A DNA stretch of 64,000 bases from Natronorubrum halophilum (GTDB taxonomy: Archaea > Halobacteriota > Halobacteria > Halobacteriales > Natrialbaceae), in the NCBI RefSeq assembly GCF_003670115.1, contig NZ_QQTY01000007.1, forward strand, positions 62,001 to 126,000, written 5' to 3'. Positions 1 through 64,000 of the stretch are shown here, piece after piece (position 1 is the first letter of the stretch; every line of letters begins with the position of its first letter). Under the pieces are notes generated by a model. It was not told where the DNA came from, did no database searches, and worked only from the letters and a program-made list of their open reading frames with translations. A program made the translations under genes and the position numbers.

Positions 1-113
1 ACGTGATGGACGAACTCACGTCTGGAAGCCAACTCACTGAAAGCGACGTCACGGAGATCGCCAACAAGATCAACGAGAGCGCACACGACCGCGTCGAAGA
101 GAAGTTGGAGTAG
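1..113 (+). CDS. C-terminal end of a probable VapB-like antitoxin (partial)
   Basis: The reading frame is open from the left edge (codons begin at base 3) to a TAG at 111-113 and encodes an acidic, helical 36-residue tail containing LTESDVTEIANKIN. The PIN-domain gene starts 8 bases after the stop in the same direction, which is the usual antitoxin-toxin order. The DNA-binding N-terminus lies outside the window, so the family (SpoVT/AbrB, RHH or other) cannot be read. The antitoxin call rests on position next to the PIN gene. Confidence 0.55.
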   Translation, partial: VMDELTSGSQLTESDVTEIANKINESAHDRVEEKLE

Positions 114-121
114 TCCAGACG

Positions 122-538
122 ATGAAGTTGGTCGTCGACGCTAACGTCGTCATCTCCGCGCTCATCGCCGACTCGAAAACCCGCGAACTCATCGTTACGC
201 TCGAACCGGAGCTCCTGACACCCGAGTTCGTCCACGACGAAATCGAGAACTACACCGGTTTGATCGTCGAGAAATCCGGTATGAATCCGGAACGGGTCTT
301 GCAGTTCGTCGACCTTCTGTTCCAGTATATCGAGACCGTTCCCGCCGAGGAGTTCTACCCACACATCGAGGAGGCCGAAGCAGCGATCGGTGAGACCGAT
401 CCCGACGACGTGCTGTACGTCGCGTGTGCGCTCGCCGGTGGCGCGAACATTTGGAGCGACGACACAGATTTCGATGAGCAAGATGTCGTCGAGACGCATT
501 CGATGACCGACGTGATCGACTCGTTCGACACGCGCTAA
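122..538 (+). CDS. PIN-domain ribonuclease toxin, VapC-like
   Basis: This 138-residue protein has the size and layout of a PIN domain. MKLVVDANVVISALI places the first metal-binding Asp at D6. A mid-protein acidic residue lies near E35/E40, TDPDD (92-96) follows, and WSDDTDF (111-117) supplies the last Asp cluster. PIN proteins are Mg2+/Mn2+-dependent endoribonucleases; in VapBC pairs the toxin cuts tRNA or rRNA and is held inactive by the antitoxin. The gene follows the partial upstream gene by 8 bases, so the two are probably one transcript. All key acidic positions look present, so it should be active. The RNA target cannot be inferred. Confidence 0.8.
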   Translation: MKLVVDANVVISALIADSKTRELIVTLEPELLTPEFVHDEIENYTGLIVEKSGMNPERVLQFVDLLFQYIETVPAEEFYPHIEEAEAAIGETDPDDVLYVACALAGGANIWSDDTDFDEQDVVETHSMTDVIDSFDTR

Positions 539-742
539 CTGACCGGTACTTTACTAACGTGTACGGGGTCGTGGTTGTCGTACCGTTGGTGTAGTCGGGT
601 AACTATTCTGTTCCGATCTCTCACTCGAGGAAGGGGTGGATATGAAGGGGTATCCTGTGGAAGTCGTACTATCGGAAAGATTAACTAACGACGGACGTAT
701 CGGTTACGGTGAGAATAGACCTAAAGAACGTGACAGTACGCT

Positions 743-1582
743 ATGAACGATCACATCTCACGCCGCCGGTTTCTTGGAGCCAGTGCAGCAGTTACAGGAA
801 TTTCTCTAACAAGTCTCGGGAGTTTTTATTCGGCGGCCGCCGCAAGCGATGAGGTCCACGGCTTCGAAGCGAGCGGGATAGCGGGCGAAACCGCGATACT
901 TCCCTACCGACTATTCAAGCCCGACGACTATCGAGATGGCCGGCAGTTCCCGCTCGTACTTACTCTCCATGGAGCCGGGAAGCGCGGAACCAACAACAAA
1001 ATCCAGGTCTATAACAACGCGCTGATCTACTCTGATAGCCGAGTTCAATCGTTCCAGCCGACGTTCGTCGTCTCGCCACAGTGTCCCGACGGGAAGTCGT
1101 GGGTCGACGTCACTGGTTGGAATGAAGGAGCTCGCCCGCTTCGAGAGATGACGGACCCGATGGCGACGGTAGTCGAATTGCTCGATGATCTCATCGAGAC
1201 CTATCCGATTGACCCGGACCGGCAACATGTGGCTGGCTATTCGATGGGTGGGTACGGCACGTGGGATCTCATTTCGCGGTTCCCGGACCGGTTCGAGGCC
1301 GCAACGCCAATGTCGGGCGGTGGCGTCCCAGAACGCGCCGCAGAACTCGATGATGTCCGCGTGTGGGCGTTCCACGGCGAAGACGACCCGATAGTCCCCG
1401 TGAGAGGCACGCGAGAGAAGATCCGGGCCATGCAAGATGCCGGCCTCGAGCCCAAGTACACCGAGTTCACGGGTGTCGGACATACGGCGGATCCGGCACT
1501 CCGGACGGATGGACTCGCGGAATGGATGCTCCGAGATCCGGAAACGCCGCCAATCGCTCCACAGACGGGCATTGATAGCTAG
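743..1582 (+). CDS. TAT-exported alpha/beta hydrolase, PHB-depolymerase/LpqC-like esterase
   Basis: The 279-residue protein opens with a twin-arginine signal (SRRRFLGASAAVTG, residues 6-19) and an Ala-rich cleavage region near residues 31-34, so it is expected outside the membrane. The rest is an alpha/beta hydrolase: LTLHGAGKRG (73-82) is the oxyanion region, GYSMGG (165-170) carries nucleophile S167, and D215 in HGEDDPIVP and H247 in GVGHT complete the triad. This architecture matches the dienelactone hydrolase / poly(3-hydroxybutyrate) depolymerase-like group, which cleaves esters. The substrate is unknown; a feruloyl or acetyl-xylan esterase is equally possible. The gene stands alone. Confidence 0.8.
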   Translation: MNDHISRRRFLGASAAVTGISLTSLGSFYSAAAASDEVHGFEASGIAGETAILPYRLFKPDDYRDGRQFPLVLTLHGAGKRGTNNKIQVYNNALIYSDSRVQSFQPTFVVSPQCPDGKSWVDVTGWNEGARPLREMTDPMATVVELLDDLIETYPIDPDRQHVAGYSMGGYGTWDLISRFPDRFEAATPMSGGGVPERAAELDDVRVWAFHGEDDPIVPVRGTREKIRAMQDAGLEPKYTEFTGVGHTADPALRTDGLAEWMLRDPETPPIAPQTGIDS

Positions 1583-1670
1583 CTTTCGCCGTGGTGACGT
1601 CTACAGCCGGCGCGACAGGTTCGTGCTTCACTGACGATGTACCGCGATCCGTGTTGGACGACTATACCAG

Positions 1671-2267
1671 CTACTGTCCTCCCTGGTACTGCTCTCTGGA
1701 TATCGTATACCGGTGATGATCGACGACGTCTCCACCGAGACGAACTGTCGAGTTCCGAATGATCCCGTCGTATTGGCCGCCGTTCGTTTCGACGTACGTT
1801 TCGACGGCGCGCCGTGATTTCTCGTTCCCGTCTTCTACGGGTACCGCGACGAGATCGAGCGAGAGTCGCTCGAATGCGAGTCGACCATCGCGTGCGCGCT
1901 CCGCGGAGTATCCTCGGCCACAGAACTGTTTCCGTAGCCAGATCGCGGGTTTCCCGGTCATCGTCTCCTAATCGACGATGAGTCCTCCCGACCCAGCAAT
2001 CTTGCCGCCCCCGTCCTCGCCTTCCTTCGGTCGAATTACGTATTCGGCTCTGGTTCCCGCTTCCCACTGTTCTTCGAGTGAGTCGATGTACTCTTTCGTT
2101 TCTGTTACCGTCTCGTGAGCGTCCCAGGGTAGATATCGCGTCACTTCGGCGATCGAGTCTTGGTGGTGTGAACAATGGTGGTAGTACTCGAGTGCGTCGA
2201 CGTTTTCGTGGCATAGCTGTTCCAAGTCGAGACGGTCCGTCTCTATTGTTTCGGGAAAGAGTGGCAT
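1671..2267 (-). pseudogene. GNAT (RimJ/RimL-type) acetyltransferase interrupted by an in-frame TAG
   Basis: Reading leftward from the ATG at 2267, 99 codons give a typical GNAT N-terminal half (TDRLDLEQL, later GGKIAGSGGLIVD). A TAG codon then occurs at 1970-1968. The same frame continues without shift as ETMTGKPAIWLRKQF and RGYSAERARDGRLAF, the acetyl-CoA-binding half, ending near 1671. In relatives the position after GLIVD is usually an aromatic or aliphatic residue; TGG to TAG would be a single change. Seen directly: one frame, one stop, both halves recognisable. Inferred: a recent nonsense mutation or, less likely, recoding. If intact it would be about 197 residues and acetylate an amine, such as a ribosomal protein N-terminus. 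Confidence 0.75.
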
Positions 2268-2387
2268 GAACGAACGCGTGTCGTTCGGGACTTAGTTTCA
2301 ACGCTTCACCCCGCTTCCGTCCGTTCGTGTCGAGAGAACCGGCCACCGAACGAATCCGATCCGGATCGTTGTACGGGCGGCTGTGGG

Positions 2388-3497
2388 TTAGTTGGGCGTC
2401 AGCGACTCGAGTTCCGGTTCCGGAGTGGTCGCGTCGAACTGTTGGTGGAGTATGCTGACGATCCGTTGGCCGGCTGAGCCATCTCCGTAGGGATAGGGGT
2501 TAGAATTCGGCTCCTGATCGGTCTGTAGAGCGTTCCGAATGCGATCGGTGTTCGGGCCGACGAGTTCGTTCCAGCCGCAGTCGACGGTCTCCGTCCACTC
2601 GGTCTCCTCCCGAAGCGTAACACAGGGCGTCTCGAGGAAGAACGCCTCCTTTTGCACGCCGCCGGAATCCGTGACGACGCGTTCGGCGGTATCGAGTAGC
2701 CGAACGAAGTCGAGATATCCCTGCGGCTCGATGATCTCGAGGTCGTCGGCCGCCCGCTCCCAGAGTCCGTACTCCTCGAGTTTGGCAACGGTTCGTGGAT
2801 GAGCGGGGAACACCACCGGAAGCGATGCGCTCGAAAGTCCGTCGAGAATCGCCTCGAGGTTCGCTCGCTGATCGGTGTTGCTCTGTCGGTGGACGGTGGC
2901 GAGGATGAACTCGTCCGCGGAAATCCCAAGATCCTCGAGGACCGTTGACTGCGTTGCGACCCGCTCTCGGACCGCCAGAATGTTGTCGTACATCACGTCG
3001 CCGGTCCAGTAAACGCCGTCCGTGATCCCCTCGCCTGCGAGGGTTTCGACCGCGCGCTCGCTCGGGGCGAAACAGAGATCCGACGCGTGATCCGTCAGCA
3101 CGCGGTTGATCTCTTCCGGCATCTCGCGGTTGTAACTCCGGAGACCCGCCTCGACGTGTGCGACGCAGACGTCACACTTCGAGCCGACGATTGCCCCTGC
3201 CAGCGTCGAGTTCGTGTCGCCGTAGAGCAACAGCACGTCCGGGTCGGTGTCCTCGACGATGGGTTCGATCGCCGCGATCATCTTCGCCGTCTGGCGGCCG
3301 TGAGTGTCCGATTTGACGCCGAGATTGTGGTCGGGTTCGGGAATGCCGAGTTCCTCGAAGAAGACGTCCGACAGTTCCTCGTCGTAGTGTTGGCCGGTGT
3401 GGATCAGAATCTCTTCCCCGACCGATCTGAGCTCCCGCGAAACGACCGCAGCCTTGATGAACTGCGGTCGAGCGCCGACGATGGAACAGACCCGCAT
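2388..3497 (-). CDS. wecB: UDP-N-acetylglucosamine 2-epimerase (non-hydrolysing)
   Basis: This 369-residue protein has the full WecB/MnaA signature. MRVCSIVGARPQFIK is the N-terminal UDP-sugar loop, GDTNS (93-97) and HVEAGLRS (114-121) hold the catalytic Asp and Glu, and MPEEINR (126-132), HRQSN, HPRT and DSGGVQKEA follow. It interconverts UDP-GlcNAc and UDP-ManNAc in the cytoplasm, the entry to ManNAc or mannosaminuronate units of cell-surface glycans. Its ATG overlaps by one base the stop of the upstream DUF354 gene, so both are co-transcribed. The length equals the family norm. The haloarchaeal HRQSN replaces the more common HRREN, a minor variation. Confidence 0.95.
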   Translation of the reverse strand: MRVCSIVGARPQFIKAAVVSRELRSVGEEILIHTGQHYDEELSDVFFEELGIPEPDHNLGVKSDTHGRQTAKMIAAIEPIVEDTDPDVLLLYGDTNSTLAGAIVGSKCDVCVAHVEAGLRSYNREMPEEINRVLTDHASDLCFAPSERAVETLAGEGITDGVYWTGDVMYDNILAVRERVATQSTVLEDLGISADEFILATVHRQSNTDQRANLEAILDGLSSASLPVVFPAHPRTVAKLEEYGLWERAADDLEIIEPQGYLDFVRLLDTAERVVTDSGGVQKEAFFLETPCVTLREETEWTETVDCGWNELVGPNTDRIRNALQTDQEPNSNPYPYGDGSAGQRIVSILHQQFDATTPEPELESLTPN

Positions 3498-4573
3498 CAG
3501 CGCACCTCCGTGGCGGCACCGGCGACTGGTTTCGTCTGTGTTCCACCGCAGGAGACGGCGATGTTACAGAGCAGTTCCGTCAGGTTATCCATATCCTCGA
3601 CGTACGCGTTGCGACGCTGTTCCCACGTTTCAGCGGTCGAATCGTCCGCGAGGAGCGTTTGGGATTGTTCGAGCACCTCGTCGAACGTTCGCAGATTCTT
3701 GATGAGCCCCTGTTCTTCGAGCTCCAGGAAGTTCCCCATATCCGACTCACCGACGAACGAGTTCGACCGAATCGCGGGCGTGCCAAGTAACGCGGCTTCC
3801 GTTACCATCGTCTGCGTATCCGCAACCAGCAACTTGGCCTCCGCCAGCGCGTCGTGCATTCTTGCGGGGTGGAGATCGAACGACCGTGCCGCCGTTTCGT
3901 CGAGTGATAGCTTTCCGCCTTCGTCGGAGACGAAGACGGTGGCATACTCCGACAGCGTCGAGAGGAGTTGACGACGCTCCTCGAGCGAGAAGCCCTTTCT
4001 CCCGACGTCGTGATGGCCGTTAAACGCGTTAAACCGGACGATGACGTACGGCTCGTCCTGATCGACACCGAGTGCGTCGCGAACTGACGGATCGGGTTCG
4101 AATATGTCCGGGTGAAGATACGCGGATTCCGTGACGCCGTCGAACCGGTAGTGTTTATCGCCGAGGTCTTTCCGAAAGGCGTTCGGCGTGAGAATCGCCC
4201 GAACGAACGGTCGAGCGATACGGTGGTCGAGCGAAGGCTCCGAATCCAGCACGGCGATCGCAGGCGTCTGCGAGAAGAGACCCGCAGCCGCTGCATACGG
4301 TCCTTTCCCGAAAATGACGTCGGGATCGAACTGCCGGGCTCGACGAGCGATTCTGTAGAGATGCGAGGGTAGCTCCCACGCCAGGGAGTGAAGCGACTCG
4401 CTGCGATCGCCATAGGTTTCGTAGGGCAGGCCGTAGTAAGAGAGGAGGGTTTCGGTGAACTCGTCGCTTCTGGCGAACACGAGAACCTCGTGGCCTTGCT
4501 CCTCGAGGTGATTGGCCGCATGCTTGTACAGATGGACGTGAGCGGGTGTATTATTGAATATTAAACATTTCAT
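3497..4573 (-). CDS. DUF354-family, glycosyltransferase-like protein
   Basis: The 358-residue protein begins MKCLIFNNTPAHVHLYKH, a GT-B-like N-terminal Rossmann start. I chose the ATG at 4573 over a GTG three codons upstream. Later blocks DPDVIFGKGPYAAAAG, LDSEP, VIVRFNAFNGHHD and DTQTMVTEAALLGTPAIRSNSF match the DUF354 family, whose members resemble WecB and MurG and are found in archaeal polysaccharide clusters. The C-terminal TEAALLGTPAI block resembles the nucleotide-sugar-binding region of GT-B enzymes. It is translationally coupled to wecB, so it may use or make the WecB product. The acceptor and the exact reaction are not known. Confidence 0.8.
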   Translation of the reverse strand: MKCLIFNNTPAHVHLYKHAANHLEEQGHEVLVFARSDEFTETLLSYYGLPYETYGDRSESLHSLAWELPSHLYRIARRARQFDPDVIFGKGPYAAAAGLFSQTPAIAVLDSEPSLDHRIARPFVRAILTPNAFRKDLGDKHYRFDGVTESAYLHPDIFEPDPSVRDALGVDQDEPYVIVRFNAFNGHHDVGRKGFSLEERRQLLSTLSEYATVFVSDEGGKLSLDETAARSFDLHPARMHDALAEAKLLVADTQTMVTEAALLGTPAIRSNSFVGESDMGNFLELEEQGLIKNLRTFDEVLEQSQTLLADDSTAETWEQRRNAYVEDMDNLTELLCNIAVSCGGTQTKPVAGAATEVR

Positions 4574-5396
4574 TGATAACACCTGATATGACGACTATTT
4601 TTTTACTGGTAGATCATATTGTTATAGCTGTCATAAAAAATGGATCTTCTGTTCGTCGGAGATACTGTACTCTGTACGTGAACATAACCGGGATGGACGG
4701 AAACGCTGCTACTTCAGCGGCCCCGACTACCGTCACCTGTGGAATAACGGGCAAAAATCGAAATAACATACCTATACCTGTAGAAAATCTGCAGAATGAT
4801 TGAGGTACAGTCAAGTATCGTCGAAATATTGGACCCCTCGAGACGAAGCTTTTAACCGAAAATCGGTCCGCTTGCTCTCCGAAATCCGGATTTTCATTCC
4901 TCGTTATTCTACTGCACTATACACTCACGAACCAACTATTATCAGAAATAGTATAGGGATCTTCTAGGTAATTATCTATAGAAAGACAGTAATTGAATAG
5001 GGATAGTTGCTCGCAGACACCCAGTCAAAAGCCGTTTACTTCGTTTCGGGAGAGCGATATCGGTCGAGGAACCACTAACCGAGAGCGTCCGAAAACAGTC
5101 TACTGCTCGAATCGATTACGCATAGACGCTTCCGCCGATAGACCGACGCCGAGCCCGGATGGTAGCGAGAACGCGACGAGACCGCGTTCACCGGATACCT
5201 ATTATCTCTCGTGGACCCTCGCTTACTCGATCGATTCGGGCAGTTCCCGACAAGAGGATTCGCCCCCAAATTTCGGGACGAACCGTCGAAAGTCGCCGAC
5301 TACGACCCACACTCTCGAGAAGGGACTATCGTCCGGCGGTGGGTTTCGTTCGGTCGTCGAAATTCACGTCGTGGCTCGAGCAAAGATGTTCGTGGA
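4574..5396. other. 823-bp intergenic region without a supported gene
   Basis: This stretch is clearly richer in A/T than its surroundings, especially 4574-5010 (T-run at 4594-4600 and several A/T tracts near 4900-4990). Open frames on either strand show no recognisable domain and have poor codon composition. It separates the DUF354-wecB pair from the CBS-SDR gene, so it probably holds the promoter for the pair (A/T-rich block 4574-4625). It could also be the scar of a lost gene; a short frame near 4640-4760 contains SGPDYRHLWNNG, but I could not tie it to a family. Confidence 0.5.
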
Positions 5397-6860
5397 CTAC
5401 ACTCCGCCTGGGTGGAGTTTCTCTTGTGAGTGCTCGGGCGTCGTCTCGCACGTTTCGAGGACGGTAGTCGTGTTTTCGAAGCTCGGTGCCTGCTCGAGGG
5501 TCTCGTAGTTGTTGTACCTGGTTGCGGTGACGTCGCCGTAGCGATCGGATTCGAAGGCCTCTCGCAACTCGAGACAGTGGTCGCGAACCGTTCGTTCGGG
5601 TTCGAAGCCGAGCTCCGTTCGGATCTTCTCGAACTCGACGCGATAGCTCCGTTCGTCGGTGAGTTCGTCGCGGTACTCGATCGACGCCTCGGGAAAACAG
5701 TCAGCGACGATGGTTGCGAGTTCGTCGATTCGGTAGTTCTGCCGGTTCGAGCCGACGTTGAAGACGGTATCGGCGACGTCTTCTATCGGGGCGGTCAGAC
5801 ACTCGACGTACGCCCGGGCAGCGTCGGCGACGTGCACGTTCGGTCGGTACTGGTCGCCACCAAAGACCGGAATGACGTCTTTCGAGTGTGCTTTGACGGG
5901 GAGGATGTTGCCGACGAGATCGAACCGCATCCGCGGTGAATGACCATAGATCGTCGCCATTCGAAGGATCGTAGGCGAGAAGTGATCGTCGGCGAGGTCA
6001 TGGAGCACGCGTTCGGATTGAATCTTCAGACGAGCGTACAGCGAAACGGGATTACGCTGGGCCTCCTCCGAAAGCCGCTTCGATTCGGCTACCGATCGGC
6101 CGTAGACACTACACGTCGAGGCGAAGACGAAGCGATTGATCTGGTGGTACTTGCAGATCGAAGCCAACAACCGTGTCGAATGAAGGTTGTACTCGAGGGT
6201 TTTCTCCGCGTCGATTTCGGAGGCCGGATCGCCGACGATTCCGCCGAGGTGAACCACGGCGTCGACGCCGTCGATCGCATGGAGGATTGTGCTGGCGGAT
6301 CGGGCATCCCCCTCGATGAGCGTGAATCGATCGGTACTCGCGAGATCGGTGATTCCCGTCTCGCCATACAACAGCGGATCGAGAACACGGACATCGAAAC
6401 CGTCGTCGAGGAGCTGACGGCACAACACCGAGCCGAGATATCCCGCACCGCCGACGACGAGAACCGTCTCGGCGCTGGCCGAATCCCGCTCGGTCCCGCG
6501 TGACGCGGTATCGGATAGGTCGACGCCCGTAACGTCGATGACACGGTTATCCTCGTCGATCACCGGTGCGACGATTGTCTCATCGTCTCGAGTGCTACTG
6601 TGGTCGTCTGCTGTCCCGTCGACCGTCCGAACGGCACCGTTCGCATCGACGATAATCGGATTCTCGTCGACGACGGCTGATACCGACGTATCGGGCGTGA
6701 CACCGTCAAGCAACTTCCGTCTGAGTCGTTCGTCCGTTGTAGTTCCAACGAGTCGGTTCTCGTCGTCGACGATAACGATTCCACTCGACTCGGATCGATC
6801 GATCCGCGTTATCGCGTCACGAATCGTCATCCGCGAATCGGCTGTGGCTGGCCATCTCAT
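5397..6860 (-). CDS. CBS-domain pair fused to an NAD-dependent sugar epimerase/dehydratase (SDR)
   Basis: The ATG at 6860 (MRWPATADSRMTI) gives 487 residues; the only in-frame start upstream is a TTG three codons away. Residues 1-115 are a CBS pair: MTIRDAI, SSGIVIVDDENRLVGTTTDE, VSAVVDENPI, then a shortened second repeat ending APVIDEDNRVIDVTG. That arrangement is the one normally found in front of sugar-nucleotide transferases. After a Ser/Asp linker, residues 132-480 are an extended SDR: GGAGYLGS (137-144) binds NAD, STCSVYG (248-254) has the catalytic Ser/Thr, and Y275-ARL-K279 is the YxxxK pair. CBS pairs bind adenine nucleotides, so nucleotide control of the epimerase is an inference. 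The gene lies between the wecB pair and the DegT aminotransferase on the same strand. Confidence 0.85.
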   Translation of the reverse strand: MRWPATADSRMTIRDAITRIDRSESSGIVIVDDENRLVGTTTDERLRRKLLDGVTPDTSVSAVVDENPIIVDANGAVRTVDGTADDHSSTRDDETIVAPVIDEDNRVIDVTGVDLSDTASRGTERDSASAETVLVVGGAGYLGSVLCRQLLDDGFDVRVLDPLLYGETGITDLASTDRFTLIEGDARSASTILHAIDGVDAVVHLGGIVGDPASEIDAEKTLEYNLHSTRLLASICKYHQINRFVFASTCSVYGRSVAESKRLSEEAQRNPVSLYARLKIQSERVLHDLADDHFSPTILRMATIYGHSPRMRFDLVGNILPVKAHSKDVIPVFGGDQYRPNVHVADAARAYVECLTAPIEDVADTVFNVGSNRQNYRIDELATIVADCFPEASIEYRDELTDERSYRVEFEKIRTELGFEPERTVRDHCLELREAFESDRYGDVTATRYNNYETLEQAPSFENTTTVLETCETTPEHSQEKLHPGGV

Positions 6861-7063
6861 GATTATCAATCGACGTCAACTGCAACACTGCTCTCAGAGT
6901 TGACGCTCGACGATCTATTCACCCAATCTGGACGGTCCCCCTTTGTTATGGGTCGGTTGGTGACAGTCGCCTGAATATTCACACGCTGCGGTGACCGTCA
7001 CGAACGGGATCCGTGTTCGAATAACCCTCCGAACGAATCCGCAACACCGATCGACAGAAACTG

Positions 7064-8239
7064 TTACACCTCCGAGAGCTCCGAGTCGATCGCACTCCTC
7101 GGACGGCCGCGTTCGACGCCAGCACTGACGCCGGCTGTGATTCGATCGATCTCGTCCCCGGTCAGGTTCGGATGGATCGGAAGCGAGAGTACTCGACCCA
7201 TGACCGCTTCCGTTACGGGGAACGCTCCGGGCTCGTAACCGTACTCCTCGCGGTAGGCGCGCGTAAGGTGCACGCACGGGTCCCAGTACACTTTCGATGC
7301 GATTCCCCGCTGCGATAGGGTGTCGATAACGGTCTCTCTGTCGACTGTTTCACTGAGAGTAACCGTATAGAGCTGGTACACGTGATTTCCGCGACCGGCT
7401 GCAGTATGCGGTGTGACCCCTTCGACGTCGGCGAATCCGTCGGAGAGTTGCGTTGCAACGCGTCGACGACGTTCGATATGGTCGTCGACCTTCGTTAGCT
7501 GAGCACAGCCGATGCTGGCGACGAGATCCGACATTCGGACGTTCGTCCCGAGGCCGACGTACTCTCCGCTGTCGCTCGAGACGAAGTACTCGGACGAGGT
7601 ACGGCCGTGCGACCGAAACTGCTCGACCCGGCGTGCGATGTCGTCGTCGTCGGTAACGATCGCGCCGCCTTCGCCGGTCGGCAGGATCTTGTTCTGGCAG
7701 AAACTGAGCGCGGCAGCGTCGCCGAAGGTCCCCAGCGCCTGACCGCGATACTCTGCTCCAAAGGCCTCGGCAGCGTCCTCGATCAACGGGACACCAGCGT
7801 CGGCAGCGATCTCGACGAGCGCGTCGATCTGACACGCGCAGCCGTAAGGGTGGATCGGCAGGATCGCCGCCGTCTCGTCGCTTACCTTCGCTGTGACGCA
7901 CTCGGGGTCGAGCCCGTACGTTTCGCGTTCGATATCCGCAAACACCGGTCGTGCCCCGACGAGTCGAACGGCGTTCGCTGTTGCGATGAACGTAAATGAG
8001 GGGACGATTACCTCGTCACCCTCACCGACGCCGTGGGCCGTCAACGCAGCGACCAGTGCGGTCGTACCCGAGTTGACGGTGATCGCGTGGTCGACGCCCA
8101 GGTACGACTCGAGCCCGCTCTCGAATCGGTCGATGTACGGCCCGTTTGCCCAGTAGGAACCCCGCGTGATCGAATCGACGGCGTTCGCGACGTCGTCTTC
8201 ATCCCACGGAATCTCGAACAATGGGATCTCAGTACTCAT
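7064..8239 (-). CDS. DegT/DnrJ/EryC1/StrS sugar aminotransferase
   Basis: This 391-residue PLP enzyme starts MSTEIPLFEIPWDE. VNSGTTAL (55-62), EVIVPSFTFIATANA (76-90) and LIEDAAEAFGA (152-162, Asp that binds the PLP pyridine nitrogen) precede SFCQNKILPTGEGG, in which K184 is the PLP Schiff-base lysine. The family transfers an amino group from Glu or Gln to a nucleotide-linked 3- or 4-keto sugar. Next to the SDR fusion, it would fit a ketosugar-to-aminosugar step for an S-layer N-glycan or exopolysaccharide. The gap of about 200 bases before the SDR gene suggests a separate promoter. A minority of the family are dehydratases, but those lack this Lys. Confidence 0.92.
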   Translation of the reverse strand: MSTEIPLFEIPWDEDDVANAVDSITRGSYWANGPYIDRFESGLESYLGVDHAITVNSGTTALVAALTAHGVGEGDEVIVPSFTFIATANAVRLVGARPVFADIERETYGLDPECVTAKVSDETAAILPIHPYGCACQIDALVEIAADAGVPLIEDAAEAFGAEYRGQALGTFGDAAALSFCQNKILPTGEGGAIVTDDDDIARRVEQFRSHGRTSSEYFVSSDSGEYVGLGTNVRMSDLVASIGCAQLTKVDDHIERRRRVATQLSDGFADVEGVTPHTAAGRGNHVYQLYTVTLSETVDRETVIDTLSQRGIASKVYWDPCVHLTRAYREEYGYEPGAFPVTEAVMGRVLSLPIHPNLTGDEIDRITAGVSAGVERGRPRSAIDSELSEV

Positions 8240-8445
8240 CGAGAAGGGGGTTTGCGGGGCAGCCGATTAAGTAGCCGTCTGTTACCTTCAAGAAGGGGGT
8301 GATTTCCTCGATGACTGTACTTCAGTATGATTGACGTCTCGACCGCGACGAACGGTACTCGACGACGGATAACTCCGGAGCCCAGCGCGATCAGCCGGTC
8401 TCATCGTCGTTTCGACTGGAATCGCCTCTCCACCGCGAACTGCGA

Positions 8446-8835
8446 TCACAGGTCGGGACCCGGAACGACGACGACCGGCAGCGGTGCGTTCTCGAGCAGT
8501 TTTCGTGCGGTGGAACCGACAGTTTTCGGTGTGTTGGAGGTGCCGCTGTACGGGGTGATAACGATTTCGTCGGCATCGACCGCGCTTGCGGCCTCGAGGA
8601 GTTCCGCGGCCGGATCACCGGCGTCCGTTCGACGTTCCGTGTCCACGGTGCCGACGGTCGTGAGTCTGACGGGGGCGACGTTTAGCGCCTCCTGTGCATC
8701 CCGCCGTGCGGTGGCATCCGCGGTCGGCGTGACGGCCACGACGGTTACGGTATCGTCGCTCGTCGCTCGTTCGTCGAGATAGTCACAGATTGCCGCCGTC
8801 GTGTGAACGGATACCGTACCTACAAGATAGTGCAT
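8446..8835 (-). CDS. Universal stress protein (UspA family)
   Basis: The 129-residue single-domain protein begins with a hydrophobic beta strand (MHYLVGTVSVHT) and ends KLLENAPLPVVVVPGPDL, the typical UspA last strand. DEIVITPYSGTSNTPKTVGSTARKLL is the position of the ATP-binding G-2x-G-9x-G(S/T) loop. Here the loop is atypical (YSGTSNTPKTVGSTA), so ATP binding is uncertain. USP proteins in haloarchaea are small cytoplasmic stress or signalling proteins. The gene is transcribed alone and its promoter should lie just above 8835. Confidence 0.85.
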   Translation of the reverse strand: MHYLVGTVSVHTTAAICDYLDERATSDDTVTVVAVTPTADATARRDAQEALNVAPVRLTTVGTVDTERRTDAGDPAAELLEAASAVDADEIVITPYSGTSNTPKTVGSTARKLLENAPLPVVVVPGPDL

Positions 8836-9234
8836 ATCGGCCCCTCGAACGGCGTCACGAAGAAGCTGTGGGTGCTTACTGAGGTCGGTGGTGCGCGAAT
8901 TCGTCGACCCCGAACCGATCGCCGCCGGTGGCAGCTAAATCAGTGGCTCTCACGTGGATTTTCCGAACCAGAAAACACGCTCGCAACACTATTAGGTACG
9001 GGTCAGAACCAACGGCGTGGGGAGGACCACTCCAATCCGTACGGCGTGTCCTGCCGGATTCGATTCCCCCACCGATCTCCGTTGCACGCACCTTCCGACT
9101 CGGAACGCGGCCGCGATTTCCCACCCGCGGCTGTTTCGCTCGGATCCCGTGTCAGTAGTCCCCGTAACTCCGCTTCGGCCCTCAAGAAGTCGATTTCAGG
9201 TACCAGAATTTGTCGGTCAGTTCTCGAACGAAAG
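8836..9234. other. 399-bp intergenic region, nothing recognised
   Basis: Frames here on both strands give Arg/Pro-rich products typical of non-coding high-GC DNA, with no family motif. A tRNA-like GGATTCGATTCCC stretch near 9056-9068 has no matching acceptor or anticodon stem. The region separates the UspA gene from the stop of the small membrane protein. Confidence 0.5.
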
Positions 9235-9543
9235 CTAGTGGCGGCCGTACAGTGAGTACATTATCGCAACTAACCCGAGTAGCCGGCTCACGTTCTCGAG
9301 AAATACCGTGACGATCTGTCTGAAGTCGAGGAACGTTGTGATCGTCACGTTGATCAGGAACGGACAGAGCGTGAGCAAGAGCAAGCCAACTGCCAGGTAG
9401 AGCATCGATGACGCATCGTTTCGGCGATACCCTCGGTAGGCCTGGTACGCGATAATCGTCCCGATCAGTGCGACCAGAAAGAGACTCGCGACTGTCAGGA
9501 GTTCGAACAGGGGCGCTTCGTCGATTCGGACGACATCGCTCAT
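9235..9543 (-). CDS. Small three-helix membrane protein (DUF7521-like)
   Basis: The ATG at 9543 overlaps the TGA of the upstream wHTH gene (ATGA) and gives 102 residues. Three hydrophobic helices are visible: FELLTVASLFLVALIGTIIA (13-32), SSMLYLAVGLLLLTLCPFLI (45-64) and a C-terminal NVSRLLGLVAIMYSLY segment. A short basic loop (YRGYRRND) follows helix 1. Haloarchaea often carry such a small membrane protein directly after a wHTH gene; the pair may form a sensor-regulator unit, but the function is not established. The DUF assignment is from memory of the family pattern. Confidence 0.75.
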   Translation of the reverse strand: MSDVVRIDEAPLFELLTVASLFLVALIGTIIAYQAYRGYRRNDASSMLYLAVGLLLLTLCPFLINVTITTFLDFRQIVTVFLENVSRLLGLVAIMYSLYGRH

Positions 9544-9887
9544 CGCATCCCCTCCCAAATGCGAGTGAACTTGTCGGCGACGTCTTCGTCGCGATACGTC
9601 AACTCGAGGGCGAACGAGCCGTCCTCGAGGGATAGCTCGAGCCGGTCGAGGTTCGCGCTGTAGACGCTGAAATGGTTTCCGTCGGGTGCGAGCTCCGTTT
9701 CTTCGGTGACCAGATGGCACTCCTTGAGACGATCGAGCCGTCGATAAATCGTGGGGAGGGAGGCATCACACCGATCACTCAGGGTACTGGCAGACATGGG
9801 TTCGACGCTCGTATGGGTGAGGATCTCGCGTGCGTACTCGTCGTCGAGTACTGCGAGCACAGTCGATAGATCAGTATCCTCACTCAC
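9540..9887 (-). CDS. Winged-helix transcriptional regulator (ArsR-like)
   Basis: The GTG start at 9887 gives 115 residues. VLAVLDDEYAREILTHTS is the first helix pair, MSASTLSDRCDASLPTIYRRL (30-50) the helix-turn-helix, and KECHLVTEETELAPDGNHF the beta wing. The C-terminus (LELSLEDGSFALELTYRDEDVADKF) is a small dimerisation or sensory part seen in haloarchaeal HTH_20/ArsR proteins. No metal-binding Cys motif is present, so it is not a classic metal sensor. It is translationally coupled to the membrane protein that follows and may control its own operon. Confidence 0.85.
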   Translation of the reverse strand: MSEDTDLSTVLAVLDDEYAREILTHTSVEPMSASTLSDRCDASLPTIYRRLDRLKECHLVTEETELAPDGNHFSVYSANLDRLELSLEDGSFALELTYRDEDVADKFTRIWEGMR

Positions 9888-10138
9888 TGGTACGTGTTCG
9901 TTCTGGCATTGCTATGAAAAACGGTCCGGTTTTTCTGAACGAGATAATTCGGTTCGGACGTAGCCGCGTCCGCCAGCCATATTGTTCAGTTGATACATAG
10001 AGGAAAACTCAAAGTTCCGAATAGATGTGCGTTCTAACGTCCTCGTTCAGCATGTCGCTGGAATGGTTCGTCTCGAACAGTGCGTACGCCTGTGCATCCT
10101 CCTTATTTGAGTTAGAATAGTCGAGATGTACGAAATCG

Positions 10139-10693
10139 TCATTCAAACTGTACAGGGTCTGGAAGTGACCGTAACTCCGGCATCGTCCCTGATTTCTCGA
10201 TTGACTGAATTTCTGTATCGTTCACGTAGACCAATAGTGTCTCCCAACCATTAGGTACGTCTGCTCCACCGACAAGATGGGTCACAGAATCACACGTTGA
10301 TTCACCAGTTGAGTCATCAGATAAGGATTTTCCACTGAGTTCAGCACTAACAGTGAATCTCAGACTATATTCGTTTCCGATAGAATTGTTCAGTTCGGGT
10401 TCAACATTTCCTAATGAACTACATAACCGGACATCAAACGTAAGGTCGGCTGACTCCCCGTCACCAACGATATGAACCCATCCACTATGAGACACCTCCT
10501 CACTTGGAAATGACGAATCTGGGCTTTTTGAGTAGGCAATCCCGGGAGTCTCGTTATTTTTTCCTTCTTTCTCTTGTGGGTCCGCTGCATCTCGGCTAAA
10601 AGGCGCGGTTAGACTTTGGCACCCAACAAGAAAACCGATGCTTGTAGTAGAAACGAGAGCAAGCATCTTGCGGCGGGAGAGCAGAGGCCTCAT
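10139..10693 (-). CDS. Putative TAT-exported lipoprotein, function unknown
   Basis: The 184-residue protein has an N-terminal export signal with SRRKMLALVSTTSIGF (6-21) followed by a lipobox LVGC with the lipidated Cys near residue 25. It should therefore be anchored to the outer face of the membrane. The mature part is a Ser/Asp-rich, probably beta-strand domain (WVHIVGDGESADLTFDVRLC) with three further Cys. No family was recognised. Its base composition is distinctly A/T-richer and its codons less GC3-biased than the rest of the window, and it sits 0.5 kb from an integrase, so recent acquisition is likely. Confidence 0.6.
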   Translation of the reverse strand: MRPLLSRRKMLALVSTTSIGFLVGCQSLTAPFSRDAADPQEKEGKNNETPGIAYSKSPDSSFPSEEVSHSGWVHIVGDGESADLTFDVRLCSSLGNVEPELNNSIGNEYSLRFTVSAELSGKSLSDDSTGESTCDSVTHLVGGADVPNGWETLLVYVNDTEIQSIEKSGTMPELRSLPDPVQFE

Positions 10694-10964
10694 TAGGTTA
10701 TTATCTGGTTTAGTTCCTTATAGTATGTCGGCCATTTAGAATGTGTTGCTCAACGAGATATATTCCCCGTCTCCACATGGTAACTACTGGATTTCTAACC
10801 TTCGCTTTCAAGCAATTATTCTTGACGTGCCTGCCTTCTGGCCCTCAATATCATATAGCCACATAGAGTTTACTGAGGTCACGTCCTTGCGATTGCCGTC
10901 ATCTCGAGCCCCAGATGTCATCACTTGCACACCGCTTAACCACGATCGCCGATACTACTCCGGT

Positions 10965-11147
10965 ATGAGCCGTACGACCTACCGGTGTACCTGCGGCGCG
11001 CTCCTCGAATTCAAACAGGACCTCGAGAAGGAGTCGAAGGTCACGACGCCGAGTTGGAAATGCACGGACTGCGGGACGCCAGTTCCCGGGAAAATCGCCG
11101 AGAAGGTCAGACACCAGCATCCGTCCCGAGCGCGACGTCCCCGGTAG
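10965..11147 (+). CDS. Small zinc-ribbon protein
   Basis: The ATG at 10965 gives a 60-residue protein with YRCTCGALLEF and WKCTDCGTPVPG, a CxC...CxxC arrangement that should bind one zinc. The C-terminus is basic (RHQHPSRARRPR). The frame is open further upstream, but the bases before 10965 are A/T-rich and look non-coding. The gene is convergent with the integrase, 14 bases from its stop, and may be cargo of the same element. A nucleic-acid-binding role is plausible only from the fold and the basic tail. Confidence 0.6.
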   Translation: MSRTTYRCTCGALLEFKQDLEKESKVTTPSWKCTDCGTPVPGKIAEKVRHQHPSRARRPR

Positions 11148-11161
11148 AACGTTAGTCTCGG

Positions 11162-12280
11162 TCACTCGTTTTCGAACACTACGGATGTCTCCTCGGCCAG
11201 TTCGCTGGCTTCGATGTGCGCGTACATCTGCGAGGTCGTCCGCGGGTCGGCGTGTCGGAGCACCCGTTGTGCTGCCGCCGCACCGTGCTCGCGGTAGACG
11301 GCTTCACCGACGCCGCGCCTCGCACCGTGGGGCTTCAGGTACGCTCCGTCGACGTCGATCTCCGCGTCTTCGCACAGCCGCTTCAGGACAGATCGACCGC
11401 CGTTCGTCGAGAGAGACGGTGGAACCACACCGTGTTGCCGGTGTAACTCAAGGGGTTCACCCGCCGATGGGTCGGCTTCGTCCGGCAGGTTGCTGTACAG
11501 CGACGGTGCGTGACTCGTCGCGAACACCGGCCACTCTGAGGACGGCGGCTTCAGTGCGTGCTCGAGGCGCTCGAGTGGCGGGTGTGCCTGTCTCGGAAGC
11601 TGGACCTCTTCGTCCTCCTGTTGACTCTTCCCCAGGACGTGTAGCTGGTTGTTTTCAAGGTCGACGTCGCCCCATCGCAGGCCGTTCCTGCGGTCGTCTC
11701 GTGGATCGCTCAGGATTTCCCCACCTCGAACTCCGGAGTACGCGAGGACGTACACGAGCGCGCGATCGCGCAGTTCCTCGAATGCGTCGAGTCCGTCCTC
11801 GTCGACGGCCCGGTGTGCCCGCCGATCGACGTACCGAACCAGCGCCTTCCGATCCTTCGGCGACCAGAACTGCTGGTCGCCGCTCGTCTTCGTCGGTCGC
11901 GGCGGCAGCTCGTCGAGCGCGATTCCTTTCTGTGCAGGGTTCTCCTCGAGCCATTCCCAACGTACGCAGTACGAGAGGAACGCAGAGACGTAGTCGTAGT
12001 ATGTCCACGCGGTCGAGGCTGAGATGTCATCCTCGTCACCCGGTTTCTTCCCGGCGTCGACGCGGCGGGAGAGGTACTTCGCGTACCGGGCCGTGTTCCG
12101 CTTGCTGATCTGCTCAACAGTCTCGACGTCGCGACCTTCGAGGTGCTGTCGCCAATGTGTCAGTACGCGCTCGAGGGCGTCACGATAGTTCCCGGATTTG
12201 CTTCCCGACTCGAGGAAATCGCCGATGGCGGTCTCGAGGGCGTGTCCCTCGGGATTAGGTCCTGGATCAGTGGGCACCAT
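11162..12280 (-). CDS. Tyrosine recombinase / phage-type integrase, apparently intact
   Basis: The 372-residue protein has a SAM-like core-binding domain (about 15-115, with STAWTYYDYVSAFLSYCVRW) and a catalytic domain (about 138-365). Catalytic residues read R185 (YSGVRGGEI), K218 (LGKSQ), H318 and R321 (PHGARRG), H343 (LRHADPRTT) and Tyr nucleophile Y353 (SQMYAHIE). The set is complete, so strand exchange is expected. It is of the haloarchaeal XerC/D-like type. A perfect 13-bp inverted repeat lies 34 bases upstream of its ATG. No direct repeats marking element ends were identified, so whether it integrates a plasmid or virus or inverts DNA is open. Confidence 0.92.
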   Translation of the reverse strand: MVPTDPGPNPEGHALETAIGDFLESGSKSGNYRDALERVLTHWRQHLEGRDVETVEQISKRNTARYAKYLSRRVDAGKKPGDEDDISASTAWTYYDYVSAFLSYCVRWEWLEENPAQKGIALDELPPRPTKTSGDQQFWSPKDRKALVRYVDRRAHRAVDEDGLDAFEELRDRALVYVLAYSGVRGGEILSDPRDDRRNGLRWGDVDLENNQLHVLGKSQQEDEEVQLPRQAHPPLERLEHALKPPSSEWPVFATSHAPSLYSNLPDEADPSAGEPLELHRQHGVVPPSLSTNGGRSVLKRLCEDAEIDVDGAYLKPHGARRGVGEAVYREHGAAAAQRVLRHADPRTTSQMYAHIEASELAEETSVVFENE

Positions 12281-12313
12281 TCGTTCGGATTACCGTACAG
12301 TGTCGACCCGCAT

Positions 12314-12353
12314 AAATTCACTGTGCGTTACTACACTAATGCACAGTGAATTT
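12314..12353. repeat. Perfect 13-bp inverted repeat upstream of the integrase
   Basis: AAATTCACTGTGC at 12314-12326 is followed by a 14-base spacer and then its exact complement GCACAGTGAATTT at 12341-12353. The repeat lies 34 bases 5' of the integrase ATG, in the promoter region. Arm length resembles tyrosine-recombinase core sites (two inverted 11-13-bp arms around a spacer), although the 14-base spacer is longer than in dif or loxP. It could equally be an operator for a dimeric repressor. Confidence 0.85.
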
Positions 12354-12580
12354 CTCGATCGTTTAGAATGGTCGATTTCAGACCCTCGAGTGCTGTACCG
12401 CAGTAATAGAGGAAAATCCCCACATTGATAAATCGCATATCGGTATACGAAATCGGGGCGGTCCTCGAGACCGTCAGAATCGACGAACGCGTTTTGGCGA
12501 CCGGTTTTTCGACGGTTTCTTTCCGGAATCGAAATACCGAAACACAGATTTAGGGTGGTAGAGCAGTACCGTACGAGTAG

Positions 12581-12721
12581 ATGATTCGCGGCGTCGACCA
12601 CACCGACCGTTCTCGTCGTTCCATCGCCGACCGCGAGTGGACAGCGCGCATCAGAATTGGAGCGGGACAACGAGCCCGTGGCGTCAATCTGAATCCGATT
12701 GACACGGTGATCGAGCCGTGA
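12581..12721 (+). CDS. Possible 46-residue leader peptide/micro-ORF before the second recombinase
   Basis: An ATG at 12581 (MIRGVDHTDRSRRSIADREW) runs 46 codons to a TGA at 12719-12721 that overlaps the GTG start of the next gene as GTGA. Such overlaps mark translational coupling throughout this window. The peptide is Arg-rich and has no recognised domain. It may be a real small protein, a coupling leader, or chance. Confidence 0.25.
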   Translation: MIRGVDHTDRSRRSIADREWTARIRIGAGQRARGVNLNPIDTVIEP

Positions 12722-13863
12722 CCGAATCCGACACGGATGTCGCCGTTGTCGACGCCGTCGACGCCTATCTTCAGCGGAAAGCTGTCGGCGATCCCGACGG
12801 GGCGGGAGCGGGCACCTACGCATCGAACGCCGAGTCGATCCTCCGGCGCTGGGCCGACTGGCTCGAGCGCGAACACGGGATCAGTTCGCTGTTTTCGCTT
12901 CGCGTCGAGCACATGCGCGCCTACGCCACCGAACTACGAGCACGGTCCGACCGCGGCGAGTACACGGCCTCGACCGCTGGGACGTACTACGCGGTTGTCC
13001 GAGCGTTTTGCTCGTGGTGCGTCCGCGGCGGCATTCTCGAGTCGAACCCGGCCGCGACCGACGAAGCCGAATCGGCGCTTCCGGCCGCCGAGAAACGCCC
13101 CGAAAGCGAGTTCTGGACGGCGACCCAGCGGCGACGCCTCGAGACGGCCGTTCGCGAGCATGCACTCGAAGCCGCGACCGACCTTCGCGACCGCGACGAA
13201 CGGTGTAATCGCCTGCGGGAGTACGCCATGGTCGCGTTGCTCGCCCACTCGAGCGTTCGGGGCTCCGAACTGTTTCGGGTCCCTGACGACGAGCGACGGG
13301 CGGGAGCGACGTGGGAGGACGTCGACTTTTACACGGGAACGATCCGCGTCCTGGGGAAATCCCAGCGCCTCGAGGACGTACCGCTTCCGGCCCCGGCCCG
13401 GACGCCGCTGCGACGCTACCGGGTCGTTCTCGATCCGCCGTCGAACGACTGGCCGCTGTTTCCGACGCGACACGCCCCCTCGATCGCACGCCGCGTAAAG
13501 ACCGTGCTGGCGGATCGCGGTCACACTGATAGGGAGATCGACGCGCTGTTCGCGGATGCGACGGCGAGCCAACTCGCCCGCGAACGATCGATCGCCCCGC
13601 CGACGATCACCACCGAAGGGGCCCGGTCGGTACTGAAACGACTCTGTAAGGAAGCGGACATCGACGTCGACGGCGACTACCTGACGCCGCGTGGCGTCCG
13701 CGGTGACCACGACGAGACGGATCGCTACCGGCGCGAAGCGACGGCCTCGAAACCGGTACTCCGCGCATCGGTGCTCGAGCAGGCGCTCGCGGTTCGAGAA
13801 CCCCATCCGTCGATTATCGACGTCGGCTCGAGCGGATCCGACGACGGGTCGGAGGACGGCTGA
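12718..13863 (+). CDS. Tyrosine-recombinase paralogue with degenerate active site
   Basis: The GTG at 12718 gives 381 residues that parallel the intact integrase: core-binding part with STAGTYYAVVRAFCSWCVRGG (about 85-105), then HSSVRGSELF with R181, LGKSQ with K214, DWPLFPTRHAPS and GARSVLKRLCKEADIDVDG. After that the catalytic part breaks down. The HxxR block PHGARRG is TPRGVRGD here (R325 in place of His). The segment matching LRHADPRTTSQMY reads LRASVLEQALAVRE, with no His or Tyr. It may still bind DNA but should not cut it. The two genes are divergent around the inverted repeat, so this protein could be an architectural partner or regulator. Confidence 0.8.
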   Translation: MTESDTDVAVVDAVDAYLQRKAVGDPDGAGAGTYASNAESILRRWADWLEREHGISSLFSLRVEHMRAYATELRARSDRGEYTASTAGTYYAVVRAFCSWCVRGGILESNPAATDEAESALPAAEKRPESEFWTATQRRRLETAVREHALEAATDLRDRDERCNRLREYAMVALLAHSSVRGSELFRVPDDERRAGATWEDVDFYTGTIRVLGKSQRLEDVPLPAPARTPLRRYRVVLDPPSNDWPLFPTRHAPSIARRVKTVLADRGHTDREIDALFADATASQLARERSIAPPTITTEGARSVLKRLCKEADIDVDGDYLTPRGVRGDHDETDRYRREATASKPVLRASVLEQALAVREPHPSIIDVGSSGSDDGSEDG

Positions 13864-13948
13864 GGCTGTCTCGGTTCTTGTCGGCGGTAGCTATCGCGAC
13901 CTCACTCGAGTGCTAGCGAAAGGGAGCGAAAGAACGAGCCGAGCCCGC

Positions 13949-15808
13949 TCAGTTGATGAGCACCCAGAGGACGATCGTTAGCAGGATCGTCAACAGGAGG
14001 ACGCTGGTGCCGATCCCCGTTCTGAGGTGGATCGTCGACGGACGACCGCCGTCCGCGGGACGGCGTTCCTCGACTTCGACCAGCGGAAGTCGGCGGGCGG
14101 CGGCGTCGACGGCCAGCACGGGGTTGTTACCGATCCAGTAGCAGCCTTTGACGAAGCCGACGGCGGCGGCGTCGACGGCGGCGAAGATCCCGGTGACCGC
14201 CAGCATCGACCAGCGGCCGAGATAGTAGCCCGCCGGGAAGACGATCGTCGCCGGATCGGAGAGGTCGAGCTTCGAGAGGGGTTTGCGGACGACGACGAAG
14301 GTAACGAGCCCGATCGCCGTCAGGATCCCCGCGGTCTCGAGGTGGCTCGTACTGTAGGGATGCAGTTCGCTCTCGCCGCCGGGATAGGTGAATCCGAAAT
14401 GGCCTCCTTGGGCGTCAATGGTCGGCGCGAGGTCGGCCAATCCCTGCCACCAGACGCCGAAGAGGAGACAGGCTCCGCCGAGTCCGAGCATGGCGACCAG
14501 CTGACCGGGCCTGGCGTCGGGGACCGAGATGTCGCTCTCGCCGTGGAAGAAGACGTAATAGCCGAGTTTGATGAACGAGAGGAGCGTCCCGATCGCGCCG
14601 AGCCAGAGGAGGTAGTACAGCGCCTCGAACTCCGCGACGCCGTAGTAGTGGGGGTCCGGATTAGCCGCGTCGAAGAGCATTCCCTTGCTGACGTACCCGT
14701 TGAAGCCCGGAATCGCGGTGATCGAGAGCGCGCCGAGACCGAAGGCGATGGCGGTCAAGGGCATCTCGCGCCAGAGTCCGCCCAGCTTGTAGAGGTCGTT
14801 CTCGCCCGTTCGGAAGATGACGACGCCGACGGCCATGAACAACAGGCTCTTGAACAGGATATTATTGAACAGATGGGTCACCGCACCTGCGACGGCAATT
14901 TCGCTGGTCACCGTCCAGGCGCCCATCCCGATTCCGGCGACGATGTAGCCCAGTTGGGCCTGGATGTGGTAGGAGAGCAACGCCCGCATGTCGTGTTGCA
15001 GCAGGGCGAACGTCGCCCCGTAGACGGCCATCACGCCGCCCATGTACGCAATGTAAATTCCCAGATCGCTCTGAGCCTCGATGGGGAACGCCCGGTAGAG
15101 GACGAACGCGCTCGTCTTCGTCGTGTAGACCGAGAGGAACACCGACGCCACGAAGTGCGGTCGGGGGTAGGTGTCGGGCAGCCAGGTGTGGAGACCGATG
15201 AAGCCGACGTTGACGCCCATTCCCAGCACGGCGAGGGCGGCCGGGAGCCCGGCACCGATTCCGGTCCCGTCGTAGACGAACGTGCCGGCCTGAACGTAGT
15301 GAGCGACGACGGCCAGCAACACGATCACGCCGCCGGTGCCGTGGAAAAGCGCGTAGCGGAAGCCGGCCCGAACGGCGTCGCCACCGTAGTGCCAGACGAC
15401 CAGCGTGCTCGTCACCGCCATCAGCTCCCACATGAACACGAGCACGAGCCAGTCGCCCGCGAAGGCCGCCCCCAGCGAGGAGGCGACGTACGCCAGCGCG
15501 ATCGCGACCAGTTCGCGACTCGCCCCGCTCGAGTACGCGTAGATGACCGTACAGACCCCGAGGAAGCCGAGGCCGATGCCGATCAGCTGCGAGAAGCCGT
15601 CGACGTAGAACGGGACGACGTCGAATCCGAGGAAGGTTCCGGCGAGGTAGCTGCCCTCGGGGGCGACAAGCGAGATCGCCAGGACGGCCGCGAGGCTGAG
15701 CGCCCCCGCGGCGAAGCCGACGATCCGGGGCAGGACGAGCACGAGCAGCGCCGCCGCGAAGACCAGAAGCGGCGGGTAGGCCATCGTCAGGAGTTCAGCG
15801 TCGATCAT
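13949..15808 (-). CDS. Third Mrp antiporter-like membrane subunit (NuoL/M/N family)
   Basis: This 619-residue protein of about 14-16 hydrophobic helices belongs to the proton-conducting quinone oxidoreductase/antiporter family: FAGDWLVLVFMWELMAVTS contains the TM5 Glu (E128), and AVTHLFNNILFKSLLF has the mid-membrane Lys of the second half. The TM7 segment reads GMGVNVGFIGLHTWLPD, with N200 where related subunits have Lys. It is the last gene of the antiporter operon and overlaps its neighbour by ATGA. The C-terminus adds two or more helices after a hydrophilic stretch (VEVEERRPADGGRP). It probably sits in the complex as a structural or modified ion-path subunit. Confidence 0.85.
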   Translation of the reverse strand: MIDAELLTMAYPPLLVFAAALLVLVLPRIVGFAAGALSLAAVLAISLVAPEGSYLAGTFLGFDVVPFYVDGFSQLIGIGLGFLGVCTVIYAYSSGASRELVAIALAYVASSLGAAFAGDWLVLVFMWELMAVTSTLVVWHYGGDAVRAGFRYALFHGTGGVIVLLAVVAHYVQAGTFVYDGTGIGAGLPAALAVLGMGVNVGFIGLHTWLPDTYPRPHFVASVFLSVYTTKTSAFVLYRAFPIEAQSDLGIYIAYMGGVMAVYGATFALLQHDMRALLSYHIQAQLGYIVAGIGMGAWTVTSEIAVAGAVTHLFNNILFKSLLFMAVGVVIFRTGENDLYKLGGLWREMPLTAIAFGLGALSITAIPGFNGYVSKGMLFDAANPDPHYYGVAEFEALYYLLWLGAIGTLLSFIKLGYYVFFHGESDISVPDARPGQLVAMLGLGGACLLFGVWWQGLADLAPTIDAQGGHFGFTYPGGESELHPYSTSHLETAGILTAIGLVTFVVVRKPLSKLDLSDPATIVFPAGYYLGRWSMLAVTGIFAAVDAAAVGFVKGCYWIGNNPVLAVDAAARRLPLVEVEERRPADGGRPSTIHLRTGIGTSVLLLTILLTIVLWVLIN

Positions 15809-17718
15809 TCGTCGACCACCTCCAGGGCCTCCTCGAGCGAGAGCCCCTGTAGTTGATCGAACGAGTCGACCCCGAAGACGCCTTCGACGATGGTCGTCGC
15901 CAGATCGAGGAAGACGGCGTAGTCGGGGACGATACCGAGGACGACCGCACCCGTGACGATGATGGTGATCGGCACCAGCATGAGCCAGGTGCTCTCGTCG
16001 AACGGGGAGTGCCGCTGCCAGCCACCCGTCGGCGGACCACCGGTGAGGTGGTCGTCGTGATCGCCGTGGTGGTCGACGGCTCTGACGGAATCGCCGGTGT
16101 CGCTACGTCCGGGCTCGACGCCGTCTGGAACCGTGTGATCGCTCGGATACCTATCGACCGCGTACTCGTGGTCGTCGGACCCGTTATCCGTCGACCCGCC
16201 GTCGGGTCGCTCACCACCATCGGCGGCGACGGATTCTCCACTCGTGACGCCGTAGGACTCGAGGATCCCGCCCCGCGGGAACTCGAGGACCGGTTTGGCG
16301 TCGTGGCGGTCCTCGCTCTCGAAGAAGGCGGTGTAGACGACCGGCCAGAAGTACGCGATGTTGAGCACGCCCGAGAGGAGGAGCACGGCGGCGAACAGCC
16401 AGTACTCGCCGCCGACGTAGCCGGAGCCGATCAGCATGTAGAACTTGCTGACGAAGCCGGCGACCGGTGGCAGTCCGGCCATTCCGGCCGCACCGACGGT
16501 AAAGGCGGCCATGGTTAACGGCATCCGTTTCCCGATGCCGGCCATGTCGCTGATGTAGTCGGTGTGGGTCTCGACGTGGATCGAGCCCGCACAGAAGAAC
16601 AGGGTGAGTTTCGCGAACGCGTGTGCGGGAATGTGAAAGAGGGCACCGATTATCGCGTAGGGATGGAGTATCGACAGCCCGAGCACGATGTAGGACAGCT
16701 GTGCGGTCGTCGAGTACGCGAGCCGCCGCTTGAGGTGGTCTTTTCGCATCGCGATGATGCTCGCGGCGGTGAGCGTGAACGCGGCGACGACGGCGACCGG
16801 AATATTGAGCCCGACCTCGCCGATCCCCGGGACCTCGAGCGGCAAGTCGTGAATCAGACCGGGGCCGTAGACGTCGAGGATGACGCGTGCGACGCCGAAG
16901 GCACCGGACTTGACGACCGCGACCGCGTGCAACAGCCCGGAGACCGGCGTCGGCGCGACCATCGCGTCGGCCAGCCAGGAGTGAACCGGCATCAGAGCCG
17001 CCTTGACGCCGAAGCCGGCGATGAGCAGGAAGAAGGCCGCCTGCGCGTAGACCGGTTCCGCCTGGGCTGCCGTCGCGAGCGCCTCTATGCCACCCGACTC
17101 GAACGCCATCGTCGGATTCCCACCGTTGACGGTGGCGGTGAGCCAGTAGATCAGGACGGTGCCCGCGAGCAGGAGGACTCCGCCGCCGAAGAAGGTGTAG
17201 GCGAGGTACTTCCGGCCGGCGATGCGCGCCTCGCTATCCTCGTTGTGTGCGACCAGCGGATAGGTGACCAGCGACAGCAACTCGTAGAAGATGAAGATGG
17301 TCACCAGGTTCGCGGCGAAGGCGATCCCGACCGCAGTCGAGAGGCTGGCCGCGAACGAGGCGAAAAATCGGGTCTGGTTGTGCTCGTCGAGTCCGCGCAT
17401 GTAGCCGATCGCGTAAAACGACGTGAAGATCCAGAGGAAGCTCGCGAGCAGCGCGAAAAAGATACCCAGCGGGTCCGCGCGCAGGGCGAAGTCGATCCCC
17501 ATGAGGAACTCGACGCCGAGGGAGTCGCTCAGGCTCCACGTGTAGACGGTCCCGGACAGCACCGCGGGGAGCATACTGACGACGATGCCGAACTTGGCGA
17601 GGGCGGCCAGAACGGACCACCCGTCCCGCACGTTCGGACGGCGGCGCGACGCGACGATCAGAACGATCGCGAGCGCCGAGACCAACACGGCGACCAGCGG
17701 ACGGACGCTCTCGACCAT
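15805..17718 (-). CDS. Second Mrp antiporter-like membrane subunit (NuoL/M family)
   Basis: The 637-residue protein has the NuoL/M/MrpA-D core with TM5 Glu E146 (FIFYELLSLVTYPLV) and TM7 Lys K239 (AGFGVKAALMPVHSWLADA), both needed for proton transfer in this family. VSGLLHAVAVVKSG and HIPAHAFAKLTLFF are the usual discontinuous-helix signatures. Between the last helices lies a roughly 110-residue hydrophilic loop (about 467-575) rich in Asp, Gly and His (DHHGDHDDH), absent from bacterial relatives. Start and stop overlap both neighbours. With the separate DUF4040 and MnhB proteins it probably covers the role of MrpA. Confidence 0.9.
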   Translation of the reverse strand: MVESVRPLVAVLVSALAIVLIVASRRRPNVRDGWSVLAALAKFGIVVSMLPAVLSGTVYTWSLSDSLGVEFLMGIDFALRADPLGIFFALLASFLWIFTSFYAIGYMRGLDEHNQTRFFASFAASLSTAVGIAFAANLVTIFIFYELLSLVTYPLVAHNEDSEARIAGRKYLAYTFFGGGVLLLAGTVLIYWLTATVNGGNPTMAFESGGIEALATAAQAEPVYAQAAFFLLIAGFGVKAALMPVHSWLADAMVAPTPVSGLLHAVAVVKSGAFGVARVILDVYGPGLIHDLPLEVPGIGEVGLNIPVAVVAAFTLTAASIIAMRKDHLKRRLAYSTTAQLSYIVLGLSILHPYAIIGALFHIPAHAFAKLTLFFCAGSIHVETHTDYISDMAGIGKRMPLTMAAFTVGAAGMAGLPPVAGFVSKFYMLIGSGYVGGEYWLFAAVLLLSGVLNIAYFWPVVYTAFFESEDRHDAKPVLEFPRGGILESYGVTSGESVAADGGERPDGGSTDNGSDDHEYAVDRYPSDHTVPDGVEPGRSDTGDSVRAVDHHGDHDDHLTGGPPTGGWQRHSPFDESTWLMLVPITIIVTGAVVLGIVPDYAVFLDLATTIVEGVFGVDSFDQLQGLSLEEALEVVDE

Positions 17719-19334
17719 CAGCCGAGCACCTCCGTGAGGAACGGCTCGAGCAACTCGGCGAACGCACCGCCCGCGAAGCCGAGTACGACCACGACGACGG
17801 TGACGACGACGACTATCGCAACCATTCCGAACGAAACGTCGTCAGGGGATCCCCTTCCGACGCGATTTCGAGCGGGAGAGCCCGACGGATCACCGTTGCG
17901 CTCGAGGGCACCCTCGAGCGCCGTGTCGTCGGCGACGCCGTCCGGGACATCGTCGCCGCCGTCGGCGACGATCGCTCCCGACCGGTGGGGCGACTCGAGC
18001 GACGATGCGGGCGTGAAGTACATTTTCTCGAGCAGGCGGGCGACGTAGGCGAGTGTAAGCATGGTACTGAGGAAGATCACGGCTGCAACGGGCCACAGCT
18101 GGGATTGGACGGCACCGAGGGCGATGTACCACTTGCCGACGAAGCCGACGCTGGGCGGGACGCCGACCAGCGAGATGAGCAGGACGGCCATCGCCCCCGC
18201 GAGAACGGGACGGTTGTCGGCGAGGCCGGCGTACTCGTCGACGGTACGAGCGCCGTAGCTGATGGCGATAGCGCCGACCGCGAGGAAGAGGCCGACCTTC
18301 ATCAGTCCGTGACCGATCAGGTGGACCGTCGCGCCGACCAGGGCGGTCTCCGTCGCGTCGTGGATGACGATACCGTAGGCGGCGATGACCAGCCCGAACT
18401 GCGAGACCGACGAGTACGCGAGCATGCGCTTTACGTCCCGCTGGATGACCGCGAGGGTCGTTCCCGCGAGAACGCTCACGCAGCCGACGGCGACGACGAT
18501 TTCCGCGGCGTAGGGCATCGAGACGAGGTAGTCGACGCCGAAGACGGAAACCAGCAGACGGCCGAAGGCGTAGGCGGAGGCCGTCGACACCAGCGCCGCG
18601 ATCAACGGCGTCGCGCCGTCGGGGGCCTGCTGGTAGGCGTCGGGCTGCCAGGTGTGCAACGGCCACTGGGCGACCTTGACCGCAAAGCCGATGAAGATGA
18701 ACGCGAAGGCGGCCCGAACCAGCGTGGGGCGTTCGGCCGCCGGAATCGCGTCCGCGAGTGCGACCATGTTGAGCGTCCCGGTCGCCATGAAGAGGAACCC
18801 GACGCCGATCAGGTACATCGAGGCGGCGACGGTTCCCAAAATGAGATACTTCAACCCGGCGACCGCCGACTCCGGGCCGTCACCGCTCGCGACGAGCGCG
18901 TAGGTGGCGAGGCTCGTGATCTCGAGGAAGACGAACAGGTTGAAGACGTCGCCGGTCAGCGAGATGCCGAGCAGGCCGCCGACGAGCAGCAGGTAGGCGG
19001 TGTAGAAGGTGTTCCCGCGCGGCCCTCCCCGCCGCGTGTACGCGAGAACGCCGGCGGCGACGGCCGCCACGAGCACGACGACGAGCATAGAGAACTGATC
19101 GGCGACGAGTTCGATACCGTACCGGCTGTCGTAGTTGCCGAGGGCGTGAACGACCTGCCCGTCGGTGTAGACGACGCTCGCGAGGTAGACGGCTGCGGCG
19201 AACAGGCCGGTCATCGTGATCGCGGCGACCGACCAGCCGGTTCGGTCGTATCGCAGTCCGAGAGCGATCGGGAGCACGGCTGCGAGGATGGGCGCAACGA
19301 CGAGCAAGACGGGAATCAGGTCGGCGCTACTCAT
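17718..19334 (-). CDS. mnhD: Na+/H+ antiporter subunit D (MnhD/MrpD-like)
   Basis: Starting at the ATG at 19334 (an in-frame GTG lies two codons upstream), this is a 538-residue antiporter-like subunit. FNLFVFLEITSLATYALVA holds the TM5 Glu (E138) and IGFAVKVAQWPLHTWQPDAY the TM7 Lys (K220). GGLLGISLTGDVFNLFVF is characteristic of MrpD/NuoN-like proteins. An acidic loop (about 440-505, VADGGDDVPDGVADD) precedes the final helix. Its start lies inside the end of mnhC, the normal mrpC-mrpD order. It should exchange cytoplasmic Na+ (or K+) for H+ as part of the membrane complex. Confidence 0.93.
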   Translation of the reverse strand: MSSADLIPVLLVVAPILAAVLPIALGLRYDRTGWSVAAITMTGLFAAAVYLASVVYTDGQVVHALGNYDSRYGIELVADQFSMLVVVLVAAVAAGVLAYTRRGGPRGNTFYTAYLLLVGGLLGISLTGDVFNLFVFLEITSLATYALVASGDGPESAVAGLKYLILGTVAASMYLIGVGFLFMATGTLNMVALADAIPAAERPTLVRAAFAFIFIGFAVKVAQWPLHTWQPDAYQQAPDGATPLIAALVSTASAYAFGRLLVSVFGVDYLVSMPYAAEIVVAVGCVSVLAGTTLAVIQRDVKRMLAYSSVSQFGLVIAAYGIVIHDATETALVGATVHLIGHGLMKVGLFLAVGAIAISYGARTVDEYAGLADNRPVLAGAMAVLLISLVGVPPSVGFVGKWYIALGAVQSQLWPVAAVIFLSTMLTLAYVARLLEKMYFTPASSLESPHRSGAIVADGGDDVPDGVADDTALEGALERNGDPSGSPARNRVGRGSPDDVSFGMVAIVVVVTVVVVVLGFAGGAFAELLEPFLTEVLG

Positions 19335-19686
19335 CGGCACGCACCTCCCTGAGGGTGTCCTCCCGGAGCGTCCCGTACTCCGAATAGATGCGGATGATCA
19401 GCGAGAGGCCGACCGCCGTCATCGCGATGCCGACGACGATGGCGGTCAACACGATGACCTGGGGCAGCGGACTCGCGACCTCGCTCCCCTCGTTGGGGAC
19501 GATCGGCGCGGCACCGCCGTCGACGTAGGCCATCGCGATGAAGAACAGAAAGATGGCCGTCTGAAAGAGGTTGACGCCGATCAGCTTCTTGACGAGGTTC
19601 TCGTTGGCGATGATCATGTACATTCCGATGCCGAGCAGGACGAACAACAACAGGTAGGCGTAGCGGTTCGCGAGCAGTTCAATCAC
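19327..19686 (-). CDS. mnhC: Na+/H+ antiporter subunit C (MnhC/MrpC, NuoK-like)
   Basis: A GTG start gives 119 residues with three transmembrane helices: YAYLLLFVLLGIGMYMIIA, LVKKLIGVNLFQTAIFLFFI and LPQVIVLTAIVVGIAMTAVG. The NLFQTAIFLFF and PLPQVIVLTAIVVG blocks are diagnostic of MrpC and resemble NuoK. Between helices 2 and 3 is the expected short outside loop (DGGAAPIVPNEGSEVAS). The gene overlaps mnhB by 8 bases and mnhD by 8 bases, so stoichiometric expression by coupled translation is likely. Confidence 0.93.
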   Translation of the reverse strand: MIELLANRYAYLLLFVLLGIGMYMIIANENLVKKLIGVNLFQTAIFLFFIAMAYVDGGAAPIVPNEGSEVASPLPQVIVLTAIVVGIAMTAVGLSLIIRIYSEYGTLREDTLREVRADE

Positions 19687-20212
19687 CGTCGTTCACCTCC
19701 CGTTCGGCGGCATCGGACGCGCGTTCGCTCGTCGCCTCGAGCGCCTCGGCACGGCCGCCGCGGCGCTCGGGCGTGAATCCCGCCGCCATCGCGAAGAAGA
19801 GGGTGATGACGACCCCGGAGACGATCAGCGCGATGCCGCCGATCTCGATGGCCTCCATTCCCCACTTGCCCTTGATACCGAGGGCCGGGTAGATCCGATC
19901 GTACTCGAGGAATGCACCGCCCAGCAGGATCGTCCCGAGGCCGATCCCGGCGAAGATGGCGACGCCGCCGGTGACGAGGCCGACGAGGAACGAGTTGCGC
20001 AGCCACTGGCGGGTCGGATCGATCCCGAAGGCGAACGCGATCATGAGGACGGTGACGCCGACGATGGCGCCGCCCTGAAAGCTCCCGCCGGGGGTGTCGG
20101 CCCCGTGGAGGACCATGAATAGTCCGTACGTGAGCGTGAACGGGGCGATGACCTTCACGGTGGTCATGATGACCTGGCTTTCGGTGTAGGTATCGTCGAA
20201 CGAGTCGGGCAT
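19679..20212 (-). CDS. mnhB: Na+/H+ antiporter subunit B (MnhB/MrpB)
   Basis: The ATG at 20212 gives 177 residues. VKVIAPFTLTYGLFMVLHG, TPGGSFQGGAIVGVTVLMI and the following helices are the MnhB domain (four helices). The HGADTPGGSFQGG motif is nearly invariant in the family. A charged tail of about 35 residues (ERRGGRAEALEATSERASD) extends beyond the domain. The start shares one base with the stop of the DUF4040 gene. It is a non-pumping scaffold subunit of the Mrp complex. Confidence 0.93.
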   Translation of the reverse strand: MPDSFDDTYTESQVIMTTVKVIAPFTLTYGLFMVLHGADTPGGSFQGGAIVGVTVLMIAFAFGIDPTRQWLRNSFLVGLVTGGVAIFAGIGLGTILLGGAFLEYDRIYPALGIKGKWGMEAIEIGGIALIVSGVVITLFFAMAAGFTPERRGGRAEALEATSERASDAAEREVNDGD

Positions 20213-20751
20213 TAGACGAACACCTCGCGTTTCAACACGAGCAACGTCGAGACGCCGGCGGCGAAGACGACGACCGCCTCGCCGAAGGTATCGAACCCAC
20301 GGTAGGCCGCGAGAACAGCGGTTACGGCGTTGTGAACGCCGGTATCCTCGTAGGCGTTCTCGATGTAGTACTGCGTGACGTCCGGGTTCGACCAGACGGG
20401 CGCGGACGGATCGCCGACCGCGTACATCTCGGGGAGGACCGCCGTGCAGAGAACGACGACGAGCGCACCGACGACGGCGACCGCAGGCGCGTCGATCCGC
20501 TCGAGCAGCTGATCGGTCGCCGGGCGGGCCGTCCGCGCGATCGTGAGCAACAGCAGAATCGTCGTCACGCCCGCACCGATCGCGGCCTCGGTCATCGCCA
20601 CGTCGGGAGCGAGCAAGAACGTGTAGAGGATCGCCATCCCGAGGCTGTAGGCACCGAAGACGATGATCGTCGACAGCACGTCGCGAAACAGCGCCGTCGC
20701 GACCGCGGTCGCGAGGATGAAGACGGCGAGAACGTACGCGAACGCACTCAC
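20212..20751 (-). CDS. Mrp complex DUF4040-domain subunit (detached MrpA C-terminal part)
   Basis: A GTG start at 20751 gives 179 residues. STIIVFGAYSLGMAILYTFLLAPDVAMTEAAIGAGV covers the DUF4040 (MbhD-like) block, and helix-rich sequence continues to YRGFDTFGEAVVVFAAG, the MbhE-like/MrpB-N block. In bacterial Mrp these parts form the C-terminus of the large MrpA; here they are a separate gene, as in archaeal Mbh/Mrp operons. The LAPDVAMTEA motif is the family signature. The start overlaps the stop of mnhG as GTGA. Confidence 0.9.
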   Translation of the reverse strand: MSAFAYVLAVFILATAVATALFRDVLSTIIVFGAYSLGMAILYTFLLAPDVAMTEAAIGAGVTTILLLLTIARTARPATDQLLERIDAPAVAVVGALVVVLCTAVLPEMYAVGDPSAPVWSNPDVTQYYIENAYEDTGVHNAVTAVLAAYRGFDTFGEAVVVFAAGVSTLLVLKREVFV

Positions 20752-21110
20752 CGGCGCTCACCTCCGTCGGTCTCCGCGTCCCCAGCGGCCGCGTCGCCGG
20801 GCTCTTCCTCGAGCAGCGGCTCGACACCCGTCTCGGCGGCCGAACGAGCGATCGCGTGGGCCGCGGTCGGGTTCGTGATGAACACGAAAAACAGCAGGAG
20901 GACGGTGTACACCGTCGCGTGCTGCCAGCCCAGCGCGAGCGCGACGCCGGCGAGGGCGAAGCCCGCGCCGAGCGTGTCCGTCTGGGACGCCGTATGCGCC
21001 CGCGTGTAGATATCCGGCAAGCGAATGACGCCCACCGCCGAAACGAGCGTAAAGAGCACGCCCAACCCGACGAGCACGATAGCCGCCCAGAAGCGGATCG
21101 TCTCGATCAC
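20748..21110 (-). CDS. mnhG: Na+/H+ antiporter subunit G (MnhG/MrpG)
   Basis: The frame is open far upstream, but the GTG at 21110, overlapping the stop of mnhF (GTGA), gives a normal 120-residue MnhG. Helix 1 is FWAAIVLVGLGVLFTLVSAVG, then VIRLPDIYTRAHTASQTDTLG, the strongly conserved MnhG loop, then two more helices (GFALAGVALALGW, VYTVLLLFFVFITNPTAAHA). The tail is acidic (EEEPGDAAAGDAETDGG), in keeping with a haloarchaeal protein. It is a small structural subunit of the antiporter. Confidence 0.93.
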   Translation of the reverse strand: MIETIRFWAAIVLVGLGVLFTLVSAVGVIRLPDIYTRAHTASQTDTLGAGFALAGVALALGWQHATVYTVLLLFFVFITNPTAAHAIARSAAETGVEPLLEEEPGDAAAGDAETDGGERR

Positions 21111-21388
21111 AGGACACCACCTCGCTCGACGGTGAACTTCGAGATGGCGATCGCCATCAGGAAGTTCAACAGCGCGTAGATCAGGGCCACGTCGAGAAAC
21201 CACGGTTCGTCGAGCGCCACCGTCAGCAAGGCGAGAATAACGACCGTGTTCGTCCCGAGGACGTTCACCGCCAGTAGCCGGTCCTGGGTCGTCGGTCCCA
21301 CGACCGCACGATAGAACATCACGATCGCGAGGCCGACGAACAGCGTCGCCGCTGTGAGAAAGACGTCCGACAGCGCCACCGGCGTCAC
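21107..21388 (-). CDS. mnhF: Na+/H+ antiporter subunit F (MnhF/MrpF)
   Basis: A GTG at 21388, overlapping the stop of mnhE, gives 93 residues with three helices. FVGLAIVMFYRAVVGPTTQDRLLAVN is the conserved MnhF region (GPT..DRLLA), and FLDVALIYALLNFLMAIAISK is helix 3. Overlaps of four bases on both sides show it is translated in register with its neighbours. Length and order match MrpF of known operons. Confidence 0.93.
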   Translation of the reverse strand: MTPVALSDVFLTAATLFVGLAIVMFYRAVVGPTTQDRLLAVNVLGTNTVVILALLTVALDEPWFLDVALIYALLNFLMAIAISKFTVERGGVL

Positions 21389-22419
21389 AGTTCGTCACCC
21401 CCCACGATCTCGGCGTCGTCGCGCTCTCGAGGCGAGGCGATGGCGGCCGACTCGCGGCCGTAGAAGACGAACCGGATGGCTCGCTCGAGACCCCCGTCGA
21501 AGAGGTCCTCGCGCGCCGACGGGATCAGCGTGTGGACGAGCAACTGCTGGTCGTTGGCCCGAACCGTCAACGTCCCCGGCGTGAGCGTGATGCTGTTGGC
21601 CAGCGCGAGCAACGGGATGCCGCTACGGACCCGCGTGTTGACCCGCGTCAGCGACGGTTTGATCGGCATGGACGGTCGCAAGATGACGGCCGACACCGCG
21701 AGATTAGCCTTGACGATTTCCCAGAGCAGGTACGGGATGTAGCAGACGAAGCGAACGGTCCGGAGCGGTGACTGCACTCGATCCAGCGGGATCGTAAACG
21801 TGACGTGAGCGAGCGACACCGAGACGATACCGGCGACCGCCGCACCGGTCGCGAGATCGAACCAGTAGGTCGGATCGCCGAGGACGAGAAAGAAGCCGTA
21901 GGAGATACAGAACATCGCGAACAGTCGATCGAAGCTCTCGGTGTGGGAGCGAAGTCGCTGGTGGCGGGCCGGCCGGTCGACCGGCGCCTCGTCGTAGGCG
22001 ACTCCGACGCGCTCGAGTTCGCGCTCCAGAGGCTGGAGCATCGGGGCGGTGACGCCCGGACTGTACTCCGGATCGAGCACGACGCGGTCGATCGCGTGGT
22101 CGTCGACGTAGGTCCGAAAGATCTCGGCGTAATCCCGGGGACCGAAGAGATACTCGTCAGCACCGAGGATGGTAGTCTCGATCGTCACGTCGGCCGCCCC
22201 CATATCCTCCTCGACCCAGTTTTCCGCCCGCGTGAGCAACGCCTCCGCCTCGTCGTACTGGCGCTGCCCCTCGGGCATATCCCCGTCGTACGGGAGCGCA
22301 ACCACCAGGTGGCACTCGAGCGAGTCGCCGCTCTCGAGGCCGGAGCGGGCCGCGTAGCCGACCGTCTGCCGAACGGTAACCGTGTCAGACAGCGGTACGA
22401 GTACTCGTTCAGCCGCCAC
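21385..22419 (-). CDS. mnhE: MnhE subunit with an N-terminal UspA-like domain; first gene of the antiporter operon
   Basis: The GTG start at 22419 gives 344 residues, about twice the usual MnhE. Residues 1-140 look like a universal-stress-protein domain: ERVLVPLSDTVTVRQTVGYA at the start, then LVVALPYDG and DRVVLDPEYSPGVTAP. Residues 165-330 are MnhE: IVSVSLAHVTFTIP, YLLWEIVKANLAVSAVILRP and NSITLTPGTLTV, with two or three helices then a soluble part. The USP domain could sense nucleotide or redox state and tune the antiporter; that is inference. The next 350 bases upstream carry no gene and should contain the operon promoter. Confidence 0.9.
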   Translation of the reverse strand: MAAERVLVPLSDTVTVRQTVGYAARSGLESGDSLECHLVVALPYDGDMPEGQRQYDEAEALLTRAENWVEEDMGAADVTIETTILGADEYLFGPRDYAEIFRTYVDDHAIDRVVLDPEYSPGVTAPMLQPLERELERVGVAYDEAPVDRPARHQRLRSHTESFDRLFAMFCISYGFFLVLGDPTYWFDLATGAAVAGIVSVSLAHVTFTIPLDRVQSPLRTVRFVCYIPYLLWEIVKANLAVSAVILRPSMPIKPSLTRVNTRVRSGIPLLALANSITLTPGTLTVRANDQQLLVHTLIPSAREDLFDGGLERAIRFVFYGRESAAIASPRERDDAEIVGGDEL

Positions 22420-22772
22420 GGCACGTCCCTCCTGGGGACCGTCGTTGGATATTCATGACACTGGTTGGTAGTCGAGTCAAGCGTTACCTGTAGGAAAACG
22501 ATTTCGTTATCCGCCAGACTGATCGTCGATTCGGCAACCGGTCTCGAGGTGATCGCGACGATTCCGGTCGGCTCTCGTCACACCGGAATTCCAGCGCGAC
22601 GCTTCGGCGGAACGGCCGATCGCAACGGTACAGATCACGTTTCAGTACGGTGGGCGGTCCTCACCGAGAGACACTCGAGTCCGCTGTTCGGACCCGCTGT
22701 GTACGGTACCTTCGGAATCGTCAAAACTCAAGTATTGAATAGTCTCCAATCAAAAAGATACGACACAATACG
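22420..22772. promoter_or_regulatory. Divergent promoter region between the antiporter operon and an ABC exporter
   Basis: This 353-bp gap lies between divergently transcribed mnhE and the ABC ATPase gene. I saw no credible coding frame. The A/T-rich stretch at 22723-22770 (CAAAACTCAAGTATTGAATAG, then CAAAAAGATACG) is a likely TATA region for the ABC gene, with a short leader. The antiporter promoter should lie just above 22419 but no clear TATA box stands out. Confidence 0.45.
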
Positions 22773-23543
22773 ATGTCCTCCACTCCACTCGCGATCGAGG
22801 CGAAGGGTCTGACGAAGCGGTTCGGTACCACGACCGCCGTCAACGGCGTCGATCTCGCCGTCGAACGCGGGACGGTCTACGGCTTCCTCGGCCCGAACGG
22901 CGCGGGGAAGACGACGACGATGCGGATGCTGACGACGCTCACCAGGCCGACGTCGGGCGACGCGAGGATCATGGGACGGTCCGTGAGCGATCGAGACGCC
23001 GTCCGCTCCTCGATCGGATATCTCCCCGAAGAGCCACCGCTCTTCGACGAACTCACCGGTCGCGAGCAACTCGAGTACTTCGCGCGGCTCCGCGACATCC
23101 CCGCCGAGGAGGCGAGTCGGCGGATCGACGTGTGGCTCGAGCGCTTCGGGCTGGAGTCCGACGCGAACAAGCGGGTCGACGACTACTCGAAGGGAATGCG
23201 CCAGAAGGTCGGCCTCATTCAGGCGCTGTTGCACGAACCCGACGTCGTCTTTCTCGACGAGCCCACGAGCGGACTCGACCCGCGGGCTGCGCGGACGGTC
23301 ATGGACGCCATCGCGGAGTTAGCCGCCGAAGGACATACGATCTTTCTGTCGACGCACATCCTGCCCGTCGTCGAGGAGCTCGCCGACGTCGTCGGCGTGC
23401 TGTACAACGGCCGGATCGTCACCGAAGGCGCGCCGGACGAGCTGACCAGGCAGGTCGAGAGCGGAGCCGAGGCCGGCTCGACGCTCGAGGACGTCTTCCT
23501 CACCGTTACGACCGACCACGCCGCGCCGACGGAGTGGCAATGA
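22773..23543 (+). CDS. ABC transporter ATP-binding protein (ABC-2 exporter type)
   Basis: The 256-residue ATPase has Walker A GPNGAGKTT (40-49), a Q-loop-region substitute GYLPEEPPLFDELTG, signature YSKGMRQKVG (a variant of LSGGQ), Walker B VVFLDEPTSGLDP and switch His STHILPVVEEL. It ends with the helical tail common to drug/ABC-2 exporters (TLEDVFLTVTTD). The ATG of the permease overlaps its stop (ATGA), so the two genes form one transporter. The substrate is unknown. Confidence 0.92.
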   Translation: MSSTPLAIEAKGLTKRFGTTTAVNGVDLAVERGTVYGFLGPNGAGKTTTMRMLTTLTRPTSGDARIMGRSVSDRDAVRSSIGYLPEEPPLFDELTGREQLEYFARLRDIPAEEASRRIDVWLERFGLESDANKRVDDYSKGMRQKVGLIQALLHEPDVVFLDEPTSGLDPRAARTVMDAIAELAAEGHTIFLSTHILPVVEELADVVGVLYNGRIVTEGAPDELTRQVESGAEAGSTLEDVFLTVTTDHAAPTEWQ

Positions 23544-25147
23544 GCCAGTGGATCCACATCGCTACGATCGGCCGCGTCGAACTCCGGCGACGGTGGCGAG
23601 TGCTGGAGGAGAACACGGCCCAGCTGGTCGCGATCGCGTTGAGCGGCCTCCTCTTCGTTCCGTTCTCGCTGGCGGGGCTCGCCGGCCTCTACTTTTTCGG
23701 AGCGGGGATCGCCGCGGGCGACATCGAAACGCCGCTCGAGTGGGTCCGGATGGGGCTCATCTACCTGTGGCTGTTCACCGCGGGCTTTGGCGGCTTTCGC
23801 GCGTACTCGACGGCGCTTCGACCGGACCGTCTCGACGGCCTCCTGACGACCGTTTCCCACCGCGAGCTACTGGGCGGACTCATGTTCGCCGAATTCGTCC
23901 TATGGGGTGGGATCGCGGTTCTGGCGGGCAGCGCCGCAGCGCTCGCGTTCGCTGCGGGGGCAGGATCAGTGGTGCTCGCTCCGCTCGCGTTCCTCGCCGC
24001 CTGTACGGCGGTGATAACGGCACTGACGACGGGGTTCGTGGGAGCCCTGTTCGTCAGGAACACCGGCGTCCGATCAAAGCTGCTGACGCGACTCCGGACC
24101 GTCCTGTTCGTCGCGCTCGGAGTCGGGTACTTCTGGGTCCTCATCACGCAGAACTTCGCCAGCGTACTCGATCCGCTGTTCCGGGTACTCGAGCCGACGC
24201 CGATCGGCTGGTACGGCGATCTGGTCCTGCTCGGGACCGACGGCGAGGCGTCGATCGGTCGGGGGATCGGGGTTGCGCTCTCGAGTGCCGCGTTCATCGT
24301 CGCGAGCGGGGTTCTCCTCCCGCGACTCGCCGAGTGGCTCTGGTACGCAGACGGCGTCCACATCGAGCACGAGGCGGCGGCGACGTCGTCGGCGGGCGAG
24401 CCCCGGCTCTCGAGAGTTCTCCCGCAGCCGGTGGTCGGCGTCGTGGTCGCGGACTGGAAACGAGCCCGCCGATCGCCGGTTTCGCTGTCGTTCGTCCTCT
24501 ACCCGCTTAGCGTGCTGGTGTTCCCGATCACGACGGTCGTACAGACCGGAACCGTGGGCAGTTCGTTCCCGCTGGTGATCGCCTTCTGTGGCGCGTGGAT
24601 CACCGGATCGCTGTTTACGCTCAACGTCGTCGGCAACGAAGGGGCCGTTCTCCCGACGACGCTTCTGGGTGCAGTGCCCGGGCGAACGCTCGTCAGCGGC
24701 CACGCCGTCGCCGGGACGCTTCTCGTGGCCCCGGTGACCGTCGTCGCGACCGTCGTCCTCGGTCTCTCGAGTCCCCACGCGGTGACCGCCGTCGGGACGC
24801 TGGCGCTGAGCGCGCTCGTCCTGTCGCTCTGTGCCGGACCGATCGCGACCGGGATCGGGGCGGCGTTCCCCCGGTTCGAGGCCGTCAGCGTCTCCCGAAG
24901 TCGAAAGGCGATCGTCCCGAGCCTGCTCGCGTTCACGGTCTACTCCGTGGTGCTCGGCGTCGTCGCCCTCCCCGCACTGCTCGGGCACAGTTCGTTCGTC
25001 GCCGATGCGTTCGCGTCGCTGCTCGGAACCTCGACGGTCGTAATCGGGCTCGCCGGGGTGGCGGTAACGGCCCTCATCGCGGGCCTTCTCGGCGTGCTCT
25101 CGGCGTACTACGCGATACGGTCCGTCGAATCGTTTCACCTCGAGTGA
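23540..25147 (+). CDS. ABC-2-type transporter permease
   Basis: The frame is open upstream, but the ATG at 23540 within the ATPase stop gives a 535-residue protein starting MSQWIHIATIGRVELRRRWR. It has around 12 hydrophobic segments (VAIALSGLLFVPFSLAGLAG, AVLAGSAAALAFAAGAG, FVALGVGYFWVLI) and a central hydrophilic stretch near residues 270-300 (IEHEAAATSSAGEPRLSR). This resembles the large fused ABC-2 permeases of haloarchaea, so a single gene may supply both membrane halves. Cargo cannot be predicted; the second exporter at 52.6-54.8 kb has the same architecture. Confidence 0.88.
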   Translation: MSQWIHIATIGRVELRRRWRVLEENTAQLVAIALSGLLFVPFSLAGLAGLYFFGAGIAAGDIETPLEWVRMGLIYLWLFTAGFGGFRAYSTALRPDRLDGLLTTVSHRELLGGLMFAEFVLWGGIAVLAGSAAALAFAAGAGSVVLAPLAFLAACTAVITALTTGFVGALFVRNTGVRSKLLTRLRTVLFVALGVGYFWVLITQNFASVLDPLFRVLEPTPIGWYGDLVLLGTDGEASIGRGIGVALSSAAFIVASGVLLPRLAEWLWYADGVHIEHEAAATSSAGEPRLSRVLPQPVVGVVVADWKRARRSPVSLSFVLYPLSVLVFPITTVVQTGTVGSSFPLVIAFCGAWITGSLFTLNVVGNEGAVLPTTLLGAVPGRTLVSGHAVAGTLLVAPVTVVATVVLGLSSPHAVTAVGTLALSALVLSLCAGPIATGIGAAFPRFEAVSVSRSRKAIVPSLLAFTVYSVVLGVVALPALLGHSSFVADAFASLLGTSTVVIGLAGVAVTALIAGLLGVLSAYYAIRSVESFHLE

Positions 25148-25284
25148 CGTCGAAGACGAGTATCGCCTCCGCGAACCCGTAGCAGTTCCGCCGATGGGGG
25201 TTAAATCGAGAGAAAACTGTAAGAGAAAATTCGATCGACGTCTTGTCGATTGGTTTTTTGAGAGACACCGAGAATGGCACCGAT

Positions 25285-25857
25285 ATGTATGAACGGGAAT
25301 CCGCCTGGGACGTCTATCGGCAAGCGCTTCCGGTGATCATCGTCAGTCTCGTCGCCGGTCTGTTTGCCGGTACGATACTGGGAAGCGAAGCGATGCGCGA
25401 TGGCATCGAAAGCGTCCCCGGCATCCTCATTCTCTTGCCCGCGTTCCTGGCGACCCGGGGCGGCGTCTACGGCTCGCTCGGGGCACGACTCTCGAGCGGA
25501 CTTCACCAGGGGATCATCGAACCGCGATTTACTCTCGATCGACGCCTCTTCAACGCCGTCATCGCATCGTTCATCAACGGAATGGTCGTCTCCGTGTTCA
25601 TTGCGATCGTCGCCTTCCTCGTTCTCTGGATCGGCGCTGGAGGTGGAAACCTGCTCCAACTGATCGGCATTATGGTCGTTTCGGGCCTACTGTCGGCAAT
25701 TCTCATGCTCTCCGCCCTCGTCACAGTCGTCTTCGTCGGCTATCGGCGGGGGCTCGATCCGGACAATATCGTCGGGCCGCTCGTCACGACGCTCGGCGAC
25801 GTGTTCGGCGTCGCCTTCTTGCTCGTCGCGATCTATCTGGTGGGGTTGGTCCTATGA
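25285..25857 (+). CDS. MgtE-like divalent cation transporter, first half-protein
   Basis: From the ATG at 25285 (MYERESAWDVYRQALPVII) this is a 190-residue, five-helix membrane protein. ILILLPAFLATRGGVYGSLGARLSSGLHQG is the conserved MgtE/SLC41 pore motif. Unlike bacterial MgtE there are no N-terminal or CBS domains. The downstream gene encodes a second MgtE domain and overlaps by four bases, so the two chains probably form one transporter, equivalent to the two domains of SLC41 proteins. Mg2+ is the likely substrate. Confidence 0.85.
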   Translation: MYERESAWDVYRQALPVIIVSLVAGLFAGTILGSEAMRDGIESVPGILILLPAFLATRGGVYGSLGARLSSGLHQGIIEPRFTLDRRLFNAVIASFINGMVVSVFIAIVAFLVLWIGAGGGNLLQLIGIMVVSGLLSAILMLSALVTVVFVGYRRGLDPDNIVGPLVTTLGDVFGVAFLLVAIYLVGLVL

Positions 25858-26525
25858 GCGACGACTACGCGGGCGACGACCTGACCGGTCTGAGTGACTC
25901 GCTGGGCGATCTCTACGACGAGTTGGGCGGGGCGGGCGACTCCGCCGGCGATCGACTCGGTTCGGACACCCTCGAGGAGGACTGGCAGATCAGATCGATG
26001 GTGATGACGATGGTCCCGCTTTTGGCCGCGCTTTCTATCCTGCAGATGGTATCGGGATCCGTTCTCGAAGCGTTCGAGCAGGTCCTGCTGACGAATCCGG
26101 CCCTTCTCATCTTGGTCCCGGTACAGATCGGGACGGCCGGCAATCTCGGATCGATTATGTGTTCTCGGCTTTCGACGCAGCTGCATCTCGGCACGTTCGA
26201 GCTCGCGCTCGACAACCCGGAAGTCCGATCGAACTCCGGTGCGGTGCTCGGACTCGGAATCACCGTCTTCGCGCTGGTCGGAATCGCCGCGTGGGCTATC
26301 GGACGGGCGCTCGGCGGCACGCTCAGCCTAGTGGAAGTGCTGACGATCTCGCTGGTTAGCGGGACGCTCCTGGCCGTGTTCGTCATCGTCGTTAGTCTGG
26401 TGGCCGTCTCGACGTCCTATCGGCTGGGCTACAATCCGGACGATACGACGATCCCGGTCGTGACGAACGTGTGCGATATCACCGGCGTGCTCATCCTCTT
26501 TGCCGTCATCAGCGTCGTCCTCTGA
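25854..26525 (+). CDS. MgtE-like divalent cation transporter, second half-protein
   Basis: The ATG within the stop of the previous gene gives 223 residues. The first 50 are hydrophilic and acidic (DYAGDDLTGLSDSLGDLYDE), and then five helices follow. LLILVPVQIGTAGNLGSIMCSRLSTQLHLG is the MgtE pore block, matching the equivalent block of the first half. The pair most likely makes a heterodimeric Mg2+ channel or transporter. The acidic cytoplasmic start could sense cation level, by analogy with the N domain of MgtE, but the sequences are unrelated. Confidence 0.85.
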   Translation: MSDDYAGDDLTGLSDSLGDLYDELGGAGDSAGDRLGSDTLEEDWQIRSMVMTMVPLLAALSILQMVSGSVLEAFEQVLLTNPALLILVPVQIGTAGNLGSIMCSRLSTQLHLGTFELALDNPEVRSNSGAVLGLGITVFALVGIAAWAIGRALGGTLSLVEVLTISLVSGTLLAVFVIVVSLVAVSTSYRLGYNPDDTTIPVVTNVCDITGVLILFAVISVVL

Positions 26526-26700
26526 CCGGTTCGCTCGAGCACTAACTGTCACAACGACGATCGTCCCCGAAAGTACGGTAGCGGAGGCGACGCTCGAGGA
26601 ACTCGAAGAGCGAACCGGAACGTCGATCATGGCGATCCGCCGAAACGCCCGATCGATCACGGCTTCGAGACGTTTACTTGGAAGCCGTCCTCATCCCTAG
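26526..26700 (+). pseudogene. Possible remnant of a TrkA-C domain
   Basis: The bases right after the second MgtE gene read, in one frame up to a TAG at 26698, as TIVPESTVAEATLEELEERTG followed by TSIMAIRRN. This is the usual beginning of a TrkA-C (RCK-C) domain, with its first strand and the RTG.S..AIRR turn. No plausible start, N-terminus or complete domain is present. If real, a cation-regulatory gene once followed the MgtE pair and has decayed. The evidence is only about 30 residues of pattern match. Confidence 0.35.
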
Positions 26701-26703
26701 AAA

Positions 26704-27774
26704 ATGACGCTGTACTCTCGGATACGCCCCCTCGCGTTCACACTCCCCGCCGAGACGGCCCACGATCTCGGGAAGCGGACGCTCCGGGCGGCCCAGTCGA
26801 CGTGGCCGACGCGAACGGCGCTTTCGTCCGGCTATCAGTACGAGCATCCGGCGCTCGAGGTCGACCTGTTCGATTCGACGTTTCCGAACCCGGTGGGCGT
26901 TGCGGCCGGCTTCGACAAGAACGCCGAAGTGACTCACGCGCTCGAGGCGCTCGGGTTCGGCTTCGTGGAGATCGGAACCGTGACCCCCTATCCGCAGTCG
27001 GGAAACGATCGGCCTCGGCTGTTCCGCCTGCTGGAAGACGAGGCGATGGTCAACCGGATGGGATTCAACGGCCAGGGGATGGAACGGGTCAAAGCGCGTC
27101 TCGAGGCCGACGGCACGCCCGGTTTCCCGCTCGGCGTGAACGTCGGGAAGATGAACTCCTCGAGCGAGGGAGAGGCGATCGAGGACTACCGCCGCGTCTT
27201 CGATCGGCTCTCGCCGTTCGCCGACTACGTCGTGGTGAACGTGTCCTGTCCGAACACGCCGGAGGAGTTCGACGAGGGGTCACCGGACCACCTCCGCGCG
27301 ATCTTCGAGACCCTCGAAGCCGAGAACGACGCGGACGTGCCGATTCTCGTCAAGATCGGCCCCGACGAACCCGACGACTCGATCCTTGACCTCGTCGACA
27401 TCGTCCAGGAGTTCGATCTCGACGGCATCGTCGCGACGAACACCTCCACGAGCCGCGAGGACCTCGAGTCGCCAAATCGGGAGGAGTGGGGCGGCCTGAG
27501 CGGAAAACCCGTCGAGAGCCGATCGACCGAAGTCATTCGAACGATCGCCGAGCACACCGACGGCGAGTTGCCGATCGTCGGCGTCGGCGGCGTCGACTCG
27601 CCGGTCAGCGCCTACCGGAAGATCCGCGCCGGCGCGTCGCTCGTACAACTCTACACCGGTTTCGTCTACGAGGGACCCTCGACGGCGAAACGGATTAATA
27701 AGGGGCTGGTGACGCTGCTCGAGCGGGACGGGTTCTCGTCGGTCGAAGACACGGTGGGTGCGGACCTCGAATAA
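26704..27774 (+). CDS. pyrD: Quinone-dependent dihydroorotate dehydrogenase (class 2)
   Basis: The 356-residue protein begins with the class 2 N-terminal helices (YSRIRPLAFTLPAETAHDLGK) that insert in the membrane face. FPNPVGVAAGFDKNAE (60-75), EIGTVTPYPQSGN, LVKIGPDEPDD, GIVATNTSTSR and IVGVGGVDSP are FMN- and orotate-binding blocks. It oxidises dihydroorotate to orotate in UMP synthesis. The catalytic loop reads NVSCPNTP with C182, whereas class 2 enzymes normally have Ser there and Cys is typical of class 1. TTTACTT at 26673-26679 is about 27 bases before the ATG, so the mRNA is probably leaderless. The dihydroorotase gene lies 2 kb downstream. Confidence 0.93.
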   Translation: MTLYSRIRPLAFTLPAETAHDLGKRTLRAAQSTWPTRTALSSGYQYEHPALEVDLFDSTFPNPVGVAAGFDKNAEVTHALEALGFGFVEIGTVTPYPQSGNDRPRLFRLLEDEAMVNRMGFNGQGMERVKARLEADGTPGFPLGVNVGKMNSSSEGEAIEDYRRVFDRLSPFADYVVVNVSCPNTPEEFDEGSPDHLRAIFETLEAENDADVPILVKIGPDEPDDSILDLVDIVQEFDLDGIVATNTSTSREDLESPNREEWGGLSGKPVESRSTEVIRTIAEHTDGELPIVGVGGVDSPVSAYRKIRAGASLVQLYTGFVYEGPSTAKRINKGLVTLLERDGFSSVEDTVGADLE

Positions 27775-28043
27775 GCGGAGAGCGTATCCTCGCGATCAGT
27801 CGGCCGGTTCGGGTCGTCGATCACATCGTCGAGTCCGTGGTGCTCCGCTGGGCCGATGACTTCGTCGGTCTGTTCCTCGCGAATCTCCCAGGAGTGGGAG
27901 TCCTCCCGCTGGGATTCGACCATCGGTTCCGCCTCAGCGTCGATGACGGAGAGGAACACCGACCGCAACCGCTCGGTCTTGTTCGTCTCGGCCGTCCCGT
28001 CCGATTCGTCGCTCTTGTCCGCCGTGGCGTCTGTTTCGGTCAT
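27666..28043 (-). CDS. Acidic conserved hypothetical protein, 3' end overlapping pyrD
   Basis: The ATG at 28043 gives 125 residues. The first 85 or so look like a real acidic haloarchaeal protein: NKTERLRSVFLSVIDAEAE, SWEIREEQTDEVIGPAEHHG, LDDVIDDPNRPTD. The remaining codons run antisense into the last 109 bases of pyrD and become Ser/Arg-rich. That suggests the ancestral stop was lost near 27780 and the frame reads through. No function is known. Small acidic proteins starting RLRxVFLxV occur in many haloarchaea, as far as I recall. Confidence 0.5.
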   Translation of the reverse strand: MTETDATADKSDESDGTAETNKTERLRSVFLSVIDAEAEPMVESQREDSHSWEIREEQTDEVIGPAEHHGLDDVIDDPNRPTDREDTLSAYSRSAPTVSSTDENPSRSSSVTSPLLIRFAVEGPS

Positions 28044-28307
28044 GGCGAGCGGTCCTCATCGAGGCCCGACGAACGGGCAGTGAATATAAATCGATCGCGA
28101 CTTTCACGGACTGAGAATAATCACGGGAACCGACTGACCGAGGCTCAACGATCGTCGATGGAGAGACGACGGACGTCCGCCATCAGTCTCCCGGCCATTC
28201 GAACGGAAGACGATCATACCCGAGAGAGACGTAGATCCCGACGTTCCCGCGGCGGCGGTCGCGACGGCACATCGACGACTGTCGAGTCGAGGAACAGTTC
28301 GGGTCGA

Positions 28308-29516
28308 TTACTCCGTTGTGTATTCGACGTCGTTGTTCGTTCCTTCGTCGACGAAGTAGGGGCACTCGTCGTCGGAGAGGAGGTTCCCCGTTCCCGTGGT
28401 ATTGGACGACTCCTCGTCGAGGAACAGCTCCGCTTCGCCGTTACGGGTCGAGACGTTTTCGTTCAGCGCGTATTCGCTACCGCTAACCCGAATTCCGGCG
28501 AGGTCGTTCTCCGAAGTCGTGTTTTCCTCGATGCGACCGCGCTCGCCATCGAGATTGAGTCCATCAGCGGCGCTACCGGTAATTTCGTTCTCTCTGACCA
28601 GGTTCTCGGCTCCGGAAACGATGAAACCGTACCCTCGAGTGTCGCGTACCGCGTTCCGTTTGAACTCGTTGCCGGTGCCCGTCACGCTGATTCCGACCCA
28701 CCCGGCGCCTGTGACGGTGTTCTCGAGAATCGCGTTGGTATTCGATTCCCGCAGCACGACGTTCTCGTGTTCGTTGTCGCGGAAGGTGTTTTCCTCGAGT
28801 CTGTTTCCGTGCGAGTTCCCGAGTTCGACACCGGTGAAATTGTTCGAAGCCGTATTTTTCTCGATCGTGTTCTGATTCGAATTCAGCAGTTCGAGCCCGC
28901 GGCTGAGGTCGTGGTCCCCGTTATTGCTCGTGTTTTTGGTAACCACGTTGTCGTCCGAATCGAACAGTGCGATTCCGCGCCACCCCGTACGATCCACGGT
29001 GCTTTCGGCGACCGTGATCGCGGTCGAATTCTCGAGATAGATACCGACGTTGTTTTCCCGCACCGTCGTTTCTCCGATAGACCCGTCCCGCACGTCGTCG
29101 AAATGAATTCCGGCCCCGAAGTTCGAGACCGTCACGTTCGTCACGGTGATATCGGAGAGGGGTTCTGAATCGGGAGCATCCGTACCGATACCGGCCGTGT
29201 CCGGGTCCGGACGGTCCGGGTCCGGAAGGGCGCGGTCACCGGTTCGAACGATCTCGTGTCCCCGTCCATCGAGCGTGACGTCGCTCGCCCGAATCGTGAG
29301 ACAGGACTCGTCGTCGACCTCCAGATCGTCGCCGAGCACGTACTCCCCCGGTTCGGTGATCGTCGTCCGCTCCGTGATGACGGTCGGTTCGTCCGTTTCG
29401 TCGCTCTGCGCGCTGGCACCCGCGCCGAGCGCGACGAGGCCAGTCGTAGCGACCGCACCTCGGCGAAGAAGCGTTCGTCGGTTCAGGTTCGACTCCACAG
29501 CGTTCTCGTCTCGCAT
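28308..29516 (-). CDS. TAT-exported right-handed beta-helix protein, NosD-like
   Basis: The 402-residue protein has a TAT signal (NRRTLLRRGAVATTGLVALG, 12-31) and a cleavage region ending ASAQS. Residues 60-390 are a series of beta-helix turns of about 22-24 residues with the NosD/CASH pattern: GIHFDDV, GIYLENSTAITVAESTVD, GIALFDSDDNVVTKNTSNN, GLELLNSNQNTIEKN, GVELGNSHGNRLEENTF, GISVTGTGNEFKRN. Such domains act in carbohydrate binding or cleavage or as copper-site scaffolds. No nos genes are nearby, so denitrification is unlikely. It is probably a secreted or surface polysaccharide-active or structural protein. Confidence 0.82.
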   Translation of the reverse strand: MRDENAVESNLNRRTLLRRGAVATTGLVALGAGASAQSDETDEPTVITERTTITEPGEYVLGDDLEVDDESCLTIRASDVTLDGRGHEIVRTGDRALPDPDRPDPDTAGIGTDAPDSEPLSDITVTNVTVSNFGAGIHFDDVRDGSIGETTVRENNVGIYLENSTAITVAESTVDRTGWRGIALFDSDDNVVTKNTSNNGDHDLSRGLELLNSNQNTIEKNTASNNFTGVELGNSHGNRLEENTFRDNEHENVVLRESNTNAILENTVTGAGWVGISVTGTGNEFKRNAVRDTRGYGFIVSGAENLVRENEITGSAADGLNLDGERGRIEENTTSENDLAGIRVSGSEYALNENVSTRNGEAELFLDEESSNTTGTGNLLSDDECPYFVDEGTNNDVEYTTE

Positions 29517-29685
29517 GGTCGTACCCTATCGAGAGGTTTGTATTCCTATGGACCACTTATTCGTCCATCGGAACGTTGAGCGAACCAAAATAGAATGGAT
29601 TTATAAATTCGCTGACGAAATTACCGTGGAACGGGCGTTCCGACGGGGGACTGTCGGCCCAGTCCGAGAGGATTCGAGCGGCGGG

Positions 29686-31053
29686 CTACGCGACGTCAAC
29701 ACGCGTTCCGTGTCCCGCCTCGCCAACCACGTCGCCGTCCTCGTAGACGACCTCCCCGCGAACCACGGTCGCAACCGCTCGCCCGGTAAAGGACTCTCCC
29801 ACGAACGGCGTCACGCAGTTCTTCGAGTGCAGTTCGTCGCTCTCCTCGAGCGTCCACTCGCGGTCGGGATCGACGATGGTGAAGTCGGCGTCGGTGCCGA
29901 CCTGCAGCGAGCCCTTCTGCGGGTACATCCCCCAGATCTGCGCCGGGCGGACCGAATGGCGGCGGACCCACTCCTCGAGCGTGAGCCGTCCGTGATCGAC
30001 GAACGTGAGCATCGCCGGAACCTCGGTCTCGAGGCCGACGAATCCCGAAATCGCCTCCCACGTGTTCCCGAACGGCTCGTCGACTTTCTTCTCGGCCGGC
30101 GTGTGTGGCGCGTGGTCGGTCGCGATGGAGTCGATCGCGCCGTCGTCGATACCGACCGCCCAGAGCTTCTCGCGCTCCTCGGCAGTGCGGATCGGCGGCT
30201 GTATCCGCGCCGGATTCCCCTTCTCGCGCATCACCTCCTCGGTAAACCAGAGGTAGTGGGGCGTCGTCTCGGCGGTCACGTCCACTCCCCGGTCTTTTCC
30301 GCGGGCGACGGCTTCCGCCGCAGAGCCGGAGGAGACGTGGAACATGTGGATCTTCGCGTCGGTTTTCTCGGCGAAGGTGATCATCCGCTCGACGGCCTCC
30401 CGCTCGGCGATCACGGGCCGCGAGTGGGAGTGGTCGATCGGGTCGTTTCGCCCCTCCGCCTTGAATTTCTCCGTGTAGTAGTCGATGATCTCGCCGTTTT
30501 CCTCGTGGAAGCCCAGTCGCTTGCCGGTCTCGCGGATCGCCTTCATCGCCTCGAGGATCTCGCCGTCGTTCGGCGGCGGGACGTCCCCCACCGTCGAGCC
30601 GAGGAAGATCTTGTAGCCGAGCGCGCCGGCCTCGTCGAGTGCAGGGATGAGGTCGAGGTTTTCGGAGGTGACGACGACGTAGCTCTGGAAGTCGACGTGA
30701 GCCGACGCCTCGCCGCGGTCGAACTTGAGTTCGAGGTGTTCGGGGCGGTCGATGACCGGGTCCGTGTTGGGCATCCCGACGACGGTCGTCACGCCGCCGG
30801 CGGCGGCCGCCCGAGTCGCGGACTCCCAGTCTTCCTTGTACTCGAGGCCGGGTTCGCGGTTGTGGATGTGGGCGTCGACGATGCCGGGAACGAGCACGTT
30901 CCCCTCGCCGTCGACGACGCGATCCGCATCGGGGAGACGATCACTTCGGCCGACGGCGACGATCTCACCGTCCTCGACAGCGACGCCTGCATCGGGCGTC
31001 CGCCCGGCAGGGGTGACGACGGTACAGTTACGCACGACGAGGGCGACTGACAT
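29686..31053 (-). CDS. pyrC: Dihydroorotase (amidohydrolase superfamily)
   Basis: The ATG at 31053 (MSVALVVRNCTVVTPAGRTP) gives 455 residues; nine more codons are open upstream but are not conserved-looking. GIVDAHIHNREPGLEYKEDW carries the metal HxH and the REPG motif of class I dihydroorotases. K in GYKIFLGST is the probable carboxylated metal bridge, HMFHVSSG and SIATDHAPHT supply the later His and catalytic Asp. It cyclises carbamoyl-aspartate in UMP synthesis. Allantoinases share these motifs; the nearby pyrD supports dihydroorotase. A short GC-rich inverted repeat (CGGCTCGA, 31115-31122 / 31137-31144) lies upstream. Confidence 0.85.
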   Translation of the reverse strand: MSVALVVRNCTVVTPAGRTPDAGVAVEDGEIVAVGRSDRLPDADRVVDGEGNVLVPGIVDAHIHNREPGLEYKEDWESATRAAAAGGVTTVVGMPNTDPVIDRPEHLELKFDRGEASAHVDFQSYVVVTSENLDLIPALDEAGALGYKIFLGSTVGDVPPPNDGEILEAMKAIRETGKRLGFHEENGEIIDYYTEKFKAEGRNDPIDHSHSRPVIAEREAVERMITFAEKTDAKIHMFHVSSGSAAEAVARGKDRGVDVTAETTPHYLWFTEEVMREKGNPARIQPPIRTAEEREKLWAVGIDDGAIDSIATDHAPHTPAEKKVDEPFGNTWEAISGFVGLETEVPAMLTFVDHGRLTLEEWVRRHSVRPAQIWGMYPQKGSLQVGTDADFTIVDPDREWTLEESDELHSKNCVTPFVGESFTGRAVATVVRGEVVYEDGDVVGEAGHGTRVDVA

Positions 31054-31265
31054 TGCCGGAAATTGCCGAGGGGCGGGCATATAGCTTCTGTTGGGCGGTC
31101 AGACCGGAAGCGACCGGCTCGAGTCGATCTGTCGGATCGAGCCGACGCCGTCTCGCGAACGCATCGATCGAGTCGGAGCGGTAATCCAGTGCTGCCTCAC
31201 GTAGGCGGGAGATACGGCGGGGTACGAATGCTATACTAAACGGAGAGGGGGTGGGAAAGCGAGTA

Positions 31266-31400
31266 ATGGACCCGCCAGCGCTTCGTGACAGGACGGTGCT
31301 CGTGACCGGTGGCGCGGGCTTTATCGGCAGTCACCTCGTCGAGGCCCTCGCGCCGCACAACGAGGTCCGAGTACTCGATAATCAGTTTCCGCGCGGCGGG
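31266..31400 (+). pseudogene. N-terminal remnant of a sugar-nucleotide epimerase (SDR)
   Basis: An ATG at 31266 starts [20 protein letters not shown] followed by [19 protein letters not shown], the NAD-binding start of an extended SDR (GalE-like) with intact GGAGFIGS. After about residue 40 (position 31390) the frame turns into Arg/Pro-rich sequence and no SYK catalytic part is found in any frame downstream. The gene has therefore lost about 270 codons. A full relative would act in glycan synthesis. Confidence 0.75.
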
Positions 31401-31801
31401 CGACCGCCTCGTACTCCTCGTCGATGCGTCTCGAGAAACCAGACCGGCCACGAGGTCAGCCGCCCTGGAAACCCCGTCGTCACCATCCGACGGAAATTCC
31501 AGTCGCCGGGAACGATTCCTCGCACCGGTCCCATCGACTCCATTTCGAGCACCCGAGGGGAAAATCACGGTCGATGAACGGACTGCACGTCGATTTACTC
31601 GAGTGAATTGACCTAAAACGTGACGGCCGATCGGAGGACGGAGCGATCGATGGGTACTGCCTAAAGATCCGTCGCAGCCGGTATCGCACCGGTTTTCGGC
31701 GGCGAAGACACCGCCGTTTCGTCCGTAATACGCCGTATATGTGATCGGACTGAACACAAGTATAGCCGAGGCTTTATATTCCGCCTCCTTGCGAACGGCT
31801 A
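31401..31801. other. Intergenic region downstream of the SDR remnant
   Basis: No gene could be supported on either strand. One plus frame (about 31390-31620) gives [20 protein letters not shown] but no family match. The stretch at 31735-31790 is A/T-richer (TATAGCCGAGGCTTTATATTC) and holds the likely TATA box for the zinc-finger gene at 31802, which would have a near-leaderless mRNA. Confidence 0.5.
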
Positions 31802-32134
31802 ATGACCCGCCCTCCACCCGCCCACGACGAGCGTTCGCCAGTGCGTCGGAAATCGACCCTGTTCTGCTGGGGCTGTGGCCACGAGAGCCCGGTGGACGAC
31901 GACTGGAATCGTCGAGTACAGGATCGCCACGTCGAGTACGTCTGTCCCGTCTGTGAGACGACGATCACGAAACGCCCGCTCCCGGACGGGAACGACCGCG
32001 AACGGACGATACCGGTTGCGTGGCAACGGACGCTTCGAACCACGATGCGCGTCTGGCGTGCGAGCATCAGCGTTGGAGTCTCGAGTGCGACGGCGGTAGC
32101 CGACTCCAGTTCGACCGCGGACAGACGGCGATAA
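31802..32134 (+). CDS. Small zinc-finger protein, haloarchaeal
   Basis: This 110-residue protein has STLFCWGCGHESPVDDDW (17-34) and EYVCPVCETTITKRP (44-58), a pair of CxxC motifs about 24 residues apart that should bind one zinc ion. The spacer is acidic. After residue 60 the sequence is low-complexity and Ser/Arg-rich. The C-terminus may therefore be disordered or the coding region shorter than drawn. CTTTATATTCC at 31772-31782 is well placed as TATA box. Function unknown. Confidence 0.65.
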   Translation: MTRPPPAHDERSPVRRKSTLFCWGCGHESPVDDDWNRRVQDRHVEYVCPVCETTITKRPLPDGNDRERTIPVAWQRTLRTTMRVWRASISVGVSSATAVADSSSTADRRR

Positions 32135-32366
32135 CGCGCTCGACCCCCTGTTCACCGGAGCGGCCTCTACAGCACCTCTCGTGACGGTCTCGAGCCGTCC
32201 CTGTGAGATCATCCAATTTTGTCGTCGTTTTCCAGTCGTTGTCAGCCCTCGTTCCTCATACACCCTATATTAAATCCCATACGTCCAATTTTTTCACCAG
32301 GTAGACATATTCGCCCACAACAATAGAGCTTTAGTAGTGGAATCCGATGGATTACTCGAATATAAG

Positions 32367-33722
32367 ATGACAAGCGGAAACCTGACGACCGCGGAAGAAG
32401 ACGTACTGAACGAAATCGAAGACGGGGACATCGACTTCCTTCGACTGCAGTTCACCGACATACTGGGGACGGTGAAGAACGTCTCAGTCCCGGCTCGACA
32501 GGCCGAGAAGGCGTTTTCCGACGGGATCTACTTCGACGGCTCCTCGATCGAAGGCTTCGTTCGCATTCAGGAGTCGGACATGCGCCTCGTCCCCGATCCG
32601 GAGACGTTCGCCGTCCTCCCCTGGAGACAGCGCGAGGAGGGTTCGTCCGCCCGAATGATCTGTGACGTATACAACACTTCGACCGGCGAACCCTTCGAGG
32701 GCGATCCACGGTACGTGCTCAAGACCGCGCTCGAGCGCGCCCACGAGATGGGGTACGATGTCAACTTCGCGCCCGAACCGGAGTTCTTCATGTTCGAGGA
32801 GGATGAGGACGGTCGTGCGACGACCGACACCGCCGACTACGGCGGCTACTTCGATCTCGCACCCAAAGATCTCGCCAGCGACGTCCGCCGTGACATCATC
32901 TACGGCCTCGAGGGTATGGGATTCGAGATCGAAGCCAGTCACCACGAGGTCGCTCGCGGCCAGTACGAGATCAACTTCGAGTACGACGACGCGCTCGCGA
33001 CCGCCGACAACGTCGGAACGTTCCGTACCGTCGTTCGGGCGATCGCCGCACAACACGGACTCCACGCGACGTTCATGCCGAAGCCGATCCCGAAGATCAA
33101 CGGCTCGGGGATGCACACGCACATGTCGCTGATGACCGAGGACGGCGAGAACGCCTTCCACGACGAGGACGACGAGTTCAACCTGAGCGAGACGGCACAC
33201 TCGTTCCTTGCCGGCATCCTAGAGCACGCACCCGCGATTACGGCCGTCGCGAACCCGACGGTCAACAGCTACAAGCGTCTCGTCCCGGGCTACGAGGCCC
33301 CGGTCTACGTCGCCTGGTCCGACCGCAACCGCTCGGCGCTCGTCCGCAAACCCGCGGCCCGCGTGCCGGCCGCCTCGCGCGTCGAACTGCGCTCGCCCGA
33401 CCCGTCCTGTAATCCGTACCTCGCCTTTGCGGCCATGATCCACGCCGGACTCGACGGCGTCGAGCGGGATCTCGAGGCCCCCGACCCGGTTCGGGAGAAC
33501 ATCTATGAGTTCGACGAAGCCAAGCGCGAGGAGTACGGCATCGAGACCCTGCCGTCCAACCTCGGCGAGGCCATAGACGCGCTCGAGGAGGACGAAGTCG
33601 TCTACAACGCACTCGGCGACCACATCGGTCCGAAGTTCGTCGAAGCCAAAGCACGGGAGTTCGAAGAGTACCTCGTCGACGTCTCCGACTGGGAACTCGA
33701 TCGGTACCTCGAAACGTTCTGA
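32367..33722 (+). CDS. glnA: Glutamine synthetase, type I
   Basis: I start at the ATG at 32367 ([17 protein letters not shown]), giving 451 residues, the usual haloarchaeal length; an in-frame GTG lies 30 bases upstream. [20 protein letters not shown] is the beta-grasp signature, [13 protein letters not shown] binds metal, [16 protein letters not shown] binds glutamate and ammonia, and [25 protein letters not shown] binds ATP and phosphate. It makes glutamine from glutamate, ammonia and ATP in the cytoplasm. The sequence ENIYEFDE replaces the tyrosine loop adenylylated in enterobacterial GS, so that control is not expected. A possible TATA box is TATATTAAAT at 32271-32280. Confidence 0.97.
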
Positions 33723-34162
33723 GGCGTTCGCTGCGACTGCTCGCTCTCGCCGCTCGTTTCGCCTAGCCGCTCGACGCGATCTGTCTTTAGTGCGCGAAAG
33801 GATCATCCCGTGAACAGATTCCGCGACATCGCGGTCGAATGCGCAACGGAACGTCGTTCGGAAATCGCAACCGCATCCTAATCCCTGCTTACCAGACGGG
33901 TGCGCCGATCTAGACGGGATTGTACGTGCTTTAGCGCGCTCTGGCTCGCATCCAGTTCGCGACCTTTACCCACTGAATAGCGTACCCTCGGACGAAACAG
34001 AACTGTCTCCACAGCGTTCGCAGTCACGTCTCACGCTCGGAATCACGCGCGAGAGGCGTCAACTGTTGTCATTCAGTCTTTCCACCGGTGTACTCCCGAT
34101 TTCCACTCCCTCGAGGTCTATGATAGTATTAGAAAAGGTACCGCCGCGGCTACTATCGTGCT
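33723..34162. other. 440-bp intergenic region
   Basis: No coding frame or RNA fold was recognised. The end near 34115-34140 (TCTATGATAGTATTAGAAAAGG) is A/T-rich and is the likely promoter of the HalOD1 gene. The rest is average-GC sequence downstream of glnA and probably contains its terminator, though no clear T-run was found. Confidence 0.4.
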
Positions 34163-34417
34163 ATGGTCCACGGTACAACCGGACAGCGCTTCGAGTACGC
34201 GGACGGAGAATCGATGACGATGGCGATAATCGATGCGGTCGCCACTGTTCGAGATGCCGATCCGCTGGAACTTTCGCCGTTATACGGAGCGATTTCGGCT
34301 GATGCGCTCGATACGCTCGTCACGAGAGGCGACGACCTCGAGGTGACGTTCTCGTATGAGGGACTGCGGATCACCGTTTATAGTGACGGAGAGATCGTCG
34401 TTTGCGATCCGACGTAG
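34163..34417 (+). CDS. HalOD1-domain protein (stand-alone halobacterial output domain)
   Basis: The 84 residues match the haloarchaeal output domain 1 pattern: MTMAIIDAVATVRDADPLEL (18-37), SPLYGAISADALDTLVTRGD and VTFSYEGLRITVYSDGEIVV. HalOD1 occurs attached to receiver domains in haloarchaeal signalling proteins or alone, as here. It is thought to be an output or interaction domain. No receiver or histidine kinase gene is adjacent, so its partner is unknown. Confidence 0.85.
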   Translation: MVHGTTGQRFEYADGESMTMAIIDAVATVRDADPLELSPLYGAISADALDTLVTRGDDLEVTFSYEGLRITVYSDGEIVVCDPT

Positions 34418-34641
34418 CTCGATCGAACACTCGCCAGGCGGCGAACACGTCGGAGTACACACCGTTCGAAAACGGCTTCGATGCCGCCTCCGCCGTCGAC
34501 GCTCGAAGCGTCCAGTTACGGGATCCATCTCACCACCGACGTCACCAATCAGTTCACAACGACGTACTCCTCATCCCGCTGTGTGCTGAGTCCACAGCAC
34601 TCGGTGTGCCTGAATGTGTACGCAGGGTTTCGGGTGTTCTA

Positions 34642-34689
34642 TATCGTCGGCTCGAAATCACGGGTCGACGGAAGGTTTATCGTCGGCTC
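34642..34689 (+). repeat. 12-bp direct repeat upstream of a hypothetical gene
   Basis: TATCGTCGGCTC occurs at 34642-34653 and again at 34678-34689, 36 bases apart, just ahead of the gene starting at 34711. The second copy follows GGTTTATCG, a possible TATA element. The arrangement could be a pair of regulator sites or chance. Confidence 0.6.
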
Positions 34690-34710
34690 ACATCCTTCAA
34701 TTCACACCTG

Positions 34711-35058
34711 ATGACGACACGTGACCGACCCGCGCCACCGACCGCACTCGACCAGGACGCTCTCGAGGAACTGGCACCGCTCGCAGATCGAGACGCCGAC
34801 CAACTCCGCGCCATCGGGACCTACCTCGAGGCGCTCGCGGCGTGGAAAGAGGGCGAAGCCGACGAGCGACCGGATTCGGCCGCCGACAGCGATGCGGACG
34901 GCGGGGAGAGCGACCGTGACGGTATCGACGGCGAGTATCCGGAGGACGTTCCGGAGCGAGCGAGCGTCACGACCAAAGAGATCGCCGGGACGGCCTACAC
35001 CTATTACCAGTGGCGCGACGGCGATCGGATCGAGTCGAAGACGGTCCGCCGGGAGTGA
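34711..35058 (+). CDS. Conserved haloarchaeal hypothetical protein
   Basis: The ATG at 34711 gives 115 residues. The first half has helical LDQDALEELAPLADRDADQL and RAIGTYLEALAAWKE. A disordered Asp/Glu stretch (55-80) follows, and the end SVTTKEIAGTAYTYYQWRDG plus DRIESKTVRRE is beta-rich and looks conserved. That end resembles the DUF6788-like tail seen in small haloarchaeal proteins, a weak recollection. It ends 11 bases before the convergent DUF2892 gene's stop. Function unknown. Confidence 0.65.
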   Translation: MTTRDRPAPPTALDQDALEELAPLADRDADQLRAIGTYLEALAAWKEGEADERPDSAADSDADGGESDRDGIDGEYPEDVPERASVTTKEIAGTAYTYYQWRDGDRIESKTVRRE

Positions 35059-35069
35059 CGGGAACCGCG

Positions 35070-35312
35070 TCAGTTCGCGGACTCGCCGGACGTAGCGGTC
35101 TCGCTCGAGGTCGTATCGATACCGAACAGGGCGTTACAGCCACAGAACTGCGTCGCCCAGTTGAACAGCAACCCGATCCCGGCGACGATCGCGGTGAACG
35201 CTTTGATGCGTTGCCGATCGAGCAACGCCGCGATGCCGACGACGACGAGCCAGATGCCGAGGACGCCTCTGACGGTCCGGTCGAGACCACCGACGTTTCG
35301 CGGAATGTTCAT
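35070..35312 (-). CDS. DUF2892/YgaP-type small membrane protein
   Basis: The 80-residue protein starts MNIPRNVGGLDRTVRGVLGI, the typical beginning of DUF2892 (NVGxxDRxxR), followed by helix 1 (WLVVVGIAALL) and helix 2 (AFTAIVAGIGLLFNWATQFC). It ends with CGCNALFGIDT, a conserved family end. DUF2892 forms the membrane anchor of rhodanese proteins such as YgaP, but no rhodanese domain is fused or adjacent here. Confidence 0.88.
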   Translation of the reverse strand: MNIPRNVGGLDRTVRGVLGIWLVVVGIAALLDRQRIKAFTAIVAGIGLLFNWATQFCGCNALFGIDTTSSETATSGESAN

Positions 35313-35377
35313 GTGATTACTCTACGGACAGGTTCGGGATATGTATTCTGATCGAAACGAGGAGCGAATACGGTCTC

Positions 35378-36220
35378 TCAAACTGACCGGTACGGCCCGA
35401 GTCGCGTCCCGTCCAGCAGGTAGGCCTCGCCGGCGGCGAGCCCCGCGGGCAAGAACGGAGAGAGAAACGACTGGTTCGGAACGTTCACCCACGTCCCGCC
35501 GACGAGGTCGTTGAACGCCGGCATCACGACGGCCCGCGGGGGACCCTCGTCCCCACCCTCGAGCCACGAAAGGCCCTCGTATTCGGATCGGTCACGAAAC
35601 GGCGTCGGATCGAGTCGGCCGCGCAGCCACGCCCGTTCGACGCGACTCCCGCCGACTTCGTCCTCGAGTCGGACGCAGGGATGTTCGTGCCCGAAACAGA
35701 GCACGTCGCACTCGAGCGCGGCCGTCGCAGGCCAGGTGTGGCCGTGACAGACGCCGATATCACCGTCTCCGAGCGCGATTCCGTCGCCGGGAACGATCGT
35801 CACGGATCCGGTCTCGAGGTCGTCCCCGGTCCCGGAATCGTCGGCGAGCCAGGTCTCGATCAACCCGTCGTGGTTTCCCTTGACAACCGTCACGTCCAGC
35901 GTCGGTGCAAACGATTCGAACAGCACCTCGAGTTCGCCGCGTTCGGCACCGCCGGGATCGCCGATCGAGTGCATGAGGTCGCCGAGAACGACGAGTCGGT
36001 CGGGGCTCGTTCGCTCGAGGAGCGCGAGCAGTCGCTCCCGTCGCTCGGGGGCGCGACTCGGCACGTCGACGCCGCGTTCGTACCGCAGACCGGCCTCGTA
36101 GCCGGCGTGGTAGTCCGCGACGAGCAGGGCGCGCTCGCTCCCGACCGTCGCAGTCGCGGCCGGTTCGCCGGGAACGGGCTCGAGGCGTGCCACGGCGCGG
36201 CGGCGGGACTCGTCGGACAT
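35378..36220 (-). CDS. rpe: RPA-associated metallophosphoesterase
   Basis: I start at the ATG at 36220 (MSDESRRRAVARLEP), 8 bases after the stop of the RPA-associated gene, giving 280 residues. Calcineurin-like motifs appear in order: ALLVADYHAGYE (D-x-H), VVLGDLMHS (GD), VVKGNHDG (GNHD), VCHGHTWP (GH) and CFGHEHPC (GHxH). In Haloferax volcanii this gene lies in the rpa1-rpap1-rpe operon. It would hydrolyse a phosphodiester with two metal ions. Whether DNA ends are the substrate is unproven. The order here is the same. Confidence 0.88.
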   Translation of the reverse strand: MSDESRRRAVARLEPVPGEPAATATVGSERALLVADYHAGYEAGLRYERGVDVPSRAPERRERLLALLERTSPDRLVVLGDLMHSIGDPGGAERGELEVLFESFAPTLDVTVVKGNHDGLIETWLADDSGTGDDLETGSVTIVPGDGIALGDGDIGVCHGHTWPATAALECDVLCFGHEHPCVRLEDEVGGSRVERAWLRGRLDPTPFRDRSEYEGLSWLEGGDEGPPRAVVMPAFNDLVGGTWVNVPNQSFLSPFLPAGLAAGEAYLLDGTRLGPYRSV

Positions 36221-36228
36221 CGCCGAAC

Positions 36229-37983
36229 CTAGATCGGTTTCAGCGTCTCGTCGTTCGGCTCGTAACACTGACCGCCCATGAGCGCGTCCTGAATGGCGTC
36301 TTCGACATCGTCCTCGGACGCGCCGGTATCCGCGGCGACCGTCTCGACGAGTTCCGTCCGATCGGCACCGTCGCCGTCGTCGAGATCTGCCATCGTCTCG
36401 ACGACGTACTCCTCCAGATCGACGTCTTCGGCGGGTTCTTCGTCCGCGTCGGTATCGGACTCGTCGTCCGATTCGGACTCCGCCTCCGACTCGGCTTCGA
36501 GACCCGACTCCGGCGGAGCACCGAGATCGTCGTCCCCGGCCGTCTCACCATCATCGGGCGACGCGTCCTCGGCAGTCGAATCGGCCGGTGCTTCGGAATC
36601 GTCGGCTTCGGGTTCGGTTTCCGGCTCCGGCACGTCGATATCGGCTTCGCCCGGCTCATCGACTTCGCTGCCGGTCGTGAACTCGGCGCCGAACTCCTCC
36701 TCGAGCTGTTCGCGCTCGTCGTCGTCCATCTCGTACATCCCGCCCTCGTCGGGGTCGAAATCGTCGAGTTCCTCCTCGCCGTCGGCATCGTCGTCAGTTT
36801 CGTCGGCGGAGGTGTCCTCGACGTCCGTCTCCTCGTCGAACTCCGCGGTCGGCTCGTCGATTTCGGAGTCGTTGCCGTCGCCTGCGACGGCGTCTTCCGG
36901 CCCGGTTTCGGGTTCGGACGCACCCGTCTCGTCCGTCTCGTCGCCGCTCTCGACGGCGGCGTCCGCCGCCGGACTCGAGTCGGCATCGAGCGAAACGTCG
37001 GACGCGGCTTCGGATTCGGCGTCGGACGCATCGTTACGATCCGTCCCCGTCGCCGTCCCGGCGGCCGAACCGGTGGTAATCGACTCAGCGCCGGCATCGA
37101 CGTCCGCTCCCGATTCCGTCTCGCTCCCGCCGGCCGCTGGTGCGACCGCTTCCGTCGGTTGCGAGTCGGCCGTGGTCTCAGCCACTTCTGCGGGATCGGC
37201 GACGGACTCGAGGGCATCGAGATCGACGTCCCCGAAGTCCGCGAGCGATTCGAACGTCGCGGACTCGTACTCGGGGCTCGAGCCGCCGGGTTGAAGCGAG
37301 AGCCCGCTCACCTGGTCGCGCTCGCCCGCGACGACCTCGACGGCCTCGAGGGCGCACTCACGCAGGGCCGCGAGATAGGCGGGCGTCGTTCCGTAGTGGT
37401 CCTGTGCGAGCGGGATCCCCGCCGCGAGGCCGGACTCGATCCCCGCCTCGCGTAGCGCATCGGTCAGGGCGTCGCCGCCGACTCCGAGATCGGCGGCTGC
37501 GGCGTACGTACTGACGCGATCGAGGGTCTGTTCGGCCGCGCTGACGACCCAGCGGTCGCGGGTGTCTGCGTCAACCGTCGCGATGCTTTCAGGTCGGATC
37601 GAGGTGTAGACCTGGTCCGAGTCGTCCGGCTGAAACGTTCGGGCCTTGCCCGTTACCGCGACGAATGCGGGTGCCTCAAGTTGCTCCAGGGTGGCCAGTG
37701 CGTCGGGCTGGTATTGCCCGGCGTAGACGACGAACGCGCCCGTCGGGTCGACGATTCGGGCCCGGACCATCTCCTCGTTGACCGACGTCACTTCGGTGAG
37801 GGTCCCGACGGCGAACAGGCGGTTGAGCCGCGCACCGGTCGGCGAGATGACGTAGTTGGGCGCGCGTTCCTCGTCGCTTTCGGCGTAGGACATGGAGGCA
37901 TCGTCGTACTCGGCGGCAAAGAGCCGGTAGGCGATTTCGCGGCCGGGAATCTCCTCGCCGTCGTCGTTCCCGTTGGCGCTCAT
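36229..37983 (-). CDS. rpap1: RPA-associated protein with long acidic disordered region
   Basis: The ATG at 37983 overlaps the rpa stop (ATGA) and gives 584 residues. Residues 10-215 are an OB-fold-type domain (REIAYRLFAAEYDDASMSYA, VRARIVDPTGAFVVYAGQY, AFVAVTGKARTF). About residues 265-515 are almost entirely Asp, Glu, Ser, Ala and Gly and must be disordered. Residues 515-584 look like a small winged helix (LEEYVVETMADLDDGDG, ELVETVAADTGASEDDVEDA, GGQCYEPNDE). In Haloferax the rpap proteins bind their cognate RPA and are needed for its function. The acidic part could mimic DNA or recruit partners. Confidence 0.88.
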   Translation of the reverse strand: MSANGNDDGEEIPGREIAYRLFAAEYDDASMSYAESDEERAPNYVISPTGARLNRLFAVGTLTEVTSVNEEMVRARIVDPTGAFVVYAGQYQPDALATLEQLEAPAFVAVTGKARTFQPDDSDQVYTSIRPESIATVDADTRDRWVVSAAEQTLDRVSTYAAAADLGVGGDALTDALREAGIESGLAAGIPLAQDHYGTTPAYLAALRECALEAVEVVAGERDQVSGLSLQPGGSSPEYESATFESLADFGDVDLDALESVADPAEVAETTADSQPTEAVAPAAGGSETESGADVDAGAESITTGSAAGTATGTDRNDASDAESEAASDVSLDADSSPAADAAVESGDETDETGASEPETGPEDAVAGDGNDSEIDEPTAEFDEETDVEDTSADETDDDADGEEELDDFDPDEGGMYEMDDDEREQLEEEFGAEFTTGSEVDEPGEADIDVPEPETEPEADDSEAPADSTAEDASPDDGETAGDDDLGAPPESGLEAESEAESESDDESDTDADEEPAEDVDLEEYVVETMADLDDGDGADRTELVETVAADTGASEDDVEDAIQDALMGGQCYEPNDETLKPI

Positions 37984-39272
37984 GACCGCACCTCCTCGAG
38001 ATCCGCGACCGAATCAAGGAACGCACTCGCCCTCGTTTCGGGGTCGTCATCGCTCTCCTCGAAGGATTCGGCATCGAGGTTCGCGCCGTACTCGTCGACC
38101 GAGAGGTGGCCGCGAACGCGGTACTCGCGACCGACGACGTGCTCGCGGATCGTGTCGGCGACGACCTCCTGGTCCATGGCCTCGCGGGCTTGCTCGAGGG
38201 CGTCCTCGAGCGTGCCGTCGTAGACCTCCTCGGTGAGTTCGTCGTCCAAGACGACGGTGACGCTCCCGGTGCCGTCGTCGAGAATCGCCTTCACGCGAAG
38301 GTCGTCGATCCCGTCGACGTCGCCGTGCGTTCGACACTGCCCCTTCTGAATGACGCGGTAACACTCCGGACAGCGCTGAATGAGTCCGGAGCCGTCGCGA
38401 ACCGCGATCAGGTTTCCGACGACCTCGAGGTCGTAGATCCCGCCGGTCGCGACGGCCTCGCCGAGGGTCATGGTCGTGGCGTCGGCCCCGACGTCGATCT
38501 CGCGCTCGAGAGCGGTGACGGTCGAAAACTCCGAGACGTTGACTTCGGGGACGCCGCGGAACTCTTGGACGTAGGCGTTCTCGATCCGGACCGTACCGCC
38601 CTCCTCGATTTCCGGGGCCGGGTCCCAGTTCGTAAACGGCAACCGGCCGCTCTCGTCACCCAGGACGCCGCTCAAGATCTCGGTTTCGCCGTCGCGACCG
38701 TCGATCGTCCGGCGTTCGCACTCGACGACGGTGACTTCGATGGTGACCGCACGGTCACCGGTCTGGAGATCCGCCAGTTGGGCGTCGCCGCCGGCCTCGT
38801 AGGGAACCTCAAGGGAGTCCGACTCGAACGAGAGCGACGTGCTCTCGCCGAGGTTGAGTTCGGGCTTGCCGTCCCACTCGCGGACGCCCGCGTTGCCCGC
38901 GGTGATCGTGTCGCCGGGCGAGAGTCCGAAATCTTCCCAGGCGGTGTAGTCGATGACGCCGGTTTCGTCGGCGAGTCGCCCCTCGACGATGACGTGATCG
39001 TCGCCCTGGTAGCGGATCGATCGCTTGCCGGTCGTCAGAACGACGCCCGTGACGGTGACGTTGCTATCGTCGGGCATGATCTCGCCGATATCCTTGGCGG
39101 ACGGCGTTCCACCGCCGCCGCTGCTCCCGTCGCCGTACTTCCGGCGAAGGCTCTGTTTGGCTTCGTCGACGGGAACGCTGTACTCCACGAGATTCTGCAG
39201 GTCGGCTTTGACCTCCTCTTTGTCAATACCGAGATCGGAGGCGAGATCCTCGGCATGGTTGTCGAGTTCCAT
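37980..39272 (-). CDS. rpa1: Replication protein A (single-strand DNA-binding protein)
   Basis: The ATG at 39272 gives 430 residues. After a helical start (MELDNHAEDLASDLGIDKEE) come OB folds at about 70-155 (VTVTGVVLTTGKRSIRYQ), 165-265 (DRAVTIEVTVVECERRTI, then GRLPFTNWDP) and 270-400. The last contains a zinc finger with CPECYRVIQKGQCRTHGD near residues 305-322. The protein coats ssDNA in replication and repair. It heads the operon followed by rpap and rpe. The layout with internal zinc finger is that of haloarchaeal RPA1-type proteins. Confidence 0.93.
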   Translation of the reverse strand: MELDNHAEDLASDLGIDKEEVKADLQNLVEYSVPVDEAKQSLRRKYGDGSSGGGGTPSAKDIGEIMPDDSNVTVTGVVLTTGKRSIRYQGDDHVIVEGRLADETGVIDYTAWEDFGLSPGDTITAGNAGVREWDGKPELNLGESTSLSFESDSLEVPYEAGGDAQLADLQTGDRAVTIEVTVVECERRTIDGRDGETEILSGVLGDESGRLPFTNWDPAPEIEEGGTVRIENAYVQEFRGVPEVNVSEFSTVTALEREIDVGADATTMTLGEAVATGGIYDLEVVGNLIAVRDGSGLIQRCPECYRVIQKGQCRTHGDVDGIDDLRVKAILDDGTGSVTVVLDDELTEEVYDGTLEDALEQAREAMDQEVVADTIREHVVGREYRVRGHLSVDEYGANLDAESFEESDDDPETRASAFLDSVADLEEVRS

Positions 39273-39508
39273 CAACGGCTATTCGAGTCGGGAATTTAAA
39301 AGCGTTCCCGCAACGAGGTGAAAGTGAACAGATCGGAGCAGGAGGCCCGGTCGGGGGGTCCGAGTAGGAGGTCCAATCGGGGATCCGAGTAGAAAACCCA
39401 ATCGGGGTCGGCACAGTAGTTCATTTCGCTGCGGCGAACGCGAGCGTACGGAACGGTCGGTGTAGTTTTGGGTGAGTTGGGTTCGTCGTCGCGATCCTCG
39501 GCGGACTC

Positions 39509-39736
39509 GTGGTCGTCGGGATCCGCACTCGAGCGCCGTCCGCCGCCCTCCGGTTCGCCGAAACCGTCGCCACGTTCGCGCTGATGGGCTATCCCGTCTA
39601 TCGGATCCTACTGAGTTCGAGCGACGACCCACGGCGACTCGAGTACTGGGCACCGCCAGAAATTCGGGTACTGAGAGCCACCAGAAGGGTTTACGCGCGC
39701 GAAAACGGTGTTAGTAGTTGTGGCCTCGCTCAGTGA
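39509..39736 (+). CDS. Possible small membrane protein or 5'-truncated remnant
   Basis: From a GTG at 39509 the frame encodes VVGIRTRAPSAALRFAETVA, TFALMGYPVYRILLSSSDDP and RRLEYWAPPEIR with good GC3 codon choice. The coding look extends upstream to just after a TGA at 39473 (GFVVAILGGLVVVG, a transmembrane helix), but no ATG, GTG or TTG is present there. It is either a two-helix protein with an unusual start or the tail of a decayed gene. The end overlaps the ZIP gene. Confidence 0.4.
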   Translation: MVVGIRTRAPSAALRFAETVATFALMGYPVYRILLSSSDDPRRLEYWAPPEIRVLRATRRVYARENGVSSCGLAQ

Positions 39737-40583
39737 CGTCGTCGTCGTCGCGTTTCTCGCGGGCGCAGCGACCGGACTCGGCGCGCTGCCGGTGTTCGTT
39801 ACGGACCGCATCAGCCACCGATTTTACGATGCCGCGCTCGGGCTCGCGGCCGGCATCATGTTCGGAGCGGCCGTTTTCGCCCTCGTCGTTCCGGGACTCG
39901 AACTCGGCTCGCTGTGGGAGGTCGTGCTGGGGATCTTGCTGGGTAGCGTGTTTCTACTCGTTGCGAACCGGCTCGTCCCTCACGTACACCTGCTCATTTC
40001 GGACGAAGCCGACCGTTCTTATCCACAGTCGACGTCGGCGGAGGCCGTCGTCGGCGCTCGCAAAGTCAGATCGGCACTCGAGCACAGCGGCGAAAACGGC
40101 GGCGACGGTGGCGACAGCGGCGGGAGCAGCGAAAACAGCCGTCAGGCGATGCTCGTCGGAAGCGCGATCACCATCCACAACGTTCCGGAGGGGCTGGCGA
40201 TCGGTATCGCGTTCGCGGGTGGTCTCGAGGGCGTCGGCATCGCCCTCGCAATCGCCATCGCGATCCAGAACGTTCCGGACGGGTTCGCCATGGCGATTCC
40301 GGCGAGCCGAACGGGACTCTCCAAGGCGAAGACGGTGCTGTACACGACGCTCTCCGGTGCGATTCCGGAACCGATCGCTGCGGCGTTCGGCTTCGCGCTC
40401 GTCGCCGTCGTCACCGGGCTCTTTCCCCTGGCCGCAGGGTTCGCCGCCGGGACGATGATCGCCGTCATCTTCCGGGAGCTGATTCCGGCCAGCCACGGCC
40501 ACGGTTACGCCGACATCGCCACGCTCACGTTCGTCGCCGGCTTCATCATCATGGTCGTGGTCGATGTCGGACTCGCCGTTTGA
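39720..40583 (+). CDS. ZIP-family metal ion transporter
   Basis: I prefer the GTG at 39720 (MASLSDVVVVAFLAGAATG); GTTTACGCG about 27 bases upstream suits a leaderless mRNA, but a GTG four codons earlier is possible. The 287-residue protein has eight helices with the metal-binding motifs TIHNVPEGLAIGIAF and IQNVPDGFAMAIP, and HGHGYADIATLTFVAG near the end. A hydrophilic loop (HSGENGGDGGDSGGSS) separates helices 3 and 4. This is the GufA-like branch, which imports Zn2+ and other divalent cations. Confidence 0.9.
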   Translation: MASLSDVVVVAFLAGAATGLGALPVFVTDRISHRFYDAALGLAAGIMFGAAVFALVVPGLELGSLWEVVLGILLGSVFLLVANRLVPHVHLLISDEADRSYPQSTSAEAVVGARKVRSALEHSGENGGDGGDSGGSSENSRQAMLVGSAITIHNVPEGLAIGIAFAGGLEGVGIALAIAIAIQNVPDGFAMAIPASRTGLSKAKTVLYTTLSGAIPEPIAAAFGFALVAVVTGLFPLAAGFAAGTMIAVIFRELIPASHGHGYADIATLTFVAGFIIMVVVDVGLAV

Positions 40584-40718
40584 GAGCGGCGCAACGGATC
40601 GACCGGAGTACAGGGCGGCGGTAGCCCGCGGTCGAGCCGTACGGCACTCGCGAGGGTGACCTCGCAGCAAAAAGGGACGCGTGCATAGATACTTGCGCCG
40701 CTCGCGCGAATCGACGGT

Positions 40719-41273
40719 ATGGGATTTCACACGTTCCCGGTTGATCGCGCCGACGCGCTCGAGGATCCGTCGCGCTATCGCTTTTGCTCCCGAGAGGAAC
40801 TCCTCGAGCAACTCGATCCGGAGCCGGGTGCGGTCGTCGCTGATCTGGGCTCCGGAACCGGGTTTTACGCGGCGGACGTCGCCCCGTTCGTCGAGACGCT
40901 GTACGCCGTCGACGTGCAACCGGAGATGCACGAGTTACACCGGGAGAAGGGCGTTCCCGAAACCGTCGAACTGGTGACGGCGAACGTTTCCTCGCTCCCG
41001 TTCGACGACGATCGTCTCGACGGGGCGTTCTCGGTGATGACCCACCACGAATACGCCGACGACGAGGCGCTGGCGGAGCTCGCTCGAGTCCTCCGGCCGG
41101 ACGGCCGACTCGTCACGGTCGACTGGTCCGCCGGCGGCTCCGGCGATGACGGGCCGCCGTTGGACGAACGGTTCGGCACCGAGACCGTCGTTTCGCAACT
41201 CGAGACGGCGGGGTTTTCGATCGCCGAGGTTCGGGCCCGGCCCGAGACGTTCGCGGTCGTTGCACGGCGCTGA
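40719..41273 (+). CDS. Class I SAM-dependent methyltransferase
   Basis: The 184-residue protein contains the Rossmann methyltransferase motifs: VVADLGSGTGFYAADV (39-54, motif I), LYAVDVQPEM (motif II, acidic end of beta 2), LPFDDDRLDGAFSVMTHHEY (motif IV region) and LARVLRPDGRLVTVDW (motif VI). It belongs to the Methyltransf_11/UbiE-like group. The substrate is not evident. The start MGFHTFPVDRADALEDPSRY resembles small haloarchaeal methyltransferases annotated only as putative. It is transcribed alone. Confidence 0.85.
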   Translation: MGFHTFPVDRADALEDPSRYRFCSREELLEQLDPEPGAVVADLGSGTGFYAADVAPFVETLYAVDVQPEMHELHREKGVPETVELVTANVSSLPFDDDRLDGAFSVMTHHEYADDEALAELARVLRPDGRLVTVDWSAGGSGDDGPPLDERFGTETVVSQLETAGFSIAEVRARPETFAVVARR

Positions 41274-41507
41274 CGGCACACAGTCGGGCCACGTTTCGAG
41301 AGCCATCGTTCGAGATCCGAACGAGCACCGACGACGATTCGGACGATTCCTTCTCCGTGGGTTCACGGCGAGCGTCGCAGCGAGCCATCTAGAATTTGAT
41401 GTTGATGTGCCCAACTATGTTGGTTGTAGCTGAATATCGATTTTTTCGGCCATGAGAGTGCCAGGATGCAGGTTATGCAAGCTGGACCGATATGACCACT
41501 ACGCAAC

Positions 41508-42011
41508 ATGCCACTGGACAATTCACAGAGCCGACGGCGAATCCTCAAGTTAACCGGTGCCGCAGCCCTCCCGGCAGTTCTAGCCGGTTGTGGCGACGGC
41601 GGATCGGGAGGAAACGGTGGAGACGAGAGCGGAAATGAAAGCGGGAATGAAAGTGGGAACGAAAGCAGCGGAGGCGGCGAAGCGCTCGAGCCTGGCGAGA
41701 TCGAACTCGGCGGGGAAGTACAAGCCTGGCAGGGTGTCGCGCCGGATCAGATCGCCGACCAGGAAAACCCGACGCTCACCCTTCAGGAAGGAGAGTCGTA
41801 CGAGATTACGTGGGAGAACCTCGACGGGGAAGGTCACAACATCCAAATTCTAGACGACAACGACGAAGTCGTCGACGACTACGAGACCGAGATCATGGAC
41901 CAGGAAGGGGAGACGCAGACGCTCGAGATCGACGAAGTGACGAGCGAGATGTCGACGTATATCTGTGAACCCCATCAAGGAACGATGAGCGGCAGCATCG
42001 AAGTGCAGTAA
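41508..42011 (+). CDS. Halocyanin-like blue copper lipoprotein
   Basis: The 167-residue protein has a TAT/lipoprotein signal (QSRRRILKLTGAAALPAVLAG) with the lipidated Cys at residue 28 (AGC). A Gly/Asn/Glu/Ser linker with a tandem repeat covers 30-57. A cupredoxin domain follows, with copper ligands readable as H110 (GEGHNIQ), C153 and H156 (YICEPHQG) and M160. Such proteins carry electrons at the outer membrane face in haloarchaea. The domain is short and plastocyanin-like. The gene is monocistronic. Confidence 0.88.
   Translation: MPLDNSQSRRRILKLTGAAALPAVLAGCGDGGSGGNGGDESGNESGNESGNESSGGGEALEPGEIELGGEVQAWQGVAPDQIADQENPTLTLQEGESYEITWENLDGEGHNIQILDDNDEVVDDYETEIMDQEGETQTLEIDEVTSEMSTYICEPHQGTMSGSIEVQ
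41624..41659 (+). repeat. Three 12-bp tandem repeats in the halocyanin linker
   Basis: Near-identical units GAGAGCGGAAAT, GAAAGCGGGAAT and GAAAGTGGGAAC at 41624-41659 encode repeated ESGN. The unit length keeps the frame, so copy number could vary between strains and change linker length between the lipid anchor and the copper domain. Confidence 0.85.
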
Positions 42012-42056
42012 TCGGTACACGGAGTCTTCTTTAGGGTCGGCCACGCAGCCACGGGT

Positions 42057-42722
42057 ATGCACATCGTCGTCAACGCCGCCATGAGCGCGGACGGCAAACT
42101 CTCCTCGCGCCGTCGCGAGCAGATCGCGATCAGCGGCGAGGCGGATTTCGCTCGCGTCGACCGGCTCCGAGCCGACAGCGACGCCGTCGTCGTCGGCGTC
42201 GGTACCGTTCTCGCGGACGATCCTCGCCTCACCGTCAAGGACGAAACGTTGTGCGAACGGCGCCTCGAGCGGGGTGAGTCGAAACAACCCGCCCGCGTCG
42301 TCGTCGATTCGAACGCACGAACGCCGGAAGACGCCGCGATTCTCGACGACGCGGCGACGACGTACGTCTGTCTGAGCGACGGTGCCCCGGTCGATCGACG
42401 AATGGATCTCGCCGCCCACGCGGAACTCCTCACAGCGGGCGACGAGCGGGTCGATCTGTTACGGGCGTTCGCCGCATTACAACAGCAGGGGCTCGAACGG
42501 ATCATGGTCGAGGGCGGCGGGGAGCTCATCTTCTCGCTGTTCGAGGCCGGGTTGGTCGACGAACTCAGCGTGTACGTCGGTGCGAAAATAATCGGCGGCC
42601 GCGACGCGCCCACGCTAGCCGACGGCGACGGGTTCGTCGCGGATTTTCCGCTGTTGAGCCTCGAGAGCGTCGAGCGACTCGACGACGGCGTCCTGTTGGT
42701 CTGGAGCGTCGACGACCGCTAG
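42057..42722 (+). CDS. 2,5-diamino-6-ribosylamino-pyrimidinone 5'-phosphate reductase (riboflavin pathway)
   Basis: The 221-residue protein matches the RibD C-terminal reductase domain in its stand-alone archaeal form: MHIVVNAAMSADGKLSSRRR at the start, DAVVVGVGTVLADDPRLTVK (42-61), a strand ARVVVDSNARTPEDA, ERIMVEGGGELIFSLFEAGL and VDELSVYVGAKIIGG. It reduces the ribosyl group of the early riboflavin intermediate with NAD(P)H. The archaeal enzyme acts before deamination, unlike bacterial RibD. No other rib genes are adjacent. Confidence 0.9.
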   Translation: MHIVVNAAMSADGKLSSRRREQIAISGEADFARVDRLRADSDAVVVGVGTVLADDPRLTVKDETLCERRLERGESKQPARVVVDSNARTPEDAAILDDAATTYVCLSDGAPVDRRMDLAAHAELLTAGDERVDLLRAFAALQQQGLERIMVEGGGELIFSLFEAGLVDELSVYVGAKIIGGRDAPTLADGDGFVADFPLLSLESVERLDDGVLLVWSVDDR

Positions 42723-42927
42723 AATCGGTTTCGGTGTGAGTACTGTATCTGCGAGCGGGTTCAGTTCGAACGATGACCCGGGCAGCGGCGTGTACGAACA
42801 CGCGTACGAGACGAAAAGGTGACACTGATACGGCTTTTCAAATATGGAAGGATGATTATTAGATTTTGTAGATCTTCGTAAGCTATTTTTATCGATTGCG
42901 TTGGGAATTTGTACGAAGGTTCCGACG

Positions 42928-44832
42928 ATGACACGACAATCCGATCCGAAGGCAACCGAAAAACGATCCGTTCGCCGCAGTGAGACGTCACGACTCGAGC
43001 GCCGAGCGTTCCTGGGCGCGCTCGGGGCGACCGCCGGAGCGTTCGGCATCGGCGCGACTGCCGGCACGGGAGCAGGCGCACCGGACGACATTCAGAAGGC
43101 CACCGGCATCCCCGGATTCAGCTGTGACAAGCGCCAGTTTACGTGTGGCCAACAGGTAACCGCGGCTGACGGAATGGTCTCGAGCGTCGACCCGATCGCC
43201 TCCGGCGTCGCCGCGACCGTCCTGCGCGAGGGCGGGAACGCCGTCGACGCCGCCATCGCGCTCCAGTACGTGCTGACGGTGACCCAGCCACACGGGTCGG
43301 GCATCGGCGGCGGCGGCTTCATGGTCATTTACGACGCGGACGCGGACGAGGTCTCCGTCGTCAACAGCCGGGAGCGCGCCCCCCACGGTGCGACCGAGGA
43401 CATGTTCCTCGACGAAGATGGCGATCCGATTCCCTTCAGCGAGCGAATTCAAATGGGCGAGGCCGTCGGCGTTCCCGGTACCGTGATGGGATTAGAGACG
43501 GCCCGAGACCTGCACGGATCGCGGCCGCGCCAGCGGTTGATACGACCCGCGATCGACCTCGCTCGAGACGGGTTTCCCGTGGACAGGGTCTTCGCGGAAC
43601 AGATCGCGGAGAACTGGGAGAAGTTCAACGAGGCGGCGAAAGAGGCGTACTCGGACGAGGACGGAAATCCGCTCACCGAAGGCGATACACACGTCAATAC
43701 CGATCTGGCCGACACGCTCGAGTGGATCAAGTGGTGGGGCGCCGACGCCTTCTACGAGGGTCCCATCGCAGACGACCTCGTGGCGACGGTCCAAGCCGCT
43801 GGCGGCAGCATGACCGCCGACGACCTCTCCGACTACGACGTTACGCTGGACGAACCGGTCCGCGCCGAGTGGAACGACCTCGAGATCGTCGGCCAACCGC
43901 TGCCGAGTTCGGGGCCGAGTACCGTGATCTACATCCTCAAGCTGCTCGAGTCCCTCGATATCGGACAGTACGACCTCCGATCGCCGGAGAAGTACCATCT
44001 AATCGCCGAGGCGACGAGTCTGGCCTGGGCCGACCGGAACGAGTACATGGGCGATCCCGAGTTCGCGGACGTTCCGATCGACGGTCTCCTCGACGACGAG
44101 TATCTCGCGGCACGCGCCGAACGGATACAGGTCGGAGAGACGCTCGCGGACTACGAGGGCGGCGAGTGCGTCGAAGCCGGCGTGCCTCCGGGTGTCGACG
44201 CGCCGCAGGCGACCACCTCACCCGACACGAAGTACGGGTCGACGTCGCACTTCTCCGTCGTCGACGGTGACGGCAACGCCGTCTCATACACCTCGACGAT
44301 CGAGCAGTTCATGGGTTCGGGGATGATGGTGCCCGGCCGGGGATTCATGCTCAACAACGAACTGACGGACTTTAACGCCGTTCCCGACGGACCGAACAAA
44401 GTCGAACCGTGGAAACGGCCGCTGAGTAGCATGAGTCCGACCATCGTCATGCGCGACGGCGTCCCCGAGTTCACCGTCGGATCGCCCGGCGGCTGGACGA
44501 TCATCACTTCGGTCGCCCAGACGATCCTCCACCGCTACGTCTACGGGCTCGACCCCCTTGAGGCGCTCACTGAACCGATCGTCTTCACCACCGAATGCCC
44601 GCCGATCACGTGGGAAGACGGCGTGCCGGCGAGCGCCCGCGAGGCGACCGAGGCGTTCGGACAGGTCTGGAGGGACGAATCCGACGGCGACATCGGAAAC
44701 GTGCAGGTGATCGACATCGACGACGAACTGACCGGCGCAGCCGATCCGACGCGCGACGGGCAAGCCGTCGGATTCGACCGTAGCGGCTGGCACTGGCCCA
44801 CTGGAAAGCGTGGCCACGGCAAAACGGACTGA
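42928..44832 (+). CDS. ggt: Gamma-glutamyltransferase, TAT-exported
   Basis: The ATG at 42928 (MTRQSDPKATEKRSVRRSET) gives 634 residues with an export signal around SRLERRAFLGALGATAGAFG (20-39). GGNAVDAAIALQYVLTVTQPHGSGIGGGGF is the GGT start, and the autoprocessing nucleophile is T439 in YGSTSHFSVVDGDGNAVSYT; later FMGSGMMVPGRGFMLNNELTDF and GSPGGWTIITSVAQ match the small subunit. After self-cleavage it transfers or hydrolyses gamma-glutamyl groups outside the cell. Haloarchaea use gamma-glutamylcysteine rather than glutathione, so that thiol or polyglutamate is a plausible substrate. Confidence 0.93.
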   Translation: MTRQSDPKATEKRSVRRSETSRLERRAFLGALGATAGAFGIGATAGTGAGAPDDIQKATGIPGFSCDKRQFTCGQQVTAADGMVSSVDPIASGVAATVLREGGNAVDAAIALQYVLTVTQPHGSGIGGGGFMVIYDADADEVSVVNSRERAPHGATEDMFLDEDGDPIPFSERIQMGEAVGVPGTVMGLETARDLHGSRPRQRLIRPAIDLARDGFPVDRVFAEQIAENWEKFNEAAKEAYSDEDGNPLTEGDTHVNTDLADTLEWIKWWGADAFYEGPIADDLVATVQAAGGSMTADDLSDYDVTLDEPVRAEWNDLEIVGQPLPSSGPSTVIYILKLLESLDIGQYDLRSPEKYHLIAEATSLAWADRNEYMGDPEFADVPIDGLLDDEYLAARAERIQVGETLADYEGGECVEAGVPPGVDAPQATTSPDTKYGSTSHFSVVDGDGNAVSYTSTIEQFMGSGMMVPGRGFMLNNELTDFNAVPDGPNKVEPWKRPLSSMSPTIVMRDGVPEFTVGSPGGWTIITSVAQTILHRYVYGLDPLEALTEPIVFTTECPPITWEDGVPASAREATEAFGQVWRDESDGDIGNVQVIDIDDELTGAADPTRDGQAVGFDRSGWHWPTGKRGHGKTD

Positions 44833-44885
44833 CCGCTCCCCGTGGGTGTAGCTGAACGCCGATCGGTCGCGCTCGCGCCGATTAC

Positions 44886-45659
44886 TCACTCGAACTCCGG
44901 TTCGCGGCCCTCGACGAACGCCGACATTCCCTCCCGCTGATCCGGCGTGCCGAACAGGCTCGCGAACGCGCGCTGTTCGTATGCGAGACCGCTCGTCTGC
45001 GAGCCCTCGGAGCGCTGGTTAAGCGCCTGCTTGGCGGCCCGCATCGCGACGGCCGGTTTCTCCGCGATCCGTGACGCCAGTTCGGAAACGGCGTCCTCGA
45101 GGTCTTCGTCCGAAACGACCTCCCCGAACAGCCCCGCCTGAGCGGCCGACTCGGCATCGAGGCGTTCGCCGAGGAAGATCATCCGTCGGGCGGTTTCGTC
45201 GCCGACGAGTTCCGGCAGGCGCTGGGTGGCCCCCCAGCCGGGGATGATTCCCAGATCGATCTCCGTGTTGCCGATGACGGCCGACTCGGCGGCGACGCGC
45301 AGGTCGCAGGCGATCGCCATCTCGCAGCCCCCGCCGAACGCGTAGCCGTTGACCGCGGCAATCGTCGGCGCGGGGAACGCCTCGAGCGCGTCGGCGACGT
45401 CGTGCCCGAGTTCGCCCCACTCCTGGCCCTCCGTCGTCGAGAGGTCCTGCATGTACGCGATGTCCGCGCCAGCGATGAACGCGTCGTCGCCGGCACCCGT
45501 CACGACGAGCGCGCGGGCGTCCTCGTCCGCGGCTTCGGTGATCGCCTCGCCCATCGCCTCAAGCGTCGCCACGTTCAAGGCGTTGAGCGCGTCCGGGCGA
45601 TCGACCGTCAGCGTTGCAACGTCTTCGTCCCAGTCGAGTCGTACGGTTTTCCACGACAT
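44886..45659 (-). CDS. Enoyl-CoA hydratase/isomerase (crotonase family)
   Basis: I chose the ATG at 45659 (MSWKTVRLDWDEDVATLTVD), giving 257 residues; the frame is open 13 codons more. FIAGADIAYMQDL is the first oxyanion block, and AAVNGYAFGGGCEMAIACDL is the second. EIDLGIIPGWGATQRLP carries the catalytic Glu region and LVGDETARRMIFLGERLDAE follows. This is close to the short-chain enoyl-CoA hydratases of haloarchaea. It acts on CoA thioesters in fatty- or amino-acid breakdown. It is divergent from msrA, 97 bases apart. Confidence 0.9.
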   Translation of the reverse strand: MSWKTVRLDWDEDVATLTVDRPDALNALNVATLEAMGEAITEAADEDARALVVTGAGDDAFIAGADIAYMQDLSTTEGQEWGELGHDVADALEAFPAPTIAAVNGYAFGGGCEMAIACDLRVAAESAVIGNTEIDLGIIPGWGATQRLPELVGDETARRMIFLGERLDAESAAQAGLFGEVVSDEDLEDAVSELASRIAEKPAVAMRAAKQALNQRSEGSQTSGLAYEQRAFASLFGTPDQREGMSAFVEGREPEFE

Positions 45660-45755
45660 GGGCCGGGGTTCATCGGCCGGCATGAAATCCTTTCGCACAT
45701 CCAGAGCGGACGAGCACCCGTCACACCTTTCCTCGAGCGAACCCTACACGCGACT

Positions 45756-46298
45756 ATGAAACGAGCGACGTTCGGCGGCGGCTGTTTCTGGTGCGTCGAG
45801 GCGGCGATGGAGCAACTCGAGGGCGTCGAATCGGTGACCTCCGGCTACGCCGGTGGCCACACCGAGAACCCGACGTATCGGGAGGTCTGTTCCGGTCGGA
45901 CCGGCCACGCGGAGGTCGTCCAGATCGAGTACGATCCGGACGAAATCGCCTACGAAGATCTGCTCGAGGTGTTCTTTACGATCCACGACCCGACGACCCT
46001 GAACCGCGAAGGACCGGACGTGGGTTCCCAGTACCGCTCGGCGATCTACGCCCACGACGACGACCAACTCGAGACCGCCGAGGCGTTCGCCGCGGCGCTC
46101 GAGGACGAAGGCCTCTACGAGGGGATCGTCACCGAGATCGAACCGCTCGAGACGTTCTACGAGGCCGAAGAGAAACACCAGAACTACTTCGAGAAGAATC
46201 CCAACGACGCCTACTGTTCGATGCACGCAGCGCCGAAAGTCGAGAAAGTCCGCGAGAAGTTCACGACGACCGCAGGAAGCGAGACGACATCGCCGTAA
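45756..46298 (+). CDS. msrA: Peptide methionine sulfoxide reductase A
   Basis: The ATG at 45756 gives 180 residues starting MKRATFGGGCFWCVEAAMEQ, with the GCFWC active site (C10 nucleophile). SGYAGGHTENPTYREVCSGR and TGHAEVVQIEYDP are the substrate-binding blocks, HDPTTLNREGPDVGSQYRSA is the conserved loop, and HQNYFEKNP follows. It reduces S-methionine sulfoxide in proteins using thioredoxin. A C-terminal Cys (YCSMHAAPKV) may act as resolving residue. A thioredoxin gene lies 5 kb further on but is not linked. Confidence 0.95.
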   Translation: MKRATFGGGCFWCVEAAMEQLEGVESVTSGYAGGHTENPTYREVCSGRTGHAEVVQIEYDPDEIAYEDLLEVFFTIHDPTTLNREGPDVGSQYRSAIYAHDDDQLETAEAFAAALEDEGLYEGIVTEIEPLETFYEAEEKHQNYFEKNPNDAYCSMHAAPKVEKVREKFTTTAGSETTSP

Positions 46299-47008
46299 GC
46301 GAGCAGGGTATCGCAACCGTTCGTCTCGGGCGACGGCGGCGAATCCGACCGGAGCGATACTTACGGGGAGTACGTTCGCCGAACCCGACCGTCCCCTCCC
46401 TGCCGGTCGATACGCAGACCGCTGAGAACGGCCGTTCCCGCGTTCTTGAACCCGTTTCCGGTCAAACTCGTACGTTTCGGCCAGATCCGTATCGGAGAAG
46501 GCCCGAATACTACGAGAGCAAGGTTTCTCGAGAGAGACCCGAACGGCAACGGAATCGCGAAACGGAAAACGATCACGAAAACAGCCCGGCAAGGCCAGGT
46601 ATTGGCCGTTTAACCCTATATTCAATATATTTTAGAGCGTTTGAACACTTATCTCCACCATGCATGGTTATTGACTGCTCGATAAGCTTTATTATTGGAC
46701 AGAGAGTACTCGTGCATGAGGTGGTAATGATATTCGAACCGACCCTGATGAACCCATCCGTAAGGTAACCATTGTGTCCTGTGACACCATATCCCTGTGT
46801 GGATCCGCAACGACGACACAATGAATACGTCAACCTCAGATTCTATATCCGATCTTCGGCTTTCGCTCTTCTTCGAATAAGTCGCCTCCGAAATTACTCG
46901 AGGACCCGTGCGTTCCGACCGCCGTTTGCGGCCCGGGTTCGACAGCGCAGCGTCCATCGCCGAATCGCACAGTGAAAGGTACGTCCGTTCGTGGTCCGTT
47001 ATCCGAGT
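46299..47008. other. 710-bp intergenic region, A/T-rich in its second half
   Basis: No gene is supported. Positions 46610-46880 are unusually A/T-rich for this window and contain several TATA-like blocks (TATATTTTAG near 46626, TTTATTATTGG near 46688). Small frames on both strands show no motif and atypical codon use. It may hold the promoter for the GlpA-like gene at 47009, or the residue of an inserted element; no terminal repeats or transposase fragment were recognised. Confidence 0.45.
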
Positions 47009-48262
47009 ATGGATCGTCGAACTGATGTCCTCGTTATCGGCGGCGGCGCGACCGGGACGGGAATCGCGAGGGACCTCGCACTACGGGGCGTGGACGTAAC
47101 GCTGGTCGAACGCGACGGACTCTCGTCCGGCGCATCCGGCCGCTCACACGGCCTGCTCCACAGCGGTGCCCGCTACGCCGAGAGCGATGCGGAGGGCGCG
47201 CTCGAGTGCCTCGAGGAGAATCGAATCCTCCGCGATATCGCCGGCGAGTGCGTCCGGGAGACCCGCGGCCTGTTCGTCCAGTTGAGCGCGGACGATCCGG
47301 CGTACTTCGCGGAGAAACGCGCGGCCTGCGAGGAGATAGGGATTCCGGTCGAGGTACTCGACGGCGACGCGGCTCGGGCTGCGGTTCCCGGTCTCGCGGA
47401 CGCCGTCGAGCGAGCCATGTGGGTTCCCGACGGCGTCGTGCTTCCGTCGCGGCTGGTCGCAGCGAACGCAGCGGACGCTCGCGACCACGGCGCTCGAATC
47501 CGTCCGCACGCGCCGGTCACGTCGATGACGCTCGAGAACGGCCGGATCACGGACGTCGCGCTCGGCGGCGACGCTGACGAAACGATCGCGCCCTCGTACG
47601 TCGTGAACGCGGCCGGCGCTCACGCCGGCCAGGTCGCCGCGATAGCGGGCGTCACCGTCGAAATGCGGCCGACTCGAGGCGTCATGATTTCGGTCGAGTA
47701 CGGCGATCTCGAGCCGGTACTCAACCGGTGTCGCGACCCCGCCGACGGCGACATTATCGTGCCACACGACGACGAGGTCGTCCTCGGTACCACGAGCGTT
47801 CCGGTCGACGATCCCGACGAGTACGAGCGAAGCGACTGGGAGATCGAGCGGACGGCGGCCGAGTGTGCGACGGTGTTGCCGTCGGTCGAAGACGCCGAGC
47901 AGGTCCGAACGTGGTGGGGCGTTCGACCGCTGTACGCGCCCGAGGAAGCGGATCGCGGCGGTCGCGGGATCTCTCGCGGGTTCCACCTGCTCGATCACGC
48001 GGACCCCTCGTCGGCGCACGACTCCGACGGCGTCGAGAACGTCGTCAGTATCGTCGGTGGCAAACTGACGACCTACCGAGCGATGGCCGAGGCGACGGCC
48101 GATCTCGTTTGCGACCGGCTCGGCGTAAACGCCGAGTCAGTCACCGCTGAGACCGAATTACCGAACGCAGCAGATCCGGCGAGACTCGACGCGTTGGTCC
48201 GCGAGTTCGACGGACAGGGTCCGACGGATGTGGATCTCGTCAGTCGTAACGGATCGACCTAA
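47009..48262 (+). CDS. FAD-dependent glycerol-3-phosphate dehydrogenase-like protein (short GlpA)
   Basis: The ATG at 47009 (MDRRTDVLVIGGGATGTGIA) gives 417 residues. GGGATGTG is the FAD dinucleotide loop, GASGRSHGLLHSGARYAESD is the GlpA/GlpD signature, and VVNAAGAHAGQVAAIAGV, TTSVPVDDPDEYE and IVGGKLTTYRAMAEATADLV follow. Full GlpA proteins of haloarchaea are some 150 residues longer, with a C-terminal 2Fe-2S-type domain. Here it stops soon after the oxidoreductase fold. glpB and glpC are not adjacent. It may act as a soluble flavoprotein on glycerol-3-phosphate or a related 2-hydroxy acid. Confidence 0.85.
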   Translation: MDRRTDVLVIGGGATGTGIARDLALRGVDVTLVERDGLSSGASGRSHGLLHSGARYAESDAEGALECLEENRILRDIAGECVRETRGLFVQLSADDPAYFAEKRAACEEIGIPVEVLDGDAARAAVPGLADAVERAMWVPDGVVLPSRLVAANAADARDHGARIRPHAPVTSMTLENGRITDVALGGDADETIAPSYVVNAAGAHAGQVAAIAGVTVEMRPTRGVMISVEYGDLEPVLNRCRDPADGDIIVPHDDEVVLGTTSVPVDDPDEYERSDWEIERTAAECATVLPSVEDAEQVRTWWGVRPLYAPEEADRGGRGISRGFHLLDHADPSSAHDSDGVENVVSIVGGKLTTYRAMAEATADLVCDRLGVNAESVTAETELPNAADPARLDALVREFDGQGPTDVDLVSRNGST

Positions 48263-48362
48263 GAGCGGTTGGGAGATCCCTCCCAGCCCTCACTACGCGA
48301 TCAGCGTGAACGTCCGATAGTCCGTACAGAGCGGTTATTCCGTATGCAGACGTAGGGGTTCC

Positions 48363-48509
48363 ATGGAAGAAACGCGAACCGAGCGAAAGATGTCGCCACA
48401 CCTGTACGAATGTATGGTCTGCGGTCACCGAGAAAAAGGGATCCACCCGATGGTCTGCCCGGACTGCGCGGGCGAGATGCAGAACCTCGACAACCCTCGA
48501 GAACAGTAA
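48363..48509 (+). CDS. 48-residue rubrerythrin-like zinc-binding protein (DUF7129-like)
   Basis: A short gene running from the ATG at 48363 to TAA at 48507. It reads MEETRTERKMSPHLYECMVC then GHREKGIHPMVCPDCAGEMQ. Two CxxC knuckles (C17/C20 and C32/C35) would form a rubredoxin-like zinc or iron site. Very similar mini-proteins are common in haloarchaea and are often named rubrerythrin-like. Codon composition is typical of the genome. Role unknown; small zinc proteins are frequently regulators in this group. Confidence 0.8.
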   Translation: MEETRTERKMSPHLYECMVCGHREKGIHPMVCPDCAGEMQNLDNPREQ

Positions 48510-48735
48510 TCGAGGGGGCGACGGTTCGCTCCGCGAGTTCGCGGCCAAATCGCGGTCGCTCCGAGAAGGTGTGCAGCGAGTTCGCGTACCCGGGACGACC
48601 GTCGATCTCGCCGCCGAGGACCGCGACCGATGCCGTTGGCGGGAAGCGCCCGACACGGACGCGGCTCTCGTCGGCCGAGGGTGAACATGAGTACCAATGC
48701 CAAGCGTTATTCCGTCAGCCCCCTTTGATTGGGCA

Positions 48736-49878
48736 ATGAACGTGTTGGCACTCGGACCGCTGCAAGTCGGCGACCCGCTACTGACCGCCGGGGTGGTCGT
48801 CCTCGTCCTCGTCGCCATCACCGTCTGGCAGATGGTCGAGATCGTCGACGCCTACAACAGGGGTGCACTGACCATCTTCGGCGAGTACCGCAAACTGCTC
48901 GAGCCGGGGCTCAACATCGTCCCGCCGTTCGTCTCGCGGGTCTACACCTTCGACATGCGGACGCAGACCCTGGACGTTCCCCGACAGGAAGCGATCACGC
49001 GGGACAACTCGCCGGTGACGGCCGACGCCGTCGTCTACATCAGGGTGATGGACGCCAAGCGAGCGTTCCTCGAGGTCGAAAACTACCAGCGGGCGGTCTC
49101 GAACCTCGCCCAGACGACGCTGCGTGCCGTCATCGGTGACATGGAACTCGACGACACGCTGAGCCGGCGCGAGATGATCAACGAGCGCATTCGAACCGAA
49201 CTCGACGAACCCACCGACGAGTGGGGGATCCGCGTCGAGAGCGTCGAGGTTCGCGAGGTGACGCCGTCGAAGGGCGTCACGGGAGCGATGGAACAACAGA
49301 CCTCCGCCGAACGAAAACGCCGCGCCATGATCCTCGAGGCGCAGGGGGAACGCCGGAGCGCCGTCGAGCGGGCGGAAGGCAACAAGCAAAGCGAGATCAT
49401 CCGCGCACAGGGTGAAAAGCAGAGCCAGATCCTGGAGGCGCAAGGTGACTCGATCTCGACGGTCCTGCGCGCAAAATCCGCCGAGTCGATGGGCGAACGG
49501 GCGGTCATCGACAAGGGGATGGAGACCCTCGCCGAGATCGGCCGGAGCGACTCGACGACGTTCGTCCTCCCACAAGAGCTCACCTCGATGGTCGGTCGCT
49601 ACGGCAAGCACCTCTCGGGCAGCGATGTCAGCGTCGACGGCCAGCAACTCGACAGTCTCGAGTTCGACGAGGAGACGCGCGAACTGATCGGTCTCGACGA
49701 CATCGCCGAGATCATCGGCGAGATCGAGCAGACGGAGATGGACGTCGAGGCGATGGAACAGGAAGCCCAGGCGATCAAAGAGGGCCAGGACATCGGCATG
49801 CAGACGGAGTCGTCGACGACGACGACAAACGTCACGCCGAACTCCGACTCCGGCGACCAGTCTGGCTCGGAGCAGTAA
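48736..49878 (+). CDS. SPFH/Band 7 (stomatin-like) membrane protein
   Basis: From the ATG at 48736 this is a 380-residue protein with one N-terminal membrane helix (LLTAGVVVLVLVAITVWQMV). The Band 7 domain follows (about 35-210): GEYRKLLEPGLNIVPPFVSR, QTLDVPRQEAITRDNSPVTA, ENYQRAVSNLAQTTLRAVIG. A long coiled-coil follows with repeated AQGE/GEKQSQILEAQGD units, and a low-complexity Ser/Thr tail ends the protein. SPFH proteins form ring-like oligomers in membrane microdomains, often with an NfeD protease partner. No NfeD gene is adjacent here. Confidence 0.92.
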   Translation: MNVLALGPLQVGDPLLTAGVVVLVLVAITVWQMVEIVDAYNRGALTIFGEYRKLLEPGLNIVPPFVSRVYTFDMRTQTLDVPRQEAITRDNSPVTADAVVYIRVMDAKRAFLEVENYQRAVSNLAQTTLRAVIGDMELDDTLSRREMINERIRTELDEPTDEWGIRVESVEVREVTPSKGVTGAMEQQTSAERKRRAMILEAQGERRSAVERAEGNKQSEIIRAQGEKQSQILEAQGDSISTVLRAKSAESMGERAVIDKGMETLAEIGRSDSTTFVLPQELTSMVGRYGKHLSGSDVSVDGQQLDSLEFDEETRELIGLDDIAEIIGEIEQTEMDVEAMEQEAQAIKEGQDIGMQTESSTTTTNVTPNSDSGDQSGSEQ

Positions 49879-50002
49879 GCCACCTAACCGCGGATTTTCG
49901 ACCGTTCGAAACGGTAACTGCCTCTCGTTGTTGGCGAGTGTGTGAATCGATCGGCTCGAGACCAGTTTCAACTCGGACCGCGCGAGCGGTCACGAGAGCG
50001 GC

Positions 50003-50368
50003 TCAGAACTCCCGTGTCGCGTTCGACCAGATACCGAGAGATTGGTTCGTCGAGCGGTCGATATCGACGCGGAACTCGCGGTCGTCGTCGAGGCTGATCG
50101 CGATCCGGTCGAAATCCGCAACGTAACGCGATTTGTGGTGACTGCCCTGGCGAACGCCGACGGTTTCGTTAGCGAGTTCGGCCTCGGTTAGCAGGTCGAG
50201 TTTTCGGTAGGTCGTCGAGAGCGGGAGGTCCGCCTCATCTGCGATCTCTGGAACGGTCTTTGGCTCCTCGAGAATCGAGATGATCCCCCGGCAGTCAGCA
50301 TCGTCCAGCACGGTAATAACGCGCTCGAGGTCGGCCCTGTCGCCGGACGATGAGAACTCGAGTGGCAT
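50003..50368 (-). CDS. Winged-helix transcriptional regulator
   Basis: The 121-residue protein has an N-terminal helix DLERVITVLDDADCRGIISI and HTH VPEIADEADLPLSTTYRKLD (39-58), then a wing (LLTEAELANETVGVRQGSHH). The C-terminal part FDRIAISLDDDREFRVDIDR is shared with other haloarchaeal HTH_20/ArsR-like proteins, including the regulator at 9540-9887, which has a similar layout. No metal motif is seen. It is divergent from cobA, 137 bases apart, and could regulate it, but nothing shows that directly. Confidence 0.85.
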   Translation of the reverse strand: MPLEFSSSGDRADLERVITVLDDADCRGIISILEEPKTVPEIADEADLPLSTTYRKLDLLTEAELANETVGVRQGSHHKSRYVADFDRIAISLDDDREFRVDIDRSTNQSLGIWSNATREF

Positions 50369-50505
50369 ATGGATGGGACCACGTTAGGAGCGAAGCGTAA
50401 AGACATGTTTGGTCGGCGCTACCGTCTCGAAGAGACGGCTCCGTCGCCGGACGATGAGAGCGGAGTGTGCCTAACTACATGTAGGGCCGGGCCGAGGCTT
50501 CCCGT

Positions 50506-51195
50506 ATGAGCGACGATCAGCCGTCGGAATCGACGATCGAAAACACGCCAGGACAGGGACGAACGCCCGAAGCCGAACGGATCGAGCCGTCCGCTCCCGA
50601 GGAGTTCGGTCTCGTACAGGTCTGGTGGGGCGACGGCAAAGGAAAGACGACGGCGACGCTCGGCATGGGCGTTCGCGCCGCGGGCCACGGCTACCGCGTG
50701 CACGTGCTCCAGTTCATGAAAGGCGGAGCCTCGAGCGTCGATGCGGTCCGCGGCGAGTACAACGCGATGGCGGTCCTTCCGGGGATCAGCTACGAGAATC
50801 TCGGCCACTACGGCTGGCACGGCATGGCGGACGGGAGCGACGAAGCGGATCACGAAACGGAAGCGCGGGCCGGTCTCGAGCGCGCCCAGGAGTTACTCGC
50901 AGCGGCGGCGGAAACCGACCTCGGCGAGCCGATCAACCTCGACGCCCCGCCGGAAGAGGGGATGCATATGCTGATTCTCGACGAAGTGCTCTACGCCGCC
51001 GATCGCGGTCTACTCGACGAGGACGACGTCCGCGACCTGATCGATTCGAAACCGGACGATCTCGAACTCGTGCTCTCGGGAAGTCACACCGAGCCAGCCT
51101 ATCTCGAGGATCGGGCCGACCTGATCACGAACGTCCGGAAGGTGGCCCATCCGATCGACGACGGCCAGCGGGCGCGACAGGGGACGGAGTTCTGA
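50506..51195 (+). CDS. cobA: Cob(I)yrinic acid a,c-diamide adenosyltransferase (CobA/CobO/BtuR type)
   Basis: The 229-residue protein has a disordered, acidic 34-residue start. It continues GLVQVWWGDGKGKTTATLGM with the reversed-orientation P-loop GDGKGKTT (42-49) typical of CobA. HVLQFMKGGASSVDAVRGEY, HMLILDEVLYAADRGLLDED (Walker B LDE) and LVLSGSHTEP complete the fold. It puts the adenosyl group on the corrinoid cobalt in cobalamin synthesis or salvage. cbiP lies 3.7 kb downstream with an ABC exporter between. Confidence 0.93.
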   Translation: MSDDQPSESTIENTPGQGRTPEAERIEPSAPEEFGLVQVWWGDGKGKTTATLGMGVRAAGHGYRVHVLQFMKGGASSVDAVRGEYNAMAVLPGISYENLGHYGWHGMADGSDEADHETEARAGLERAQELLAAAAETDLGEPINLDAPPEEGMHMLILDEVLYAADRGLLDEDDVRDLIDSKPDDLELVLSGSHTEPAYLEDRADLITNVRKVAHPIDDGQRARQGTEF

Positions 51196-51307
51196 GCGAC
51201 GAGAAACGCGAGATCGACCCGTGCGGCGTAGACCGCAGCCGAGAGGCAGCGACACCGGAACCGACGACCGACACCGGAGACCGATTCACTCGGGCCGCGG
51301 CGCTCGT

Positions 51308-51670
51308 TCACTCGCTCGTATAGCTCTCGATCAGATCGCGAAGTCGGTCCGCCGGCAGCGCGCCGGTGTGCTGTTCGACCTGCTCGCCGTCCGCAAAGAG
51401 CAGGAGCGTCGGAACGCCGCGAACGCCGTAGGCACCCGCGAGTTGCTGGTGTTGCTCGACGTCTACTTTCGCAATCACGGCGTCCGTTTCGCTCGCCAAC
51501 CCGTCGAGAACCGGCTCGAGCATCTGGCAGGGGCCACACCAGTCGGCGTAGAAATCCACGAGCACGACGTCGTGGTCGGAGACGACGGCCTCGAGGTGAT
51601 CGGTGCCGTCGATACGGACCGGTTCGTCGAGCGACTGTTCCGATGATCCGCGATGTGTATCGGTTGCCAT
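51308..51670 (-). CDS. trxA: Thioredoxin
   Basis: Counting from the ATG at 51670 (one codon inside a GTG start), this is a 120-residue protein. VVLVDFYADWCGPCQMLEPV has the redox motif CGPC (C45/C48), VIAKVDVEQHQQLAGAYGVR follows, and GVPTLLLFADGEQV supplies the cis-Pro. It is a full thioredoxin with an acidic N-terminal extension of about 20 residues. It reduces disulfides and can support MsrA. The TATA element at 51696-51708 sits about 30 bases upstream, so the mRNA has a very short leader or none. Confidence 0.95.
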   Translation of the reverse strand: MATDTHRGSSEQSLDEPVRIDGTDHLEAVVSDHDVVLVDFYADWCGPCQMLEPVLDGLASETDAVIAKVDVEQHQQLAGAYGVRGVPTLLLFADGEQVEQHTGALPADRLRDLIESYTSE

Positions 51671-51695
51671 CACGTGTCCGTAGGATCCGAGCGCG

Positions 51696-51708
51696 GTTAA
51701 ATATGTTG
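51696..51708 (-). promoter_or_regulatory. TATA box of the thioredoxin gene
   Basis: On the minus strand this reads AACATATTTAACC. It is centred about 32 bases before the thioredoxin ATG, the archaeal spacing for a near-leaderless transcript. It is flanked by an otherwise higher-GC region. Confidence 0.55.
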
Positions 51709-51958
51709 TATGAATTGCGCAATACTGATGGGGTCGCGGCTACGGTTTCGACGGATTCGAGAACGGTTGCTATCGGTCAGTGCGTCGTATCGCACTCAAA
51801 GCAGCCGGTTACTGAAAAGCGGCTCGGGAGAGAGGTAATCGAAGAACTGCTAGACGTCGTACTCCGGATAGGTTTACGTTCGATATTGTGTGCGGGATTC
51901 AATAGTGTCGAATCGCGTTCGATCGGCCTCGAGCGCCCCTCCGAATCGGTGTTCGTCG

Positions 51959-52363
51959 CTAGCCCTCAGCCGCCGGCGCACCGTCGTCGGCGCGCTCGTA
52001 CTTGTCCTCGAACTCGTGGATGAGCTGTCCCATCTTCGCGTACCAGTCGTTCAACAGTCGCTGCATGTCGTTTGCGACCTGGGTCGAATCGGTCGGGTAG
52101 TAGACGTGATAGTAGCCGCCCTGATCGTAGTTGATCTGCTCCTTTTGAATGAATCCACTCTGGAGTAGGCGCTGGATCGATCGGTAGGCCGTCGACCGTT
52201 CGCGATCCACCCGCTCGGCGACCCCGTCGATAGTCAGGGGTTCGTCGCTTTCGACCAGTGCTCGAAAGCACTCCTTGTCGAGTTGCTTGAGGCCGTGGAT
52301 ACACTCCAACAGCCCTTCGCACTCCATATCCTGCTGGAGTTGTTCCGCCATCGAATTAGCCAT
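51959..52363 (-). CDS. TrmB-like winged-helix regulator
   Basis: The 134-residue protein has HGLKQLDKECFRALVESDEP as first helices and TIDGVAERVDRERSTAYRSI as the HTH (44-63). A wing with aromatic residues follows (INYDQGGYYHVYYPTDSTQV), then an acidic helix DWYAKMGQLIHEFEDKYERA. The layout is the short TrmB-type DNA-binding domain common in haloarchaea, without a sugar-binding domain. It is divergent from the ABC exporter at 52562 (198 bases apart), so control of that exporter is a reasonable guess. Confidence 0.85.
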   Translation of the reverse strand: MANSMAEQLQQDMECEGLLECIHGLKQLDKECFRALVESDEPLTIDGVAERVDRERSTAYRSIQRLLQSGFIQKEQINYDQGGYYHVYYPTDSTQVANDMQRLLNDWYAKMGQLIHEFEDKYERADDGAPAAEG

Positions 52364-52561
52364 CGTACCACCTCGAGAGACGGGACGAACTGATAAAAGG
52401 ATTTGTGAATATTGTACAATCTCGATGATCGGCCGAGAGTTCCCTCACGCGACGGTACGTCCGCTCACAAGGATGGTGTCGTCGGCGCTCGTATCGCCGT
52501 ACCGAGGTCGCGTCCCCGCCAGCACAATTAATATCAAGTAATTTGAACACTCCGACAACCA

Positions 52562-53323
52562 ATGGGTGCAATTCAGGTGGACGGGTTGGGAAAGACGTAC
52601 GGCGACATCGACGCGGTCGACGGGATGGATTTCAGCGTCGAGCGGGGAGAACTCTACGGGTTTCTCGGTCCGAACGGGGCCGGCAAGACGACCACGATTC
52701 GCGTCCTAACCGGCCAGATCCGACCGGACGCGGGGACGGCTCGCGTCCTCGAAACCGATCCGACGACGGAGCCGATCGAAACCCGACGATGGGTCGGCGT
52801 TCTGCCGGAGCAGGGCTCGCCGCCGAGCTTTCTGACCCCGCGGGAGTACTTCGAGTTCGTCGGGAGCGTCCGGGACCTCGAGCCGGACCGAGTAGCCGAT
52901 CGAACGGAGCTCTGGGCGGACCGACTGGGGTTCGAGAGCAAACTCGATACGCTCCACACTGACCTCTCGCGGGGCCAACAGCAGAAAGTGATGATCACGC
53001 AGGCGTTCCTCCACGAACCCGACGTGGTCTTCATCGACGAACCGCTGGCGAATCTCGACCCGCTGGTCCAAGAACAGGTCAAGCAGTTTCTCGTGTCGTA
53101 CGCGGCCGGCGACAACGCCGTCTTCGTCTCGACGCACAACATCGACGTCGCCGAGGAGATCTGTACGCGGGTCGGAATCGTCGCCGACGGACGGATCGTA
53201 ACCGAACGGTCGCTCGAGGGCGACGGAACCGACGGATCGCTTCTCGAGGTGTTTCTCGATCGCGTCAACGACGCTGACGTTCGCGACGCGCCGTCGCTCG
53301 AACAGGTCGAGCCGGGACGATGA
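52562..53323 (+). CDS. ABC transporter ATP-binding protein (ABC-2 exporter type)
   Basis: The 253-residue ATPase has Walker A GPNGAGKTT, the Q-loop region GVLPEQGSPPSFLTPREYFE, the variant signature LSRGQQQKVM, Walker B VVFIDEPLANLDP and the switch His in VSTHNIDVAEEIC. It is closely related in plan to the first ABC exporter of the window but with a separate sequence. The permease gene starts within its stop. The A/T-rich stretch AATTAATATCAAGTAATTTG at 52526-52545 is the likely promoter. The substrate is unknown. Confidence 0.92.
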   Translation: MGAIQVDGLGKTYGDIDAVDGMDFSVERGELYGFLGPNGAGKTTTIRVLTGQIRPDAGTARVLETDPTTEPIETRRWVGVLPEQGSPPSFLTPREYFEFVGSVRDLEPDRVADRTELWADRLGFESKLDTLHTDLSRGQQQKVMITQAFLHEPDVVFIDEPLANLDPLVQEQVKQFLVSYAAGDNAVFVSTHNIDVAEEICTRVGIVADGRIVTERSLEGDGTDGSLLEVFLDRVNDADVRDAPSLEQVEPGR

Positions 53324-54792
53324 CCGGGACTACGGGAGTCGAGACGGGAAGCGACGGCCGCTCAGCATCGATAACGCGGTGGTTGTTTACGACCCTCCTT
53401 CGCGAAGAGTGGCGGCTCCACACCCAGCTATTCGGCGGCTGGCGGTTCGCACTGTTCCCGCTCGTGATCGCCCTCCTCACGGTGAGCGCGACCATCGCCC
53501 TCCTCGAAACGGGAACCGCGGCGAGAACGATCGTCGGCGGGTTGCACGTCCTCGCGCTCGGCTTCGGCCTCTACAGCGGAACGGCCGGTTTTGCGGGCTC
53601 CGACATGCTCGAGAACGTGTTCGGCCGGCTTTCGCTCGTCCTCTCGACGTCGACGACGCTGCCGCTGTCCCGGCGACGGTTACTGGGGGTGTTTTTGCTG
53701 AAGGACGCGCTGTTCTACGCGGTCGCGTTCGTCCTGCCGATGGCGGTCAGTAACGCGGCTCTCGGCGGGCTTTCGGCGACAGCGCCGCTCGCCGTGGGGG
53801 CGCTCTGGCTCTCGCTCTCGCTCGCGTTCGTGTTTGGAATGACCCTGACCGTCGCGGTGATCGCGCTTCGGACCCGCGGCGTCCCGACGTGGGCGATCGC
53901 CGCGACGGTCGGTCTGGCTATCGGCGGGCTGTGGGCGACGGGCCGTAGCCGCGAACTTCGGGCGCTCTTCGTGCCGATCGATGGGTCACTGAGAGCGGCA
54001 GTCGGGTTGACCGCCGGGACCGTCCTCGTCGGCGCGGCCTCGCTCGCCCTGTACGATCCGAGCTACGGACGGCCCTCGCGGACCGCGAGCGATCGATTCG
54101 CGAGACTCAGCGGCGCGCTACCGTTGCGCGCCACCACCAACGCGCTCGTTTCGAAAACGCTGCTCGATCTGGCGCGATCTTCGGGCAGCGTCTGGAAGCC
54201 GTTCGTCTCGGCCGGTATCCTGCTCGCCCTCGTGGCCGCCCTCGTCGACGTGGTCGGTACGATCACCGGTATCGCCCCCGCCCCGGGAATCTTCTTCGGC
54301 GGCGTCCTGGGCCTGACGGCGTTTACGACCTACAACTGGCTCACGCAGTTCGACTCGCTCGAGGCCTACCTCGCGTATCCGGTCTCCATCGAGGACGTCT
54401 TCCGAGCGAAACGAATCGCGTTCGTCCTCGTCGGCGCGCCGACCGTGGCGGTGCCGTACCTGGCGGCGATCTACTGGTTCGAGGCGACGCTCGCGGACGC
54501 GGCGGTCGGAGCGATCCTGCTCGCGGGGTACGGGCTGTACTACTACGGCCTCACCGTCTATATTGCCGGCTTCGATCCCAACGAATTCCTCTTCGACGCC
54601 GTCCGGTTTTCGCTGTTCACCGTCGGCGTCGGGGTCGCTCTCGTGCCGACGCTGGTCGCCGGCTTCGTCGTCGTCCCGCCGTCCGGTAGCGTCGCGCTCG
54701 CCGTTGCGGGGGTCGGATTCGGCGCGGTCGGGGTGGTCCTCTCGAGCCGTGCGGGGCCGCGCTGGGAGGAGCGCTATCAGGCGGGCGACTGA
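53320..54792 (+). CDS. ABC transporter permease (ABC-2 type)
   Basis: The ATG in the overlap ATGA gives a 490-residue membrane protein with about 12 helices (FALFPLVIALLTVSATIALL, VGALWLSLSLAFVFGMTLTV, VALVPTLVAGFVVVPP). The N-terminal 20 residues are hydrophilic. WLFTTLLREEWRLHTQLFGG before helix 1 is typical for large haloarchaeal ABC-2 permeases. As with the first exporter, one permease chain probably spans the whole membrane path. It forms a two-gene operon with the upstream ATPase. Confidence 0.88.
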   Translation: MTGTTGVETGSDGRSASITRWLFTTLLREEWRLHTQLFGGWRFALFPLVIALLTVSATIALLETGTAARTIVGGLHVLALGFGLYSGTAGFAGSDMLENVFGRLSLVLSTSTTLPLSRRRLLGVFLLKDALFYAVAFVLPMAVSNAALGGLSATAPLAVGALWLSLSLAFVFGMTLTVAVIALRTRGVPTWAIAATVGLAIGGLWATGRSRELRALFVPIDGSLRAAVGLTAGTVLVGAASLALYDPSYGRPSRTASDRFARLSGALPLRATTNALVSKTLLDLARSSGSVWKPFVSAGILLALVAALVDVVGTITGIAPAPGIFFGGVLGLTAFTTYNWLTQFDSLEAYLAYPVSIEDVFRAKRIAFVLVGAPTVAVPYLAAIYWFEATLADAAVGAILLAGYGLYYYGLTVYIAGFDPNEFLFDAVRFSLFTVGVGVALVPTLVAGFVVVPPSGSVALAVAGVGFGAVGVVLSSRAGPRWEERYQAGD

Positions 54793-54933
54793 GACGAGCA
54801 ACGAGAAGCGAAACAGACGTTGTGGGTGAAGCGTGACCGAAGCGCACGGCGCGGGCGAGAGAACGACCGTCGCGTTCGGCGAGAACGAACCGATAGGACG
54901 ATACTGCGAGCCGCGTGACTAGCCACCACGCGG

Positions 54934-56601
54934 ATGACACGGACGCTCCTCGTCGCAGGGACTGCAAGCCACGTCGGCAAGTCGACGGTCGCCGCCGGAC
55001 TCTGTCGGCTGCTCGCCGATCGAGGCGTTTCGGTCGCCCCGTTCAAGGCACAGAACATGAGTAACAACGCTCGAGTCGTCGTGCGACCCGAGGCCATCGG
55101 AGACGGTTCCGAAGGCCGCCACGGTGACGACGCACCGATCACTGATCGGTGGGGAGAGATCGGCGTCTCCCAGTTCGTCCAGGCGCGTGCGGCCCGGACG
55201 ACGCCGACGACGGACTGCAACCCGGTGCTCCTCAAGCCCCGCGGCGACGGGGAGAGCCAACTCGTCCTCCAGGGACGAGCCCGCGAGCACGTCCCGGCGA
55301 GCGACTACTACGAGGCGTACTGGGAGGACGCTCGAGCGGCCGCCGAAGAATCTTACCGGCGACTCGCAGCCGATCACGACGTCGTCATCGCGGAAGGCGC
55401 GGGAAGCATCGCCGAGATCAACCTCCACGAGCGCGACCTCGCGAACGTCGAGACGCCCCGATTCGCCGACGCCGAGATCCTCCTGCTGGTCGATATCGAA
55501 CGCGGCGGAGCCTTCGCCAGCCTGTACGGCACCATCGAGTTGCTTCCCGACTCGTTGCGCGATCGCCTCGTCGGGGCGGTCATCACCAAGTTTCGGGGCG
55601 ACCCGACGCTGCTCGAGCCGGGCATCGAGGAGATCGAAGCCGAGACCGGCGTCCCGATCGTGGGCGTGCTCCCCTACGACGACCCCGGATTGCCCGAAGA
55701 AGACAGCGTCGGCCTCCCGGCAACGGGCGAGGGCGGCGTCCTCGGGGACGACGACGGTATTCCCGAGGCTCGACGGATCCGGATCGCCGTGCCCCGGCTG
55801 CCGCGGATTTCGAACGCGACGGATCTCGAGGCGCTCGCGGCCGAGCCGGGCGTCTCGGTCGCGTTCGTGCCGATCGAGACGGGTGCACTCGAGACCGAAA
55901 CCGCGTCCGCTACCGACCCGCTCGAGGAGGCCGATGCAGACGCGGTCGTCCTTCCGGGAACGAAGAACACGGTCGACGACCTGCGAGCGCTCCACGAGGC
56001 CGGCTTCGGGGACGCGCTCGCCGGGTTCGGCGGTCCGGTCGTCGGCGTCTGTGGCGGCTACCAGCTGCTGGGCGAGCGGATCACGAACGCCTCGCTCGAG
56101 GGAACCGGCGACGACGACGTTCTCGAGGGGTTGGGATTGTTACCGGTCGAGACGCGATTCGAGGGGACCAAACGGCTCGAGCGGACGACGGTCCCCGTCG
56201 ACGGCGACGCGACGCCGCTGCTCGCGGGTGCCGAGGGACCCGCCGCAGGGTACGAGATCCACGCCGGTCGAACGCGGGCGCTCGAGGACGTCGACCGGCC
56301 GCTCGGCGACTCGAGCGCCGCCCGCGGACGGGTTCTTGGGACGTATCTCCACGGGCTGTTCGATAACGACTCGGTTCGAACGGCGTTTCTCGCACACGTC
56401 GCTGCAAAAGCGGGAGTCGATCGAACGGCGGGCGACGAACCCGGTGCTACCGATACGGAGTCCGCGACAGGGCGACAAAACGCAACCGGTCGGACGCCGT
56501 CCGACCGGGCGGCGACGCTGGTTCGCAAGCACGTCGATCTCGAGGCGCTGGGCGAGCCCTTCGGGACGGGACTCACGTGCGGTAAGGAAGACGGTCAGTA
56601 G
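54934..56601 (+). CDS. cbiP: Cobyric acid synthase (glutamine-dependent amidotransferase)
   Basis: The 555-residue protein starts [20 protein letters not shown], an ATP-binding loop of the dethiobiotin-synthetase type. [13 protein letters not shown] is the CobQ/CbiP signature, [20 protein letters not shown] and [20 protein letters not shown] follow. The glutaminase domain has [10 protein letters not shown] with the Cys nucleophile and [11 protein letters not shown] with the His. It amidates four carboxyl groups of adenosylcobyrinic diamide. An acidic insert with Gly/Asp near residues 255-275 looks halophile-specific. No further cob genes lie between it and the window end. Confidence 0.93.
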
Positions 56602-56623
56602 CGACGGTCTGGATCGAGACGAC

Positions 56624-57013
56624 CTAGACGGATTTGTTGCGGTACGTTCCGAGCAGTTCCTCGAGAATGATGCACTCCTGATCGGCCGAATCGTAGTGCG
56701 TGTCGATGAAGCGTTCCGCGGCCTCGTACTCTCCGCGCAGACCGTGCTTGCGGATGGTTATGACGGCATCGAGGAAGAAGGTCCCCCCGTCAGCACCGAC
56801 CACCGACGCGTGATCTCGCTCGTTGATATCGAGTTCGGACTTGATCTCGTCGAAGTTGAACGTCTTCACCTCGTGGTCGGTGTTGATCAGCGTGAGCACG
56901 TACTCCGCGGAGAAGCGATAGAACTCGGATTTGCTCTCGAACATACCGTCGTCGACGAGTTCATCGATCGCGCCGACGACCTCGTCCGGATATCTGACGG
57001 TATCTTTCGCCAT
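56624..57013 (-). CDS. Ribbon-helix-helix (CopG-like) DNA-binding protein with C-terminal domain
   Basis: From the ATG at 57013 the 129-residue protein begins MAKDTVRYPDEVVGAIDELV then DDGMFESKSEFYRFSAEYVL, a ribbon-helix-helix: one beta strand, two helices with the GxFxSKSEFxR turn. The remaining 80 residues (FNFDEIKSELDINERDHASV, GTFFLDAVITIRKHGLRGEY) form an uncharacterised helical part, perhaps ligand- or partner-binding. It differs from short RHH regulators of about 55 residues. The A/T-rich block at 57040-57080 is its probable promoter. It is convergent with cbiP. Confidence 0.8.
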   Translation of the reverse strand: MAKDTVRYPDEVVGAIDELVDDGMFESKSEFYRFSAEYVLTLINTDHEVKTFNFDEIKSELDINERDHASVVGADGGTFFLDAVITIRKHGLRGEYEAAERFIDTHYDSADQECIILEELLGTYRNKSV

Positions 57014-57196
57014 GTCGTCACTGTGCACGCTACTGACTCATTATTGTTTCGAATAAATGTTATATCTCATATATTTTCGGGCCCCTCGAGGACCTGAATC
57101 CGTATCGATTTCGACGATCAGCGGACACTCGAGTCTCGTATCGAGCCTCGAAACGGAACGAACGTTAAAGCAACCGGGACCGGTTTGCTCACACGA

Positions 57197-58030
57197 GTGA
57201 GCCCAATCGACGCGTCCCCCGGATTCCTCGTCAGTTCCCTCCCCTGGTGGCTAGCAGCGCCGGTGATCCAGCTCGTGGTGCTCGTGTTCGGGATGGCGCT
57301 CGACGAGACGTACGTCAACCGGGTGACCATCCTGACCGGGGCGCTCGCCGTACAGATTCACGCGTTCGTCGCCGGTGACGTCGGGATGCTCGTCGGTCTG
57401 TACGGCGACCTCGGTCTCGTTATCGGAACGTACGGGCTGTACGCCTACGTCATCGACGGCTACGTCGGAGACTGGTTTCGACTCCTCGCCTACTTCGTGT
57501 ACTCGCCGCTGTCGGTCGCTCTCGTCATCCTGGCCGCCGGCCCCACGCTGTTCGGCGTCGAACCGCTGGTCGTCCCCGCACTCGTTCTCGCCGGGTACGG
57601 CAACCATCAGTTCCGCGAGTACCTCCGCCCCGACGTTCCCTACTACTTCGGTCCCGAATCGCGGGCGTCGTTCGAGGCGGTCGTCGAAACCGAGGCCACC
57701 GTGGGGACGTCAACCGAGACGCCGACGGCCGATTCCGGCGAATCGACCGCCGTGTCAGCCGCGACGAGGGCCGACACTGAATCGGCTACGGCAGCACCAG
57801 CCGAGGGGGACGCGACAGCCAACGATAGCGGTGAACCAACAGCCAACGACGGCGGTGAACCGACAGCGGCGACGGGTCACGACGCAGGCGCCGCGTCCTT
57901 CGACGACGCAACGGCTACCGACAGCAACTCCGACGACGGCTCCGGCTTCGATCATCCCGGTGTCGAACCGGCTACCGCTGCCGACTCGAGCGAGCGGGGG
58001 ATTCTTCCGGAGTTCATGCGACGGCTCTAG
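57197..58030 (+). CDS. Membrane protein with a long disordered Asp/Ala/Thr tail
   Basis: A GTG at 57197 (MSPIDASPGFLVSSLPWWLA) gives 277 residues; the frame is open 4 codons upstream from a TTG. Residues 10-145 have about five helices (APVIQLVVLVFGMALDETYV, MLVGLYGDLGLVIGTYGLYA, YFVYSPLSVALVILAAGPTL). HQFREYLRPDVPYYFGPESR closes the membrane part. Residues 160-270 are low-complexity Glu/Thr/Ala/Asp with a tandem repeat and must be disordered. A short ILPEFMRRL follows at the end. I do not recognise the family. The tail could tether a cytoplasmic partner. Confidence 0.65.
   Translation: MSPIDASPGFLVSSLPWWLAAPVIQLVVLVFGMALDETYVNRVTILTGALAVQIHAFVAGDVGMLVGLYGDLGLVIGTYGLYAYVIDGYVGDWFRLLAYFVYSPLSVALVILAAGPTLFGVEPLVVPALVLAGYGNHQFREYLRPDVPYYFGPESRASFEAVVETEATVGTSTETPTADSGESTAVSAATRADTESATAAPAEGDATANDSGEPTANDGGEPTAATGHDAGAASFDDATATDSNSDDGSGFDHPGVEPATAADSSERGILPEFMRRL
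57815..57862 (+). repeat. 24-bp imperfect tandem repeat within the membrane-protein tail
   Basis: Two copies with about 3 differences at 57815-57838 and 57839-57862 encode TANDSGEP and TANDGGEP. Unit length is a multiple of three, so copy number can change without breaking the frame. Confidence 0.8.
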
Positions 58031-58213
58031 AAACCCGATCCGAACGGACGGGAGGAACCCGGTCTAAACAGGCGGCCGCGGATCGGTCGGTTTCCAGACA
58101 GAACCGTTTCCGCGGACGAAGAGTGTGAATTATTGTCTCACACGATCGGCTAGTACCTGTAACAGGCTATTCGGGGGTGAAAACGCAACGAGTCGGCCCG
58201 TAGCAACTACCTA

Positions 58214-58230
58214 CAAATTTATTATTTATC
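58214..58230 (+). promoter_or_regulatory. TATA box of the MTH865-like gene
   Basis: AAATTTATTATTTATCG lies 21-37 bases before the ATG at 58251 and is the clearest archaeal TATA element in the area. The distance implies a leaderless or nearly leaderless mRNA. Confidence 0.6.
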
Positions 58231-58250
58231 GTGTCTAACCGAAGAGCGCA

Positions 58251-58502
58251 ATGGCAGATGAATCCGAAATCCGTCAGCAGATGATCGACGCGTTCGGAGA
58301 AGCCGACTACCCGATTTCGAGTCCGATGGACCTCGTTCCGGCGCTCCCCAACGGACCCGGTACGAAGTTCGAATCCGGCGACTTCTCCATGACCGCAATG
58401 GAACTGAACACGAAAACGTCCGGTGGCGACTTCCCCTACGACGATCCCGAAACCTTCGTCGACGACATCATCGAAGACCTCAAAGAGCAGGGTGAACTCT
58501 AG
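58251..58502 (+). CDS. MTH865-like family protein
   Basis: The 83-residue protein begins MADESEIRQQMIDAFGEADY and continues PISSPMDLVPALPNGPGTKF, FSMTAMELNTKTSGGDFPYD and FVDDIIEDLKEQGEL. The PM(D/E)LVPALPNGPGTKF core and helical ends are characteristic of the MTH865 family, EF-hand-like helical proteins first known from Methanothermobacter. Function is unknown. The strong TATA box and optimal codons suggest abundant expression. Confidence 0.88.
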   Translation: MADESEIRQQMIDAFGEADYPISSPMDLVPALPNGPGTKFESGDFSMTAMELNTKTSGGDFPYDDPETFVDDIIEDLKEQGEL

Positions 58503-58960
58503 ACCGGAACACCGTGGTGCAGCCGGGTGGGGTGGAGGCGTCCACGCAGTTCCCGCACCGATTCATCCGAACTCGACACACCGGTAGTCAGTGGGCTGAA
58601 ATCGATTACCGTCCGGTTCGTGCCGTACCGATCGAAACGGGCCTCACACTGATCGCACAGTCGTTGCGCGATCGAGACGGAGCATCCGTCAGTGGCGACT
58701 GAAGAGTGTCGTTCGATCATCCGGGCGCAAGACGACTATCGAAGCAACACATTGTACACTGTGTAAACCGTCTCCACTGTTCAGATTCGACCATCGGCAA
58801 GCCGTACAGCCGCCGAACACAGTGTCGCAAACTGATTTTATGACACTAGTTTTCGAAACAACTCAATCTACCAGTAACCTTTTATTCTGACCCCGTGTTT
58901 GCTCAGAAAGGCATCCCCGTCAGCGTTGCGATCGGCAACAGCAACGGTCCCTGATATTGT
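58503..58960. other. 458-bp intergenic region
   Basis: No gene is firmly supported. A minus-strand frame from 58720 to 58499 has one CxxC (RLCDQCEARFDRYG) but a weak C-terminus (RGRLHPTRLHHG) and ordinary third-position bias, so I leave it out. The A/T-rich CCTTTTATTCTG at 58877-58888 could be the promoter of the Bat-like gene at 58961. Confidence 0.4.
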
Positions 58961-61144
58961 ATGTCATATGATAATCGATCCGAATCGATCGTTCACGTTA
59001 CGACCTCTCCGTCGAGTTCGCTCCGGACGCGTCTCCAAAAGAAGACAGAGATCGACGTTCTGTCGGTGTCGCCAGAGGCAGATCTCGAGACCGTTCTCGA
59101 GACCGAACGCCCCCCAGACGCCGAATCCGAATCGAGTGACGGCCCGGGGACGCCGTCTCGTTCGACGGAAATTTCTCCGGAGACGCCGGCGGAATCGTCC
59201 TCCGAACTACCCGAAAGCGAGTTCCAACGACCGATCGCCGTCGTTCTCGAACTCGAGTGCCCGGAGCAAACGAGTGCCGTCCTCGAGCGCATTCGGACGA
59301 CCGCACCGACCGTTCCAACGATCGTCGTACCCTCGTCGGGAAGCGAAGCGCTCGCAGCCGCCGCGCTACGTGCGAACGCGGACGACTACGTTCTCACTGA
59401 CGGGGACACTGAGCCCGTCGAACGGATCGTCGACACGGTACGCTCGCTGCGAGAGTCGGACGGCGATTCAGTAGGAGCGTCAGCGACGGTAACAAAGTCG
59501 GCGGAACCGATGCCGACATCCGAAACAGCAGAGACACGACTGGCGGCCGAAACGGCTGATGGCAAGTATCATCGAATTCTCGCGAACGAACTCCCTGACG
59601 AAGCGTTCGTTATCGGTGCTGACGGAACCTACTTCGAGGCGAAAGTCCGTTCCGACGTTGCGGATCTCTACTCGATGTCGGCCGACGAACTGATGGGGAA
59701 ACGACTCGAGCGCGTGTTTCCGGACGGCGTTGCCGCGGAGCTACAGGGATGCGTCGATCGAACGATCCAAACGGGCGAGATTCAGTCCATCGAGTACAGC
59801 GTGGAAACCTTCGATGGGCGACGACGATACGAGGCACGGGTCGTCCCGATCGACGAACGAATCGAGGGCCAGCGCGCCGTCGTCTGGCTCGCGCGGGACA
59901 TCACCGAACGGGCAAAGCGAGAACGCGAGTTGCGTTCGCGACAGGATCAACTCGAGACGCTCAACAGAATTAGCATGGTCGTCGGTCAGGTAATCGACAC
60001 GCTGGTCGAGGCACCTTCCCGAAACGCCATCGAACGCGAGGTCTGTGAACAGCTCGTCGACTCGGAGCTGTACTGCGGGGCCTGGATCGCCGAACGTACT
60101 GGTGAGGGAACGCTCTCGTATCGAACCGGTGCGGGCAGTACAGAGACGTACCTCGAGTGCGTTCGAGAACGCGAATTCGACGACGAGTGGGCGGTACAAC
60201 GAGCCGTTCGGACGGGAAAAACCCAGACGGAAACGGGAATCCCCGAGAACGAGGCGGTTCCCGAGCCGCTCCGGGAAAGCGCGCGCCAAGATGGTATCAG
60301 TTCCGCAGTCTCCGTTCCGATCAGTCACAACGAATCGATATACGGCGTGTTGGTGGTCCTGTCGAGTCGCGAAGAGGCGTTCAGTACGGGCGAACGTGCG
60401 GGCTTCAGTCTGCTCGGCGAAACGATCGGCTTTACCATCATGGCCGTAAAGAACCGCCAGTTACTGTTCTCCGACACCGTCATCGAACTCGAGTTTCGAA
60501 TCGACGGTGGCGAGACCTTCTCGTTCGATCTCTCCGAGGAGTACGGGTGTACCTGTTCGCTCGAGTGGGCCGGCACCACCTCGGGCGGGCGTACCTTCCA
60601 GTACGTCACGGTCGACGGCCTCGCCGGCGAAACCGTCCTCGAAGCAGCGAACGCCCACGAATCGATCGAGGAGTGTCGGCTCATTCACGACGGGGAAAAC
60701 AGTTGCACGGTCGAGATGCGACTCTCGAAGTCGGGCGTCCGAACGCTCGCGAACCACGGAGCGACGATCAGAGACGTCGCCGTCGAAAACGGCGTCGGGA
60801 CCTGCCTGATCGAGGTTTCACAGGATGCAGACGTCCGAGAGATCGCGGATGCGCTGACGGTCGTCTACGAGAACACCGAACTCGTCGCTCGCCGAGAGGT
60901 CGATCGAGCGGTCCAAACCGCGGCCGAACGACGCAATCGAATGCTCGATCAGCTCACCGATCGACAGCTCACGACGCTGCGACTCGCCTACTACGGGGGA
61001 TTCTTTGACTGGCCGCGTGAAAGCACCGGCGAGGAGATCGCCGAGGCGATGGGCGTCTCACCGCCGACGATGCACCAGCACCTACGGAAGGGACTCAAGT
61101 CGATTCTGGGGGAGTTCTTCGAAGCCGGCGGCGGGACACCGTAG
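58961..61144 (+). CDS. Bat-like regulator: degenerate receiver, PAS, GAF, Bat domain and HTH-10
   Basis: The 727-residue protein has (1) residues 1-180, a response-regulator-like part with an inserted disordered stretch (50-95), in which the phospho-acceptor region reads IAVVLELECPEQ, with no clear Asp; (2) PAS, about 200-330 (HRILANELPDEAFVIGADGT, RAVVWLARDITERAKREREL); (3) GAF, about 345-505 (EREVCEQLVDSELYCGAWIA, SSAVSVPISHNESIYGVLVV); (4) the Bat domain, about 515-660; (5) HTH-10, about 665-725 (LTDRQLTTLRLAYYGGFFDW, SPPTMHQHLRKGLKS). This is the plan of bacterioopsin-activator regulators responding to oxygen, redox or light. The target genes are unknown. Confidence 0.92.
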   Translation: MSYDNRSESIVHVTTSPSSSLRTRLQKKTEIDVLSVSPEADLETVLETERPPDAESESSDGPGTPSRSTEISPETPAESSSELPESEFQRPIAVVLELECPEQTSAVLERIRTTAPTVPTIVVPSSGSEALAAAALRANADDYVLTDGDTEPVERIVDTVRSLRESDGDSVGASATVTKSAEPMPTSETAETRLAAETADGKYHRILANELPDEAFVIGADGTYFEAKVRSDVADLYSMSADELMGKRLERVFPDGVAAELQGCVDRTIQTGEIQSIEYSVETFDGRRRYEARVVPIDERIEGQRAVVWLARDITERAKRERELRSRQDQLETLNRISMVVGQVIDTLVEAPSRNAIEREVCEQLVDSELYCGAWIAERTGEGTLSYRTGAGSTETYLECVREREFDDEWAVQRAVRTGKTQTETGIPENEAVPEPLRESARQDGISSAVSVPISHNESIYGVLVVLSSREEAFSTGERAGFSLLGETIGFTIMAVKNRQLLFSDTVIELEFRIDGGETFSFDLSEEYGCTCSLEWAGTTSGGRTFQYVTVDGLAGETVLEAANAHESIEECRLIHDGENSCTVEMRLSKSGVRTLANHGATIRDVAVENGVGTCLIEVSQDADVREIADALTVVYENTELVARREVDRAVQTAAERRNRMLDQLTDRQLTTLRLAYYGGFFDWPRESTGEEIAEAMGVSPPTMHQHLRKGLKSILGEFFEAGGGTP

Positions 61145-61565
61145 GTCGTGCTCAGCGGAGACTGGACGGAGACGTCACAGAAACGTCTTCGAAATGCGAG
61201 GGAACGGTAGGTGGTGGCAGTTTGAATGGGTTCCGCTCGCATCGACCGCCTTCGGTTCCACGAAGGCAGTCGAGCGCTATGGATTCGAGATTGATAACAC
61301 TAGTCAAACGGTCCAACGTATCACGCCGAGTTGTGTCAATGCGAACGCCGCCAACCAGCGGCGCAAGCCCAAAGATTGGGGAGAGTACAAAGCGCCACCG
61401 ATAGCGACAGGATGCAAGTCGCGAGCGAGGATCTGTTCACCGGAAATGCGGTGTGTCAAAATCGACCCCCCGAGTCGATATCGGCCCGTCGCGAGCGCTC
61501 GCGAGGGGGAGCGATCCGAACGTATCACGAACGGCGATACTCACGGCGATATAAAAGTACGCGTT
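61145..61565. promoter_or_regulatory. 421-bp intergenic region with a TATA box at 61548-61558
   Basis: No coding region could be supported between the Bat-like gene and the small gene that follows. GATATAAAAGT at 61548-61558 is a strong archaeal TATA element. It predicts transcription starting near 61580, which would place the true start of the next gene at the GTG at 61599 rather than 61566. Confidence 0.5.
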
Positions 61566-61937
61566 GTGAACCCAAGCATCGATAGCGAACCCTCGACGGT
61601 GTGCGAACGGGATGAAAACGACGAGCATCCGGGCAACCGATATCGTCTGTCGATCGACAGCGGGCACGCAGCCGTGATACCGAACGCACCCGTCGACGGG
61701 ATCTACAGGGGATCGAACGGCCGCTACTACACCGACCGTCAGGTTACGAACTACCTGCGTGCCGAACGGTGGAACCCGTGCATCCGACAGCGCAATCCCG
61801 AGCGACGACTGGTGGCAACGAGCGACGACGATTTGCTACTGTTGCTGCCGACCGACGACATTCCCGCCTGGGCGGAGATTCGGGTCGACAACCGCGGTGC
61901 TCGCATCGTCGATACGCGGCGTCCGCTGCCCGAATAG
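61566..61937 (+). CDS. Small hypothetical protein
   Basis: GTG at 61566 (MNPSIDSEPSTVCERDENDE) or at 61599 starts a 123- or 112-residue protein. RYRLSIDSGHAAVIPNAPVD and GIYRGSNGRYYTDRQVTNYL form a short beta-rich part, LLLLLPTDDIPAWAEIRVDN a hydrophobic strand pair. Codon composition is typical for the genome. I do not recognise the family. Position relative to the TATA box at 61548-61558 favours the second GTG. The next gene starts 197 bases later. Confidence 0.5.
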   Translation: MNPSIDSEPSTVCERDENDEHPGNRYRLSIDSGHAAVIPNAPVDGIYRGSNGRYYTDRQVTNYLRAERWNPCIRQRNPERRLVATSDDDLLLLLPTDDIPAWAEIRVDNRGARIVDTRRPLPE

Positions 61938-62133
61938 TCGACACCGGACTCCCGACTCCCGCCGTTTTCGACCACCTGCCGAGACCGTCGATGATCCGCG
62001 TTTTGGAATGCAGCGGGACGCTACTGGTCGGCTGACCCACTCCGAGCGCTCCAGTCAGTATCCCTCCGGACACGTATAATGAGTGTACATGTGAACCGTC
62101 ACGGACTGGCCGTCGAACTCGAGAGCCACTGTC

Positions 62134-62907
62134 GTGAAGCGGCGCGTATTCCTCGGAATGGTCGGCTCGCTCGCCTCGGTCGGGACGCTGGCCTATGCGA
62201 CTCGAGATCCCGTCACCACGCTCGAGGTTCGGGTCTGGCTCTCGAACGGAGCCGTGACGTACGATGGCGTCATGGACCGCATACTCGAGTATCTCGAGGA
62301 GATTCTCGCTCTCGAACACTGGTCGCTCGAGCTGTCAGCCGGGGGAACGGTCGAGGTCTCAACCGAAGACGGGGCGCGGGTTACCACCAGCGGAGAGTGG
62401 CCGATGGCCATCGCCTCGGGAGCGATCGGGAGCCGTGATATCACGCCCGCGGCGGACGTCAACGTGCTCGTGACGGACGGACAGATGGAGCGGGCGCCGA
62501 CCGGATACGGACTTCCGCATATCGCCTCGGTCGGCGGGGCTCGACATCTCTCCTCGCTCGACTCCTTCGACGCCCTTCTCGCGACGCCGGAGGCCGACGT
62601 CGACCGGTGGATCGTCCCGAACGAGCGTGGACCGCGGACGATGCAGATACTCGTCCACGAGATCGGCCACGCGCTCGGATTGCACCACGATCACGGTGTC
62701 TCGTTTCGCGACGGTGATGCGATTGTCGCGACGCCGATGCTGAGCAGTTATGCCTGGACGGCCGACTACGGTGGTGACCGCTCACGGTGTGGTGGGAGTT
62801 ACCCGGATCCAGCCGACCACACTCGGAAACTCAGTCTGGCCTTCTCGTCGTGTGCACACCGCGACCTCGAAGCGTACAGCGGTGGAATGACCCCGCAGAA
62901 CAGATAG
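62134..62907 (+). CDS. TAT-exported zinc metalloprotease (matrixin/M10-like)
   Basis: A GTG start gives 257 residues. KRRVFLGMVGSLASVGTLAY (2-21) is an export signal with KRR. The catalytic motif HEIGHALGLHHD lies at 175-186, with three zinc His (H175, H179, H185) and catalytic Glu E176. A Met-turn candidate is ATPMLSSYAW after the motif, at about residue 205. The upstream part (about 30-160) lacks a PRCGxPD cysteine switch, so there is no classical zymogen. The end has two Cys (RSRCGGSYPD, LAFSSCAHRD). It likely cuts extracellular proteins. This is the small archaeal matrixin form. Confidence 0.85.
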   Translation: MKRRVFLGMVGSLASVGTLAYATRDPVTTLEVRVWLSNGAVTYDGVMDRILEYLEEILALEHWSLELSAGGTVEVSTEDGARVTTSGEWPMAIASGAIGSRDITPAADVNVLVTDGQMERAPTGYGLPHIASVGGARHLSSLDSFDALLATPEADVDRWIVPNERGPRTMQILVHEIGHALGLHHDHGVSFRDGDAIVATPMLSSYAWTADYGGDRSRCGGSYPDPADHTRKLSLAFSSCAHRDLEAYSGGMTPQNR

Positions 62908-62954
62908 ACGTCCGAGTGGTACCAGTAGCAGCGGCCGAACCGATTTCGGAGCCG

Positions 62955-63308
62955 TTACTCGTCGTCGTTCCCCTCGTTTTCTCCGCGAACGAAACTCGCC
63001 TGCGTGTCACCGTCCTGTTCGGAACGATCCGCACTCGGTCCTTCGATGAGCGACTCGAAGTCGTCGACATCGTCGTACTGGTCCTGGTAGACGAGCGCTG
63101 CTTTTCCCGTGGCTGTAATCTCGTATAGCCCGGACCGGTCTGCCGGACCGATCTTCCGAACGAGCCCGTAATCCTCCAGCACCGGAAGCCGAGTGTTGAT
63201 GTTCTTGCGGCTCTTGCCCGTGTGTGCAGCGAGATTCGTTGCGACGTTTCGACCCTTGTCCTCGAGCGCCTCGAGGATCAGGAAATCAGTAGGTTGGCGA
63301 AGCTTCAC
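62955..63308 (-). CDS. PhiH1-repressor-like winged-helix protein
   Basis: The GTG start gives 117 residues beginning MKLRQPTDFLILEALEDKGR. NVATNLAAHTGKSRKNINTR (21-40) is the HTH and LPVLEDYGLVRKIGPADRSG the wing. LYEITATGKAALVYQDQYDD leads to a disordered acidic tail. This is the pattern of the halovirus PhiH1 repressor family, which has many chromosomal members. No virus genes are next to it. It is convergent with the protease gene. A 480-base gene-free region lies upstream of it. Confidence 0.88.
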   Translation of the reverse strand: MKLRQPTDFLILEALEDKGRNVATNLAAHTGKSRKNINTRLPVLEDYGLVRKIGPADRSGLYEITATGKAALVYQDQYDDVDDFESLIEGPSADRSEQDGDTQASFVRGENEGNDDE

Positions 63309-63790
63309 TATCGTTCACTCTCATGTGACACTATATTTCCAGTGGTAACTAATACTTTCGACTTAGTAGGTCATGTTTTGTATGGTGATGATTATTGAAA
63401 ATAGTAAATAATGGTGGAAATTTGAATGAACAACACAACTGAGCCGTCGATAATCGGTTCGTTGTGAAGTCGAATCGATAACGAGATCGCCCTGACAGTG
63501 CGAGGGATAGGGCACCGCAACCGACAGTACGAGCGAAAAGAGGGCCGACCGAGGACGGGCAGCGAGGATTTTCGAGACCGGACCGTGGGAGGTTGGAATC
63601 GGGACACAGTGGGGCATTCGAGACTCCCTCATCGAATAACAGCGAGGCAACTCGCGCAGAACAGCGACGACTCCCCCTTCGAAAAGCAACGACAGCGGCT
63701 CACGCGGACCAGCGACGACGGTGAGCGCGGAACAAAGACGGCAATTCGCGCGGAATCACCTCGAACCCGCGTCGCACGGTCAGGTTCTGG
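63309..63790. other. 482-bp intergenic region
   Basis: Positions 63310-63420 are A/T-rich (TATTTCCAGTGG, TAGTAAATAATGG) and hold the promoter of the wHTH gene. A plus-strand frame at 63498-63794 is Arg/Asp/Ser-rich with no motif and overlaps the partial gene at the window end, so it is not credited. Confidence 0.45.
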
Positions 63791-64000
63791 TTAGCTCGAG
63801 CGGGTCGCTGTGCTCAGCGAACCGTCCGTGACCGATCGTGTACTGATCGAGCGCAACTCGGGTTCGCCGCGTTCGAGGGCATCGATACCGACCGATCCGA
63901 GCCACTCGAGCAACCGCGCCACCGCCTCGGGGGAGTCGATCCGACAGGAAGCCGCAGATGGCTCGTCGCCACCAACTCGAACACCGATCCCGTCCGATTC
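63791..64000 (-). CDS. C-terminal part of an unidentified protein (partial)
   Basis: The minus strand is open from the right edge to a TAA at 63793-63791 and encodes 69 residues: ESDGIGVRVGGDEPSAASCR, IDSPEAVARLLEWLGSVGID, ALERGEPELRS and a Ser/Thr-rich end. The codon bias is strong and no antisense gene competes. The helix SPEAVARLLEWLGSVGI is compatible with several haloarchaeal families but not enough to name one. The main part lies outside the window. Confidence 0.6.
   Translation of the reverse strand, partial: ESDGIGVRVGGDEPSAASCRIDSPEAVARLLEWLGSVGIDALERGEPELRSISTRSVTDGSLSTATRSS

Follow-up and report, generated by a model that had tools for sequence, protein, structure and literature searches.

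A candidate Xer/dif-like multimer-resolution cassette on haloarchaeal secondary replicons

Introduction

The cer site of ColE1 and the psi site of pSC101 are plasmid sites with about 200 bp of accessory DNA on one side, held at a fixed phase, and they use the XerCD recombinase of the host. Other plasmids encode a tyrosine recombinase that adjoins its own resolution site, as in Cre/loxP of P1 and ResD/rfsF of F; the lox site has a 13-8-13 layout and comes without accessory sequence. In archaea, dif sites such as that of Pyrococcus have an 11-6-11 layout and do not adjoin xerA (PMC2958812), and the integrase of SNJ2 targets the end of a tRNA gene with a short att site (PMC8371274). A review counts 12 xerC/D-like genes in Haloferax volcanii and considers their role in replication termination unsettled (PMC7776575).

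Here we follow up a palindrome next to an integrase gene of Natronorubrum halophilum, which lies in a stretch of 64,000 nucleotides (hereafter the window) on a 159-kb contig. The original prediction, made from the letters of this stretch alone, described a perfect 13-bp inverted repeat between two divergent recombinase genes and offered three roles for it: core recombination site, invertible promoter or autoregulatory operator.

Results

The repeat is present exactly as predicted, with AAATTCACTGTGC at 12314-12326 of the window, its exact complement at 12341-12353 and a spacer of 14 bp between them. A repeat search of the window extends it to 17+17 bp with one mismatch and a 6-bp centre, and a 12-6-12 core (12319-12348) within 17-bp arms describes it better (Table 1). 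No other perfect 13+13 inverted repeat with a spacer of up to 20 bp exists in the window, and among 100 simulated windows (first-order Markov) 4 had any such repeat. The distance from the integrase ATG (12278-12280), given earlier as 34 bases, is 33 by our count. The TATA-like box that abuts the inner arm belongs to a W-TTTA-Y motif conserved at the equivalent position in nearly all homologues.

Table 1. Features at and around the palindrome, in window coordinates
Feature	Position	Strand	Basis or remark
Tyrosine recombinase (integrase), 372 aa	11162..12280	-	ORF; Pfam; residue alignment
33-nt leader separating ATG from site	12281..12313	-	sequence
TATA-like TTTAT abutting inner arm	12312-12316	plus strand	sequence
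Full inverted repeat, 17-6-17, one mismatch	12314..12353		sequence and repeat search
Integrase-proximal core arm CACTGTGCGTTA (plus strand)	12319..12330		homologous-site alignment
6-bp centre CTACAC (GTGTAG in integrase sense), asymmetric, presumed crossover region	12331..12336		centre more variable than arms
Integrase-distal core arm TAATGCACAGTG (plus strand)	12337..12348		homologous-site alignment
Distal motif TATACCGATATGCGATTTATC (family consensus TATAGCNNTATANNATTTATA), presumed accessory-factor site	12427..12447	-	99 bp from core
XerD-like pseudo-recombinase, core gene beside mrp antiporter genes	12718..13863	+	10-genome presence; active-site loss

The integrase matches the Pfam models Phage_integrase (9.3e-10) and SAM-like (6.6e-5) and, in an alignment with 27 homologues, retains R185, K218, H318, R321, H343 and Y353. 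Five of these catalytic positions are invariant over the 27 homologues and H343 is replaced by N in three, so that with its RKHRHY set complete the protein is an active-looking tyrosine recombinase. It is not XerA by the curated cut-off, scoring 39.7 bits with the archaeal XerA model (NCBIfam NF040815) against a required 220. The second gene is indeed divergent, as first described, but it is not a working recombinase: all 15 orthologues compared lack the nucleophilic Tyr and two His. It is a catalytically dead paralogue, universal in haloarchaea, and does not belong to the cassette. It is present in all 10 genomes of the genus. A copy also occurs in every closed genome examined, mostly on the main chromosome and adjoining antiporter genes. 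A search of solved structures by sequence found nothing, and IMG/VR and a phage collection held no close relative.

The palindrome is shared with orthologous integrases. The same architecture stands at a fixed position before 76 of the 108 homologous Natrialbaceae genes scanned, the count being of integrases that give a site by an automatic rule, and it recurs on plasmids of Halobacterium (pNRC100), Haloarcula, Halorubrum and Halorussus, across five haloarchaeal families. From the end of the site to codon 1 there are usually 38 bp; other subfamilies have 58-70 bp. On pNRC100, where the homologue is VNG_RS12505, the arms TGGTTTGGTTTA and TAAAACAAACCA enclose the centre GAACAG, and the Halorubrum carrier is a megaplasmid with a ParA gene close to the module. 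In the homologous sites, two inverted arms of 11-12 bp flank a 6-bp centre, the layout of Xer/dif-type systems and not that of Cre/loxP with its 8-bp spacer. Arm classes follow integrase subfamily: the window has the class CACTGTGCATTA/TAATGCACAGTG, and others are CACAGTACATTA, TACTTTGCATTA, CACACTTGATTA, TACTTGTTTAAA, CACTGTGTCAAA, TACTGTGTATTA and CACTGTGCATAA. Over 46 integrases, similarity of the arms correlates with integrase identity at r=0.64, that of the centre at 0.39 and that of the outer flank at 0.16, the order predicted for arms bound by the protein and a freer crossover region. Further matches in G058:C66, G094:C2:566628, G025:C10, G028:C4:112895 and G070:C6 lack the distal motif or leader and are probably due to chance.

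In most of the 76 modules the TATAGCNNTATANNATTTATA motif recurs on the side away from the integrase, either 87-88 or 98-100 bp from the core. The two distances differ by about one helical turn, as expected for a phased protein-DNA complex, and they give the module a predicted one-sided accessory sequence at fixed helical phase, as at cer and psi. The integrase stop codon and a point about 200 bp past the core bound the homology between modules, and the genes outside are unrelated and often encode transposases; the mobile unit thus comprises integrase, site and flank, about 1.4 kb in all. About 20 bp past the distal motif some modules carry an outer block, GCTAAACCCGCTGTAGTCTCAACTTCC (e.g. L074 5850-5900, L233, L197, L202), and this block and alternatives such as CATCCTCCGAAGTTGTGG are common to modules of different integrase subfamilies and even families. 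The outer block has no Rfam match, and we rejected the idea that such blocks are leaders of a conserved divergent gene, as the flanking genes are not conserved.

The antiporter region near the palindrome has its matches on Haloterrigena and Natronorubrum plasmids of 161-214 kb, and the 159-kb contig is therefore most likely a haloarchaeal secondary replicon of about 160-215 kb. The module of the window has a conserved zinc-ribbon-like ORF on one side and the antiporter-side core gene on the other. The interval 11150-12510 is an insertion hot spot, where related Natronorubrum and Haloterrigena plasmids hold other integrase modules or other genes. In a survey of 49 closed or near-closed genomes, most integrases of the palindrome-linked family reside on secondary replicons, which range from 20 kb to 1.1 Mb. 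By our own tally, which takes every contig except the largest as a separate replicon, at least one is found on about 48 of the approximately 79 secondary contigs from 32 genomes; some contigs have two, and about 31 of the 79 have no detected module. Such an integrase is present on 4 of 39 main chromosomes. All seven genomes that consist of a single contig have the dead paralogue only.

The earlier remark that no second copy was noticed in the window holds for the whole 4.67-Mb host assembly (8 contigs), in which neither the pair of 13-bp arms nor the 18-bp core has another match at up to three mismatches (for the arms, in total) and the half-site ACTGTGCRTTA has no further exact match. An isolated 10-mer match at 46967-46976 of the window was discarded as a second site, having no second arm. 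The palindrome is therefore single in the host (G000), as a system with one site per replicon would have it; among other replicons a minority hold two sites and some none. Since a single copy is what dimer resolution predicts, the absence of a second does not count against a recombination role. On another contig of the host, of 175 kb, a second, diverged integrase (G000:C6:136769-137940; L148, L121) has its own site, in which CACTTGTTTAAA and TTTGACCAAGTA enclose TACCAG.

Discussion

Of the roles first proposed, that of a core recombination site is strongly supported by the constant place before orthologues, the arms that track the recombinase family and the 12-6-12 layout, and the palindrome is very probably the core site of the adjoining tyrosine recombinase. 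We think it rather probable that the whole is a self-contained, replicon-borne, Xer/dif-like cassette for multimer resolution with one-sided, cer/psi-like accessory DNA, whose most likely job would be to untangle plasmid dimers. The architecture suggests that two integrase protomers would bind the 12-bp arms and exchange strands across the 6-bp centre, so returning to the monomeric state those dimers of their own replicon that arise by homologous recombination, a task that Xer/dif performs on chromosomes and cer/psi on plasmids. The flank of about 200 bp with its phased distal motif would serve as accessory sequence that favours resolution. Integrase bound at the inner arm, beside the TATA box of int, would probably repress int too. 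Points that weigh against the resolution reading are the secondary contigs with no module or with two, the four main chromosomes that have one, and the usual place of the site next to its recombinase, which is not so for dif.

The main rival is integration, in which the palindrome is the attP core of an integrative plasmid or element whose replicon inserted into a chromosomal attB. In its favour are the annotation of the gene as an integrase, the main-chromosome location of four site-bearing homologues (L141, L029, L160, L019), and several integrases that keep only a half-site, broken at the border of arm and centre. Integration at the core, however, would part integrase, core and distal motif, which are contiguous in nearly all genomes. 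It would also leave split sites and need an attB, but our searches revealed neither: the host assembly holds no attB-like sequence and no attL/attR partner for the palindrome, and the 64 kb of the window contain no tRNA gene. On this evidence we regard integration as unlikely. At L080 (G038:C8), L130 (G023:C2) and L131 (G028:C2) the break falls exactly at the arm/centre border and the far arm is unrelated DNA. Such half-sites could be recombination junctions or the result of promoter-constrained decay; they were dropped as attL/attR integration products, as no attR-like partner was located for them.

The resolution reading can be carried further. We speculate, with considerable doubt, that these are swappable "replicon identity" cassettes of haloarchaeal megaplasmids and chromids, in which diverged recombinase-arm pairs would act as orthogonal resolution codes and a phased accessory complex, in which the dead XerD-like paralogue may be a non-catalytic partner, would form on the distal motif. 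By eye, the 6-bp centres of co-resident replicons seem to differ strikingly in some genomes (G095, G101, G069, G109), as if by design. This idea was given up after a permutation test over 125 sites of four arm classes, a few of them probably chance matches: same-class sites within one genome share their centre in 6 of 41 pairs, in line with chance, for which the permutation mean is 4.3. The result weakens enforced specificity and leaves the resolution idea unweakened. In one genome, class-e sites on two secondary contigs are identical, centre TACCAG included (G028:C3:214607-214634 and G028:C4:57465-57492), and recombination between these replicons should be possible.

A palindrome that serves purely for repression of int, bound by the integrase or another regulator and with no crossover, is an improbable account of the whole. 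As a second role autoregulation is plausible, given that the inner arm abuts TTTAT and that the distance to the start codon is constant; as the sole role, which the original prediction had allowed, it fails to explain why intact sites are kept where the integrase is dead or gone. Such sites occur in five genomes of a single genus (G023, G025-G028), where an intact class-d integrase keeps a half-site with one arm lost, and a full site with 0-1 arm mismatch and the distal motif lies 19-64 kb away on the same replicon, adjoining a decayed or lost integrase. Retention of these near-perfect distant sites speaks for a recombinase that acts on a site anywhere on its own replicon, and against an operator pure and simple. 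We had taken these sites for stand-alone, integrase-free ones, but most adjoin decayed integrase remnants, and the claim was reduced to retention of a site beside a dead gene. Against an operator alone also stand the pNRC100 site, 282 bp from the annotated integrase start with a small ORF in between, the arm classes that follow the recombinase, and a layout that is that of recombinase cores.

An RNA hairpin in the 5' leader of int, controlling translation or termination, could draw on a potential stem of 17 bp and on a longer transcript begun at the TATA-like distal motif; it is very improbable, given that three central pairs are consistently broken in class-c sites (e.g. TACTTTGCATTA/TAATCACAAGTA) although their inner and outer bases persist, that the sense strand of the window has an A-C mismatch, and that Rfam gave no match for four related loci. 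An inverted repeat adjoining a recombinase could suggest an invertible element or an end of a shufflon-type switch, but with no second site or half-site in the assembly either is scarcely credible, and the invertible promoter first suggested finds no support.

Haloarchaea have many genome copies and several large replicons, and how their circular replicons stay monomeric becomes directly testable with this cassette. It offers a concrete, sequence-defined recombinase-site pair that occurs across families and on the model plasmid pNRC100, and the family of recombinase-arm pairs may serve as orthogonal tools in halophiles.

Its parts resemble known systems; among open-licence papers we found no description of haloarchaeal plasmid integrases with an adjacent dif-like site, that is, of this recombinase-plus-site cassette on many large haloarchaeal plasmids. 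Like cer and psi it has about 200 bp of one-sided accessory DNA, here predicted, at fixed phase, but it brings its own recombinase on the plasmid where those sites borrow XerCD from the host. A recombinase encoded on the plasmid beside its site is shared with Cre/loxP and ResD/rfsF; unlike 13-8-13 loxP without accessory sequence, the present site is 12-6-12 with a phased distal motif. With the SNJ2-type integrase (PMC8371274) it has in common a haloarchaeal tyrosine recombinase and, compared by site context, differs in that no tRNA or split att was found, whereas SNJ2 targets a tRNA end. Archaeal XerA/dif (PMC2958812; PMC8371274) shares the inverted arms around a 6-bp centre, the single tyrosine recombinase, the one copy per replicon and the conserved flank; XerA, however, is chromosomal and lies away from dif, whereas the integrase of the window (39.7 against 220 for XerA) is plasmid-borne and sits beside its own site.
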